From assembly GCA_963971285.1 (NCBI GenBank), contig OZ020259.1:1426001-1490000 (forward strand): a stretch of 64,000 bases of DNA, written 5' to 3'. The notes below the pieces were generated by a model. That model saw only the letters and a list, made by a program, of their open reading frames with translations, searched no databases and was not told where the DNA came from. Below, in pieces: positions 1-64,000 of this stretch (its first letter is position 1; the number at the start of each line of letters is the position of its first letter). Origin of the DNA: Astropecten irregularis (Eukaryota; Echinodermata; Asteroidea; Paxillosida; Astropectinidae). Both the position numbers and the translations under genes were made by a program.

Positions 1-258
1 TTGTCTTGTTCATCGTCTTGTTCATTGTCTTGTTCATCGTCTTCTTTATCGTCTTGTTCATTGTCTTGTTCATCATCTTATTTATTGTCTTGTTCATCGT
101 CTTGTTCATCGTCTTGTTCATCGTCTTGTTCATTGTCTTGTTCATCGTCTTCTTTATCGTCTTGTTCATCGTCTTCTTTATCGTCTTGTTCATCGTCTTG
201 TTCATCGTCTTGTTTATCGTCTTGTTCATCGTCTTGTTCATCATCTCGTTCATCGTCC
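1..258. repeat. 12-bp minisatellite (TCTTGTTCATCG unit)
   Basis: About 21 head-to-tail copies of a 12-bp unit TCTTGTTCATCG, with variants in which TTGTTCATCG becomes TTCTTTATCG or TTGTTCATTG. Because 12 is divisible by three, both strands stay open and give false reading frames (SSCSSSC-like and DDEQDDEQ-like). The array touches the window edge and may continue upstream. It lies in the intron before the first visible KCNQ exon. Confidence 0.9.
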
Positions 259-551
259 TTGCCCTTAACCCTATCATGAGTGCATTGCCACAATCATCAC
301 CATTTGCACCTCCTGTACATTTATCTCATGGAATGTTGTCTCGGCAGGATTTATTATTACACCAACATATCAAATTACATCAGATGGTTTTGCCCCAACG
401 TGCAAAATAATCTAAACACTTCAAGTTTTTGTAATGACTTGGACATACGGCGCTGGACGGCCGAGGCACGTCGTGCACGTATGACACCCAAAAATGTTGA
501 TGCATGTGGCAATTTGAATTAAGGAAATCTTGAGGAAAGGGGTTTATTGTC

Positions 552-796
552 CAGGGGCCAATTTCATAAAACTGTTAAGCACAAAAATTTGCTTAGCACA
601 AAAATGTCTCGCCCAATAAAACAAACCACCATTGAAAATTCTATGTGATATTCATGGTCAGCGAACAACAGCCAAAGAACAATCACAAGTGATGCACAAC
701 ACGTGGTCATTTGGTTGTTAACCCTGGTTTTATCAAGACAGAAATGTCATGCTTAGCAAATTTTGGTGCTTAACAGTTTTATGAAATTGGCCCCTG
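552..796. mobile_element. Foldback MITE, family A, copy 1
   Basis: The element starts CAGGGGCCAATTTCAT and ends with the near-perfect reverse complement ATGAAATTGGCCCCTG. The arms extend inward over GTTAAGCAC / GTGCTTAAC. The interior has no open frame. Related copies are at 10419-10666 and 52500-52740, with a truncated one at 14672-14805. It is a non-autonomous palindromic element; the transposase source is unknown. Confidence 0.85.
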
Positions 797-880
797 GACG
801 GCAAGGTCTAGAATCATCAATACTACGATCATCACCATACAACATTCCAATCAATTACCTTCAATTTAGCCAAGCAAATA

Positions 881-933
881 TTTTTGAGAAAGATCCTGCC
901 AGGATCAAGATGATGTCAGGCTCTCCTAACTCT
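881..933 (+). repeat. Short hammerhead-like repeat (family G), degenerate copy
   Basis: TTTGAGAAAGATCCTG followed by CAGGATC and a decayed form of the GAAACGTCAGGC block, then CTCCTAACTC. The same module recurs near 2806, 5288, 7874 and 41046. GATCCTG/CAGGATC forms a small stem. This copy is the most decayed. Confidence 0.6.
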
Positions 934-1288
934 TAAGCAAATATCTCCTAGATTAGTTTTTTTAATCGGATGCCATTTTCCCCTGCACAATTATGCGCAT
1001 ATGCTCACAATTGTGCGTCCATGCTCAGAGCTTGCAAAAAATAGACTTCAGTCTGCTGCTGCCAATGTCTCAAAAGTCTCCCATTCTGTCTGAGTCATCA
1101 AACTTTTGTTCCTCCTCCTTTTAAACAAATGCCTTTGCCCTCTTAGCTTCTCCCGTGCTGGAGATTCCCTTGCTCACCTTTAACGCTGCTTTCCAGTCCT
1201 CTCTTTCACCCGGGGGATGGGGAAAAACAAGAGTAGAAGCCGCCCAAATTCGTTGTCAAATTGAGGTCAAACACATGAATTCTTTCTT

Positions 1289-1321
<33 letters not shown>

Positions 1322-2740
1322 ACGGGGAACGGATTTCATCGGCAGTGAAATTTGTGGATTTTCAGATTGAGAGGTTGGAGGAAGGTTTCCTAAAAAACAA
1401 GAGTGGCAAGGGAAGGCAATGGCCTCAAGTGTGTAATGTGCTGCAAAGTCACAAATTGATTGGGTTTATAGAGAAGGAGCAAAGGCAGAGAGTGGAAAAT
1501 GCATCATGGAAAGTTTTACAGCCCTCTTGGGCTTCCCTCGCCCCACCATCTTATTCAATCTGAACGGAGAGGATATGTGAGAAAAGTAGAAGCGTTAACA
1601 GCAAAAAGGAAAAGATTTGTTTCTTATCGGGGATGGATTGCAAACAGAAGGATGGTTCCTTTGCCAAAATGAAGGACAGCATCTATGCCCTTGCCTGGAG
1701 CTGTCGCCCTGGCCCCTAAGTTTCTCACCGAAGGGGTTTCTTATTTTTACCAAGTGAGCTTGTGACATGGGTCCCATTAAGTGTCTCTGGCAAGATCGTG
1801 GGAGAGGGATGGAGAGAGGGAAATTGGAGGAAATATGTTTTATTCCAGCGAGGATTAAGGGCTCTAGATTTGTAATCATTTTATCATTAAGGAGGTCAGG
1901 TTGAAAGGGGGACTTGTGTAATGACAGGAGACTGTTCTGGAATTTGTAGTCCGGAGAATTCAACATCGGTGATAATTCATTCCTTGACTAGAGATGATGT
2001 CCTCTCCTCACTCAGTGGCCGAGTGAAGCCGGTTATGAATTACTTACTGTAGCTACGGCTGGGGTTATGGCTCTGGCTAATTATGTCATTGTGCTTATGC
2101 TGCAGTTCAGATAGACACATTGTTGCACTGTCCAACAGCCACATCCAAGTAGCCGCATCCAGTTTAAACCTCATTTTGGATTAGATTTGAATACTTTAGC
2201 ACTCTGACTTGATTTGAACCCAGGTGCAATCAGTTCCTTCATCTGAAAATTCACAAACTAAAGCTTGGGGTGCGTTCCACTCCAGCTTAATACGCGCATG
2301 GCGCACGAACGTGCTGTTTTACCAAACATGAACACAACATTCGCCTAGCATACCTTATGGTGTAGAGGAGGTATTTGCTGAAGTTGGCTAACTACATGTA
2401 CATTGAATAAAAGAGGGACGCAATACGGAACATATGTTCGCAATTTGTTGCGTGTGCATTCAACTTCAAAATCCAAGCATAACGCAAACGTAGCTAGTTT
2501 GAAGATGCAACAACCAGTCAGCAATATTTTTTCCCATAGTCATAAAAAATTGCTGTCATGTATGAACAGGGCTTTATGATGGATGGCAGAAGATGATATT
2601 CGGATAAAAAGACAAATAGGTCTTTATTCCTTTTCTTGGAAAGGTTCGTACTTTGTGGTTAATGGGCCACAGTGGCTAAAACCATGTTGAGTGCTTTGAC
2701 TAATGCGTTATGAGTGACAATTGGAAAAAATATTTAAGTA
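934..2740. other. KCNQ intron DNA, no gene seen
   Basis: Both strands lack any frame that resembles a protein. A pure poly-T run lies at 1293-1314. The rest is unique-looking, AT-rich sequence. It is assigned to the intron upstream of the KCNQ pore exon because that exon requires earlier exons (S1-S5) outside the window. Confidence 0.6.
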
Positions 2741-2865
2741 CTGTAATAAACTGCTGCAAACTGCTCATCAGCCAAAATAAAGACCTGATATTAAAAAAAA
2801 AATGCTCTAGGACGGCCTATTGCATTTTCATCCTAGCAGGATCTTTATCGAAGGCTAAAAGCCTA
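2741..2865. repeat. Family G repeat with inverted hammerhead-like motif
   Basis: Begins with TAATAAACTGCTGCAAACTG on the + strand, a block shared with 7874 and 41013. It is followed after a poly-A stretch by the GATCCTGCTAGGATGAAAAT module in reverse orientation (2806-2857). The two halves look like a head-to-tail or inverted dimer of the same short element. Confidence 0.6.
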
Positions 2866-3628
2866 GATCAATGAATAGTTAGAAGTGAGTGCATTCTGAG
2901 CTCTGAAACTCATGTTCTTGTCTCTGGCTGTTATTCTAACCTGTCAGTATACCACTCAGGTTTTTCGAGACGAAATAAAACCAGACGTGCACATTTACCA
3001 GTAAAAGTAAACCCTAGCAACAGTTGGCATGACAATGAGATTCGGCAAGAGGATTATAAGGTCTGCCCTCCCCTCCCTCGGGGGAAAAGTTGGGACGTGA
3101 GACATCTCAAATTTGATTCACTCCACAGATCAGAAGAAGAGATGTTGGCCATTATTCCCGGCGACACTTTACCCTTTCTCTCCCCATGATGAGAGAGAGA
3201 GGGGGGAGAGGTTATATTGCAAATGGAATCAAGGAGGAACATATTCTTTCCACAGAAAGAGTTCTGTGCGGAGAATTGCAAATCAAATGAGTGAAAAAGA
3301 AGAAAGGAAAAAAATAGAGAAATGAAGTTGCACTTGCAAGATGTGGCGACTGAATATCCTATGTCGTCCTTTTATCCCCTCTTTTTACATTGGCCGTAGA
3401 TTTGTGAAAATATCAAGCTAGGGTTACCAGTTTAATTGGAATTACCTCGGTACTATTTGGTACCGTTTTCTTTCATTATGAAAGCAGGACAGAAATATCA
3501 TGTTTGATGCGATGACTCGAGCCCATTTTTCCTTGTGGGTGATACATCACATTAAATTATATGCTATGTTTAGAACAACAAGATCATAATTTCCATAGCC
3601 TGGCTGGTGACAAACTTAGACCGTTCTG

Positions 3629-3996
3629 TATAATAATAGTAATAATAATAATGGACACTTATAATGCGCCGGTATCCACCAAGCATGACCCTCATGGTGC
3701 AAATTAATTATTATCCAAGGTCATCGGGCCATAATTTTTACATTCCTGACACCATCTCAACTCCCTGGGGAGTATACAGCCCCTGCTACCATAAGGTACA
3801 CAGAGGCTAATCAAACCACAAAGCCGTCTCTACCCTCGCAGGTACCCATTTACACCTGGGTGAAGAGGAGCAATATGTGACAAAGCATCTTGCCCAAGGA
3901 CGCAAGCACCAATAGCCCATGGCTGGATTCAAACTCACTATCTGTAGATTGGCCACAAGACTTTGAGTTCTACACGCCAGACCACTAGGCCACAGC
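3629..3996 (-). mobile_element. tRNA-derived SINE with (ATT)n tail
   Basis: Read on the - strand, it starts with a tRNA-like head with an A-box-like start and a decayed B box near 3925-3965. A conserved body follows, including CACCCAGGTGTAAATGGGTA, and it ends in an (ATT)n tail at 3629-3652. A second copy on the + strand at 24425-24800 matches along the body and tail. This is the classic architecture of a LINE-mobilised tRNA SINE. The body resembles conserved-domain SINEs of marine invertebrates, but I cannot name the family. Confidence 0.85.
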
Positions 3997-5287
3997 ACAT
4001 GCGTCATATACTTACAGTTCCTTTTTTTTTCAGACTTGTGACAAAGTTTTAAAGTTGGAGCTTGATAAGGATCAATTTTGATTGTAATCATGTCGATTAT
4101 TAGGCGAGTAAAAGGATGAGAGATGACTATCTATCTTGGCTGCCGTAACAGGGAGGATATCTCTGTTTCAAATCTTTCGCAAGCCCAGTGAATTGAACCA
4201 TATGGCTGAAGCCATTTTCCTCAGTTGCCGTCAAATGTCCCGACTTTTTTTTCTTCCTTCTTCTATACCAATCGGTCCATCGCCATAGCAACTTGCCACC
4301 TCTAATCTGTAGCAATGACGAGCAGTTTACACAATGCCGCGGTATTGGCAAACCCCGACGGCGGCCTGAGGAGATGCCGAGCTACGAAATTAGCCGCTCC
4401 GCGTCAGCCAACAACCAGATGGTTCCTACCCAATTAAGGCCATACATCCAATTCTCTTGGCAAATAACAGCCATGACTCTCACACACACTCACTCACTCC
4501 CAACCCACTTACATATTTTGCTCCATTTTTTCTGCCCTCCTCCCCTTTCCAGTTTAAACAAAACCAAAAAGGGCAGAAGTAAGGGGGAGGAAAGGGGAGT
4601 CAGTTGTTCTGTTTTCTGGAATTTTCAGTTTTGCATTTAGAAGACCTGAAGGCTTGCCTGCCTGCCATGAGAGTATTGGAATTGTAAATGTCACCTGTTG
4701 ATCTGTTTGTTACATTGTCTTTATTCCACTCTTGTCTGCTCAACCTCCATCGCCTCCTCCTTGCTCTCTGTAAGAGGTTTCATATTCAAATGCAATCTTG
4801 AGAAGCTTTAAAAGAGCCCGCATTCCTCCCCACCACTCCCCCCCGGGCGATTTTCTACCGATTTATCCCCGGGACTTTATACTCAAGAGTATTTTCGTCT
4901 TGTTCTTTCAGCAAATTACCTTTTATGCTGTCAAATCTGGCAGCTTGTTTACTGATGTTCGCCTACGATTTCAGACATCAAAATCAACAAAGACAAGAAT
5001 AGAATGCATTTTATTCGAGTGTTCTTTTTTTAACCCTTTTAATGTGACTTGTCATTGTCTAAAAGCAAGACTTGAATCTCGAAGGAATTGTTGTTTTTCT
5101 GCTTTTCAAGCACTGAGTTTGGTCGTAGATTATTTGACTTCTAGCTTTAGGGGATTAACATCGGTGGTGACATTTCATAGGAGAGGTTTTCTCCTGAGTA
5201 GAATGATGGCCCGACCCACTTCTAGATGAGACCTTTTCTTGGGGCAGAAATAAAAACATTTTTCTCATCTTGAAAGGAAGTTTAGAG
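3997..5287. other. KCNQ intron DNA, no gene seen
   Basis: Contains a short CA/CTCA microsatellite near 4480-4500. The 143-codon frame at 4798-5229 shows no recognisable motif and ordinary AT-rich composition, so it is not called. No splice-flanked exon encoding KCNQ S5 or the pore turret was found here. Confidence 0.5.
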
Positions 5288-5340
5288 TTAGGAGGGCCTG
5301 ACGCGTTTCGATCCTAGCAGGATCTTTCTCAAAGGCTAAA
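5288..5340 (-). repeat. Family G hammerhead-like repeat
   Basis: In reverse orientation it reads CTTTGAGAAAGATCCTGCTA and then GGATCGAAACGCGTCAGGC. It has the same GATCC/GGATC stem and GAAAC block as the copies at 7874 and 41046, and is flanked by the shared CTCCTAACTC end. Confidence 0.65.
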
Positions 5341-5649
5341 TAACAAGAGGACAAGAACATGCAAGTAAATATGCACATAAATGGATGACAGGATCGGGAC
5401 AAGGGGGGGGGCGGGGTAGGTAAGATTGGTCAGACAAAGAGGGGTCAGATAGGCAAGACGATCCAAGATCAAAGGTACCAGACTACAAAAGGGCGGGGAA
5501 CTTGTATATTTTTATTTAAACTGATCATGAGTTACAAACCAGATAATAATTATAATAAGCCACCTATCTAACAAAAACCCCTTAAATGTTTGTCCCCCAA
5601 GAACAGTCTGCTTTTAATTTCCATGTCATGCTTTTGATATCACCAACAG

Positions 5650-5760
5650 GTTACTTTAACCACAGTTGGTTACGGTGACAAGACTCCAGAGAGTTGGGCT
5701 GGCAAGTTATCCGCTGCGATCCTGGCCGTACTTGGAGTATCGTTCTTTGCACTTCCAGCG
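5650..5760 (+). CDS. KCNQ exon: pore filter and first half of S6
   Basis: This 37-codon exon is bounded by CAACAG at its 5' side and GTAAGC at its 3' side, in phase 0 at both ends. It encodes [11 protein letters not shown], the K+ selectivity signature, followed by the S6 start and ending SFFALPA. Vertebrate KCNQ proteins usually have isoleucine in TTIGYGD; here it is valine, as in most other Kv channels. The hinge proline and alanine of PAG sit at the junction, and the glycine opens the next exon. Confidence 0.95.
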
Positions 5761-8700
5761 GTAAGCCGATGAGATCCTATTTCATGGATTAGGGAGTAAT
5801 TATTCTGTCTTGCACGTGCATAGTTCTGAATTCTGCGCTAACCTTGTAAGCCAAGGATGGAGATCATAAGCGTTGAATAGCACTCCGCACTTGCGCTAAA
5901 AATAGCACACTAGCTCAGACAAACATTGCAACCATGCAAAATGTGTGGTGTGTGCACGCGCGTGCATGCATGGTGTACTGTACACAACGTGTGTGAGTCA
6001 ATGTTTGTCTGACATCCGGGGATTTTGTACACTCATGTGACGTCATTAGTGCGGAGCGCTATTGTGCGATAAGCAGAGCCGTGATGTTACCCCCAAAGGG
6101 TATAGCATTTTCATGAAATGATCAATTAATAAAATACAGCTGCTATATAATTCTTTGCTGAAAAATCATTATCAACGAAGGCAAATTTGGCTTGCCTAAA
6201 ACCAAAGAGTAAATTTCTTGTGCGGTTTCTCCTCACTACACCTGTTAGGACTTAAGGAACTCTGCCTGTAGATATATAGAGATTGTTGGTTTAGCCATTG
6301 TATAAAGACATCTGGACCAGTAAACAGGTGTGTCTTGCTTTGAATCTGCAGCCTGAGGTAAATCCGATTTTGTTTCTTCATCTCAAATTAGTCAATTTTC
6401 ACCTGTCCATATGTTTGGCTGTTTTCTGTTTTCTCCCTTAGGGTATTCTAGGTTCAGGGTTTGCCTTGCAAGTCCAGCAACAGCAGAGGCAGAAACATTT
6501 TGCGAGGAGGAGGCACCCGGCAGCCATGCTTATACAGGTACAAGGGGTGATGGTAGGGCTGTGGGTTAGCAGAGAGGGGTGATGGGATAAGGAGGTGTTT
6601 AGGAGTGGGTTGTGGGTTAGGAGGTGGCACCCGGCAGCCATGCTTATACAGCTACAAGGGGTGATGGTAGGGCTGTGGGTTAGCAGAGAGGGGTGATGGT
6701 TGGATAAGGTGGTGTTTAGGAGTGGGTTGTGGGTGAGGAGGAGGCACCCAGCAGCCATGCTTATACAGCTACAAGGGGTGATGGTAGGGCTGTGGGTTAG
6801 CAGAGAGGGGTGATGGGATAAGGAGGTGTTTGGGAGTGGGTTGTGGTTGAGGAGGAGGCACCCGGCAGCCATGCTCATTCAGGTACAAGGGGTGATGGTG
6901 GGGCTGTGGGTTAGCAGAGAGGGGTGATGGTTGGATAAGGAGGTGTTTGGGAGTGGGTTGTGGGTGAGGAGGAGGCACCCAGCAGCCATGCTTATACAGG
7001 TACAAGGGGTGATGGTGGGGCTGTGGGTTAGCAGAGAGGGGTGATGGTTGGATAAGGAGGTGTTTGGGAGTGGGTTGTGAGGGAGGAGGAGGCAGCCAGC
7101 AGCCATGCTCATACAGGTACAAGGGGTGATAGTGGGGCTGTGGGTTAGCAGAGAGGGGTGATGGTTGGATAAGGTGGTGTTTGGGAGTGGGTTGTAGGGG
7201 AGGAGGAGGCACCCAGCAGCCATGCTCATACAGGTACAAGGGGTGATGGCAGGGCTGTGGGTCAGCAGAGAGGGGTGATAATGGGATAAGGAGGTGTTTG
7301 GGAGTGGGTTGTGGGTGAGGAGGAGGCACCCAGCAGCCATGCTCATACAGGTACAAGAGGTGATGGTGGGGCTGTGGGTTAGCAGAGAGGGGAGATGGTG
7401 GGATAAGAAGGTGTTTGGGAGTGGGTTGTGAGGGAGGAGGAGGCACCCGGCAGTAGGTGGGTTGTGGGATGACAGCTGAAGAGTTGGGTGCTCAGGGTGT
7501 GGGTTATTAAGGTGATGGGTAGGTTGGTTTGGGGTACGGTGTGTGGGTACTGATGAAGGGGGATGGTTACCGGTCAATGGGTGGTGGTCAAGGGTGTTGG
7601 GAGTGGGTTATTGGTGAGATTGATAGAGACCTGGGTGTATGATGGGTGTGAGTAATATTAGGATGGAGATTGCCAGGCGGGTGCTATGGAGTGGAGAGGG
7701 GAGATTGTCCGAGAGGCAGGTGCTTGGGATTAGGTTTTTTTAGGAGACTTGGATAGGATGGTTCGTGTGGAACTTTGTGATCGAAGTTGGAAAATGTTGT
7801 GCCTCATGAGTGCTAGGGAATGAATGGATTGTTCGAAATAATGTGAAAGGTTGGTGTTTGAAAGTGTAATAAAGTAATAAACTGCTGCAAACTGCTCATC
7901 AACCTTTGAGAAAGATCCGGCTAGGATCGAAACGTCAGGCCCTTCCTAACTCCAAGCAAAGGTGTTTATTATGACTTATCTACACTTCATCCTAAAACTT
8001 GATATAATTTTTCTCCGTCCAGTGCCTGTGGAGATGTTATGCAGCGGATCCTAATTCATGTTCCATGGCCACGTGGAAGCCACACTTAAAACCAGTACAG
8101 AGCCCCACAAATAACAAGTGAGTACCCGGAACGTCAATTTAAAAATGAGAGGCCATTTTTATGTTCAAAATTTTACAATCGAGTCATGACTTCTTTTTAT
8201 ATTTATGAAATCCTGTAAAGAAATCAGAATGTTCTATAATAGAGTTTTATTTTATTCACTTCGTAACTAAAGAACCAACATTGATGAATTTTAATAATTT
8301 GGTCAAAAGAGGGCGCTATTTACTAGTTGCTAAAATAAATTTGTTAAAAGCATTTTTGATGGTAATATCCATAGTTAGATGAAACCTCTTCTTTGGTATC
8401 ATTGGTGACCTTGCTCAGCGATGTGTTTTTCGTCTTCTATGCCAATGGGGCAGGAAAAAGCCAGAGGCATCAAATTTTATCGGTTTGTCGTGTCAGGCTA
8501 TTCTCTCTTGTTTTTCATTTCTTTCCAGCGGAATAAAACCAGGATTTTTTTCTTCATGACTTTTGTTGGGAGGGGTCTTGGAAAGAAATAAGTCATATTC
8601 TTGCCTGTTTTTCGTTGAAATTTGGTTTTAATGGCCTGGGAGTGCCGACAGAAAGTGGTAATGATTTCTTATCATTGAGGACATATAATGTTAACCTTCC

Positions 8701-11700
8701 CTTTGTGACGATGCTGCTCATGTGTGAAATGACAAAAAAAATTTGCCTGTTCAGAAAACAAACTTCCTTTTAATAAAGTAAGATTCTTAAACAATATGGG
8801 GACCTTTTGTTTGGGAATTAAATTTTATGCTGGTTTTTTTTGGGGTGAAGGTTAAAGTAAGGGAAAATTGTGTGTGCCATTCTGCACGTTACTTCACTTT
8901 CACTTTCTGCTAGAATTCAAACGATCTGATGTCGATGCATTAACTTATAGTATCCCATAATTCTCCATTCCACCGTTCTACCATTTATGTTTGTCAGCGT
9001 ACAAGCAAGAAGTAACAGACACAGGTAAGAACCTTATACGCGTCCAATCCCTGCTCACCTTTCCGTGGACCACGCCCATCCACCTCAGACCACGCCCACC
9101 CACCACAGACCACGCCCACCTACCACACCCTTCAATATTAGAAATCATGTTCCTTTTGGCGTAATATGTTCATGTGCACCCCAGGAGCGTACAGCACAGG
9201 TGAAAGCCCCGCCTACTTATTGTCATCAGCCCCGCCCACTTACCACCAAACTCAAGATCCTGGTTGTGGACTTCGCCCGACATTTGTTTGACTCCGCCAA
9301 ATTATTTTTGTAATGGTCAGCTGCTGCTGTCCAGGTAAGATGGGATGCTTCCCCTCGGCTCAAAGCACTTGCCATAGACTCTGCCCTTCTGTCAGGCCAC
9401 ACCCACTTTTCCCACATCACACACATACATTGCAGATGCCAATTCTCCACAAAATCATGCGTCGCTAGTTTTGGTGTTTGTGATTTTTTTGTCCTTTTTT
9501 TTCGTACCAGCGTAACCCAGCATAGCACACTAGTGAGTTTCAGCTTAAATAGTCTAGTTTCGCTCTGGATGTGAAATTTTGAAATCCATAAATAAAAAAC
9601 CTAGCTCAATGTGATAACCAATAACTCATTCAATATCAAGATATTCACCCTAATCATTTTATCAAAAATTGACATCAGATTTGTAGAATTTACTAAACCA
9701 AATGTCTAATGCAAGTACATGTAGTTTCAAAAATATGTACAGATTAATTGCTATGTACAAAATATATAAACGCATGATTGTACATCATTAAATATATTGG
9801 CAAAAATTTCCCTTTTTTTTGGTATGATTTTAGCCTTGGAAAGAGTTTTGGTTTATGAAGTTTATTGTTATTTATTTATTTATTTATTTTTTGGTCATTA
9901 ATCATTTATTAGTTTGTTTTGTAACAGTGATAGCGCCCTCTGTTGGTCATTTTATGTTTTCGTGGAAAAAATCATGTAGCTACTGTTTGTATATCTTTTT
10001 GTTCGAAAAATTACAAATGGAAATAACGTTAACAAAAAATGTTTTATTTGAAGAAATGAAAAGCCTGTATATGTAATAATTCTGTAACTGAAATATTTGT
10101 TGCATGACATTTCTATAAACGTGTAATGTCAGATTATTTGAAATCAGAAAAAGATTTGTGATGGTTATTTTTTAAACTACCGTGATTCAAACTGAATTGT
10201 TACAAATCTGTGCTTTTTGAATTTGCAAATTGTTGCCGTCATGTGGTAAAAAAGCACAGCAAAGGCTGTTGCTAAATATGGTAGGTTTGCGGTAGCACCA
10301 TGTTATCTCTTCTGTAAGTGTGAAGTTCTGAGAAGATCGATGGTTTAACACTTAGCGTTCCGAACAGTGTGCTCTGTTCGTCTTCAGGAGGGTGACTGGA
10401 TGATCTCACGGTACACACCAGGGGCCAATTTCATAGAGCTACTTAGCACCAAAAATTGCTTAAGCACCAAAAACCTTGGAAAATAAAATCAGTATGCCAG
10501 CCAAGACTCCTTGTGAATGTTATGCTCAGCAAACAATGGCCGAATACAAGTCAAAAGCAGTAAACATCACATGAAAATTTGGTTGGCAATCCTGTTTGAT
10601 CAAGGAAGACTTTCCATGTTAAAGCAAATTGTTGTGCTTAAGCAGCTCTATGAAATTGGCCCCTGGTCTTCACATTGTCTGCGCTGCACGAAGTCTCAAT
10701 CATGTCTCTTGTCTTTCTGTCCTCCCTGGACGCCTTGCAGTAGTTTCCGGACAAACAATCTCATCTCACGCTTGTCCATCAAGAGGAGTACCAACAGTCC
10801 CATGTTGCACCGGAACAGCGACCGGGTCAAGAAGGGTGTCAACGGTATCTATGACGACGATGAGAAGAAGATGGAGCTCAGTACCGGGGATCGATACGGT
10901 GAGCAAGACTCTATCCGGTCCAGGGGGTCGCATCGCTACCACAATCAACATGCACAAGGTAAGTTGTGGTCTGTTTTGGTGTCCAATTCCATTGCACATA
11001 CTAGATGCGTTCGAGTAGCTTCCCTCGGTCAATACTGGTCACGACACCCGGATCAGCCTCGTAATCGGACACTTGTTTACCTTTTTCGCCATCTTGAATT
11101 TGTGTGACGTATTTCCCACCACTGACTCTGCTCACGAGCAGGGTCACTGATCTCCGTCCCAAGCAGGATACGCTAAAATGGGATCTGGATCAGCAGGATC
11201 ACTGATCTCATGCCTGAAACAAACAGGCCCTTTAGTAGACCAGTAATTCCGATTATTATTAATTGAGTAATCTTTGTTTGTTTTATTGTTGATGTCGAAA
11301 CTTCTGTTTTCTTTGTTTTTTTTCTCTTTGTGTTTTCACACACCAAAGAGACTGTAGGTTTAACCAAGTTAACAGAAGCTCACAAGAACGCCATTCGAGC
11401 TGTCCGAAAAATCAAGTATTTTGTGGCCAGGAGGAAATTTAAAGAAGCGTTTCGACCGTACGACGTGAAAGACGTAATAGAGCAGTACTCATCCGGCCAT
11501 GCAGACATGCTTGCTCGGATCAAAAGCTTACAAGCGAGGTAGGTATCAAGATAACTCTTTTGTTCCTTTCCCGCCTTTAAGCAAAGAGTGCCTTCACTAA
11601 GGTTTATTCATTGTTGTTTGGATGCAGGTTAGACAACATACTGGGAAAACCAGGCCAGCCGGACCGAAGGGTGAAAGGTCGAGGTGGAGGGGACTTGGAA

Positions 11701-12387
11701 CTTTTTGACCCCAGTATCAGCTTACTGTCGCGAGTCGTCAAAGTGGAACGTCGGGTCACGCTGATTGACCGCAAACTGGACATGCTGATTGAACTCTATC
11801 GAGAGGAACGGCACGGGAAAATGCAGGAGAGCCGGAGTGAGGAGAAAGATGATTCCCATGAATCAGAGCTGGACATGGCCCCGAAGGGTTTCCGGCGGAG
11901 GGGCTGGAGCTCGGGTGCCCCACGGCCGCGCGACGCGACAGGGCAGCGGCACGAATCCACGGACACCTCCTCGGCCACATCCCCTGCTGACATCACGGGG
12001 ACAGGGGTCGTGGCGCACAAACTAAAGTCCTCGGACCCTAGCCTCGTGGAGGACGAGGCGCAGGAAGCGGACGTTACAATCAGCTCGTGCCTCCCGCCCG
12101 ATGCGCAGGCGCAGTCCGGGGACACGGCCGGCGCTAAGACACGCCTGGGCACTCTGGCACGGGACTCTGTCGACGAAGTGCCGACAAAAGAAGACGCTGC
12201 CTCCCAACAGGCCGAGCCCAAGAAATTAAGCCGGAGATGGAAACGACCAGGGGCTGTTAGAATCCGGCCGGCAAGGTCGGCCGAATCGGTGAACTGCCCA
12301 CCCTCTGGTGACTCTGTCTCATACAGTAGTGGACGCCAGTCCAGCATGGGAAGCCTAGCACCCGCAGACGGTGAAACAAGAATTTGA
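5650..12387 (+). CDS. KCNQ (Kv7) potassium channel, C-terminal part, spliced
   Basis: This is the 3' portion of a voltage-gated K+ channel alpha subunit of the KCNQ family, a plasma-membrane tetramer that carries M-type current. Exons in order are 5650-5760, 6442-6537, 8023-8117, 8998-9024 (tentative), 10741-10958, 11349-11538 and 11628-12387; phases agree across every junction. Visible parts are the TTVGYGD selectivity filter, S6 with the PAG hinge, helix A with an IQ-like calmodulin site, helix B, and a C-terminal RVVKVERRV block before a long tail. The helix B motif [14 protein letters not shown] and the RVVKVE motif match KCNQ2-5 rather than KCNQ1. This is known family knowledge applied to what is seen. 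S1-S5 exons are outside the window. Confidence 0.95.
5876..6064. mobile_element. Foldback MITE, family D
   Basis: Terminal inverted repeats AATAGCACTCCGCAC (5876-5890) and GTGCGGAGCGCTATT (6050-6064) match at 14 of 15 positions. Inside are CAGACAAACATTGCAACCATG and alternating purine-pyrimidine GTGTGCACGCGCG, plus a perfect TGACGTCA at 6038-6045. A second, shorter copy is nested inside another element at 55202-55328. No coding capacity. Confidence 0.85.
6442..6537 (+). CDS. KCNQ exon: end of S6 and start of helix A
   Basis: This 32-codon exon begins [20 protein letters not shown] and ends HPAAMLIQ at the donor CAG|GTACAA. The acceptor is CCCTTAG. It covers the end of S6, the PIP2-sensitive post-S6 RQKH region, and the first half of the IQ-type calmodulin-binding helix A. 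The last 30 or so bases and the donor are themselves the first unit of the minisatellite that follows, which is very unusual. Reading past the donor hits TGA at 6580. Confidence 0.95.
6504..7456. repeat. 114-117-bp minisatellite containing an exon end and its splice donor
   Basis: There are eight full copies plus a short ninth, with the CAGCCATGCT landmark near 6521, 6635, 6752, 6867, 6983, 7100, 7217 and 7333 and a truncated CACCCGGCAG near 7445. Copy 1 overlaps the coding end of the KCNQ exon. Each copy repeats GGCACCC(G/A)GCAGCCATGC, TATACAG and the following base pair that forms the donor. Copies 1 and 4-8 keep CAG|GTACAA; copies 2 and 3 read CAG|CTACAA. The rest of each unit is G-rich intron sequence. 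Long minus-strand frames here are by-products of a period that is often 117, a multiple of three. Confidence 0.95.
7874..7953 (+). repeat. Family G hammerhead-like repeat, best-preserved copy
   Basis: TAATAAACTGCTGCAAACTG leads, then CTCATCAACC, then TTTGAGAAAGATCCGGCTAG, GGATCGAAACGTCAGGCCC and CTTCCTAACTCC. The order TGAGAAA, GATCC...GGATC stem, GAAACGTC resembles the conserved strand of a type I hammerhead ribozyme (CUGANGA, stem II, GAAA). It lies in the KCNQ intron just before the next exon. Confidence 0.7.
8023..8117 (+). CDS. KCNQ exon: rest of helix A
   Basis: The acceptor CCGTCCAG at 8015-8022 is followed by 95 bp encoding [20 protein letters not shown] and then [11 protein letters not shown], with two bases left over; the donor is AA|GTGAGT. 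WRCYA is the conserved second half of the KCNQ helix A calmodulin site, and the joined motif across the intron is [10 protein letters not shown], as expected for the family. Confidence 0.93.
8118..8997. other. KCNQ intron
   Basis: AT-rich intron with no gene. It contains AGGGCGCTATTTAC near 8303, one of several GCGCCCTC-type motifs in the window. Confidence 0.7.
8998..9024 (+). CDS. Possible 27-bp KCNQ micro-exon
   Basis: A 27-bp stretch sits between TTTGTCAG and GTAAGAAC. With the two bases carried over from the previous exon it reads as nine codons (VQARSNRHR-like) and leaves the same phase, so it can be included or skipped without a frame change. Alternative small exons are known in this linker between helices A and B in KCNQ genes. 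The call rests only on splice-site quality and phase; transcripts would decide. Confidence 0.4.
9067..9245. repeat. CCACGCCCACC degenerate tandem repeat
   Basis: GACCACGCCCACC-like units of about 20 bp are repeated three times at 9067-9130, with looser CCCCGCCCACTTACC units up to 9245. The open frame across it is low complexity. It is intronic and has no family assignment. Confidence 0.7.
9933..9946. promoter_or_regulatory. CTCF-like motif
   Basis: GCGCCCTCTGTTGG fits the reverse-complement animal CTCF core at 13 of 14 positions by eye. It lies in a KCNQ intron. Similar but weaker GCGCCCTC motifs occur near 8303, 23133, 25001, 37594, 62770 and 62791. Binding is a prediction only. Confidence 0.35.
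10340..10396 (-). repeat. Hammerhead-like motif (CTGAAGA...GGAACGC)
   Basis: On the - strand it reads CTCCTGAAGACGAACAGAGC then ACACTGTTCGGAACGC. CTGAAGA matches CUGANGA exactly, CGAACAG/CTGTTCG is a perfect 7-bp stem II, and GGAACGC is a near match to GAAACGTC. It resembles the motif at 36790-36833. Confidence 0.55.
10419..10666. mobile_element. Foldback MITE, family A, copy 2
   Basis: Starts CAGGGGCCAATTTCATAGAG and ends CTCTATGAAATTGGCCCCTG; the 20-base ends are reverse complements of each other. The interior shares the TTAGCACCAAAAATTGC / GTGCTTAAGCAG arms with the copy at 552. It ends only about 75 bp before the next KCNQ exon, close to its splicing signals. Confidence 0.9.
10741..10958 (+). 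CDS. KCNQ exon: linker between helices A and B
   Basis: The acceptor GCCTTGCAG is followed by 218 bp encoding a hydrophilic linker ([20 protein letters not shown]..., then [13 protein letters not shown] and [10 protein letters not shown]), and the donor is AAG|GTAAGT. The phase accepts two bases from the previous exon and leaves one. RLSIKRS is a likely basic kinase-type site. This linker is poorly conserved in the family, so the assignment rests on phase, splice sites and position. Confidence 0.85.
11349..11538 (+). CDS. KCNQ exon: helix B
   Basis: A polypyrimidine tract and CACCAAAG precede the exon, and GAG|GTAGGT ends it. It encodes [20 protein letters not shown] then [20 protein letters not shown] and [20 protein letters not shown]. 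This is KCNQ helix B, the second calmodulin-binding helix, followed by the start of helix C. The [17 protein letters not shown] core is close to KCNQ2-5. The last codon is split over the next junction (AG|G, arginine). Confidence 0.95.
11628..12387 (+). CDS. KCNQ last exon: assembly region and C-terminal tail
   Basis: The acceptor GGATGCAG is followed by 253 codons and a TGA stop at 12385. It begins [10 protein letters not shown] and includes [20 protein letters not shown] and [16 protein letters not shown], which correspond to the helix C/D coiled coil that sets subunit assembly in KCNQ2-5. The remaining 170 or so residues are Ser-, Pro- and Arg-rich and probably disordered, ending [16 protein letters not shown] content rises strongly here compared with the flanking introns. 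A 230-codon antisense frame is a shadow of this exon. Confidence 0.93.
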
Positions 12388-12954
12388 ATCTTGACGCATG
12401 TACAGAACAGACAGATTAAAAGAACACACAAAACCTGAATCTTCAAGCATTGCAGGAGTTTCTTGCATACAAGAATATGTGTGTTCAACTCAAATCTACT
12501 TTTCCATTATTTTTTCGTTTGTTCTTTTTTTTTGCATTTGGTATATATATTGACGCAAAAGGCAAAACGTGAAATTGTGTGTGTCTAAAATATGTAGCAT
12601 TAACATGACATACCTCATTGGTATTTCAAGTGCAAAACAAATGCCACAATTTTTACAGTGTATTCTATAAAAAAAAGCGGTGTCTTCAGTATTAGCAAGA
12701 TAATCAAGCCCGTGGCCATCGCAAGGACAAAATGATTCCGCAAATTCTAAAGTTGACTCACGTGCAGAAGGGACATCTCCAGTGTCTTCTTTACGTCAAC
12801 AACAACAACAACAACAACAACAAATCACCAGGAGATGGGACGATGGGAAAAAACTCCGGCCCCGAGCAGCTGTGTGTTGTACAGAACGACGAGAGCCCAG
12901 AATATACTAAATATATTTTTGTATTTTGCTGGTTACAAATGTGGGCCTAATAAA
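12388..12954 (+). other. KCNQ 3' UTR with polyadenylation signal
   Basis: AT-rich DNA after the stop codon, with a (CAA)n tract at 12797-12823 and AATAAA at 12949-12954. The transcript end is inferred. A longer 3' UTR cannot be excluded, because the AT-rich DNA continues. Confidence 0.55.
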
Positions 12955-13529
12955 TTGTATTCGTGGATTTGCTTTCTTGAGTCATTAAAGAAATCTGTTT
13001 GAATGAAACGAAACAAAAACTAACCTAACTTTTCGCAGAAGGATGTGGTTTCGGGCGACGGCTTCATCAGTCCGATTGACACAAGTGGATTCTGGCTTCT
13101 TGCGACCGTCGACCATCGAGCTCCAAGTCTTTAGCTTGATCAGATACACCACAGTCTAGTATTTGTACTATTGGTTTGTTTTTTCCAACTCCACTGCTGT
13201 AGAAAAGCAGTCACTCATTCATTTAATTAAAAAGACAAATTATAATTCCACAACATTTTACTACTGCACCGAAGTTAAAAATTTTGTGCTTTCGCTGCCA
13301 GAATATTTAATCTGCCATGGTCTTTCCCGTTAACTGTCAGTAGCTTTTGTGAAACAAAAGAACTGATTATTATTATTACAAAACAAATATATAAAGATGT
13401 AGTTTCCAGGGTTGGAAGTTGTAGACGGCCTGAGACAATGGGATGTCTCCGCAGAAAAACAAAAGAGTTTTTCATTGTGATTACCGGTAGTAAACGCTGT
13501 GAACTGGATGTGTTTCTTGTGACTTTTGG

Positions 13530-14391
13530 ATATGTTCACGTTAGCAGTACGCATGACTACAAATTTCTCCGGAACCATTTGATGCTTATGGAAATTTGGC
13601 TGATGCAGGACTCGAACCCGAATCCTTTGGGGTGGTGTGTGAGGTGTATGACCTCTTGAGCTACCCAGGTGAGCAATCGAACCAGAGACCTGCGGAATCC
13701 CGCCACAAGCTCTAACCCACTTGAGCTATATCTAGCCATTCCGTACTCTCACAAGCAAGACTCGAACCCGAATCCTTAGGAGTATTGTGTGAGGTGTATG
13801 ACCTCCTGAGCTACCTAGAGGAGCAATCGAACCAGAGACCTGCGGAATCCCGCCACTAGCTCTCTCCTACCTGAGCTATATCCATCCATCCCATACTATC
13901 ACAAGCAAGACTCGAACCCAAATTTTTTGGAGTGGTGTGTGAGGTGTATGACCTCCTGAGCTACCCAGGTGAGCAATCGAACCAGAGACCTGCGGAATCC
14001 CGCCACTAGCTCTCTCCTACCTGAGCTATATCCATCCATCCCATACTCTCACAAGCAAGACTCGAACCTGAATCCTTTGGAGTGGTCCGTGAGGTGTATG
14101 ACCTCCTGAGCTACCCAGGTGAGCAATCGAACCAGAGAGCTGTGGAATCCCGCCACAAGCTCTCTCCTACCTGAGCTATATCTAGCCATCCCGTACTCTC
14201 ACAAGCAAGACTCAAACCTGAATCCTTTGGAGTGTTCTGTGAGGTGTATGACCTCCTGAGCTACCCAGGTGAGCAATCGAACCAGAGACCTGCGGAATCC
14301 TGCCACATGCTCTCTCCCACCTGAGCTATCCATCTCGTACTCTTACAACAGAGAATGATAATTCATGGATTCTTACTGCTAACGTGAATAT
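13530..14391. mobile_element. Inverted repeat bracketing the tRNA-like array
   Basis: ATATGTTCACGTTAGCAGTA at 13530-13549 is matched by its near reverse complement TACTGCTAACGTGAATAT at 14374-14391, just outside the array. The arrangement suggests an element whose interior has been filled by tandem tRNA-like units. No transposase is present. Confidence 0.55.
13604..14345 (-). repeat. Tandem array of 150-bp units, each with two tRNA-like modules
   Basis: Five units have an exact 150-bp period (B-box landmark at 13611, 13761, 13911, 14061, 14211). On the - strand each unit holds two tRNA-like modules. Module 1 has TAGCTCAGGAGGTCATACAC and GGATTCGGGTTCGAGTC. Module 2 has TATAGCTCAGGTAGGAGAG, GGCGGGATTCCGC and GGTTCGATTGC. 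Both therefore carry RNA polymerase III A and B boxes at tRNA spacing. The modules do not fold into a convincing full cloverleaf with acceptor stem, so they are called tRNA-derived rather than tRNA genes. Confidence 0.8.
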
Positions 14392-14605
14392 GCCACATGA
14401 GTGTGTATAATGATGCAGTCACTGTAATGCACCAGCAATTGAAGTAAGTCTTGTCCCATTAGTAAGCATAGAAGCAGCTGCCATCGCAAATAGAAATAAA
14501 GATTCTGTCATCTTTTTAATTTTTTCTCAGTAAGCCTGAGAGGTTAATAAGTGTGGTGGACATTATACACAAGTCAAGTATTTTGCATTGACACAAATCT
14601 CAAAT

Positions 14606-14627
14606 CTCGGCTCCGGCTCAGGCTCTG
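14606..14627. repeat. Remnant of GGCTCA hexanucleotide element (family F)
   Basis: CGGCTCCGGCTCAGGCTCTG is followed by CCATTTCGTGAATCCATTTC, the same flank as the larger family F elements at 34084 and 46918. It is truncated by or fused to a family A MITE at 14672. Confidence 0.55.
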
Positions 14628-14671
14628 GAACAGCCTCCATTTCGTGAATCCATTTCAAAATAACAGTACAG

Positions 14672-14805
14672 GCTGTGATTGTTCTTTGGCTGCTGTTCAC
14701 TGACCATAACATCAAATGAAATTTTCAACGGTGGTTTGTTTTATTGGGCAAGACATTTTGTGCTAAGAAAATTTTTGTGCTTAGTAGCTCCATGAAATTT
14801 GCCCC
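14672..14805. mobile_element. Foldback MITE, family A, 5'-truncated copy
   Basis: Contains TGATTGTTCTTTGGCTGCTG, TTTGTTTTATTGGGCAAGAC and the end CTCCATGAAATTTGCCCC. It corresponds to the right half of the family A elements; the left arm is missing. Confidence 0.75.
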
Positions 14806-17464
14806 ATACACATCATTGGTGCTGCATCATTAGGGCTACACTGAAACTCAAATTTAGGAAATCTTTGTTTGTTAAAAGTCAGTCATGGTAGGAACCCTAA
14901 ACTATAGACATAGATCCTTGTAGAGTATTTTCTCCATTTTCCTTTAATCTTGGAAACCTACAACTCTTTCAAAGTTCGTTATTTCTGCTTTTGAAGCAAC
15001 AAAAAACAAAACTCAAAAGAATAATGGCTGATGTAAAATATTACTGAGTAATGATGACATTACAACTTATTCGTAACATAAAAAAATCGACGTCGTTGTG
15101 TACCGTAATTCATATTGACTCGAAAAGAAAAATTTAAATAAATGTGAACAGTTTTAAAGATATAAAAGAGTGCCAATGGACATAATGACGTATTTTTACT
15201 TGTATGTATGGTGTATTATAATCTTTGTATCTTTTTGGGGGTCATATTTTTTGCTTTCATTTTTATTTTTAATATATCCACGACAAATTATGGCAAGGGT
15301 TGAAAAGAAGACCAATAACTGTTGTTGTAGAGACCAATTTTTATTTTCGTATTATTGTGCTCGGTCAGCTACGTCTGACATGGCAGCAGTGTTTTCTAGT
15401 GACATTGTGTCTGTATTTACAACGCAGGGTGAGAGGGCAAAAGAAGACAAAATTGTAGCTAAAGATTTGAGGCCATTGGTCATTTTGGTAATTTTATTCC
15501 GACAAGTCTCAGAATTACAGACTTGAATTCAGAGTCCTTATTTATCGGTCAAAAAGTTGTCTGATAATTCCGTGTCGGCTTTTGGTTATTAATTTTATCG
15601 TGTCTGGAAAGTGGGTTAAAGTTGAGGCTAAGAAAAACAAATCAAAATTCCGATTTCATATTGGTTGAAGATTCCTCTTACATTCACATTATGTATAGCT
15701 CCCAACACGTACAAAAAAGTCCTTCTCTTATGTCATCCTATTCACTTTTAGCTTCAATTTTAAGCCACACTTTTGACAAACTAAAAGTACCAATGGGCAT
15801 TGTAGCTTCATTTTAAATTTAAAAGAACATGTAATAGAAACAATTTCACATCATGTACTGCGCCCGTTGCTCAGTGAGTGAATTCATTTCGTATCTGTAC
15901 ATTAATTATCAACAGGTGTTTTCAATTAATTACCAAAAATTCAAATTTATCCATAAATTATTAAACCGATATCTTCATCAATTACTTGTAGTACTTTATT
16001 ACTCCTTCATAAATCTCTGTAAGCATTTTATCGGGATAAAAATAATGTTGGGGTACAAAATTTTGATTTTTAAAGATCATTTTTTCATCAAGAGTGTTCA
16101 TCACTTTATCTTTCCACATTTACTATAATTATTATAATTTTTTAACATGATTGCTATTACCCCTGATTGTATAATATGCCCCAAGCCTATGACCTGCTTA
16201 AGCATCTTTTTTTTAATAATTAAAGGCCATTGTTTTTGTTTTGGTATTTGGGTTTTAGTTTAGTCATATATTCATTTGCATAATGCTTGTGTTGCCTATT
16301 AGCTGTGTACATTCATTATGATGCAATAACGTATATATTTGTTTAATTCATAATATTTTCGTTTGATTGTTTTTTGTTTGGTTTCTTTTAATTTGTAGCT
16401 TCAGGTTTGGGTTTTATGTCATTTCATTCATATCGTTTAATTTGGTGGTATTGTTTTTGTTACTCATTTGTTTCTTTGCTTTGAAAGTGTTTTGCTGTAT
16501 ACCTGGAACACCCCCACAGTACTTTTTTTTACCCATTTTTAATCACTCCCCAAACCTGAGATTTCATTTCTTGTGTTATCCTCCCTCCCCCTCCTGCCCC
16601 TCCCCTCCCCTGCACCTCCACCCCCCCCCCTCACATTTAGTCACCCCCCTACACACCCCTCAACACCAACCCCTACCCTACCCTTCCCTCGCATCATATT
16701 GCTCCCCTCACAAATTGCCTTCAAAAATGCTGATTTAAGTTCTGTAATGTGGAATACCGTCATGTTGATACCTACAATATCATATACCACGCTGCTGATA
16801 AGTCTGCAAAAAATAAGGGTAAAAGCAAACTGTACATGGTCTGTGCTGCAGTTCTTTGTAAGAAGTTATTTTTCCAAATAAAATTTTTGAGAAGTGACAA
16901 TTTAATGACAGATTCATACAAAAAACTACTAATATTTGAATTTTGATGCATTGAAAAGGTCAGTACTTTTGTTGATTTGAATACCAACACTCACTGGTTG
17001 ATGACATTTTCATTTTTAAATGCCTCATATTTTGCTTTCTTTTCGAGTCAGGAATGTATATTTTATTTTATCCGTTAGTTCATTGTCGCAGGCCGTTACC
17101 ACGCTGCATGCCTGTGAAGTAATTTATTGGTGGAAGAAATAACTCATCCTAGTAGTTTAAACTACATATCAATAATTCTTATAAAATTGAATTTTGTTTT
17201 ATAATTGAACTGTTATTGGAAAACCTCTGCAGCTTGTTCATTCATTTTATGATGTATAGGATTATAATGTTTTCAAACCATGTGGTTTTGTTTGGGGGGG
17301 GGGGGAATCACATGGCTGTATTTGTTGGTATTTATTACCTGGGTTCGCAAACAGCGATTATTTGATTCCGGATTTGTTTGTTTGTTTGTTTTTGTTTTTG
17401 TTTTGCTTTTGTTCGTAGACGTCATTAGACTGGCATGATGACAGGGGCCGGCTAAATGAAAACA
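14806..17464. other. AT-rich DNA, no gene seen
   Basis: Strongly AT-rich with long T runs. A C-rich tract lies at 16575-16700. Frames of up to 123 codons (15170-15526, 16367-16738) are low-complexity hydrophobic translations without motifs. Part of this may be distal KCNQ 3' UTR. Confidence 0.5.
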
Positions 17465-17691
17465 TAGGACCTTTACGGAAACATGGCTTGAGGCTAGGCT
17501 TGGTACTTATTTTTCTACCGCCATTTGAGGCCCAGCAAACGAAATGAAGGGATTGGGCTACATGACGAAGCCAAAGAAAGGCCCCAGCTTCGCCATGATG
17601 TATCTCAAGCACGTCATTTCATTTAGGACACAAAATGGCAGTAGCAAAAATCCCTAGCCTAGCCTCAAGTCTTATTTCGTAAAGGCCCATA
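17465..17691. mobile_element. Foldback element, family E, copy 1
   Basis: Starts GGACCTTTACGGAAACATGG, CTTGAGGCTAGGCTTGGTA and ends TAGCCTCAAGTCTTATTTCG, TAAAGGCCCATAG: an inverted repeat of CTTTACGAAA...GGCTTGAGGCTAGG. The interior has ACACAAAATGGCAGTAG and GAAGCCAAAGAAAGGCCCC. Other copies are at 35043-35174, 50120-50315 and 51563-51700. Confidence 0.8.
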
Positions 17692-18429
17692 GTATACAGA
17701 CAAACAGATAGATACCATACTGACGGACAGACGGACATTTAGATGTCTTAGGATTCGACACCGACGCACGGACTTGACAACAAACTTAAAGACGGACAGA
17801 AAACATCTTTGTATGGCAAAACAGTACTCGGCTGATCATGACGTTACATAATCTGAACCAGCCTATAATTTAACTGACAAAAATGACATTCAACCTTATC
17901 AACTCTCATACAGTCTATTGAACACTTCGAACATAACATTTGTTTAAAAACAATTTATTCATTTTATTTATATATTTATTCATTTTGTAATAATCAGTAT
18001 TAGACATGAACACTCTTTTTTGGCACTGTGGATTCACTATACCCTCATAGATTGTAAAAATCCTTTTCCCATTATTTTTTGCTTCAATTGTTCTTTCATA
18101 ACTTCATAAAAGTTTTGACAACTCTTTATTTTGACAGTAAGACCTGACTTATATAAAATAATTATTGTTGTCATAAGTGCAGCAACAGGTGTAGAAATTA
18201 TTATCATCGTCTCATATTTGTATACATAAAAAGCCAAGTGTATAAAATTTGATTATCAGCTTAAGAAATTGAATAAAATTCTGAGGAAAAAAAGTCGGTT
18301 ACTGGCTGGTGTGTCTTTTCATTTCAAGTTTTTGCAAGGCTTGGAAAACCATTCCAGTTGAATATAGTTAGCTAAAAAGTTAAGAAAAGCGTTTAATTAA
18401 TTATAATTTGAAGTAGTTTTACATAATCG
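17692..18429. other. Intergenic, no gene seen
   Basis: Begins with GACGGACAGACGGACAT and similar GACGGAC units around 17720-17800, a degenerate short repeat. The rest is AT-rich, with AATAAA-type hexamers near 18270 that could be a distal polyadenylation site of the + strand gene. Confidence 0.4.
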
Positions 18430-18694
18430 AGTAAGCTTACTCGCGATTGTGGTGCGGGAAAGCCTCGAGGAAAGGCTAGCGTAACGGCGGCCCCTCATTG
18501 GTCAAAACTTTTTTGATGCATGCAGGCGGTTTTCTTTCGTTGTGCGCGGGAAAAGTGTGCCACTTTTTTGTAGGGCCGCCATTTTATTCGTTAGAGTCAG
18601 ACAAACAACGTGGAATCTTTGTGGACGCCGTTGTTTACTTCAAGCCATTAAAAACACCAGACTTTGACTCGGAAGAGTGACAGCAACTTTGAAG
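18430..18694 (+). promoter_or_regulatory. Promoter-like GC-rich island with possible untranslated first exon
   Basis: A GC-rich patch in AT-rich surroundings. It has an inverted CCAAT box (CTCATTGGTC, 18494-18503), an E2F-like GCGCGGGAAAA (18544-18554) and a YY1/initiator-like GCCGCCATTTT (18575-18585), and is followed by a possible exon ending at a good donor GAAG|GTGAGA (18694/18695). A 60-codon frame (18498-18680) spans it but has no recognisable domain. I infer a start site for a + strand transcript, perhaps non-coding, running towards and antisense to ATP5IF1. Confidence 0.4.
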
Positions 18695-20621
18695 GTGAGA
18701 ATTGGGTGAATTTGAGCTCTGGGGAAAAGGGAGTAAAACGCTGCAATCTGGGAAATAATCAGCATCTTCTTTTACAAAAGGTACAATCATTCTCTATGTT
18801 TTGCGTGATTGAAATAGGTCATTGTACTGATCATGACACCTCTTCTTAAGCACATAGAATTACCCGTTTACCCTTGTCTGGCCCCCAACACACCCGTTGT
18901 GCCGACAATTATATCCTTGTTAAAATTATCCTTAAAATTAAATGGCAGGCCACATTTTGTGGGAAATTTGCGGGGTTTTGATTGTTCAGAACATTTTATG
19001 GATTTTAATTGAAAGGGCCGCGCCATAAGGACCACCAACGATCCGAAAGTTAACTGCTTGCTCATACTTTCTGCTATGAAGAAGAGGTGTATATACCTCA
19101 GGCTTTTTTGGTAGGAGCAGCCCTTTAAATGAGAAAATTCGATGACCCGACGGTTGGTGGTTGAAGTGCATGTTTACTGTTGTTTACTTGGAAAATAGGT
19201 AGTAGCCTAGGTACCATTAAAGACGGGATAGAAATGCACAGGGCTTTACCATGATTTTATGAGAATGTTCGGTGACATACATCCATCCAATCGTGTATCA
19301 AGCAAACATAGTTTGATCAGCCTATAATTATGATGGCGAACTTTTGATCGCCTTGGTAATCCACAAAATTAGTATGACATATTGATAGTTTGAGTGTCTA
19401 GTTAAAAAGAAGCAGATTGGTTTTTTTTTATAAATTGATGGATTTGTCTGTGCACAACCTTCTAAAATAATGTAACATCTAATCTACCAGTCATTAAATG
19501 AGGGTGGAGGCCTACTTTTCACTTCCCAGCCCCCAAGCCAATTGACCAACGCCTTCTAACCCATCTATTGATATCTAACTTTTTCACAGAACCCAAGCAG
19601 CAGCAATCAGACACACAAAACAAGAACGAATTATAATTATGTAATCCACAATAACTATCTTTTTTATTAATTATTTTAACAATCCATGCAAACAAAATCA
19701 CACTGTGTCAATGAATAAACGGCTGGTGTCTTCTAAGAGAAATATCCTGTCCAGTGAGGGCGCCCTTCCATTTTATGGTCAGGAGCTTGCGATTTCACAC
19801 AAGGCAACATTTAATTTGTAGTAATAACTCATCTTGCTGGCATTATATTATTCACACGAAGACCCAGCTGTTAAAACTAACGGCAATCAAAACAACCAAT
19901 ATAAGTTAACAATGGCTCCTCAACAACAGAACTGAGAGGATGTTCCAAATTGATGGTATGAAGATTACCAATCAATAAGTTTTGTTTATAGTTATGCATG
20001 TGAAAAATATGGCAACCATAATAATAAATTTTTAACACATCCTGAACGGCAAATATATATTTTTCTGTCTGAACTTTGCTTTGAAGTTGTGCTTGAATTT
20101 AACTGACATTATTTCAGCTTGCAAATGAAGATGGGATTTAAGTCCAACTTGTTTATAGACTATTACCCAAGTTTTGATCTACATACACAAATAAATTCAA
20201 ACTTGACGAGGTTACGAATTTGTGTTCACCCTACTTTTCATGCAGTCAATAACATAAATCATTCATTCAATCCACTGAGATTTTACCCTCATAAAAAGAA
20301 ACTATGACGAGAAGTGTTTGAACAAATGCACGCTTAGATGCTGATCAAGAAGTTCCTTTTGGTACAGGTTCTGTTATCTAGCAAGCAGATTAAATTTGAT
20401 AATATCAGTAAACTTCTAAATTGGTTCTAGTGGCACGGGTTGGGTAGTTTTGCAGCCTAACAGCTTAACGATCATTAATAAGGGGCCAGAGGTGGATAGA
20501 TGGCTTTCAGAAATTGTGGTAAACACATCCAGAGAAAACACCATTGACCATTATAACTTCAAAACTCTCCTCTCTCAGCATAAAAATGCACTGCATCAAT
20601 GCTTAAAATTACAAGCCGTCT
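18695..20621. other. Intergenic or ATP5IF1 3' UTR, no coding gene seen
   Basis: AT-rich with no supported exon. The DNA just below 20622 would hold the ATP5IF1 3' UTR on the - strand; I could not fix a polyadenylation site. Confidence 0.45.
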
Positions 20622-20771
20622 CTAGTCGCTGTCGCTACCAGAGCCTTCGCCTAGTTCCCTCTTGCGTTTCTTTAGTCGCTCAATGGCTTCTTGATGGCGG
20701 TTCATCTCCCGTTCGTGAGCCTCGATCTCGTCATCGTGGTGCTTTTTCAGTTCCTTCAACTGCGCCGCTTG
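20622..20771 (-). CDS. ATP5IF1 exon 4 (coiled coil and stop)
   Basis: The acceptor CCTTCAG is preceded by a (TTTG)n tract that serves as the polypyrimidine tract. The exon encodes QAAQLKELKKHHDDEIEAHE and further heptads rich in Glu, Lys and Arg, ending GEGSGSDSD and a TAG stop at 20624-20622. This segment forms the antiparallel coiled coil of the IF1 dimer. Confidence 0.95.
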   Translation of the reverse strand, partial: QAAQLKELKKHHDDEIEAHEREMNRHQEAIERLKKRKRELGEGSGSDSD

Positions 20772-22780
20772 CTGAAGGAAAACAAACAAACAAACAAACA
20801 AACAAAATGAAATCAGAATGATCTCTTTGGCAGGGCTGTGATTGCACTGGCATAAGAAATCCTGAAAACATGGTAAAAAGTCCTGAAAATCACATATCTC
20901 CTATACTTTTGTACTAAGAAAGTGACGGAAAAAATTCCTAAAAATCAAGATTTTTCCTCGAAATCTCGAAAGAAGAAATCATTGCAAAGGTGAACATAGA
21001 AAACTTGACTGAAGCAGGATTCAAACCTGCAACCCCCAGAATGTCGTACCGGTGCTCTTCCAACTGAGCTATCAAACCTTATATTGGCAGTGTCCCAAAT
21101 TGTCAATTATCTTTGTTCCTTAATTCAAAACAGAACGGCAGACAAGTCTTGTTTCATTTCATTATAACGTCTAACAGATTTTTTGAGATTCACGTGTGTT
21201 TTGCAAGATGGAATATTTGCCGTCCCGAGCTCGGATGGATACCTACCAGTTGCCTGAAAAACTGCTCCTCGTGCGCTGCTTCCATTTTTCCAAACGCTCC
21301 TCCAGCATCACGGATTGTACCGCCCGTTCCGCCGCCCTGAAATTGAAACAAGATTTTGCTTTGATCTTTATCAAATGATCTTCATGCAGTGTTTTGATCA
21401 AACAGCAAACGCCTGAGCTTGAAGCAAAATTTACATGAGCTACTACAATCCACGAATCAAGCACCCCTAGTATTGTAAGATTTTCGAAGGATTTAGGTCC
21501 AGAGTGAACATAGAATGTGTTTCTCCTTGTTCAGGACAGTTTGTTTTGGAAACAGATGTACTTTCATTAACCCTAACCCACCTCTATACTACAGATATCA
21601 CATGTTTTCTACTGAATACCACAATACACTGCAGTGTGGTTTGTGTGGTTATGCATGGTTTATGATCCAGTTCCCATAAGGTCTATTGCTGATCGCGATA
21701 TCCCGCAACAACGCAAAGCATCAAGGGGGCATCGCGAGCGCGTCGAGTATAGTGGATGCGCCCTTTTAAAGGCTGCCCTGTTGAAATCTAGTTTATGTGG
21801 AGACTGGTAATGTGTGGTAAGCAGTACTGTCCTTCTGTGGTTAAGTGTAGAGGGTTAGGGTTAAGAGTATGGTACAGTATTGGTAATGACCAATGTATAC
21901 CTTTAATAAATCTTACCTTTCCAGCACCGGAGCCATAAGCTCCGTGGTCAGCATAGCCTCGTTGCATTTGGCTAAAATTGAGAGGAAATGAAAATGGCCA
22001 TAGATGAATATGATGTAACAATCATACAGTGTTAATATTCAGGCAAAAAGTTCCGTAGATGACTTTGATTTTGATAGTTTGTATACAATCTCTACAGGGA
22101 GTTTTTATACATGTTTATGCAAAATGTAAAAAATATTTTCTTTAATACGCGATTCCAAACATTTTTCAGTCCTGATCTCAACTTAAAAAATTTCTTTTGA
22201 AAGGAATGACCATCATCAAAGTATGATGAAGCGACACGGTCAATCTGAGAAATTCTTTCCTAGTATGTGACATATATGGTGGTCACATGGTGATCGTCCA
22301 GGTTTTGGTCATGAGTAAAAGAAAACATTGATTTTCATCACACAAATGAGCGTGATGTCCGATTGAGGTCAACATTTCTCAGATTATTTCATGTACATGC
22401 AGGATCAGACAAAGTGTGAGTGCTATTCTGTGACATTTACCAATAATGTATTATACCTTAAAACACCAGTCATGCCAGTAGTACGTAGCAGAAGTTGGCA
22501 TAATGTACCGCAACGTGTTTGTATGGCGTAAGTGCCATATCATTACTGGTCAATGCAAAATGCCACATACAAATCCACACGACCGGCAACCCCAGTTTAC
22601 CAACCCACTTCACTGTCCGTCGTAAATGTTGCATCTTGATATGTTGACACAAATCAGCGTCTCAATTTTATTCAGAAAAACAACAGCAATAGGGTTGATG
22701 TGGATATCGTTTCATTTATCTTACCAGGCTGCCACAAGAGGACGAAAAAGCCGAACAGCAGAAATTCTCGCAAGAGCCAT
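20622..22780 (-). CDS. ATP synthase inhibitory factor 1 (IF1), complete, four exons
   Basis: IF1 is the small mitochondrial matrix protein that blocks ATP hydrolysis by F1Fo-ATPase when the membrane potential falls. Exons on the - strand are 22780-22725, 21971-21917, 21336-21247 and 20771-20622; phases fit and the product is 116 residues. Residues 1-25 form a basic amphipathic mitochondrial presequence (MALARISAVRLFRPLV) with a likely cleavage near RGY|AD. Residues 45-64 carry the inhibitory core IRDAGGAFGKMEAAHEEQFF. Residues 68-107 form a coiled coil with the pH-sensing His pair at 78-79 (KKHHDDE). The protein ends in a short acidic SGSDSD tail. Length fits the family (about 105-110 in mammals). 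Confidence 0.95.
20987..21118 (-). mobile_element. tRNA-derived SINE fragment, copy 1
   Basis: On the - strand: TATAAGGTTTGATAGCTCAG, TTGGAAGAGC, GGGTTGCAGGTTTGAATCC and TGCTTCAGTCAAGTTTTC. A box TAGCTCAGTTGG and B box GGTTTGAATCC sit at tRNA spacing. The downstream TCAAGTTTTC..TGTTCACC and upstream GACA..AATTGACAAT flanks match the copy at 56945, so this is a repeat family and not a tRNA gene. It lies in intron 3 of ATP5IF1. Confidence 0.75.
21247..21336 (-). CDS. ATP5IF1 exon 3 (inhibitory domain)
   Basis: Acceptor AATTTCAG, then 30 codons GGGTGGTIRDAGGAFGKMEA continuing AHEEQFFRQL, and donor CTG|GTAGGT. This is the most conserved part of IF1 and inserts into the F1 catalytic interface. 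Confidence 0.95.
21917..21971 (-). CDS. ATP5IF1 exon 2
   Basis: Acceptor ATTTTAG, then 55 bp encoding (C)QMQRGYADHGAYGSGAGK, and donor AAG|GTAAGA. It contains the probable presequence cleavage site and a Gly-rich linker. Confidence 0.92.
22349..22464 (-). mobile_element. Family C2 foldback element, truncated
   Basis: Shares GATGTCCGATTGAGGT, TTTCATGTACATGCAGGATC, AGACAAAGTGTGAGTG and TTTACCAATAATGTATTATA with the C2 elements at 31108, 36693 and 42623. The left part is missing or diverged. It lies in intron 1 of ATP5IF1. Confidence 0.65.
22725..22780 (-). CDS. ATP5IF1 exon 1 (presequence)
   Basis: ATG at 22780-22778 opens MALARISAVRLFRPLVAA, followed by two leftover bases and the donor GCCTG|GTAAG. 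The arginine-spaced hydrophobic run is a typical matrix-targeting presequence. Confidence 0.93.
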
Positions 22781-22800
22781 TTTCTTTTGCCGAATGTGAG

Positions 22801-22830
22801 ATTTGACCTCAAAGTCTTATGACCTTTGAC
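22801..22830 (-). promoter_or_regulatory. Nuclear-receptor half-sites at the ATP5IF1 start
   Basis: On the - strand, CAAAGGTCA and TGAGGTCAA lie within about 50 bp upstream of the ATG. Both contain the AGGTCA half-site used by ERR/HNF4-type receptors, which control many mitochondrial genes in animals. Whether they are promoter or 5' UTR depends on the unmapped start site. Confidence 0.4.
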
Positions 22831-24424
22831 ACGTGAGTGCCCCTTTCATCATTATAATTTCAAACAAGCTGTTACAGAATAATCACAAATGTAAACTCAG
22901 AATTCGGTATATTATTCAGCATAATACTCTCAATCAATTTTTGTTATTGTTCTCTCAATTTATTATCATTTATTTTAACGTGTACAAAGTTTATCTAAAA
23001 TAATTTATTTATTAAAACAAATTCGGACTAGACTGGTTCCCGTTCCCTACAGTAGTCTCCTGACGTCTATCGTCACTCAAATGTATTGGGACGGGAACCA
23101 GTCTAAAATTCGGACGTGCGTGCTTGAGTCGTTGAGGGCGCTATAATTTGTAAACGGTACGCGTTGTAAAAAAAAATGTAGGTCGGTAGTTCAGTGTGTT
23201 TTTATGCATTTGCGACGGGCGAATACCTAGCCCTAGCCCTAACCATTTTGGTTTTCAGATGGAGCCATAAAATAAAAATTAATTGAGTCCTTGACCTACA
23301 TTGGACTATGACATAAATAAAACTTAATTATTGATTATAATAATTGATAATCATTTATTTTGAAGGTCACTTTGTGCCATACAGTGATGCAGTATTGCCA
23401 ACATAATAGAATAATGTGTCAGGCCTATTGTCAGGTACTTGAATGTAGCAACAACAATAACAACAAAAACGTAAACAAAAACAACAGCAATAGCAAATAA
23501 CAAAAGCAACAACCAAAATTATACAGCAATTATTATGCGTAAATGTCAATTAACTTCGGATGAAAACAAAAAGAACGAAACGAACAGCTAGTCGAACAAA
23601 GGATTTTGTTGGCACAGGTTCGAATCCCAATGTTTCTTTGCTTTTACTCTTCAATGACTTAAATTTAATACAGCCATTTCCCCTGTAGTTATTTTGATGA
23701 TTAAACAGAATGGAAGAAAGAAGGGTAGTAATAATCACCCGCCCCCTATATTCCGTTTACTTTAACTTCCCTCTTCCAAAAGCGAAATCAATGGCCCCTA
23801 TTTACTCCCCAACAGTGCTTGTACGTACGGTACGGTTTCATTGGTTTAATACATGAAAGCATTTCGCCTGATTAAGCTCAGGGGATTGGGAACAAAAGTC
23901 ATTCAATCGTGTCAGACTCATGCCCGATATTTGTAGTCCATGCATGCCTAGAAAAAAAATCAATCATAAAAAGTAGAGACAAAAATCAATCATGAAAAGT
24001 AGGCCTTATGGTCTTCAGGCGCTATCTTCCCCAGACATGAGTACTAATAATTTGATCCTGTAAATTGTAAGCCTCCGGCATCTTACCATAATTAAGAAAT
24101 TAGGTATGTTCCTTTAATTTCCCCTCAGAACGGAATCTTGGCTCATCAGCTGCAGGAGGATAGCATGGTGGAGCATTGTAAATATTTCTTCAAGAACAGG
24201 GATGTCCTAGCTAATAAGCTTACTGGCGTAAACGTTGCCTTTAGGCGGTTCTCTTTTATACAGCTCTGAATATTAAAATGATTATGGGGGTTTTTCGCTC
24301 TTGAATTAATTTTGCTCTTGGAGAAATGGGATTCTCAGGAGGCCTGTGTGGGTAATTCTTGATTCTCAGATTGATGGATAACAGTTGACATACGAACATT
24401 ATTTTTCTCGATAGGTTTCAGCCA
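22831..24424. other. Intergenic DNA between ATP5IF1 and the SINE, no gene seen
   Basis: Contains a foldback at 23030-23104, a GGTTCGAATCCC B-box-like remnant near 23617-23630 and a GTAGTTATTTTGATGATTA block near 23680. That last block also occurs at 33155 and near 57100. No supported exon. Confidence 0.5.
23030..23104. repeat. Perfect 14-bp inverted repeat foldback (family H-like)
   Basis: AGACTGGTTCCCGT (23030-23043) and ACGGGAACCAGTCT (23091-23104) are exact reverse complements around a 47-bp loop. Elements with TAGTCTGGTTCCC / GGGAACCAGACTA-type ends also occur at 35804-35902 and 40860-40955. Confidence 0.75.
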
Positions 24425-24800
24425 ATGTAAGTAATGTGTGGTCTGGCGTGTCGTACTCAAGATCTTGTGGTCAATCTACAGATGGTGGGTTCGAATCCAG
24501 TCATGGGCTAATGGTGCTTGCGTCATTGGGCAAGACGTTTTGTCACATATTGCTCCTCTTCACCCAGGTGTAAATGGGTACCTGTGAGGGTATAGAGATG
24601 GCTTTGTATGCTTGATTAGCCCTGCGCTCTTTGCAAGCAGCTGCGGGCTGTATACTCCCCAGGGAGCTCAGATTGTTTCAGGAATGTAAATGGGCCCGAT
24701 GATCAGGGATGCTAATTAATAGTGTTAAGCGTTGTGGTACCCTTCTTGTGTGTAAGAACGCTATATAAATGCCCAAATTATTATCATGATTATGATTATT
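24425..24800 (+). mobile_element. tRNA-derived SINE with (ATT)n tail, copy 2
   Basis: The head has TGGTCTGGCGTG and the B box GGTTCGAATCC. The body has TTGCTCCTCTTCACCCAGGT, GTAAATGGGTACCTG and CTGTATACTCCCCAGGGAG; the 3' end is CGCTATATAAATG and an ATTATTATT tail. It matches the - strand copy at 3629-3996 along its length, in opposite orientation. It retains a better B box than that copy. Confidence 0.88.
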
Positions 24801-27608
24801 ATTAATTAAGGATTTCATGCTAACCAGTTAGAAATTAGGTGCTTACCCAGTAAGCGATTAACCAGGATCGCCCAAGCGCAGCTTTTCAATGGGTTTAATT
24901 TAGCAGAACAAATTTTGGAAATTGGCTCTTTGGAACTAGTTTCTTGGCTGCGAGTATATATGATATAAAAAGATTAATCTTCATCGTCCAAACGAAAGTG
25001 CGCCCTCTATTTTATTAACATAAAAGGGTTGCTATACAGAACCTCGCTAGCAACCATAACGGCGCATGTGTTGTCTTGGCGATCGCAAGACACCCACCTT
25101 GGTTACGTGGTTTGTACAAAAGAGCAACCAGTCCCCGTTTGTTTTAAATTCAGAATATGAGTCTGTGCTCCTCTAGGTTCGTATTGTCTTGACAACCCAT
25201 GGCCCCGCCCCTTTCTATCGAGTTTAGTGCCAAGATATCTTTTCCACTTTCCTTGTCAATTCTCTCCAAGACGTCAATCATTCTGCATCCCGTGGGGGTG
25301 CTTATCGCGAACCTCGACACTTCTGGTGATGAAAGGGATGAGTCATTTTCATCTGTTATTCCCAGGCAGTTTTAATGATTCGATATTTCATCTCCATCCT
25401 ATCTTTTTTTTGTTTCTTTGCTGTTGTAAGATTTATCTCCTCATTTTGAGCGAGGAGTGATGTAAACCTTCCCTCGGAGAGGATTATTATGAATGAGTTT
25501 TCAAAGCTATTAGTCTTGATGTAACTTGTTCATCTTGGAGCAAGCTGAATACCGGAAAATCTTAAGCTAAATTACACTCTGACGCCACTGCAGCCTCTGC
25601 TTGATTTTCCCGGATATCTGCGATTCATGACTCCATCGAGTACAGCAAAGTTCAACATTGAAAAAGAAAGGAAGCAAAGGAAATGATACTTGGATTTCGA
25701 ATTGCTTTAAAACGGTATATTTTACAGGTGCAACTTGAGCACATCATTTCCGAGTCATTGCAGCTGGATTTGGCTTGATTGCTCAAGATGCATTAAGTAA
25801 CAAAAATTCCAAGACGATCGAAAATCGGACCACGGAGTCGCCCTTGCCGAAAGGTTCATGTTGAAGTGGTCACAACTTGCGTCATTGGCAAATAGACCAA
25901 TGAGAATATAGGCTGTGCTGTGATAACGTCACATTGCTACTTCGGGGTAATGTTAATTTATGGCAAAGAGGAATTGCTTTTTTTACCATCATAATCCAAG
26001 CGAGGTCTCATTAACTTAAAACCCAGTCAGGCCGGTGGATGTTTGGCGGATAGTAACTACACAGTGGAGGAAATTAAAGTGCTCAGCAGGCAGCTCCCCG
26101 TTGATGAGCTACCTTCGGGCGAGAAAAACATGGCGTGAATATAAAATGAGGCGTTTAAGCTGCGAGAGCGCGAGCAAGATATATCATCGGACCACTTTCA
26201 CCCCTTGAAAATAGACGTCAAAATCTCGGTCGTGAGTTCCTTTGCCAGTGCAATTTCCTACAGGCGTGGAGTGCGGCGTGTGCGTTTACACGCGCACGCA
26301 CTTAGGCAGGCCTACACGAACCGTACCCCGGCGTTATTTATACTAGACAATCACATCATCACAACTGCAAGAGAATTTTATTCGCACCCTAGTTCCTGTC
26401 ACCGACACTGCATAATATCATCTCGAGATTCAGTAGGGACTGACAGAATCTGATGATCGGTTGACTCATTGCGCTCGTCAGAGAGGACAGGGTTTTGTTG
26501 GCAAGGGAGAACGGATAGGAGAAATCTGATCGGTATAAACTCGAGGATTGATATCAAGCTTGACGAGGAGAGAAGTTGTGGGGAAGTCAACTCGCGGTCG
26601 TGCCGATTTTCTGCCCAACTTCAGATTTTTTTTTCTCTCACAACTGTCAGCTTCAGCATTTTTGTTGTTCTTTCGCGTATTTCGCTGCGGCCTCAGGTCG
26701 ACTTTCTGTAATTTGTAAAGAAGTTACCTGCACCACGAGGATACATTACCACCACCCTGCCGTGCAAGTTTCGAAAGTCCAAGTTTGAAAAAATTAACAT
26801 ATTGCAGCCGGTGAAGGCATGTAGGCTTACTAACTGCTGCGTGGACGTATGCAGGTTTTAGCACTGCTGCAACTCGAGCAACCGACAAGAGGAATACAGC
26901 ACCAGTGACCCTTGCACGGAAAACCCAAACCCACACGTGCAGAAAAAACAGATCCACGGCCCGACCAAACCACACGCAGTGCCAACAGAACAGTTGTCAC
27001 GTTCTGTAAGCAACAAGTGTACTAACTTGCTCAGACTATGGACAGATACTGGCGTGGCGTGACGCATTTCTGAACGTGGTTTACTTTCTGCTGGTATGAC
27101 ACGGCATGACATTTCCAGAACTCCACCAGCTCTGTGACACAACACCGAAGGGGGAGATTCGGAGAGAAATATCCAGCCCGAAATAGTGGTGACACTGTTG
27201 TGTTTGCATAGAGGTCGGCGGTATCAACATCGTATACGTCGTGCGCGCATACGTACGTGCGCTAACACCCCACAAATCTGTTTAACGGGTTCACTGAAGT
27301 GCATCTCTTTTGACCGAGGCCAGCGTGTGTGTGTGTACAAAATACCAATCCCAATCACAGTAGCTGAATGGGAGTTGTATTGATCACCAACCTAGCCGTA
27401 CATAATACTGTTTTCCACGGGACTGCATGTACGAGCGGCAGCACGGCACGGGGACAGTTAGTTTAGCTCTGGATTTGCGCGGTCTAAGCCGGCCCAACGC
27501 CTTGTAAAATCAACAACGACCTTGTTCGGTGTTTACAAGAAATACGTGCACGAATTTCACATCATCCAGTGATGTAGCCCACCCCAGTTCAGTGGACACT
27601 AACGAAAA
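24801..27608 (+). promoter_or_regulatory. Intergenic DNA and probable MTCL promoter / 5' UTR
   Basis: Composition shifts from AT-rich to GC- and CpG-richer from about 26100 onward, with no protein-like frame before the ATG at 27609. An in-frame TAA at 27600-27602 just before that ATG shows the coding region does not extend further upstream without splicing. The start site and any 5' UTR introns cannot be fixed from sequence. Confidence 0.45.
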
Positions 27609-30035
27609 ATGAGCAGGATTTCGTCCAAGGAATGGCCCCCATTCCGAACCCACTCGACACCCCCTTTTCTGGATCCGGACGCAAATTCGACAGATGCACA
27701 TGAGGACATTTTTGCCTTGGGCAGGGACGAGGAAGTAGTGGACAAGGAGAAGAGTTTCGTGAGGATTGCCAACCGTGGGAACATCACCCAAAATAGTCTG
27801 CAGTTCTCTGGGGACTGTGTACAGACTCGTACTACGAGTACCACACACACCACCAACAGCCTCGCCATCTACCAGTCACGGAATGCTGGTATCGGTGACG
27901 GCGGTGGTAGTGGTGGTGGCACAGGGCAATCTCAGCAAATCAAGGAAAGGCATGCACGGAACGCAGGAGGCAGGGGCCAGCGTGAGGGAACATCGCCGGG
28001 AGCTCGTGAAGAAGAAGAAGAAGAAACAGCAGAGGATCCATCCCGCGGCAACATCGGCTACCATCAGACGATACCGTTGGCCGTGTCTGGTGTCAGCCTT
28101 TCGGAATCTGGTTATGACGGCGTGCCATCATCTCATTTGTCTTCGGTGATTGGACACAAACGAGACACAGACGAGAGAGAGCTGCACGGTTTGATACTAT
28201 CCACCACCAACAAGATGGATGCCAATGTCTTTAATTCCCGCACTAATAACCAGAGGGATCTTGGCGTACAGCGTCCGCGGCAGAACGGATTACTCCTCGA
28301 CGAAGATGACGATGAAGATTATGTTGACTCTGACCGAGACGAGGATAGTTTGATCCAATTACGCCGCAGGGCCCAGCGACACGAGCAAGACTTAACTACC
28401 ATCTTCCAGTCCTCTTCCTCATCGGAGTGTATGGATTTCTCAATGTATGAAACCTATGACGATCTCTCTTCCTTACTTGCTGCCGAATTATCGGGGGACC
28501 CCCTCCCGAGCACGTGTAGCCTCAGTTTCGAGGAGCTGAACGTTAATAATTCCAGCTCCACATCAAGCAGCAGTACTCTGCTAGCCACGTGGTCCACGAA
28601 TTTAAACACACGCCTGGCAAAATCGACGGAATCCATCCCCACAGACGTGGACTCGGAAGGAAAGAAAATTAAGAAAGACGACGACGAGCCGCTGCAGCGG
28701 TCTCGCAGCTTGGAAAGTCTTAGCCTCACATCGGGTACTTTCCCGTCTGAAGGGGCGCCGTCATGCGACCGAATACAGCAGCAGACATCCGCGACCCGCA
28801 CGACCGTGGCTGTAAATAATAATAATAATGCAAGCAGCCAGAATAATACATGCGGATCGCCGAGGGCGAGCAGCGCCTGCGCGCTTCGTCGTCTAATTAC
28901 GACGGATGCGAGTGTGCGACCGGAGATTGACGATATGGGAGAAGAGGTCACAGCAGAAAGGGAGACAGTACGGACACCCGTAGAACGCTCATTCGCCGAG
29001 GAGGTGCGACTGTGTGCCCTCCCTGTTTACATCCCACCTGCCACCGATAGGATGTTCCATCAGCACCAGCGGGTTCCCTCGCCCCTCATGGAGATGGACG
29101 AAGACGAGGAGGAGGATGGAGCAGGTAAAGCATCAAAGGGGGGCAAGCAGGAGAAGAATAAGGAGGCGGTGAGTGCGAGTGAAGACAAAGCAGCACCGCC
29201 AAAACCTAAGCGTGGCGAGGAACGTAGCGTCCCATGCGCTGAAGAATCGACCAATGAGATGATACAGCGAGTGCCATCATCATCATCATCTTCACCTCCC
29301 GCGGAGAATCCGGGGAGTGTAACAAATACAAAGGAGGAGAAATCCAATGAAGCAGTGAGGACAGGTGATGCTGACACGGGATCCAAGATGGCGGCCGCCA
29401 ACGTGAATGTGCCTCAGATCGTTGAGAGCCTTGTGGAAGATGATGGAGACGCTGATGGAGAAAGGATAGTCCTAAACCTCCAGAGTCGTCTCACCGCCGT
29501 GGAGCAGCTAGCCCGAGATCTTACCGACCAGAATGCCAAACTTCAGGATGAACTGGTGGATATGCGACTGGAGCTCGAGGAGTCCACGGATAAATACCGG
29601 GAGGGTGGCGAGATGGATGAATACCGTGAGATGAAGGCTGAGCTGGACCGTGCCGTCAGGGACTGTCGCATCCTCCAGTACCGGCTCCGCAAAGCCGAGA
29701 GGAAAAACGACGACATCGACCAGGAACGCCAGCACCTAGAGGACCGTCTACGAGCCACTGCTGCCGGCATCCCCGCCCCACCAGCCCCGAGCTCCACCCG
29801 TAGCTCGGGCGACTCTTCCCCTGGAGAAGAGGCCCGTCTCAATGAGATTACCGAACTTCAGCAGGAGTTGAAGACGGCCAAGGATGTATCCATAAGGCTG
29901 CATCAGGAGCTGGAGATGATCGAGGAGAAGCGAGCGAAGACAGAGGAAGAATGCCAGGCTCTGAGGAGGAAACTTGTAGACTCGGAAAATACCAGAAAAG
30001 AGATGAAACGAGAGTTGGAGAAGACACGAACTGAG
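27609..30035 (+). CDS. MTCL/SOGA-family coiled-coil protein, first coding exon
   Basis: This 809-codon exon opens at the first ATG after an in-frame stop and ends at the donor GAG|GTAAGA in phase 0. Residues 1-610 are low complexity, with acidic, Ser, Asn and Glu runs (for example DEDDDEDY near 232, poly-Asn near 400, poly-Ser near 558) and look disordered. From about 618 a long coiled coil starts (NLQSRLTAVEQLARDLTDQN). It contains CRILQYRLRKAERK at 686-699 and AKDVSIRLHQELEMIEEKRA further on. These motifs match the vertebrate MTCL1/SOGA coiled coil, which crosslinks microtubules and influences polarity and autophagy. The rest of the protein lies in unseen exons. No second gene copy is visible. 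Confidence 0.88.
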
Positions 30036-31107
30036 GTAAGAGACTGGCCGTGCTCTGACCATTTTTAATATGTATTTTGTAGCAAAAATTTTAATCAAAA
30101 AGTTCACTTTTCTTCATCACTGATAACAAGAATTCAAAGAAACACCATTGACCTCTACTCCAAGTTCTCCAACAGTGGATGGTTTGCACCTACCCATTTC
30201 AAATCACACCATTTACATGTACCCAGCAGACTGCCCCGCCCCCATTGGGACAGAATGATATTCAAAAATACTTACGAACAGAAATGAAAATTTTATACAG
30301 AAATTAACATTTTGACATGAAATGATAACCACGACAAAAATACATGTCATGCTGATTTAAGTTGCAATGACAGCGTTTGTTTTCAGTCATGAAGGCTTGG
30401 AAAATGAAAATTAGGGTGTCAAATATCAGTCCTATCGAATCAATTTCAGTTGTTTTAAATTTGTAGTTTCCCCACAACCTAAAATAGTAAAATAATAACC
30501 CAAACAACTCTTGGTCTTCAAAATTGTAATTAAAAATGTTGGCATAATCCTCAAGCCCACACACATTATCAAATCGATTCCATTATGGTGTATATAACTC
30601 CCGGTTTGAAGCCAGACAGAATGGCATTAATTACACAGGCAGTCGGGCATTATAAATGTGACGTAAATAAAAATGTCTGCACAGATGCTACAGCAAAATC
30701 CTGCTGTATATTTTTATCGGTACCCTTTTCTCTGCAAAGTACAGCTTCCACGGCTATGTAGGCTTACGGGTGAATGCATATTATGATCACAAGCTTAAAT
30801 GTCAAAATGTGACTGGTGAAATACATACCAGTAGTACTGGTCGCCGCCATGTTTGGTTGCCATGAACTTTGGATTGTTTTATGTTGATCATAGTGAGATG
30901 ATACTTACTACAGATAGTTGATACCTATACATGTCATATCGAGGTGATACCTATACTTATCACCAGTATGTATACATCACACAGCAAAGTCAACAGCCCT
31001 TGCACATTATCATGGAAGAAATAACCTCCCAATGGTATTGTTTACCTGTTATAATATTGCCTTTCAGAATACATGAAACCACCATTTCATACAGTGATTA
31101 TAAGTTC
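30036..31107. other. MTCL intron 1, repeat-poor start
   Basis: The intron starts GTAAGAG. No open frame in this stretch resembles the continuing MTCL coiled coil. AT-rich. Confidence 0.6.
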
Positions 31108-31453
31108 AAGGTACATGATTGGTAAAGGTCACAGAACAACACTCACACTTTGTCTGATCCAGCATGTACATGAAATAATTATCCTGTGAAAATTTTAGCT
31201 CAATCGGACATCTGAGTCACAAGAAAATAGCGAAAACCCGACTCTATTTTTCTTTTAAAACATAACAAATTGTTTTGATCATACCCCGAGATCAAAACTG
31301 TTGTCGGTCTTTTGTTCGACTAATTTCACGATAGATACAGCATTTCAGGCGGAAATATTTTAATGGTATGTTTCTACCATGCACCATCTTCATATCCTGA
31401 AAGTTATTCTTAAATCTTTGTGAACATTTCTGTTTGGATATGTTACCAATCCT
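31108..31453. mobile_element. Foldback element, family C2, copy
   Basis: Runs from AAGGTACATGATTGGTAAAG to ATGTTACCAATCCT. The interior has GCTCAATCGGACATCTGAGT, CCCGAGATCAAAACTGTTG, CATTTCAGGCGGAAATATTT and CTACCATGCACCATCTTCAT, all shared with 36693 and 42623. No coding capacity. Confidence 0.8.
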
Positions 31454-31835
31454 CTATTGTATCTCTAACTATACTCTTGCCTCATTTGTCAGTGTTCTGT
31501 GTGAGGTATTTGTGCTTTGGAGAAATATGCACCGAAAAATGTAGGCATATAAATTAAATTACTTCTCTATGGCTTCTCTATGTTTATAAAATGTATTCCC
31601 AGTGAATACATGCATAAATAATCAATGCAAATTTGTACCCTATATCATATTTGGAAAGTTCAAACATAATTCTATTTCTGCATGATGTTATTATAGTATT
31701 AGCGGCCCACATTCTGCAGAAGGGGAGCGATGCTTATCGAGATTCATAAATTGACAGCCATTAGTTGAACCAATGTTCCATTTCAGAAATGCAACACCGA
31801 ACACGTCAGGCGTAGCATAGCATGTCGACCCGAGC

Positions 31836-32215
31836 ATTAAAGGTACTATCATACTTTGGTAGAAACCCAAAGCAGACATGTTCACATATTTACGTATAAC
31901 TTACATGGGATGAAGATGGTGGTGGTAGAAACATATCGCTAAAATGTTTCCGCCTGAAATACTGTCTTTTTTTCAGACATGAGTAAAACAAAAGACCGAA
32001 AACAGTTTTGATCTCCGAGATACAAACCTCACAATTACAATTTCCTCACAATTTCGCGTAACAATTGCAACGGTTTTCCGCTGTTTTCTACTGTTTCCAA
32101 TGATCAATTGAGCTGAAAATCTCCCAGATTTGTTTTTATTTCATGACAAATCAAATAATGAACAGACCGCAGCTGTTTTATCAACTTTACCAAAGTATGA
32201 TAATATACCTTTAAT
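31836..32215. mobile_element. Foldback element, family C1, complete copy
   Basis: Ends are ATTAAAGGTA plus CTATCATACTTTGGTA on the left and TACCAAAGTATGATAATATA plus CCTTTAAT on the right: terminal inverted repeats of about 26 bp. The centre has TTTTGATCTCCGAGAT. Other C1 copies are at 41508, 55000, 59754 and 60310. Confidence 0.88.
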
Positions 32216-34083
32216 ACCGGCTGCAAATTGTAAGATTATAAAATCTGCACCCGGTAAATTGAGTCGGAATGTTAGCCTCATCATCCAAATGTAGATTTCT
32301 AGTGATAAAATTGCTTACGATCGGTTGGACGTCGTGGGCTATTTTCAGACCTGTATTTTATTTACTGGTTTTGTTTTGAAAGATCGTTATACGATTCCCT
32401 TGCGGGATTCCAATTAAAACTAAGCATTGTCCGTTTGACCTTTAAACACCTCAAGGCTTGGAATTCCCCTCTGCATATTTCTGACAAGCACAACTTCAGA
32501 AACCCCGAAAAAAGTTTCCTCATCACAAAAACTGGAATCGCTATGAAATAATAATTCAGTCAGGCCCCAAATTCCCACGGCACGCGCGCTCCAGCATTCG
32601 AGTTCATCATAATCACAGATCAATTCACGATTGTGAATTAGTACCGCAAATTACCAATTAGCTAAATTTGTAGCGAGGTCAGAGAAACAGAAAATACACA
32701 CACGCATGGCAGGAGGTATAATCATAATTATTATGCAGAAAACTCAATAGGCATTGATTAACATGTGTGTTGAATTCACTCATTATGCGATATGTAGGCA
32801 CTGACTCACCGCATGGGCCATGCACTAATTATATGCTGGAATTAATATTACCGTGGCATACACACACACGCGTTCGATAATGTATGCAGGGTCATATGGG
32901 TTTTTGGTATTGCGTACATGTCTATGGCGTTTGCGTGTATTACTTCGGTGGTAAGGAGAACAAGAAACCACTTTGGATTCTGTGGTCCTGACCTATGCAT
33001 GAAATTTCTGAATTCAATTAGCTTTTTTCGTGGTTATTTATAGAAACACGGTGTTGTTATAATGTCCACTTCAAAATGTGTTTTGTCTTTGTTTAATGGG
33101 ACTAATAGTGTATCACTTTGCAGTTTGCACCCAGGAAATCATAAATTTCCCCTGTGGTTATTTTGATGATTATAAATAATTGTCTCGATTATATTTTTCA
33201 CACATTTCTATATTTATTGTACGGTGTGTATTTTGGGTTTTATAGCTGTTTAAAATGACAACATGTATACAAATAAACGTATTTGATACGTTTATTTGGA
33301 GTAGCGTGAGTGGTGTTGTGATCATGATGTTGACGATGGATGTCAAAGGCGAGTTTGGAATATTTAGAAATAATTCTGCACTCAGACCTCATGCCCTCTT
33401 TTCTTTTTATATCCCGAAGATAAATCAATTTAGGGGCTGGTCTACCTTCCATAACATGAATTCAGTGTACATTTATCTATATATTGTATAAATGTAACCG
33501 ACTCATCTATACATAACGGATTCATTGATATATTGCGTGTAAAGGAAATATTTGTCTGTTTCGTCCAAATAATCATTGCCTTGTAAAAACATCTTAATTC
33601 ATAAATCAGACCGATCAGTTGTTTTGCAATTTTGTTAGTGAAGAGTCAGCGCCGTCTGCATACGAATCGTAGCTTAGTATTGATAACCAAGACAGTCGCC
33701 AGTAACACTGACAGAATCATGCATGTCAGATTGTGTCTCCTACTGTCCTTGCTGCCACGTGGCAGTTACCTATCATCCTATTTAGACAACAGTGAATATG
33801 GTTGTAACCGTTGTAGTAAGTGACGATAAAACCTTGAAGTGGACTCGCGATCAGAGTCAGACCGTCAGACGGTCGATCAGCGTTCAGTTCACTTGTTTGT
33901 TTTGCTGCATGCCTCTAAAAGATTCACGATGGCTCTGCCTGAGAGTAGCATTTTGAAATATACGGGATGAATTTCTGCAGCGATGCTGAAAATGCGAAAC
34001 ATATTATGTAGAGAGAGAGCGAGGAGATGGAATCGTGGTATAAATTTGCCGAGTCATTGCTCTTCTGTCCATCATGGTTCTCT
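32216..34083. other. Intron DNA, no gene seen; AT-rich homeodomain-site-like stretch
   Basis: 32720-32870 contains several TAATTA/ATTATGC words without repeat character. The rest shows nothing recognisable apart from a GTGGTTATTTTGATGATTAT block near 33155 that recurs with SINE remnants. Confidence 0.45.
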
Positions 34084-34090
34084 GAGGCCT

Positions 34091-34131
<41 letters not shown>

Positions 34132-34531
34132 CGGCTCCGGCTCCGGCTCAGGCTCAGGCTCAGGCTCAGACTCAGACTCGGGCTCATCCTCAGGCTCAGG
34201 CTCAGGCTCAGCCTCAGCCTCAGCCTCAGCCTCAGCCTCAGCCTCAGCCTCAGGCTCATCCTCAGGCTCAGGCTCAGGCTCAGGCTCAGCCTCAGGCTCA
34301 GCCTCAGGCTCAGCCTCAGCCTCAGCCTCAGCCTCAGCCTCATCCTCAGACTCAGGCTCCATTTCGTGAATCCACAACTGGCATCAAAATAGAGGTTCTT
34401 GACTGCGGTTCGCAAGTAGATTCTCTGGTTTGAAAAAGAAGACAGAGCTTCAACTGCAATGAAAAACCACATGCCATGATATTCTCAGCATATGGATGAC
34501 AGAGACGAAGCCGGAGCCGGAGCCATAGCCT
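34084..34531. mobile_element. Foldback element with hexanucleotide arm (family F), copy 1
   Basis: A (GGCTCA/GCCTCA)n array at 34090-34362 is followed by CCATTTCGTGAATCCA, GCGGTTCGCAAGTAGATTCT, GTTTGAAAAAGAAGACAGAG and CATATGGATGACAGAG, and ends with a short opposite-strand hexanucleotide arm GAAGCCGGAGCCGGAGCC. The array translates as SGSG, RLRL or EPEA depending on frame; none is a gene. Confidence 0.85.
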
Positions 34532-35042
34532 AGGTTTACAAAGAATGGCTCCACGTGGCATGACGTGGCCGAGACCTTGAATCCATCGGTTTGGCATTCC
34601 CATCTATGCCAGTCTGAAAATGTCACACGAGCAATTGCTTGAACTGGCACAGTGGTAGTTGTATTTTATTTATAAAATAATCAATATTATTTCTGAAATA
34701 ACATCATGTATCGCCCACACGATGTGAATAGGACGACAGGTCCATCTGTTCCCCATCCCATATGCATACTAGCTGACGCTGTTTATAATTGTATACGTTC
34801 ACACGAAGCCGTCTCGTAAATTTCATTAAGGTCAATGTGAGGTCAAATGGGTGGAGCGAAATAAAAAATGAATAATTTTAGCATGAAAATAATTATCTAG
34901 CTTGATGAAGATGGTTAAGCTGCCATAATTCCATAAGATAGAAATAGCTAAGTTGATGAGGCCTGATATTCTTAGTTCACTTCACATGCAGATGTGGAGA
35001 ATAGACTGAACATCCATGGAGGTAGAGATGCATGGACTGACT

Positions 35043-35174
35043 ATGGACCTTTACGAAACCTGGCTTGAGGCTATGTTTGGTATTTATTTCGCCCTTCATT
35101 TCATTTAGGACACAAAATGGCAGTAGTAAAATAAATCCCAAGCCTAGCCTCAAGCCAGGTTTCGTAAAGGCCCA
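35043..35174. mobile_element. Foldback element, family E, copy 2
   Basis: ATGGACCTTTACGAAACCTG, GCTTGAGGCTATG on the left, and TAGCCTCAAGCCAGGTTTCG, TAAAGGCCCAT on the right: a compact near-perfect inverted repeat of about 35 bp arms around ACACAAAATGGCAGTAG. Confidence 0.88.
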
Positions 35175-35803
35175 TGATTCTGTAGCACTTGTGTTTGTGC
35201 TAGATTGCTTTATACATTGGACCTAGGTCTGGTTTTACTTATATTCACTGATTAATTAAGGCACGAGCACACTGAGAAAATTACTTTAAATATAAGGATT
35301 AATAAATGGGGGTAAAATTAGGGCTTACAATTCTTTTCCTTTTGACAGGATGACTATGTGCGTAACTTAAAGGGAGCCCAAGGCCACCCAGTCGATTCAG
35401 TCATACCATGGAGGAGTTTCCTTTCTTCATGGTCATACCAAAGAGCAACAAAATAGCTCTACGGTCATACTTTCTGATTTTAACGTGTCTTAAATAACAG
35501 TTTCGGTGCTTTGTGTCTGGGGTTTGGTTAAGATTGTTTCACACAGCTGGCCACAGGCAGTCAGCGCATCAGACACACTACATTATGCACAAACCTGTCT
35601 GGTTCATGACAAGCATGCATATAAATATTGGCATTTTTCCAATTCATAGTATTTATGGGCTTATGTATCGGCAGTTTTATTTCATGTTCATGCCTACTGA
35701 GTTTTTAATTCGTCATTCATGCATAATGATTGAGTGAGTGTATAACCGAGACAATATAATTCGAGGATCGTTTCTCTGGCCAATGAAAGCAATTGTTGAC
35801 ATG

Positions 35804-35902
35804 ATAGTCTGGTTCCCAGACCAAGAAACTCCGACTATTGTCTGCTAAGATTTTTTAATAAGAGTCGTCAGTGAATCTTTTGGCAGGGAAATAACCAGAC
35901 TA
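35804..35902. mobile_element. Foldback element, family H
   Basis: Begins TAGTCTGGTTCCCAGACC and ends GGCAGGGAAATAACCAGACTA. The interior ACTATTGTCTGCTAAGATTT and GTCGTCAGTGAATCTTTTGG matches 40860-40955. Confidence 0.75.
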
Positions 35903-36133
35903 ATTTTGTCAGCTTTAAATCCATCTTCTTTGTGAACTGTCCTGCCTTACTTTAGATAAATGAATTTCACGTGGTCGATATCGTTTTGAGGATTAACGGT
36001 ATTTAGTTTGACCGGTGGCGTAATATGCTACGAGCATAATAATAATAAGCGTATTCCCAAATTGGTGTTTGCAAAAGGTCTTTACATATTGAGCGAGCAT
36101 GTGCCATAAATAATCCCATAGAATTTATTAATT

Positions 36134-36141
36134 ATGCAAAT
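36134..36141 (+). promoter_or_regulatory. Octamer (ATGCAAAT) in an AT-rich cluster
   Basis: A perfect POU octamer ATGCAAAT is embedded between two TTAAT/AATTA homeodomain-type words. Such spacing is typical of conserved enhancers in large introns of neural genes, but conservation cannot be seen here. Confidence 0.3.
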
Positions 36142-36692
36142 GAATTAATGAAATGAAAAATTCACCCAGTTTTTTTTTAATTCGAGTGTTGAGCCTTTTG
36201 TATCTGGGCCTTTGTTCGCTCGCCTCTGTCAATGCAATAGCAGAACCCCTCCAACTGTTAAACATAATGCTTTCATCACGCACCAGTCTCCATATTAATA
36301 CACACATATCAGCCATTGTGTGCGTTTATTTTTGACTGTACAGACGTCATAAGATTATTATAATAACCCAGAGCGCATGGGCAATATAGCCATAGCAACG
36401 CTGGAATGCGCATGTTCATTGTTTGCTTACTGATAACCAATCAAGACCAGAAAATATTTGTAAATTGAATCAGATCGGAAACCAGCGCGTCGTCGTGGGA
36501 CATTATTTATGGTCATTTAATTGTATTGTGATAACCGCTGTTATGCACTTATACAATCACCATTAGCAAATTTGTGTGTATTTTTGTGTGAGGTAAGGCT
36601 CACAGTATGTTTTGCAGACTTTGTGCTTGCAAGGAATCCCAAATTTTGGGTTTCAAGTAGTATGAAGAGTTGTTATGAACACTGCCCTCCAA

Positions 36693-37190
36693 TTAAAGGT
36701 ACAGTACAGGATAGGTAACATAATGAGTAACAGAATGTATAATACTCTTTTAGGAAGATGTGTTGTCCTGAAAAGGACCGATGAGAGTGTATTCTCGACG
36801 TTTCGACTAGTGTGCCCTAGTCGTCCTCAGGAGAGAGGGGATTGGTAACTTACCCGAACAGAATTGTTCACAGATTTACGTATAACTTTCAGGATATGAA
36901 GCTGGTGCTGGTAGAAACATACCGTTTAAATAGTTCCACCTGAAATGGTGTACTACATCCAGAAATTAGTCAAACAAAGACAGAAAACAGTTTTGATCTC
37001 GGGGTAAGATCAAAACTATTCTTTATGTTTTATAAGACAAATTGAGTCGGGTTTTCGGTATTTTTTTGTGACTCAGATGTCCGATTGGGCTAAAATTTTC
37101 ACAGGTTTATCATTTCATGTACATAATGTGATAAGACAAAGTGTGAGTGTTGTTCTATGACCTTTACCAATCATGTATTATACCTTTAAA
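36693..37190. mobile_element. Foldback element, family C2, with a nested insertion
   Basis: Left end TTAAAGGTACAGTACAGGAT, right end AATCATGTATTATACCTTTA. Most of the interior matches 42623-42963 in reverse orientation. An extra 116 bp at 36723-36838 is absent from the other copies and is flanked by GGATAGGTAACATA / GGATTGGTAACTTA. Confidence 0.85.
36723..36838 (-). mobile_element. Nested short retroelement-like insertion with hammerhead-like motif
   Basis: Inserted in a C2 element, with a 14-bp imperfect direct repeat on both sides. On the - strand it contains CTGAGGACGACTAGGGCACA, CTAGTCGAAACGTCGAGA. CTGAGGA fits CUGANGA, CGACTAG/CTAGTCG is a perfect stem, and GAAACGTC follows. The duplication suggests mobility by retrotransposition. 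Confidence 0.65.
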
Positions 37191-40100
37191 GTCGTGGTTG
37201 AGGCGTGGAAAACCTGCGAATTTTAAAGTAGGAATTGTGCTCACAATTAGAAGTTGCTGTAAGTGTGGTTTCTTCTGTAATGTTGCTGGAACTTCTTTAG
37301 GCAGTTCAGCCTAGCCTCCATTTTGAAATTAGACGTAATTGAAGTGTTCCTACACTTCAGCTGTTCGGCATATTCGACCACAGTTTGTCTCCTTATTTCA
37401 AAAATTGGACTGGGAAAAAAACAGGATATTTGCTGCTTTGCTTGGTCGAGATGATGGGGAGGATTAAAGCTGTGCTCTGATGGGGTAATAGGAGGGGAAG
37501 TGTCGACCTCTGGTTAAGGTCATCCGTCCCACTCGCCCATTAATCTCCTAAATCGGATTAAAGGCAGTGTGATGAATGACATCGGATTAGTTGTAGCGCC
37601 CTCTAACGGCAGTTAAAGCCAAGTGGCAGGCAAGATTACCAAATGAATCATGAAATACTTACAAGAATTCATTTTGTTATACTTTGATTCTGACTTTGTC
37701 TTCATCATAGTTTATGAAAGCCTCTACGCTTGACAGACACGCCTTGAAATATCAAACTCAAAACATGCCCAGACCATAGCAGGCTAAGCTTGAATTTGGT
37801 TCTGAAAGGGGCAGGGCCACTTTTCCATTGCAAGGGGCACTTCCATTGGAAAGTCATAATGTCTATGGAAACATTTGAAGGGGGACCAAGGCCAAGAACC
37901 AGGGCAATGAAGGCCATGGCCTCCGTGCCCTCTGTTAAATTCAAGGCTTGGCATAGATATAGCAAGCTCAGTACATGGAGCCATTGAATGTATAGGCCTA
38001 GTACCAGGATAACACGTTCCTACCTCCATGTTCAGACTTACCACGATCGCATAACTTTAACCAGAGTATCACTATCGCATACCTTGTGTACTTTTTCTTT
38101 AACCTGTCCCCCAGGCAAATCATTCCAAGGAAAGTTCAGGAATGTAAAGTTCCTTCGTCTGTTATCAGAAAAAATAATAATAACACCTTTTCAGAGACAA
38201 GGTACCGATTGTGATTGTGCGAATACCGACGTCAGGGGGCAGGGGGGCTAATGTGGAAATGTGATGCCGATTCAACTTTCATGAGAAACTAGGTTCAAGG
38301 TCGAGAGCCAAAAGCCCCCTGTGCCCCGGGAATCGGGATTATTATGATAATGCCATCGAATTCCTGACGTGCTTGCTTTTGTTGGCACCCTGAACATTGC
38401 ATTGATCTCAGGTCCCTCTTTACAAATTACAGAATCCAGGGAATGAATATTTTGTTGGTCCAGAAGCATGAAGTATAGTCGATATTTCCCCCGTCGGCGA
38501 TATTATTCCTTTGTGAGGGAGAGCATTGGAATGCAGCTTAATGTTCCAAGTAGATTCTATTTTTCATGGCAGTGCCCTGGTAAATTGCCCTGGAGGCAAG
38601 AATGGAGGAAACTGTACGTGAATTTCGAGTCAAATTCGACTCTTTACTCGTGAAAAGGCCTTAAGATTATTTTTTTTACGGATCTATGGCGACTGACCTG
38701 GCTTCGATGGCCCTAGACTTGATATCAATCCTGTTATGTAGCGCTCTTAATCATGTGATGATATTTTATGAACACTCGACGTCACTTGCAGCTCACATTC
38801 ACTCACAGTCCGAGAACAGAGTAAGGAAGAGATTTGTGTCAAGTACAGCCACTAAGAAATCCCAACGAATAAAAGATAAACCCATGTTTATTGCGCACAA
38901 CCCACGGTCTCTAGTGTTTCATGAAAGAATATCGTCCAAAAACCTTGCATGAATCACTTCTGGCGGCGTTGACGGACAAACCACGACTTAGTAACGACTT
39001 GTCGTCGAGTCTACTGATGTGGTCATGTCGACATTTTGTTTTAGTGTGACTAAAGATAAAACATATTCAAGATAAAAATGTTAAAACGGACCAGAAGGCG
39101 CAAACAGTCAGTTGCCAAAGCAAACCTTTCGTGTATTTGTTGGCCTCTCAGTTAAAACATCAAATTTCTACCAAGTGACATCTCTTCGCCATTAATAATA
39201 TTCTGCCCAGAATTCACAGACAGCTATAATTTTTAATCCAGTTCAATTTGCTCTTAAATTAAAACAAATTAAATCACTTTGTTGACTTTGCCTCGGTGCA
39301 AGGTCCAGACATTCTGCTTCTGTTTATCCCCTCAAGATAAACACGACATGCAAAAACATGTTTCGAATTACTTCTTATAAATACAATTCTCCGTTTGCGG
39401 TCTGTGTATTTTGTACGGCTTCTGTGCTACGCCCGTTGCGCCAATGTGATCGTGAACTTTGACCCGTGCTCATTAAATATTCGTCTAGAATGCACACGTG
39501 ATAATGGGAGACATATTTGTCCTTATCATAATCAACATTGCATTTTACACGTCCTGGCTTTGTGCACGGCGAAATGGAATGGCGTAGCTGGGTTATGAGT
39601 GTTAAGTTATTTTCACCTTGACTGATTTCTAAAGACACCATCTTGTCTTGCTATTTTGCACGTTCGTGTCTTTGTGCTGTCCGACATAACGGCGAATGAT
39701 GGTAGCGTGTGAACTGTCCCTGTTGTTTTCGACACCAGAAATTGTTCAAATGAACCGCTAAGTTGCGTTTGTAATATCAACTGTTAATACATTTGCAAAG
39801 CATGGTTTCAAATTATATGCTGGAGTTCTTAATATTGTTCTTAACTGAGATGATTTCTAATGTTTGAGCTGGGCTTTAGTGGACAAAGGTGTCAGTAGTT
39901 TCACATGATCAGGAAATGAGCGAGAAATGATCACAAGTTGGCAATTTCAGAATTACTCTTAACAATCATGGGGGATGCTCTTATAAAACGGTACAAGACG
40001 AAACTTCACAGCCTATAATTTTTTGCATGATCTAGTAGTTTCATGGAATATTAAAAGGCTCACTTTTTGTGCTAAATATATTCCTTTCCGTCTTCCAGTA

Positions 40101-40859
40101 GAATGCTTCATTTCATGATCTTTGTAAATTTTGATTTGCTCTGTTTTGAGGCCTTTTCAGTCTTGAAATGGCGCTCGCTGCAGTTGCTCTGCGTTTATAT
40201 TGTCGAGTTCTTCCTACGGATACATGCATGTAGTGCAATTGAAAAATGCACCGTAGGCACCCTTTAGCATATCTACCCACAAGACCCACCAAAGCAAACT
40301 CAATTTTCTACCTCTACCTCGTCTGTATACTGTTACTGACTGAATTAGGCCTATGCCCTGACCTACTTGGGTCTTGCCATTCAGTATAATCGACATGCAG
40401 CATCAAGTGCTTGGGGTATGAGGTAGATCAGAGTGCATTACATTACAGATGCAGCCTCTTGGTGCTTCTTGCTGGAGGTGTGCTTCATATTATATGTGGT
40501 TTGTTTGCTCCCATCCTCACCCAGCTCTCAACCCCCTACGAGCACTCAGCGGTAAATATCCGCGTTGAGCAGCATACAATATGGCGGCAAGAGCAGCTAG
40601 ATGGCCAGGTCAACCTCGTGCCCAGGGTAATAGACGCGGGATCGATCAGAGGAGATAACAATTGCATTGCGCGCGGCGAATGTCGCCGATTGGAATCGGT
40701 GATCACTGTTGAGTGGGAGAGCCTTCTTTATTAATAATTGCAGAATCCTTCAGGGTTTTGAAACTTCCTTGAAATTCATCGATCTGATTCGCTCTGATGC
40801 CTGGATTTCAGAGCATCGGAGGAGAACATTAGCTCTGTGTTGCAACGTAAGGACTATCA
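37191..40859. other. Intron DNA, no gene seen
   Basis: A CpG-richer patch at 40530-40710 includes CAATATGGCGGCAAGAGC and GCATTGCGCGCGGCGAATG and could be regulatory. AGCGCCCTCTAACGG occurs near 37593. The 107-codon frame over 40411-40734 has no domain. Confidence 0.45.
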
Positions 40860-40955
40860 TAGTCTGGATCCCAGACCCAAGAATCTCCCGACTATTATCT
40901 GTCTAAGATTTTCAATAAGCGTCGTCAGGGAATCTTTGGGCAGGGAACCAGACTA
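40860..40955. mobile_element. Foldback element, family H
   Basis: Begins TAGTCTGGATCCCAGACC and ends GGCAGGGAACCAGACTA, closely matching the element at 35804. It shows a clear inverted repeat. Confidence 0.75.
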
Positions 40956-41012
40956 GGCCTATCAGTACCACTCAGAAGCTCAAAATGTCGTTTTCGTGAC
41001 ATTTATTAAATA

Positions 41013-41165
41013 AGTAATAAAACCCTGCAAACTGCTCATCGAAGGGAGTTAGGAGGACCTGACGTTTCAAAGCTTCCTCTTTATACCTGGATCTTTTTGA
41101 AAGGCCTTTTTGTGAAAGGCTTTGAGAAAGATCATGCTAGGATCAAAACGTCAGGCCCTCCTACC
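41013..41165. repeat. Inverted pair of family G hammerhead-like repeats
   Basis: After TAATAAAACCCTGCAAACTG comes one motif in reverse orientation (AGTTAGGAGGACCTGACGTT, 41047-41066). The second is in forward orientation (TTTGAGAAAGATCATGCTAG then GATCAAAACGTCAGGCCCT). The two halves would pair with each other in RNA. Confidence 0.7.
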
Positions 41166-41507
41166 TTAAAGGATTTATTAACTGTAATAGTTGTCGTTGT
41201 CACATGTATTTCTCTGCATGTCGTTTTGTTGTTGTTTTGTAGATTCAGTAGCGTTCTCTCCTGTGTATTATGATGACGTTATGATAAATGATGAGGATTC
41301 TTATCTATAGATTGTATCGATGTACGTGCATTAAACCTGTGCAATGATCCGATGTTCATGATAAGTCTGACTCATGACTACAGGATCCACGCTTATTTGT
41401 CATACCACGTAAACTCTGGCATTTTGCCCAAAAACCTTTACCGCTGACGTGAAGGAGATAGGCCCATGCCAATCCAGTCCATATGTTGCAGGTGCAGCTC
41501 AGTTTCA

Positions 41508-41872
41508 TTTAAATGTAATATCATACTTTGGTTGTTGTCAAAGAAATACAGATTCATGGGCAAACATAATAGGAAGATACAGTAACAATCATCTGTGAAA
41601 TTTTCAGTCCCAAACGGTGCCCACTTTCTGATAAAACAGTGAAAAACGGCCAAAGTATTTTTTAAATCTTTTCACCGTTATTTTTTATCTTTGAAAGATC
41701 AAAATTGTTTTTGGTCATTGGTTTACTCTTTTCTCGATAAATACAGCATTTCAGACAGAAAAACATTTTAACGGTATCTTTCTACCATCACCATCTTTAT
41801 ACCCTGTAAGTTATAGGTAAAACTTAAAATTTCTGTTTCGGTATGCTACCAAAGTATGATACTACCTTTAAT
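41508..41872. mobile_element. Foldback element, family C1
   Basis: Left TTTAAATGTAATATCATACT, right AAGTATGATACTACCTTTAA. It shares TCAAAGAAATACAGATTCAT, GGGCAAACAT and CAGTCCCAAACGGTGCCCAC with the copies at 59754 and 60310. Confidence 0.85.
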
Positions 41873-42622
41873 GATAATGATGTTAGTAGTGAATAGAAAC
41901 TATAACTTACACATCTAGAATAGTTATACCAAGTCCGCCTTTTTATGTATTACCACAGTGTGAGGGGGTACCCGTGATGAACTGCAGAGTACCAGCGACG
42001 TAAATGGTCTTGTAAAATTCCTTACGAAATGACCTAGCGTGAAAAGTACACCACTTTGACTAGAAAAGTACAACTATGTCAGTGCAGCATGAAAACAAGT
42101 ACTTTCTATCGCAAATTATGTGATATGACGTCACCAGTAGGATTGTAGTCTGGGGAATTCATTCAATTGGCCACGCATACGTGAACCGTCGATGAAGTCA
42201 GTGTACCATACCGACTAGTTAACGCGCATGGACGCGTTACCCGTCAAGGCGAACGATCATAAAATTGCAATAGAGCGCTAGATGAACGGGACACTGCACT
42301 CATACAATAAACAGGATACATGCTGGGTTGTCCTGAAATATGTTTACGTGTTCCCATAAAACACACTCACTGTGAATACAGTATTATGTTTTGCAATAAC
42401 ATGCTAGTAGCCTTCTGATATTTATTCACACGCTGGGCTATCTGTTATATCCATCGCATGAACTATATGTAATCCAAACAAGATGAGTAGATGCAATTTC
42501 TTTCTTGAACAAGTCAGTGATTGTGAATTGAACTTGAACGCCGGTCCGATGTAAACCGATCGCCTGACGGCAGTCGATCGTGTGCATTCACGCTCGATTC
42601 AAACGGCATCGCTGCCAGTCAG

Positions 42623-42963
42623 TTTAAAGGTATAATACATGATTGGTAAAGGTCACAGAACAGCACTCACACAGAGTCACAGCATGTACATCTGCAAATA
42701 ATACATCTGTCAAAATTTAAGCTCAATCGGACATCCGAGTCACGAGAAAACAATATTTCTTATGAAGCATAAATAATGGTTTTGATCTTACCCCGAGATC
42801 AAAACTGTTTTCGGTCTTTGTTTTACTAATTTCTGGATAAATGCACCATTTCAGGCGAATATTTTAACGGTATGTTTCTACCAGCACCATCTTCATACCC
42901 TGAAAGTTATAGGTAAATATGTGAACATTTCTGTTTGGGTATGTTACCAATCCTGTACCTTGA
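42623..42963. mobile_element. Foldback element, family C2, intact copy
   Basis: Left TTTAAAGGTATAATACATGA, right CCAATCCTGTACCTTGAAAG. The interior has CAATCGGACATCCGAGTCAC and CCCCGAGATCAAAACTGTTT. It serves as the reference for the copies at 31108 and 36693. Confidence 0.85.
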
Positions 42964-45900
42964 AAGGTATAGCCTGGCTTTTATTCACGGCATGGCACGG
43001 TCCACATTTTAGATCAATACCAACACGTACTAGACTCCCTGCATCAGCTATCACCATGACCCAAATGTCCATGTCCCCTGCTGGTATTTGAAAGCAACGG
43101 CTGGAGCTGCAGCGATCCCGGCAGCCATAATATTCTTCACCCGAAGCCGAATTCCTAGTTCACGGTCTTGCATGAATACAGATGTTCAGAAAGTGTGTAC
43201 ATAAATCTGCAGTCTGACTATTATGGGGGTAATATCTTGGTGCAGCATTTTGGCACGGATTCGTTTGCTTCAGTTCGAACTAAATTTGAAAAACGGGCCA
43301 ATCTGCATTCGTTCTTGCGCGTGTTTCGAATATTTTAAATGTAATTTTAAATAAGCGTAAGGGCATTTCCACGGTTTTGGGACATTTTTAAACGTAAGTT
43401 ACCTCTTTTGTTACCTCTTTCAAGGAACCAGAAGTGGTATATTTGCTGATGCCAATAAAACATTACATTGGGGTCTTTCAAGAAGGATTGATCAAGGAAT
43501 AGCCCAAAGTCACCCAAAAGGTAACTTACGTTACCGTGGAATTGCCCATAAGCCTAAGGCTTTTTGTCGCTTCTTCGGTGTCAATTTTACCGAAATTATA
43601 TAAATATTGTATTGTTGTTTTGCATTTATTATTTCCGTTTGTTCATTACGTCTGCCTAGTACATTCCTATGCAGTGATTTCCATGTTTTCTATTAAAATT
43701 AATCTCTCGTATATTCACCGAAAGTACATGTAGGGCCTAGGCCTGTGTACGGTTTGGCGGTATTCATTTCATGTGTTCGTGGATTGCATTTATAAGCATG
43801 TTGGGTCAAACACGGCTAAGGAATAGTTTATTGAACCCTTTCGTACTTGCCATATGGAATTTGGCACAAAGACCAAAAAAAGAGAAGATCTTCCTTTACT
43901 TTGGGAAAATAGTCTAGGCTTATACCGACCCATGACATGTTGTGTATTGCACAGGCAGCTTTATGGTCGGGTGTCTTTTTTTCTCTTTGTGCCGACTTGA
44001 GACATTTCCAACATCTTGAAGATGCATCATGTCTTTTCCCATGGGCTGACTGGGTATAAGATCTTCAGTGAGCAGCGGGGATGGTGCAACATTCTTCCCC
44101 AGGAACGGAAGTCCAGAGCACGGGTGTTGTCTTTCGATACAACTGTTATCATTGCAAGGAAAGTGTCAGTATAATAAATGGCATCCTCTTGCCAATGTTA
44201 GGGATTTTATTTTTATTGGCGCATTTTTTGGCGTCTCGCCATCTTAACCAGCATGCATATACCCGCCTTTTTCTACAGTACTGTCGGGAATACACCTGCT
44301 AGATAAATGATTGACTGCTCGGCCAGTTGGCAGGTCTTGTGGCCCAGTGTTTTATTACAAGGATTTCATGTTGGAAATTCTGATTTCCTCATGTTGAACG
44401 CCCTAGTCTTCTCTTCCTTACTCTATGGTCCTCCCCAACAGCTGTGTGCTTGGAGCTCTGGAAAAAAAACCGATCGCGGGGTAAATATACAAAATATCAC
44501 AGGAGTCATTCCAGCGGGCGTTTTAGCCTTTGCTGGGGATCTTGTCAATTTTGCGTCGTCGAGGAATGTGGCTATTAAATCTGCAGATTTACCTTCAAGA
44601 GTGCCTTGCACCCGAGTCTTTCCAGGTTGCAGCAGCTCAGGTGTGAAATCTACTCACACCAGCGGTGTCGAGTCAGCTGTAGACTCTCGAAGTGTCAGTA
44701 TTAAGCGATGGTCCAATAAGTCCATATGCGTGTGCATGTGTACACTCCATGGTGTTATTATTTTCTACAGCATTGGTCTAATATTGCCAGTTTAAGCTTC
44801 AAATTCAAGCAGAATGCTGAAATTGGCGGGCGCGAAACTTGCTATAAAAGACCCCATGCTGTCCCTAACATAACACCATGCTTCCCAACTGCTCTTTGGG
44901 TATTTGTGTGTGAGCTCAGAACGAATTGTTTGCTCGGTGAAACCATGCAGTCCCACCATGAATCAGCAATGCATCATTCCAATAATATGTTCAAAGTCCT
45001 CGGATTAATGCACCTGTATACCAGCGAGCTTGAACTCCGTCCGCTTAAGGGGGTCAACACCATCACCCTGAATTCTCTGAGCAGCTCAAGATGAAGCGAA
45101 TCGGGAAATTAGATCGGTCGTGTCCTTATAAACACTGAAGGAAAACAGTCCTCCGCACATCAGAGAATGATAACATCGGTCCCTTGTTATTGAACGAGTT
45201 CAGGATGTTGACTATTGATACAGAAAATGAGAATGAACTCCTTGATCTTTGATGATATTAACGTGGACAGACAGTCCTCTGACTCTGAGCGCATAAACAT
45301 AACACGGATGTTTGCTAGGCTCTCTCATTCGGCTAATTCTAATAATCCATTTCCCTGCCGAGTCTGTGATCAGCGGTTCCACGAAATTGGCCGGCTGTTC
45401 AAGACATGAGGATACTTATAGAGTTAGACGACAAGACAACGAATCGTCTTCTCGCCTTAGGTCTATCCTTTTTATAGCTCCATGGGTTTACTGAAGACAC
45501 TCAATGCAACTGGACGCTCATTTCTGTATCATAATTCGAAGTGTTCATCGGTCCCGGCCCACTCCCATGCAGAAACTCCATGGTCGTACGCATGATATTA
45601 CCGGGTCTATAATTATAGTTGGACACTTGATATGTTTTACGACCAGTTTCCCTGGTAATTTCAGGCTCGACGAGGCTTTAAAGGAACTGTCTGATTTATC
45701 AGAGAGGCCGTTAATACAGTTTTATTTGTCTCTCCTTCCGGTGATGAGTTTTTATGCGTGCAAATTCCCTCAGAATCTCTTAATAACATGGTGTTTTCTC
45801 AGAAAGGGTAAATTGATCATTCTGTTGGCCTGTCAGTTTAGACGTTGTCTTCAAACAAGCACCTTGAAGACGAAGATAGTTTGTCTTCTCTGGAGTCTTT

Positions 45901-46917
45901 GCCTCACCATGGCCTCTCGCCTTCTCTCCTAAGAAACTAGATCAGTCCTCTTCCAGCCTCACCTTGGCATCTCCTGCCGTTGTTGTCGTGATTCGTATAC
46001 GCCGCGGTTATCTCTTCAGTATCCTAACTAGCCCGAGGGAACGTGCGTGACGATGAATATCATGTCTTCAGATTGTCTTAGCGTAATAATTACATGGAGG
46101 GATACTTGTGCCATGATGTAGGCCTCCAGTCGGTGATGATCCTTCTACTAGGGTTTCGTCTTGGCTTCTCGAAGACGTGTATCTCTTGCAGACGCGAGGG
46201 CTACATCAGTACATGGATACTCGTGTCATCCCGTAGGCTCTATTTTTTGTATCGACGTTTCGTCCTCTGTCAACCAGTCATCTTATCTCGATTTTACAAA
46301 AGAAAGCACTCCGATCTCCCCTGCTTCTTGTTAACTTGGGAGATTCGACTTTTGTCAGATTTAAGATTGTTTGTTTTATGACTGCCTATAAAAATAGGCG
46401 TTATTTCTGTAGACGCCATAAAATCGTGATCTTTGATACACGTTTTCAGTATCAAGGATACTGTTTCCCAGAGGTTCTTTTGGAATCTATCCCCATGGAT
46501 TACTAAAAGATTAGAGTGCGATCCTTTGATCTTACGCCTACTATCTGATATACAACTTACTTCAGACCCTTTTTATGTCGGCATTGACTTTCGTCCCTGC
46601 ATCACAATCATATGCCTGCATTGTTTATCTTAAAATATATTTCTTGCTTGATTGCCAAGCGAGTATAGCTGTTTTGATGAGTCTGTTCGGAAGCTGAAAG
46701 AGCAATCAGATCATGCAATAACACTGATGGTTGTTTAATCAGCGGTCCGGACCAAGAGGATGCTAGCTTGTGATGTTCCGCACAGTTGTCTCAACACATT
46801 ACTGTATCCTCCTACGTCGTCTTATCTGGTTCCGTGTACACTTGTGGTAGTCGGTCATTTTCAGTGTAATGGTTGATAGCTTGTGGCGTCTTTAGATCTA
46901 CTGCCTTTGTCAAAGCT
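42964..46917. other. Repeat-poor intron stretch, no recognised gene
   Basis: Several medium open frames on the + strand (for example 44307-44795, 162 codons, and 45504-45932, 142 codons) show no domain, no splice-bounded structure and no repeats. From 45200 to 46650 the sequence is unusually even in composition and free of the repeat families seen elsewhere. I do not call a gene. Confidence 0.45.
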
Positions 46918-47203
46918 CGGCTCCAGCTCCAGCTCCGGCTCCGGCTTCGGCTCCGGCTCCGGCTCCGGCTTCGTCTCTGTTTTCACACGCTGAAAATATA
47001 GCTTGTGGTTTGCCATTGAAGCTGAAGCTCTGTTGTCGTTTTCAAACCAGAGAATCTACTTCCTAACTAGAGCCAAAAGTCTCTGTTTTGTTAACTGTTA
47101 TTTTGAAATGGATTCATGAAATGCAGGCGGAGCCGGAGCCGGAGCCTGAGCCTGAGCCGGAGCCGGAGCCTGAGCCTGAGCCGGAGCCTGAGCCGGTGCC
47201 GAG
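46918..47203. mobile_element. Family F element with hexanucleotide arms on both ends
   Basis: Left arm TCCAGCTCCGGCTCCGGC-type (46918-46975). The central body has GCTGAAAATATAGCTTGTGG, CAAACCAGAGAATCTACTTC and ATGGATTCATGAAATGCAGG. The right arm is GGAGCCGGAGCCTGAGCC-type (47129-47203). The two arms are reverse complements, so the element folds back on its own microsatellite. Confidence 0.88.
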
Positions 47204-47230
47204 CTTTGAGAAATTTCGATCGCTTGACTC

Positions 47231-47380
47231 CAGGGGCCGATTTCATAAAGCTCTGCGACGCGTCGCAACTCGATTTCCGACGCGTCCTAGCTGCGACGCG
47301 TCGCATCTATGCGGTGAGTCCATAGAGAAAGGATGCCTCTTAACTTTGCGACGCGTCGTAAGTTTTATGAAATCGGCCCC
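47231..47380. mobile_element. Foldback MITE with GCGACGCGTCGC arms
   Basis: Ends CAGGGGCCGATTTCATAAAG and TTTTATGAAATCGGCCCC. The interior carries repeated GCGACGCGTCGC-type palindromes (47258-47309 and 47348-47360). The outer ends resemble those of families A and B, while the interior is unrelated to either. Confidence 0.85.
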
Positions 47381-47652
47381 AGGATTGCCTTTAGATTAAA
47401 AACAATCTAAATCAAATTGATGCGGTATACCATTCGTCCTTTGGGGATGTGGTGAGATGTGTATCAGATGAGGCTTTCTGGTGATAAAATTATCGGCATT
47501 AAACCCACTTGAGGACTGCTCTGCGTGTCACTGTGAGGCAACCTTTTACAGGCAACTTGGAGATGGAAATGTCAGGCCCTTCCAAACTCGTAAAATCGGT
47601 CATGGTTCGGATCTTGCAGCAGTTTGCAGCGTTTTACTACCCATAGAGAAAT
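47381..47652. other. Intron with a family G remnant
   Basis: GGAAATGTCAGGCCCTTCCA near 47568 and CTTGCAGCAGTTTGCAGCG near 47605 are remnants of the hammerhead-like repeat. Otherwise nothing is seen. Confidence 0.5.
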
Positions 47653-47779
47653 AATTGATTTCACCAAACTCATCGTAACTTACTATCAATCTTAGGACTT
47701 ACGATGCATTGCATCCCTACGTAAGATACAATGGTTCATCCTTTGTAACTATAGTTCGTAGGGCTTCGTGAAATCGACC
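47653..47779. mobile_element. Foldback MITE, family B, copy 1
   Basis: ATTGATTTCACCAAACTCAT, CGTAACTTACTATCAATC at the left; GTTCGTAGGGCTTCGTGAAA, TCGACC at the right. The interior CTTACGATGCATTGCATCCC is shared with 48488, 53049 and 61889. Confidence 0.85.
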
Positions 47780-48487
47780 ATTGGATCGAGTGTTATGATT
47801 ATGTTTTGGTTCAGATATTACCTTCGTGACTCACTAACTTTGATAATGTTCTAATGGCGCCAAAAAGGTCTTTTCTGTGTGACTCAATGTTATTAAATTG
47901 AAAAATCAAGGTACTTGGACCCAGCTTGATAAATATAAATACTGACTCAGGATTGGCATTTTATCTGAGAAATATTGTTTACGTGTTCAAGTTCGTGTAT
48001 AGGAAGCACTTCATTAAACCACACTAAATACATGGACAGTTGCAAAGGCATTCTATTATGGGTGGATGTTGTAGATATATCGTATTATGATGGACTGGGT
48101 TTAAGACTTAATCTCCAACCAAAGGGTAGTGACCCGCCCTATGATGATTATCAGTTTATCAGTGAGTATGATGCGCATGGGCGTGGAGTTTTTCTTTAGA
48201 GGTACGAACAGTATTGGTAGAGAGTTTTGAAACGGGTAAATTCCATTTAATATTATTCCGCGAACATCTCCTCTATATTACGAAACAAAACAACACCTCA
48301 TATGCAATCATACAGGGTGAAAAATAAGAAGTCAATAATTTGAGCTACTTACATGAACTTACCGAGAAAACTAAGGGTGAAGATAATTAAAACCGGTTCC
48401 TTTCCAAACCTTTGGCTTGCCATTTCGACTTTAAAGCGACCTCTATTTTTATTAGGGCCACGTGGTTTTGTGTTGGACGTGCATGCT

Positions 48488-48615
48488 GGGGTCGATTTCA
48501 CCAAACTCATCGTAACTTGCAATCAATCGAATGACTTATGATGCATTGTAGCCCTACGTAGGATACGGTGGGTTATCATTCGTAACACCAGTTACGATCG
48601 ATCGTAGGGCTTCGT
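48488..48615. mobile_element. Foldback MITE, family B, copy 2
   Basis: GGGGTCGATTTCACCAAACT at the left. GTTACGATCGATCGTAGGGC then TTCGTCATCTTG at the right, with the last bases of the right arm diverged. Confidence 0.82.
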
Positions 48616-50119
48616 CATCTTGTCCCCTGGTCGCTTAGGTCCCCCTTTTATGAGGAGAGGGGGAGCTCAAGCGATACCTAAATGAAATTGCGACGGGGTG
48701 AGAAGTCATCCATGATGACTCTTCATTGCGAAGGATTTGACATTACCGATGGAGGCTGACAGATCCGTGACTGGTGTATTAACACTCTGTATAAGAGATA
48801 AAGGGAGTAAGTCTTACTCTTATCTCGTCCGAGAGCAGAATCAATTTTGTAGTCGATCAGATAATGACAGGGTATTGAACGTTGAATCACATCGGAAAAG
48901 CTTCAATTTGTCCCCTATCCTTTTCATGCGTCCTGATTGATCCTTGATTTTCACATGAAGCGTACAAACTGACATCACACTTCTGTAATATCTAAGTGCA
49001 GATAGGTTCAAATCCAAGTGTATATCATTCTTCAGTAACTAACTGTTGTTTTGGTTATGTTTTTGTATACTTTGTTTATTAACTCGCTTGTTTGTTATAC
49101 TTCTTTCTTTTTTTCATGCGACGTGAGCGTGTGCTTTATAAGTATCCATGCATTATTATTAAAAAAAATTGCTTTTCATATCCACATCCTACTCTGCTGG
49201 GATCAGTCCATGTGAAATCAAACACAGGTTTAAAACAATGGGAAAATGTGGAAAACCAAACAATCGCCCAAGTTTCCAATCAACCCCAGCTACACCGATA
49301 AAGCACCAAGTTGTCCCAATCCACCCGTGAATGCATGCCCAATATGTTTGTACCCGTGCTGGCAGAACTTGAAACTCAAAAGTTGGATTTCAGTTCCGAA
49401 TTTGATTGGAAGCAAGTGGACAGCATTCTAGAAAGCAGTCATTCGTGAACTAGTCAAGGTTCGTTATTGAAAATGCCTGTTGAATAATCTTGAATTTTGA
49501 AACACCTGTCAACTATTTTCAAACTCATGGCAATGCATTCTGAATTCAAGGATGTATGGGTCGTGTTGCGGTTGAAGGCCAAGGATAGGCCCTCTGCCGT
49601 CTTTTTCTCTCTGACACAAAAGAACAAGATCTCAAAAGAGAGGAAATCTCCCCAGGCTTAAATACAACACACCCCACCTCAGTTCATTAGAGTTTTGATT
49701 GAAATTTCCACCGTGCCGTGTAATGTCAGGATGTTCTGGCAATGCATGCTATACACGACCTATACGGCTGAGATTAGCCAGGGGGTACAGGGGGGTCCCT
49801 GCTGCCGGCGACGTTGTGATTGGACCTTCCCCTCTTCATGTCATCCGGGAGACGTGGCTTCTGTTATGAAGGTTATCATGAAAACAAGGTGGACAGGTGT
49901 GTGTCGAACCATCAAAGAAGCCTTCAGTAGATCATGGAGGAAGAAATAGATCCTCCATGAGTAGATAAAGCGTCGTGAGTTGTTGGAAAGGTGTCATCTT
50001 TTAGGGTATCTTTGACCAGAGGCAGATTTCACGAAACACGATTGATCTTAACTTTGAGTTGTCAATATCACCTTGGTGATTTGTAATTGTATTGTGACAT
50101 CAGAAATCGACCTTAGCTC
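48616..50119. other. Intron DNA, no gene seen
   Basis: No repeat family was recognised, except that 50025-50110 resembles a degraded family B element (CAGATTTCACGAAACACGAT). No exon was found. Confidence 0.45.
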
Positions 50120-50315
50120 CTTGAGGCTTGACCGCTTGAGGCTGGGATTTGGGATTTTATTTTGTGTCTGAAATGAAACGGCTTGATATACATGGCGAAG
50201 CTGGAGCCTTTCTTCGGCTTCGTCGTGTGGCCCAATCCCTTCATTTCGTTTGGTGGGACTCAAATGGCGGTGGCGAAATAAGTTCAAAGCCTAGCCTCGA
50301 GCCTGGTTTCTTGAT
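50120..50315. mobile_element. Foldback element, family E, copy 3
   Basis: TTGAGGCTTGACCGCTTGAG at the left, AAGCCTAGCCTCGAGCCTGG at the right. The interior GGCGAAGCTGGAGCCTTTCT matches 17465-17691 in reverse orientation. Confidence 0.7.
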
Positions 50316-51562
50316 TGACGGGCTCAACTCTTTCCTGAGTGTTGAAGTCCTAGGCATCGTCATTCTGTTAGGCGTCATGCGCACTCATCGCGCCTCAGTG
50401 ATGCGCTCGATTTTCAGCGACCTCGTTCTCCGTGTGGGTACGATCGTGCAGTTTCCCACCATGCCTTGCGCGGTCGTGAAGAAACGCACTTGCGCCGATA
50501 GAGTCCAGGATGATGACGTAGTTTCCTAATTTCAAATCAACCCAACATCTTGGTGCCATAGTGGAGAGGTTGAAACTTGCACCCAGAGCTAGCCAAATCA
50601 TGGAGCTTCCTAGCTCCATGGCCAAACCATGTTTCAACGTTCCGTGGACAATTTGTCCCTTCGTGAAAACGGTGACGATGTGTTCAGCCCAACCTTTAAG
50701 GGATGGTTGCATACTTATGGTGACACTGGATAAATTCAATAGAGAATTATAGTAGTTTTTTTAAAATGAGTTCTGCCAGGACTTGAAAAGAATATTGCAG
50801 TTGACTTCTGTCATGTCTGCTTCAGCTTTGAGACTGTATACAGTCAAGCAGCAGCTCAATCCTCGAGCCCTAACCTCACAACCACAAGCCTAAAACCTAC
50901 CCTAGAGAGGCTCTAGTCCAAACCAGCGGATTATTTCTTGACATTCAAGCCCTTATCTGACACTCATCGCGAACCGCATTTCATCGAGAAGAGACCGATG
51001 TAGGACCCTGAATCTCGGCCGGTCGCAAGGGGGAGGGAGTGGGGGAGGGCTGCGGTTATCGCCTCGCTATAATTCAATTTTCATTTCTGACAGCTTACAT
51101 TTGCCATCGTGACCTCCCAAAAAGGTCCATCCATGATGCTCTTTCTAGAGAAGCTTCGTTTGTGACGGGTCCCAGACACACAAGGTCGAGGTTGTTGCCA
51201 GGAATTACCGTTTTAAAGTGGGGGCGTTCGTTTTATCTGTAGCTCTGTGCGGTATTCGAGGTAAATTGACGTGACTTTTGGTGTTGAAATGTGCTATCTA
51301 ACAGCAAACGGCACGATTCCAATGTTTCAAGTAGTAGTTTTTTCAGGGTAGGGTAAATGAGTCAGTCATAGCGAGGCGCCTAGAGCAGAATATACCGCAC
51401 TGACAGTACGTTTGTGTCATTGTTGCCAGTTGTTTCACTGTCTTGAGGCATGGGCTGAAACCAAAACTGTCAGGGATTTTGGACCCTGCACAGCTATGAT
51501 ACATCTCTTTCAAATAGCATTCGTTTTTCTGTATCGTGTAGAAACCGGAGTCAAACATTGTC
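50316..51562. other. Intron DNA, no gene seen
   Basis: No repeat family and no supported exon. Overlapping frames on both strands between 50395 and 50752 lack motifs. Confidence 0.45.
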
Positions 51563-51700
51563 ATGAGGCCGGAGAAAGGCTCCAGCTTCGCCAGGACACC
51601 TGGCAAGCCGGCCTTCGTTTCATTTAGGACACAAAATGGCGCGAAGCGGTAGCAAAATAAATCCCAAGCCTAACCTCAAGCCTCATTTCGTAAAGGCTGT
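51563..51700. mobile_element. Foldback element, family E, partial copy 4
   Basis: CATGAGGCCGGAGAAAGGCT, CCAGCTTCGCCA, GGACACAAAATGGCGCGAAG and CCTAACCTCAAGCCTCATTT, CGTAAAGGC follow the right half of family E. Confidence 0.7.
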
Positions 51701-52499
51701 AGCTATCTTGGAATGAAAGCATCCAGGACGCCTAAAGGGCGGTGCAGTAATCGTCTTCCCAAATATTGTCATGTTAGCCAAAGACCTCCAAAGTGCACGT
51801 AGCCGGATAAAGATGTTCAGCATCTGATCCCTCGTAAGGATCGCTGGCATTATGAACCATGACAACACGATAGTCTCATTTGGGAGGAAAATGTTTGAAC
51901 CTGTGGTTCAACTGACATGTAAATCCTCACGAGGTACCTCGACAGTGTACCCTGGAAATTGGAGGGTTGAGATCCCTTCTCCCAAACCTTGACATTCGCC
52001 AACTACGATGAGAAACTTCTTAAAGGTAACCATGCCTTATACTGCTTCAAGTTCAGCAATATTGATTTTGAATATTGTCTTTTTTATGTAGGGCCTACTG
52101 TTTGTGTTGGGGTTAATCATCTGTTTCGATTGGAAAATATCAAAAACTGAAACTCATGGCTGGTATGAAGAATCATTGGTAAATAGAAACCAAATTTCGA
52201 GTGCTCACCACGAAGCTTATTATTTACTCATTGTCACAAAAAGAACGAACGTTTTGGTTTCAGTTATGTAGATATTAGTTTATTCATTGTCGGCATGGCT
52301 TTTGATAGGCGAACCAGAGAAGAATGAGATATATTTAGAGGGAAACAAAAGTGTTGGAGCAGATCCTATGTCGTTTTGAAAAGGATGACGCATTGGTTCT
52401 TCTCTAAACACAGTTGCATGCATGCACCACCGGTGGAAGTGTTGACCAACCGATACTCGTCCGGTGCGCAGTGCGTTTCGCGTGGGCACGGGTCGCAAT
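51701..52499. other. Intron DNA, no gene seen
   Basis: No repeat and no protein-like frame was recognised. Confidence 0.4.
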
Positions 52500-52740
52500 C
52501 AGGGGCCAATTTCACGGTACTTCTTAGCACAAATAATTGCTAAGCATGACATTTCTGTCTGAATAAAAACAGGGTTAACAACCAAATTTCCATGTTTTGT
52601 TTATCGCTTGTGATTGTTCTTTGGCTGTTGTTCACCGACCATGAATATCAAATTGAATTTTCAGTGGTGGTTTGTTTTATTGGGCGAGACATTTTTGTGC
52701 TCAGCAAATGTTTCTGCTTAGCAGCTCCATAAAATTGGCA
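52500..52740. mobile_element. Foldback MITE, family A, copy 4
   Basis: Starts CAGGGGCCAATTTCACGGTA. The interior TTGTGATTGTTCTTTGGCTG and TTTTATTGGGCGAGACATTT is as in the copies at 552 and 14672. The right end CTTAGCAGCTCCATAAAATT lacks the last CCCCTG. Confidence 0.85.
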
Positions 52741-53048
52741 GCAGTGCTATGAACTCCCGACTGATGATGTATCCTAACTCTAATCCAAAGCCCCTCGTCA
52801 CGTTTTCATTGCACCAGGGCAGAAGTCTAAAACAATAACAGCAATCAAAACACGATGATGTTGATGATGATGATGTCTGGCGCGTGGAAAAGGAAAAACA
52901 AATCGAGGGAAGACTATGTTTGCCAAGTAAACAGACTTAGGCCTAGACCTTATGGTGTTGAGATACCGGAATGCCTGCACACATTGACGTGTTTGCTATG
53001 TCTGAGCCTCGCTAAAGCTCATCCTTCATCGGTAGTTTGACAGGTCTT

Positions 53049-53194
53049 GGGCCAATTTCACTAAACTCTTCGTAACTTACTATCAATCGTATAGGTCTTT
53101 TGATACATTAAAGCCTTCGTGGGATAGGCCCGCTACGATAGGTTATCCTTCGTAGTTACGATCGATCGCAGGGCTTCGTGAAATCGACCCCTGA
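53049..53194. mobile_element. Foldback MITE, family B, copy 3
   Basis: GGGCCAATTTCACTAAACTC on the left has the family A-like C-C-A variant of the end. ATCGCAGGGCTTCGTGAAAT, CGACCCCTG on the right is family B-like. The copy thus links the two families' termini. Confidence 0.85.
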
Positions 53195-54178
53195 TCAAAT
53201 GAGGAATAAAAAGCAGTTTAAGACATATAGTACGAATGACATTTGCGATCTTACGTTTAAACCTGTATTGATTGATTCTACCTTTTGAAATGACATTTTC
53301 TATAATATTTACCTTCGCCCAAAAATACAGTGTTGGCGGCAACACCAAAAATACACCTCGTGCACATATTACCAATCAAGTGTCAACGGCTGCATTCCCT
53401 TGTGTGCGAGGTCACGATGTTAACTTGAAATTGAAAATAATTGTTCAATGTAATATCTCAGACATCCACCGAGTTGTTTGTCTTGAACTACTGTTGATGT
53501 TCTATTGGGCTCGGTCGGTATTTAAGAAACCTGAGAGTGGATAGCCTATACCTTAAGGTTCGTGTGACATTGAGGTCAGGGTTGTAAGAGATCCCTTGGC
53601 TGAACTTCACAAAACACCGAGATTAATCTTATAAGAACAAGTTGTCGGTATCGCCATAGTTATTTGTTTTGGTGTGGCATCACACTTTGCTCTGTAATTA
53701 GATTGGCTTCACACTTGCAATCAGTCTGAGTGCTTCGCCAAATCGATCGCAGGTTTTTGGACAAAATGCACATTTTCTTCATGTGTATATACACCTACAC
53801 TTAGACTGATGTTTCATCGCTCGTTTTGATTGTTTGGCCTTCCACGTTAACCTCCAGTTAGGCTGAATGTAGACACACCTTGACACGCTCGTTGAAAGTT
53901 TACAGGACTCTCCCTGGTGGGCGAACGGCTTGAGAAGCAAAACTGTCCAACTCCCAAGTAGGTTCTTGTCAGGAACTTGAATGAGTCTGCAAAATTCCAA
54001 CACTGTCCAGTAGCCCCCTTATCCCCTCATGCCCTAGACATATTTTGGCCAGTTACCTCTCTGATAAGCAACAAGTCTAACACACTGCAGTATCCACATT
54101 CTTATGATGTTGGCTAAGCCCCTTATAAAGATATTGATACCTGGATCTTACTACACCAAATCCAAATCGATTTCACTA
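53195..54178. other. Intron DNA, no gene seen
   Basis: 53599-53755 is a diverged family B-like foldback (AACTTCACAAAACACCGAGA on the left, GTGCTTCGCCAAATCGATCG on the right). Otherwise nothing is recognised. Confidence 0.45.
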
Positions 54179-54179
54179 T

Positions 54180-54200
54180 ACAGGGTGTCCCAGAAAAAAA
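54180..54200 (+). mobile_element. Single mariner-like terminus
   Basis: ACAGGGTGTCCCAGAAAA directly follows a TA dinucleotide. CAGGGTGTCCC is a known type of terminal inverted repeat in Tc1/mariner-like elements, which insert at TA. I did not find the opposite terminus or a transposase frame downstream, so this is a remnant at best. Confidence 0.45.
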
Positions 54201-54999
54201 CGAAACCGAGATTTGTCAATTAATAATCCTGTTTTAATTTCACTTTTGAATAAAAAAATGACACATATCTGAAAAGCTTATTTCCTCAGCTTTCATTTGA
54301 TACCATTCATATGATACATACTTCACGCATGGTGAGTAAAGACAATATGAAGCAAGGTTATCAAAAAGTAATTTGCACAACGATATTTTTATTTTAAAGA
54401 ATCAATCATATTTCTAGAAACTACAATTCCTGGCCTTTCAAATGATGCCTCAGTCAAGAAAAATGAGCAAGGGGTGACGTTTACTTGTTAGATTTCTCGA
54501 AGCACCAGAATTGATCATAAGATGCAACTCCATCCTAATTTTGCTAAGCAAAGTGTGGTGTCATATAATACAAATCAGTATGGTGAGACTCAAAACTCAT
54601 CTTAAGATTTATATAAATGCTTTGTGCAATCCAGCCCGTGAGTCGTAAACGGTTGATCATTGTAGACAAATTCACTTCAAGGCTCGTCTCATCACCAACG
54701 ATGCACACTTAATCTGGTGCTTCACAAAAATATTTCAATGTTTATGATAAAACAAACATACCACGATGCCTAAATGTTATACTTGATATCATGATGCTCA
54801 ACAACCGTGAAACCTCGGCATTCCAAAATCTTCGTCATGCATTAAACGAGATTCCGGACTCCGGAAATTTGTCAATCTTTACTGAGGGCAGAAGCTGTGA
54901 ATTCTGTAAATTTTGGAACAGCCAGATATAATCCGAGCATCGTACAAGTAACAGCACAAATATTTGGAGCTGCTTACTTTTAGATTAGAGCAGCGCAGA

Positions 55000-55468
55000 T
55001 AAAGGTATTATCATACTTTGGTAGGAAACCAAAACAGACACGTTCACAGATTTACGTATAATTCAAAGGGTATGTAATTGGACCTGGTACAAACATACCG
55101 TTGAAATGTTTCCGCCTGAAATGCTGTATTATGACCGAAAACCGTTTTGATCTCCGAGATCAAAACCTCACAATTACAATTACCACACAATTTCGCATAA
55201 CAATAGCACTGCGCACTTGCGCTAAAAATAACGCCGAACCTCAGACAAACGTTGCAACCGGCCATGCAAACTTGTGGTGAGTAGGGGTATGTGTGCGCGT
55301 ACATGCATGGTGTGACGTCATTAGTGTCGTTTTCGCTGTTTTCTACTGTTTCCAATTATCACTTGAGCTACAAATTTCACAGGTTTGTTTTTAGGTCATG
55401 GCAAAGCAAATTATGAACAGATCGCAGCTGTTCTATTAACTTTACAAAAGTATGATGCTACCTTTAAA
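55000..55468. mobile_element. Foldback element, family C1, with nested family D MITE
   Basis: Left TAAAGGTATTATCATACTTT, right AAAGTATGATGCTACCTTTA. The match to the copy at 31836 is interrupted at 55202-55328 by a family D MITE. The order of insertion is therefore C1 first, D second. Confidence 0.88.
55202..55328. mobile_element. Foldback MITE, family D, nested copy
   Basis: AATAGCACTGCGCACTTGCG opens, CAGACAAACGTTGCAACCGG follows, and it closes with TGTGACGTCATTAGTG. It is shorter than the copy at 5876, with internal loss of the TACTGTACACAACGTG part. The TGACGTCA at 55313-55320 is intact. Confidence 0.82.
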
Positions 55469-56944
55469 ATAGAGCAGTGAAGTTGAAGCAGCGATGGTAT
55501 AGCTATAGCTACTTGTGTAAATATACCCTGCAATATGCACACAATCCTTTCTTTAATACCTTTGGAATATTAAGGGACTCACTCACAATTATTTCTAACT
55601 TCACTTGATATGCCAAACTGTCAGCCAAGTATCGAGTGTCTCTGCTACATCCGATCGTATGATGGTTCTTCGCTGCGTCGAAATAACACTACAGTTCGCG
55701 CTATTCAGTTTTGCGCGCCAACAAAAACAGCAAATTCTCGTGGGATTTGTGTATTGTGCGTTTATGCATTGTGGGCCGATGGTGCTGAAGTCATCACTGT
55801 TGGTGATATTAGCAGATGGCCACACACCGCGTATTATATCTGCATGCATGATATGAAATAACCATACTTTTCCCGCCTTTTCTCCTGTGTTTGTTTGCCT
55901 GGTGATATATCATAGGACATGAATGTCAGACGGCTGTTTAATGACAGTAGTTCTCGTGTGGTAATTGTAAACAGGATTCACCCAGCTTAGCAGTGATAAT
56001 TATGTATCACAATTCGCTGTTTTTTGTTTAAACTGATGACAAATCCGTGATTTGAGAGTGATGTAGGACACATGTTTGTTTTGGGATGCACGTGTGGGTC
56101 TGTTGACGAACAACGGATTAACAATTGGAAGGGAAATTTGCTCCAAGTCTCATATTACCCAGGATTTTGTGTTTGATTCTTTCTATCTTGAGAGGCCCTG
56201 CAAGCCTGATCCCTCGTCCGTTATAATATAATTGTTGAATGACTGAGCCGGGGTGAAACGGAGCACAGCTGCCGTTCAGAGACCTGGCCGCCATGTTGAG
56301 TCATGTTCCCTGAAGACATGACCGAGAAAGCCCTGATATAATATCGCTCACGCCATTGATACCAGTCTACTGGGATTTGGAAATCCTGACAATGATTCGT
56401 ATCAGGAACTAACTGCAGTTAGCAGCAGTAATTGTTATCCTGATGATGTCCCTGTGATAAAAGTTGCCTTCTCCATTTCAAATCCGTTCGGTACTAGAGT
56501 TGCATGCTTAAAATGACGCCCATTCCGCGCATGTTTATAGGATAAAGCACAGCATTGGCGTTTGATGGACTCAGGAAGGTCTAGGCCAATGGCCTGAATC
56601 CCAAGGTATTGGTGTTACTCCCTTTAGAATATCCCTAATACTTCAGACTGTTGAATTTTGATAGATTTAATGAGGTCACTAGGCTAAACGCCCAGCTAGG
56701 AAGCTATAAAGGACGTTTCCATAGATAGAGGTTTATTGCACAGTGTCCCTCGCCAATGTGCCTTGGTATTAGTTTTATAAAGAAGCGATTTCGAGATACT
56801 GCAGATTGACGGGCTTTGATAGAATTTGGAAAATCACCATCAACCTAAAAATCTTCAGGATTTTGGGTCAAGGCATTGGTTGGTAATGTGAGTACGTCTC
56901 CCTTGAATGTCTATGACGCTGCTGGGAATCTGAGAAGAATGTAT
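55469..56944. other. Intron DNA, no gene seen
   Basis: No repeat family and no supported exon. The short frames at 55601-55861 overlap on both strands and carry no motif. Confidence 0.45.
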
Positions 56945-57130
56945 TATTGAAAAGTGAACAAAGAAAAATTGACTGGAGCGGGATTCGAACCTTCGACCTC
57001 ATGAATACCCGTACAGGCGCTCTACCAAATGAGCCATCCAGCCCTATGTTGTATGGTGGTGTCCCTAATAGTCAACTATCTTTGTTCAGTCAGTTTCACT
57101 TGTGGTTATTTGATGATTATAAAAATGTAT
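56945..57130 (-). mobile_element. tRNA-derived SINE, copy 2
   Basis: On the - strand: GGGCTGGATGGCTCATTTGG, TAGAGCGCC, GAAGGTTCGAATCCCGC and TCCAGTCAATTTTTCTTTGT. The A and B boxes are well kept. The flanks (TTGTTCACTTTTC and GACTATTAGGGACACCACC) match the copy at 20987, which argues for a SINE. A GTGGTTATTTGATGATTATA block follows on the + strand side. Confidence 0.8.
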
Positions 57131-59096
57131 TATAATCATTGCACCAGTATTTGCATGTGCATTTCGACCGCACGTTATCTCTAAAAAGAAGAGGACGGAT
57201 AGTGGTCTCTTTTGCATCGTTATTGGGTCACGTTCACGACAAATTATTATTTATTGCAGCATTTTGCTGGTGAACCGCATGAACCCATTTTGTGACATAA
57301 TGTAAAATGTCACGTACCGCGTTTTTGTGATTAAAATGTTCACACGTACTATATGTAATTTATAGCTGTGTTGTTCACGCATCAGATATTTTATGTTATT
57401 TAGGAGCGTTCGGTAAAAGGGGTAAACTTGTGGGGACTGCACTGCTGAAATTCCTGACAGATGATTGCATCGGAAACACACCAGCACCACATAACACTGA
57501 TCAATTGCTTTGATGTGATAGATCACCGTGGTAAAGCGTGTTTCCCTAGAAGATGTGGTATAAAGATTGCACAAGTTACGAACCCCGGTGGGGGCAATGT
57601 TTAATGGATATTGACTGTTTCCTATTGTGAGCCACAGTAATCCAGGACTTGATTGGGTTAACATGTGGGGGAATGCACCTTTTGAACTTTGGCGCAAATA
57701 ATTGTGTAAACTAACTTCAAGTCCTATCTCACTTAGTCTCTGACTTGTCTATGCCCTGGGTAGATTAATGCACGGAGAATCATAATTGTTGCTCATAGAG
57801 CGGAAACGTAATCTCTCAAAGTGTCTGACATCAGTTTCTATAAATATGACACCATGTTAGTACCTAATGACTGATCTTGTTAGGGACTTACATGTACTGT
57901 CCATGTATACTTCGTGCCTTCCACATTCGGCGCTGAAACTCAAGACAGCCCGAAGAGCCACAAAATTCCGTCTTGAAAGTTCTGAAATTGTCTTGTGTGT
58001 ATAGGCTACCTATGTGACAGTGTAGGGTGAAAACGGGGAGGGCGGTATTTTACAAACCCTATAAATGAGAACTAAATTGTGGAGCAATTTTCGATAAAAA
58101 TGAATGTTGTACACAAAATCCAATAGGCCGACTATCCGCCCATAAGGGAAATGGTCTTCGGCATTGGTGAAGCATGAGCATTGGCTTGAAGCTACGGCTT
58201 CGACCACGGCAATTTTGAACTTCGTGGCTATGCGTAGCCTGAGTGTACAGACAGACTCGTAACTGCAGATGGCAAGAGCCATACAGTCGTAGCCGTTAGC
58301 TTGAATCCGGCTCAATAGCTACGGTGGCCCATTAGTAGCTATGGAGCCTCCTTGGCTTAGCTTGTTCAATATTATCGCAGACCATCGTCGTAACTTCCAG
58401 TCCCCATGAAAGTGTTTTACAAGGCATATGCAGACAGGGATTCATCCTCATCGGGTCAGAGGGATCATGAACCCCGTAGCCTGAGGGGACAGCCAGCCCG
58501 TCTTTAACCCGTAATTCGGTTACCGCCCGGGGATCGTTTTACGACGAGTATACTTTGCTCTTGGGAGCAGGTGACAACATACTGTAAACTGAGTGAATGT
58601 AGAAAGTTACCTGCTTTGGTATAATTGTATTTCCTGTCTGACTCCGTCACAGGTGATTGTAGTCAAATATTATAAACGATAGAAATGATTAAAGTACATT
58701 TCGGTAACCGCAGAATACTGGCTGAAATAACCCACTTCAAGGTTGTCTTCCTGGAAAGCACCCTCGTCCAGGTTTTTCAGTTTTAGCTTGTTTAAAAGCA
58801 GGATAGGTCTATATCCTTAATCATTCCTAGATTATGAATGAATTCCGCTATAATAAGGGTAGCTTAGGACACAAATTAACGGAGATTAAATTAAGAATTA
58901 AAGTAAGTCGCACTATTTAGGGCATTAATTAACAGTGCAATCTGTTGAATGTCACAGTATGAATTCTCAAGGATCATGCGGCAGGTGTGTGTAAACCCAT
59001 GAAACTAAACTTGACATGATATAACGGTGAATTAGCTAGCTCAGATTTAATTTGTCCATTCAACTCCATTGCAATAATTATAACGGTGTCGTACTC
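57131..59096. other. Intron DNA, no gene seen
   Basis: A 148-codon - strand frame at 57251-57697 has no recognisable domain. 58185-58325 has an echo of AGCTACGG / GTAGC words that may be a degraded foldback. Confidence 0.4.
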
Positions 59097-59246
59097 TATT
59101 TTCGTGAATTCATTCTGAAATAACTGGTATCAAAATAGAGGCTTTTGGCTGCGGTTCTGAAGTAGATTGTCTGGTTTGAAAAGGAAGACAGAGCTCCAAC
59201 TTCAATGAAAAACCACAACCTACTCAACATATGGATGTCAGAGCTG

Positions 59247-59323
<77 letters not shown>

Positions 59324-59350
59324 AAAACCTCCGTTTCGTAAACGCCCAAA
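59097..59350. mobile_element. Family F element with uninterrupted GAGCCT array
   Basis: The body has TGCGGTTCTGAAGTAGATTG, GTTTGAAAAGGAAGACAGAG and CATATGGATGTCAGAGCTGG, followed by about 13 near-perfect GAGCCT units (59245-59322) and CCGTTTCGTAAACGCCCA. The purity of the array compared with the other copies suggests a recent expansion. Confidence 0.88.
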
Positions 59351-59753
59351 GAGTCAGGGGCCACGATCCCATGGCCGTTTCACCCCAACAACCTGCAAAG
59401 TTCACCGTGAAACTCAGCACAAAAGGTCACGACTCTCCCCCTCCCCTTGCCCCCCCCCCATCGCTGTAGGATATACATCCTTCCCCTGACCACTCCCTGT
59501 TTCACCTGACTCCCCCTGAACTGCAAGCAGAAAATGCAAACAGCCTGATCCCTAATGCTCTTCCCGTGACTGCAATCACTCATTCTAGATCCATACTCCT
59601 TTGCTGTATCCTCCCCTTTTCTGTTATGACAAATCGTTCCAATTACTCTTTGTATAAGTGGAATGTTTTTGTGTTTTAGGTTTTAAGGTAACTCTCTTTG
59701 ATGTGTTCCAGTGGCTGATATCATATGTGAAGCATCCATTCACCTATGTGACC

Positions 59754-60112
59754 TTAAAGGTAGTATCATACTTTGGTAGCATACTGAAACAGAAATCTTC
59801 ACAGATTTACCTATAACTTACAGGGTATAAAGATGGTGATGGTAGAAACAAATTGTTCAAAAAGTTTTGCTCGAAATGCCAGAAAAGAATAAAACCAATG
59901 ACCAAAAACAATTTTGATTTTTTTAAAGATCGGAAATAGCGGTGACACTGAGATTTAAGAAATAATGTGGGCGTTTTTCACCGTTTTCTCAAAAAGTGGG
60001 CACCGTATGGGACTGGAAATTTCACAGATAACTGTTACTGTATCTTCCTTGATATTTTTGCCCACGAATCTGCATTTCTTTGACAAAAACCAAAGTATGA
60101 CATAACCTTTAA
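59754..60112. mobile_element. Foldback element, family C1, left member of inverted pair
   Basis: Left TTAAAGGTAGTATCATACTT, right CAAAGTATGACATAACCTTT. It is about 200 bp from a second copy in opposite orientation (60310-60664). Confidence 0.88.
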
Positions 60113-60309
60113 ATTGGCAGTGTGGAGTTGAAACTGGGCCGAGTCGAACCGCTCGGTCGAATGAGTGGAATGTCCGTCTCATTCACACCTGGCTTCATGT
60201 GCTTTTCATGATAGAAGGCGTGTGGTACTCCTTGTGTGACGGGGGGCGACAGAGACAGAAACAGAGACAGTTTTAGAAAGAGAGAGCAAAATAAAAACCT
60301 GTCGCATGC

Positions 60310-60664
60310 TTAAAGGTAATATCATGCTTTGGTTTTTGTCAAAGAAATGCAAATTCATGGGCAAAAATATCAAGGAAGATACAGTAACAGTCATCTGTGA
60401 AAATTTCAGTCCCATACGGTGCCCACGTTTTGAGAAAACAGTGAAAAACGGCCACAGTATTTCTTAAGTCTTTTCTCTTTTATTTTTGATCTTTTAACAG
60501 ATTTTCGGTCGTTGTTTTACTCTTTTCTTGATGAAAACACCATGTCAGGCGGAAAACGTTTAACGGTATGGTTCTACCACAACCATCTTCATACCCTGTA
60601 AGTTATAGGTAAATCTGTGAACATTTCTGTTTTGGCTTCTTACCAAAGTATGACACTACCTTTA
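60310..60664. mobile_element. Foldback element, family C1, right member of inverted pair
   Basis: Left TTAAAGGTAATATCATGCTT, right AAAGTATGACACTACCTTTA. Its first 130 bases are a close reverse complement of the last 130 of the copy at 59754 (for example AAGAAATGCAAATTCATGGG versus the reverse of CCCACGAATCTGCATTTCTT). Confidence 0.88.
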
Positions 60665-61335
60665 ACATCGGTAAAGGGCAGACGGTTTATTCACAAAGCC
60701 ATGGGAACTCGATATCACTACCGTATAATGCTCCCTCAGACAGCATAGGCTGAAGTCTGGCACAGTTTTTAGACCGTGGAGGAACATAAAACTACCGTCG
60801 CTAAACCGAAGACAATATTTTGTGTTTTCACTTAAGGAGTTAAAAAAGACCGACAATGAATCCAGAAAATGTTGGGAATATGATATCGAATTCGTAGTTT
60901 TCTTTCTTCAGATGGGCTGAGAGGTAGGTCTAGGGTTACGGTTGTCTGACGCGGACCCCAGCAACCGAACATGTTTCATATTTATAAGTATTATACACAG
61001 CTGGGAATTTGAAACTGGATTCTGCTGTTTTCAATAAGTGTATCGAAGATGTAGGGATTAAGATGCGGTATTTTGTTCTCTGTAACTTTGCCCTGTTGAT
61101 AGAAAGGGCGGTATGTTCATTTACTGTGCCTGGAATTGGGAACATAAGTCGCAGCATATGTTACACTAACTCCTTGCTGTTCTTGTGTTATCGTCTTCTT
61201 TTATAATGAATTGAATTTTCTGTCAACTTAATAAACAAAAGATCTTAAGCAAACGTCTTGGTATTATGTATTAGGTTATGAATGATTTTATATCATAATT
61301 CGGATAAGCCTTATGTTCTGTTTTCATGAGACACA
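60665..61335. other. Intron DNA, no gene seen
   Basis: No repeat family or exon was recognised. Confidence 0.4.
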
Positions 61336-61575
61336 GGGGGTTTACGGAAAGAAGGCTCAGGCTCAGGCTCCAGCTCTGACATCCTATGCTGAAAACATAG
61401 GTTGTGGTTTTTCATTGAAGCTAAAGCTCTGTTTTCCTTTTCAAACCAGAGAATCTACTTCCGAACCGCAGCCAAAAGCCTTTTGATACCGGATTACCGG
61501 TTATTTAAAAAATGGATTCATGAAATGGAGCCGAAGCCTGAGACGAAGCCTGAGCCTCCGTTTCGTTAACGCCCA
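61336..61575. mobile_element. Family F element with short arms, best view of its termini
   Basis: Outer ends GGGGGTTTACGGAAAG and CCGTTTCGTTAACGCCCA form a terminal inverted repeat. Directly inside sit short hexanucleotide arms GGCTCAGGCTCAGGCTCC and GAAGCCTGAGCCTCC. The centre is the CAAACCAGAGAATCTACTTC body shared with the other copies. Confidence 0.85.
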
Positions 61576-61888
61576 TAAGCTCTACTTTCATTTCCACGTC
61601 TTCTTCGTGCGTATATGAAGTGCAGTCTAAAGGGCTTCGTCAAAGGAAGACATCATTTCCCCTCATATTGATTTCGTTTCAGACTTATTGATCTTACAGA
61701 GATGATCGCAGGCTACTGTATACAGTATTATGACACGTGGAGCTAAGTATGGTTTGGTTTTGGATGAAACTCTCAATATTGCCTGCATGACGTTATGTAA
61801 AAACCCATGCTAGAGAGTTAAGCAAGAATGAAGATACATGTATTGTAAAGACAGTTATTCTCAAGACGTTTCTAATCATTTCAGGGTT

Positions 61889-62034
61889 CAGGGGTAAATT
61901 TTTACCAAACTCATCATAACTTACTACCAATCGTAGGATGTATGATGCATTGCAGCCCTATGTATGATATCATTGGTTATCCTTTGTAACTCGAGTTACG
62001 ATCAATCGTAGGGCTTCATGAAATCGACCCTGGG
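61889..62034. mobile_element. Foldback MITE, family B, copy 4
   Basis: CAGGGGTAAATTTTTACCAA, ACTCATCATAACTTACTACC on the left; AGTTACGATCAATCGTAGGG, CTTCATGAAATCGACCCTG on the right. Confidence 0.85.
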
Positions 62035-64000
62035 TCGCATTTTTAGACACAGTTTCTTGTGACATGAGATGCGATACGGCATCTGTCTTAAACATGTTCA
62101 CCTGAGCAGAGGTTGAGGGCTTTGACGCTCAGGAACTTAGGGTAAGAGTTAGCAGAAACAGCCTGAACAGGTACTGTGCGGGAAATCATAAAATCCTGCT
62201 TGATCAAGCACAGATGGAATCCTACAAGGATGAAGATATATCTTCGTTAATGCGTTCTACCTGGCTGCAATATTTCTCTCGGGTAAGGCTTGGGGGTTAT
62301 GGTTTAACGGTAAACCGCATTTTACTATGGGCGAGGGCTGTTTAACTTAATACTAGCGTGCCAACCGCAGTTTTTTATTGGTTGGGTAAGGAAGTAAACT
62401 TGACTGTTGCGTCCGTGTGACCCTTCCCTGCTGCTGTACCGCGGTGAAGCACGGGAAGTTTGGTTGGGTCATACCTGTCACGGTAGATTTGTCATGGCTT
62501 ATCCTGAAATGTACCATGCTGAACACCTATAGATGTGACGAAGTGGCGATTGACATCACTGTTGTTCCCTAGTATCTGTGCACGCCGTGACGAATTTGCG
62601 TTTTGAGACCTGTTGAAGAGAGTGTCGACAAGTTGAGAAGTTGGACCAGTGATGGCTGCTTATTTTGTGCAGGATCAGTATGGTTCTCTGGTAGATATAC
62701 CGGCCATTGTTGGTCCTGTTTTAGGAAAAAGTGGAATAATTAATTTTGTCAATGTGCTGTACGGTTTGAGGGCGCTATCATCTTGCCGAACAGCGCCCTC
62801 AATTGGAAGAAAGTCTGCTGGAATAATGTGACTTACACCCCACTCCATGTAAGGCTAGTCATAAATCATCTAAGCACAAGTTCTTTGATTGAAGTTAAAC
62901 CGGCTGGTTTCTTCCTATTCAGCCACTGGTTCTTCAACTTTTCCAAAGCATTACGAGACAATACTAACTTGTTCTCCTGCTGTACAAAAACAGTGGCTGC
63001 ATGTGGCAACTGGTTACCACCACTGATTTTGAACATTACTTTTTCACTCCTATAAAAACGATGCTTCATGCGTTTTGTTTTTGACTTGTGGGTCTTGTGA
63101 TGCATTTCAGTTTATAACCAGCTTTCGTCTTGTCCACCACCTCGACCAAGAGTTTTGCAACACTTGACCTATAGCTATAGAAGTGTCCATATGAGGTTAA
63201 TTTCGGTTTTGTTCTACCAAGGTGTTTACATGTTCTTCTGTTTGGAAATGCCAACACCCTACGACGGCGCAGCTCCTTTAAACCCATGTGAACTACAACC
63301 TTTCGCATTTGAGACTAGAATCGGATGGGATTACGCCAGAGGTTCCACCCATATCGATAACTCCACCAGGCTTAACATTATACCCTTGACACTAGGGCTC
63401 AACTGAGAGCGATTTTCGTTCTCTATTTTTAGACGGGTTTTGAGCTAAATTTACGGCGTCTTTCAATGATTGGGCTTTTTTTTTCATTCTCTCTCTCTCT
63501 CCTGCTCCTGGCCGTTGGCGTTCCATTGGCGCTGTTCGTAACTACATGATGTGTGGACTCGATGAGCGACGGGGGAATTTTGGAGTTGTATTCAGAGGCT
63601 CGATCGAGAGGGTCTTTTAAGAGACAATGTCTAGGGAAAACTGTTTTACCTCCCTGTAAAGACCAACACTCCAACTCTCTTTTGACCCCTGACCCTTTTG
63701 GGTGAGATTTGGCCCAATCGTGGCCATGTTCTTGAGGTCTCATACTTTTCATTTGAAATGCCCCAGTGACCAAGTCTTTTGTGATAACTAATAAACTTAC
63801 AAATGATGTAGTTTACTAGTATAGTCGGCAGTTTTCTCAAAGTTGTGGAAGCGGGATATAGGTTTGTTTAGTACGGTAACTTGGTTGTCTGTGGTACTCT
63901 CTTCAAAGGGTTATATCTCACGTGAGCTTTTAAGTTCAGCTATCAATATTGTTATACATGGATATATTCTGTTCAAAGTAAGAAATGGTTCTGTCTTAAC
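62035..64000. other. Intron DNA, no gene seen
   Basis: A small inverted repeat GAGGGCGCT / AGCGCCCTC lies at 62769-62799. A CT microsatellite is at 63486-63501. The frames at 62649-63406 have no domain or splice support. No further MTCL exon was found before the window ends. Confidence 0.45.

What the first reader, a model, noticed from the sequence alone, without database searches (positions are those of the whole stretch)
6504..7456. A KCNQ exon end and its splice donor have been amplified as a minisatellite
The tandem unit (114-117 bp, eight full copies) starts inside the coding exon and includes the codons for HPAAMLIQ and the donor. Six of eight copies keep a usable CAG|GTACAA donor; copies 2 and 3 have lost it (CTACAA). 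The true exon is therefore followed by five decoy donors, each with the same exonic context. Use of a decoy would retain intron and meet TGA at 6580, giving a channel cut within helix A. It is a natural test of donor choice, and copy number may vary between individuals and tune KCNQ output.
Basis: seen in the sequence. Interest (0 to 1): 0.75.

Follow-up and report, generated by a model that had tools for sequence, protein, structure and literature searches.

The report
Repeated splice-donor array in echinoderm KCNQ
In an echinoderm potassium-channel gene, the end of one coding exon and the splice signal after it have been copied in tandem eight times, a kind of repeat described before mainly in amphioxus, which offers a natural test of how cells pick the right splice site.

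Summary
Window 6504-7453 is a minisatellite of eight 114/117-bp units plus 20 bp of a ninth. Each unit carries the last 34 bases of a KCNQ exon and the first 80-83 of its intron. Copies 1 and 4-8 read CAG|GTACAA; copies 2-3 read CAG|CTACAA. A gap-free alignment to solved KCNQ5 and the same intron position in a paralogue confirm the boundary. The host is an echinoderm (bindin exon; mitochondrial AAA at conserved Asn). Closest known: amphioxus 'mirages', reported not to disturb splicing; human IFI6, whose repeat donors are used, is the counter-precedent. All five decoys would meet the same TGA (6580), 302-770 nt before the junction, so NMD is predicted. The true donor is the weakest of five KCNQ donors scored, identical to its decoys, and 21 of 98 array GTs score higher, so its 9-mer does not single it out. 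Exon-derived and intron-derived parts of the copies diverge about equally: nothing shows decoys kept by selection; a small post hoc excess of synonymous changes hints at exchange with the exon. Another exon-edge array (a globin last exon with its stop) lies in the same genome. Most likely a mirage-type minisatellite with mostly silent decoys; tuning of KCNQ is unproven.

The parts
5650..5760 (+). KCNQ pore/S6 exon (start of exon not fixed), donor GCG|GTAAGC
   Evidence: Ion_trans_2 E 1.6e-10; aligned to KCNQ5 without gap; boundary printed
6442..6537 (+). True KCNQ exon [32 protein letters not shown], phase 0 at both ends; its last 34 bases are copy 1's exonic part
   Evidence: no Pfam family on its own; same intron position in paralogue
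6504..7433 (+). Minisatellite, eight full units of 114 or 117 bp, each exon tail (34 bp) + intron start (80-83 bp)
7434..7453 (+). Partial ninth unit (20 bp of exon-derived sequence)
6535..6543 (+). True splice donor CAG|GTACAA (copy 1)
6649..6657 (+). Dead donor CAG|CTACAA (copy 2)
6766..6774 (+). Dead donor CAG|CTACAA (copy 3)
6880..6888 (+). Decoy donor CAG|GTACAA (copy 4)
6997..7005 (+). Decoy donor (copy 5)
7114..7122 (+). Decoy donor (copy 6)
7231..7239 (+). Decoy donor (copy 7)
7348..7356 (+). Decoy donor (copy 8)
6580..6582 (+). First in-frame TGA met by each of the five decoy transcripts
7454..7700 (+). G-rich intron downstream, sharing short words with the unit (13-bp TTGGGAGTGGGTT the longest); possibly the older ground from which the unit's intron part came
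   Evidence: blastn-short of one unit's intron part against 7454-8020
8023..8117 (+). Next KCNQ exon [31 protein letters not shown], acceptor TCTCCGTCCAG|TGC
   Evidence: no Pfam family on its own
11357..11539 (+). KCNQ C-terminal exon; start approximate
   Evidence: PF03520 95.3 bits against cut-off 25
11620..12387 (+). KCNQ C-terminal exon; start approximate
   Evidence: PF03520 36.5 bits against cut-off 25

Best explanation
A mirage-type minisatellite in an echinoderm KCNQ2-5-like gene. A segment running from inside the exon across the donor into a G-rich intron was duplicated (slippage or unequal exchange between short G-rich repeats, inferred) and grew to eight units by further unequal exchange and conversion (inferred from the mosaic of variants). 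Only the first unit is still exon. Splicing mostly joins 6537 to 8023 (inferred), because only that donor closes a normal-size exon (96 nt; decoys would make 441-909 nt). Decoy use would be occasional and unproductive, giving a stop at 6580 and predicted decay. The array is thus mainly a by-product, not a regulator.
For: Boundary: [12 protein letters not shown] aligns without a gap to KCNQ5 LIQCVWRSYAAD over 96 residues, E 2.8e-43; the paralogue on C16 breaks at the same place, LVQ|CAWR (junctions read by eye), with no repeat over that boundary. Exon-derived and intron-derived parts of the copies are about equally diverged (0.062 and 0.068; 0.064 and 0.074 among copies 2-8), so no sign that decoy boundaries are preserved; 2 of 7 intronic copies have lost GT. 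The five decoy transcripts meet TGA 6580, 302-770 nt before the junction. Minisatellites are common here: 18 TRF rows with period at least 30 and at least 2.5 copies, about 13 separate arrays by coordinates, this one included, in 219 kb. A second exon-edge array exists in this genome. Mirages are reported not to interfere with splicing in PMC3087553 and PMC3902484, passages read.
Against: No RNA was seen. The 9-mer cannot explain choice of copy 1: the decoys' 9-mers are identical and 21 of 98 array GTs score higher. In human IFI6 downstream repeat donors are used (PMC4526556, passage read). An intron-proximal preference among equal donors is known (recalled); SRSF1 can favour intron-proximal sites (PMC5585400, passages), and all six GT donors, copy 1 among them, have a purine-rich GAGGAGGAGG in the 34 bases before them that might bind SR proteins (recalled). 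The excess of synonymous changes in the exon part does not fit pure neglect of the copies.
Confidence: 0.72

Rival explanations
1. Decoy array as a splicing rheostat: decoys compete with the true donor, decoy use gives NMD substrates, and copy number sets KCNQ output.
For: Five decoys with identical 9-mer and near-identical 34-nt exonic context; weak true donor; the five decoy products are predicted NMD targets; IFI6 precedent of used repeat donors.
Against: Amphioxus arrays reported silent in mRNA; no conservation signal on decoy boundaries; the two nearest copies are dead; one assembly only, no RNA.
Confidence: 0.13
2. Array as an intronic enhancer: each unit adds 6-8 G-runs after the donor, which help the weak true donor; the donor copies are passengers.
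For: True donor lacks G at +5 (score 0.5; paralogue's CAG|GTACGT 5.6); 6-8 runs of at least three G in the 83 nt after each boundary. That G-runs enhance weak donors is recalled knowledge.
Against: No functional data; the intron downstream of the array is also G-rich, so one unit may suffice.
Confidence: 0.08
3. Assembly artefact: fewer copies in reality.
For: Tandem arrays can be misassembled; reads were not available.
Against: Copies differ by 3.5-12% from each other with unit-specific variants; the contig is 15.4 Mb long.
Confidence: 0.05

Closest known systems
Amphioxus 'mirages' (Adh3; globins BflGb6 and BflGb9; troponin C; PGBD5)
   Same: Minisatellite-like tandem units spanning an exon-intron boundary, one real boundary and several intronic look-alikes, not all with intact splice signals (PMC3087553 and PMC3902484, passages read).
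   Different: Here in an echinoderm, in KCNQ, unit 114/117 bp (Adh3 10-72, globin 150-160 per PMC3087553), unit lengths multiples of 3. Undisturbed splicing and length variation are reported there, untested here.
Human IFI6 (6-16/G1P3) donor minisatellite
   Same: A minisatellite that supplies repeated donors at an exon end (Turri 1995, seen only as a citation and through a passage of PMC4526556).
   Different: There two downstream repeat units serve as donors and give three mRNAs; here all five decoys meet a stop. The unit there is much shorter (recalled).
Intron gain by tandem duplication of AG|GT (Rogers' model; potato RdRp; human internal tandem repeats)
   Same: Duplicating a segment with CAG|GT makes a piece that itself begins GT and ends AG, as here. 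PMC2812944 (passages) says repeats at exon-intron boundaries may form novel introns; Rogers seen as cited in PMC3087553, the potato case in a listing only.
   Different: No new intron here: the repeats lie in an intron at a position shared with the paralogue.

Membership tests
Mirage-type boundary minisatellite (as described in PMC3087553) | Tandem units that span an exon-intron boundary | tested here: met
   each of eight units holds the 34-bp exon tail + intron start
Mirage-type boundary minisatellite (as described in PMC3087553) | Many but not all units keep the splice signal | tested here: met
   6 of 8 keep GT
Mirage-type boundary minisatellite (as described in PMC3087553) | Concerted evolution among units | tested here: inconclusive
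   Units 88-96.5% alike; mean identity 94.1-93.5% at distances 1-4, 91.3-92.1% at 5-7
Mirage-type boundary minisatellite (as described in PMC3087553) | Length differs between haplotypes | not testable with these tools
   One assembly, one place
Mirage-type boundary minisatellite (as described in PMC3087553) | mRNA spliced normally | not testable with these tools
   No RNA data
IFI6-type donor minisatellite | Downstream repeat donors used in transcripts | not testable with these tools
   No RNA data
KCNQ (Kv7) channel gene | KCNQ_channel C-terminal domain and K-channel pore | tested here: met
   PF03520 95.3 and 36.5 bits against cut-off 25; Ion_trans_2 41.2 bits against 22.5 (the two short exons at the array gave no Pfam family); best solved match KCNQ5
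Host: Echinodermata | Bindin gene; mitochondrial AAA = Asn (both as markers recalled) | tested here: met
   PF02084 115.9 bits, cut-off 22; the four AAA codons in the COX1 stretch read all fall on Asn of the best solved chain, 8ugh

The most novel reading that the evidence does not exclude
Exon tail and intronic decoys exchange sequence, so the decoys are a reservoir of exon-tail alleles: deleting whole units by unequal exchange would put a decoy in the exon's place, and coding selection would reach into the intron. The copies show it faintly: 4 of 6 exon-part changes are synonymous (expected 0.25-0.27, P 0.035-0.049) and 5 of 6 lie at third positions against 5 of 17 in the intron part (one-sided Fisher 0.035; post hoc). 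Besides, every stretch from donor 1 to a decoy boundary begins GT and ends AG, so a transcript that used a decoy could in principle be re-spliced to the exact normal mRNA; by pyrimidine content copy 4's boundary ranks fourth among AGs of this intron.
Probability: 0.18. Interest if true: 0.62.

Novelty: new member of a known kind. Interest (0 to 1): 0.42.

Why it matters
It carries the mirage phenomenon from amphioxus to an echinoderm, in a conserved ion-channel gene, and the same genome has a second exon-edge array, so nucleation of minisatellites at exon edges may be a wider deuterostome habit. The array is also a natural minigene: six identical donors in nearly identical context, the last five at 117-bp steps, with one normal product and five predicted decay substrates, which lets proximity and exon-length rules of donor choice be read from ordinary RNA data.

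Tried and rejected
Amphioxus as host: first idea after finding the mirage papers; rejected, since the GFP family had 0 hits (which the tool says does not show absence; that amphioxus has many GFPs is recalled) and bindin and the mitochondrial code point to echinoderms. Sea star as class would rest only on mtDNA contig length 16,335 bp, scaffold sizes and assembly size, so it is not claimed. Boundary-spanning repeats at other exons: of 20 exons only the KCNQ exon at 6442-6537 has a tandem boundary array; hits in L013-L016 and L022 are long repeats (728-2056 bp) taken as gene duplications and set aside; the 25-bp hit in L019 lies in an intron. Some of those exon edges were Pfam or tblastn match edges, not true boundaries, so arrays could have been missed. 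Recursive splicing at decoy AG|GT: 55-65% pyrimidines in 20 nt before the boundary, but with AGs inside and a purine-rich upstream, hence weak. RNA accessibility: the true donor is predicted more open (0.088) than the GT decoys (0.007-0.048), dead copies lowest; one model, no weight given. The donor matrix is recalled human-like frequencies, not from this species. Two donor coordinates (5761, 8118) were off by one and were redone. Exon lengths printed are one short. One search covered the wrong strand of a globin locus and is void. Solved-structure search with a globin exon did not help with the taxon.

Full report
What is there. TRF and an independent repeat finder both give one array at 6504-7453. 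A script set the units in register: eight full units starting at 6504, 6618, 6735, 6849, 6966, 7083, 7200 and 7317, of 114 or 117 bp, then 20 bp of a ninth. Each unit begins with a version of GAGGAGGAGGCACCC..CATGCTTATACAG, the tail of a coding exon, and continues with what is intron in copy 1. Six of eight boundaries read CAG|GTACAA; copies 2 and 3 read CAG|CTACAA. The array is far beyond chance (TRF score 1585, 93% matches). A search of the 475.7-Mb assembly with the unit matched only this place, C23:1432504-1433430 (8 matches; lower bound by the tool's own words).

The gene. Five stretches of the window belong to one KCNQ channel: pore exon 5650-5760 (Ion_trans_2, 41.2 bits), 6442-6537, 8023-8117, and C-terminal exons from about 11357 and 11620 (PF03520, 95.3 and 36.5 bits against a cut-off of 25). 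The two short exons on either side of the array gave no Pfam family on their own; they rest on the next result. The first three exons joined align to a solved KCNQ5 chain over 96 residues without a gap, E 2.8e-43, straight across the junction [12 protein letters not shown]. PF03520 found one other locus, on C16 (3 matches in all), KCNQ1-like by eye; its exon ends LVQ|, followed by CAWR, the same intron position and phase, with donor CAG|GTACGT and no repeat over the boundary.

The host. A bindin exon (PF02084, 115.9 bits; that bindin marks echinoderms is recalled) and the mitochondrial COX1 on contig C168, where the four AAA codons of the stretch read stand at Asn of the best solved chain and ten TGA are read as Trp, make it an echinoderm. 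GFP-family genes, which amphioxus has in number (recalled), were not found (not proof of absence). The class is not shown.

What decoy use would do. From 6538 the frame runs [14 protein letters not shown] and stops at TGA 6580; each of the five decoy products carries that stop, 302, 419, 536, 653 or 770 nt upstream of the junction, so nonsense-mediated decay is expected from the usual 50-55-nt rule (recalled). The protein, if made, would end at the start of the calmodulin-binding helix A (position of helix A recalled). The unit lengths are multiples of 3, which does not help because of this stop.

Donor strength. With recalled human-like donor frequencies the true donor and the five decoys all score 0.5. 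The other donors scored are 4.1 and 4.9 in this gene and 1.7 and 5.6 in the paralogue, the last at the same site, so this is the weakest of five. It still outscores 91.6% of the 3,816 plus-strand GTs of the window. Among 157 GTs in 6443-8000, 33 score higher (five of them within rounding) and the six identical sites share ranks 34-39; inside the array 21 of 98 score higher, the same five included. Strength alone therefore cannot pick copy 1; exon definition probably does (a 96-nt exon against 441-909 nt, inferred), helped perhaps by 6-8 G-runs after each boundary.

History of the array. Pairwise identities are 88-96.5%. Exon-derived and intron-derived parts are about equally diverged (0.062 and 0.068; 0.064 and 0.074 among copies 2-8), so nothing shows that the decoy boundaries are kept by selection. 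Within the exon-derived part, 4 of 6 variable sites are synonymous (P 0.035-0.049 by transition weight) and 5 of 6 are third positions, against 5 of 17 in the same phase of the intron part (one-sided Fisher 0.035). This is a small post hoc test; if real, it means copies have at times stood in the exon's place or been converted by it. The intron after the array shares only short G-rich words with the unit (longest 13 bp), consistent with the unit having grown out of an already G-rich intron.

Is it exceptional in this genome? In 219 kb of this genome (the window and L023-L038), 18 TRF rows had period at least 30 and at least 2.5 copies, about 13 separate arrays by their coordinates, this one included. 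I examined 29 exons for arrays at their edges: 5 of this KCNQ gene, 4 of the KCNQ1-like gene, 11 globin middle exons and 9 globin last exons. Two have one: this KCNQ exon, and one globin last exon (L019, C8 near 31.229 Mb), whose end AAGMVDTME with its TAA stop is the start of a 40-bp array of at least 14.6 units running to the end of the locus held; it was the only array TRF found in that 17.5-kb cluster, so the other eight last exons there have none. The exons were those at hand, not a random sample, and some edges were match edges rather than true boundaries.

What is known. In amphioxus such arrays are called mirages: Adh3 of two Branchiostoma species, globins BflGb6 and BflGb9, also troponin C and PGBD5; they are length-variable, carry AG/GT in many but not all units, and are reported not to disturb splicing (PMC3087553 and PMC3902484, passages read; the original Adh3 paper is not held). 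In human IFI6, repeat units do serve as donors (PMC4526556, passage read; the original Turri 1995 paper is not held). Tandem repeats at exon-intron boundaries have been tied to novel introns in humans (PMC2812944, passages read). Searches of the held library for mirage or minisatellite with exon-intron boundary and splice site (3 papers), sea star with minisatellite, splice and intron (0 papers), tandem repeats, intron gain, splice sites and echinoderm (15 listed) and KCNQ, minisatellite, tandem repeat and splice donor (10 of 37 listed) showed no earlier echinoderm or KCNQ case among the titles and abstract openings listed; most subscription papers are not in that library.

Verdict. It is a new member of a known kind, outside the lineage where the kind was named. 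Shown: structure, gene, boundary, host phylum, predicted products. Inferred: that copy 1 is the donor mostly used, that decoys are by-products, and how the array grew. Tuning of KCNQ is possible, not shown.

Noticed in passing
L019:1-586 (minus strand of the fetched locus; C8:31228811-31229396): The end of a globin last exon (AAGMVDTME and its TAA stop) is amplified as a 40-bp minisatellite of at least 14.6 copies; eight sister last exons in the cluster lack it.
   Followed up: partly
window 13605-14329: A second array, 150 bp x 4.8, whose complement looks like tRNA-derived SINE sequence (GGTTCGA-type boxes, by eye); ARAGORN finds no tRNA gene in the window; Rfam finds two tRNA matches elsewhere, at 21006-21078 and 56970-57043, both minus.
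   Followed up: partly
window 6438-7607, minus strand: Long stop-free frames (146, 240 and 242 codons) antisense to the array, probably a by-product of a period divisible by 3 in C-rich sequence.
   Followed up: no
window 3-257, 34091-34359, 46918-46970, 47128-47201, 59247-59323: Several hexamer and 12-mer arrays (GGCTCA/GAGCCT type, GTCTTGTTCATC), some giving SGSGSG or EPEPEP-like frames.
   Followed up: no
window 27603-30068: An 821-codon open frame with a coiled-coil-like C-terminal part resembling MTCL1/SOGA proteins (recalled); no Pfam family over its cut-off.
   Followed up: no
G000:C131:32162-33484 and C25:9951047-9952018: COX1 without internal stops on C131, possibly a bacterial contaminant contig, and a COX1 stretch with 7 TGA on the large contig C25, possibly a nuclear mitochondrial copy (neither was read).
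   Followed up: no
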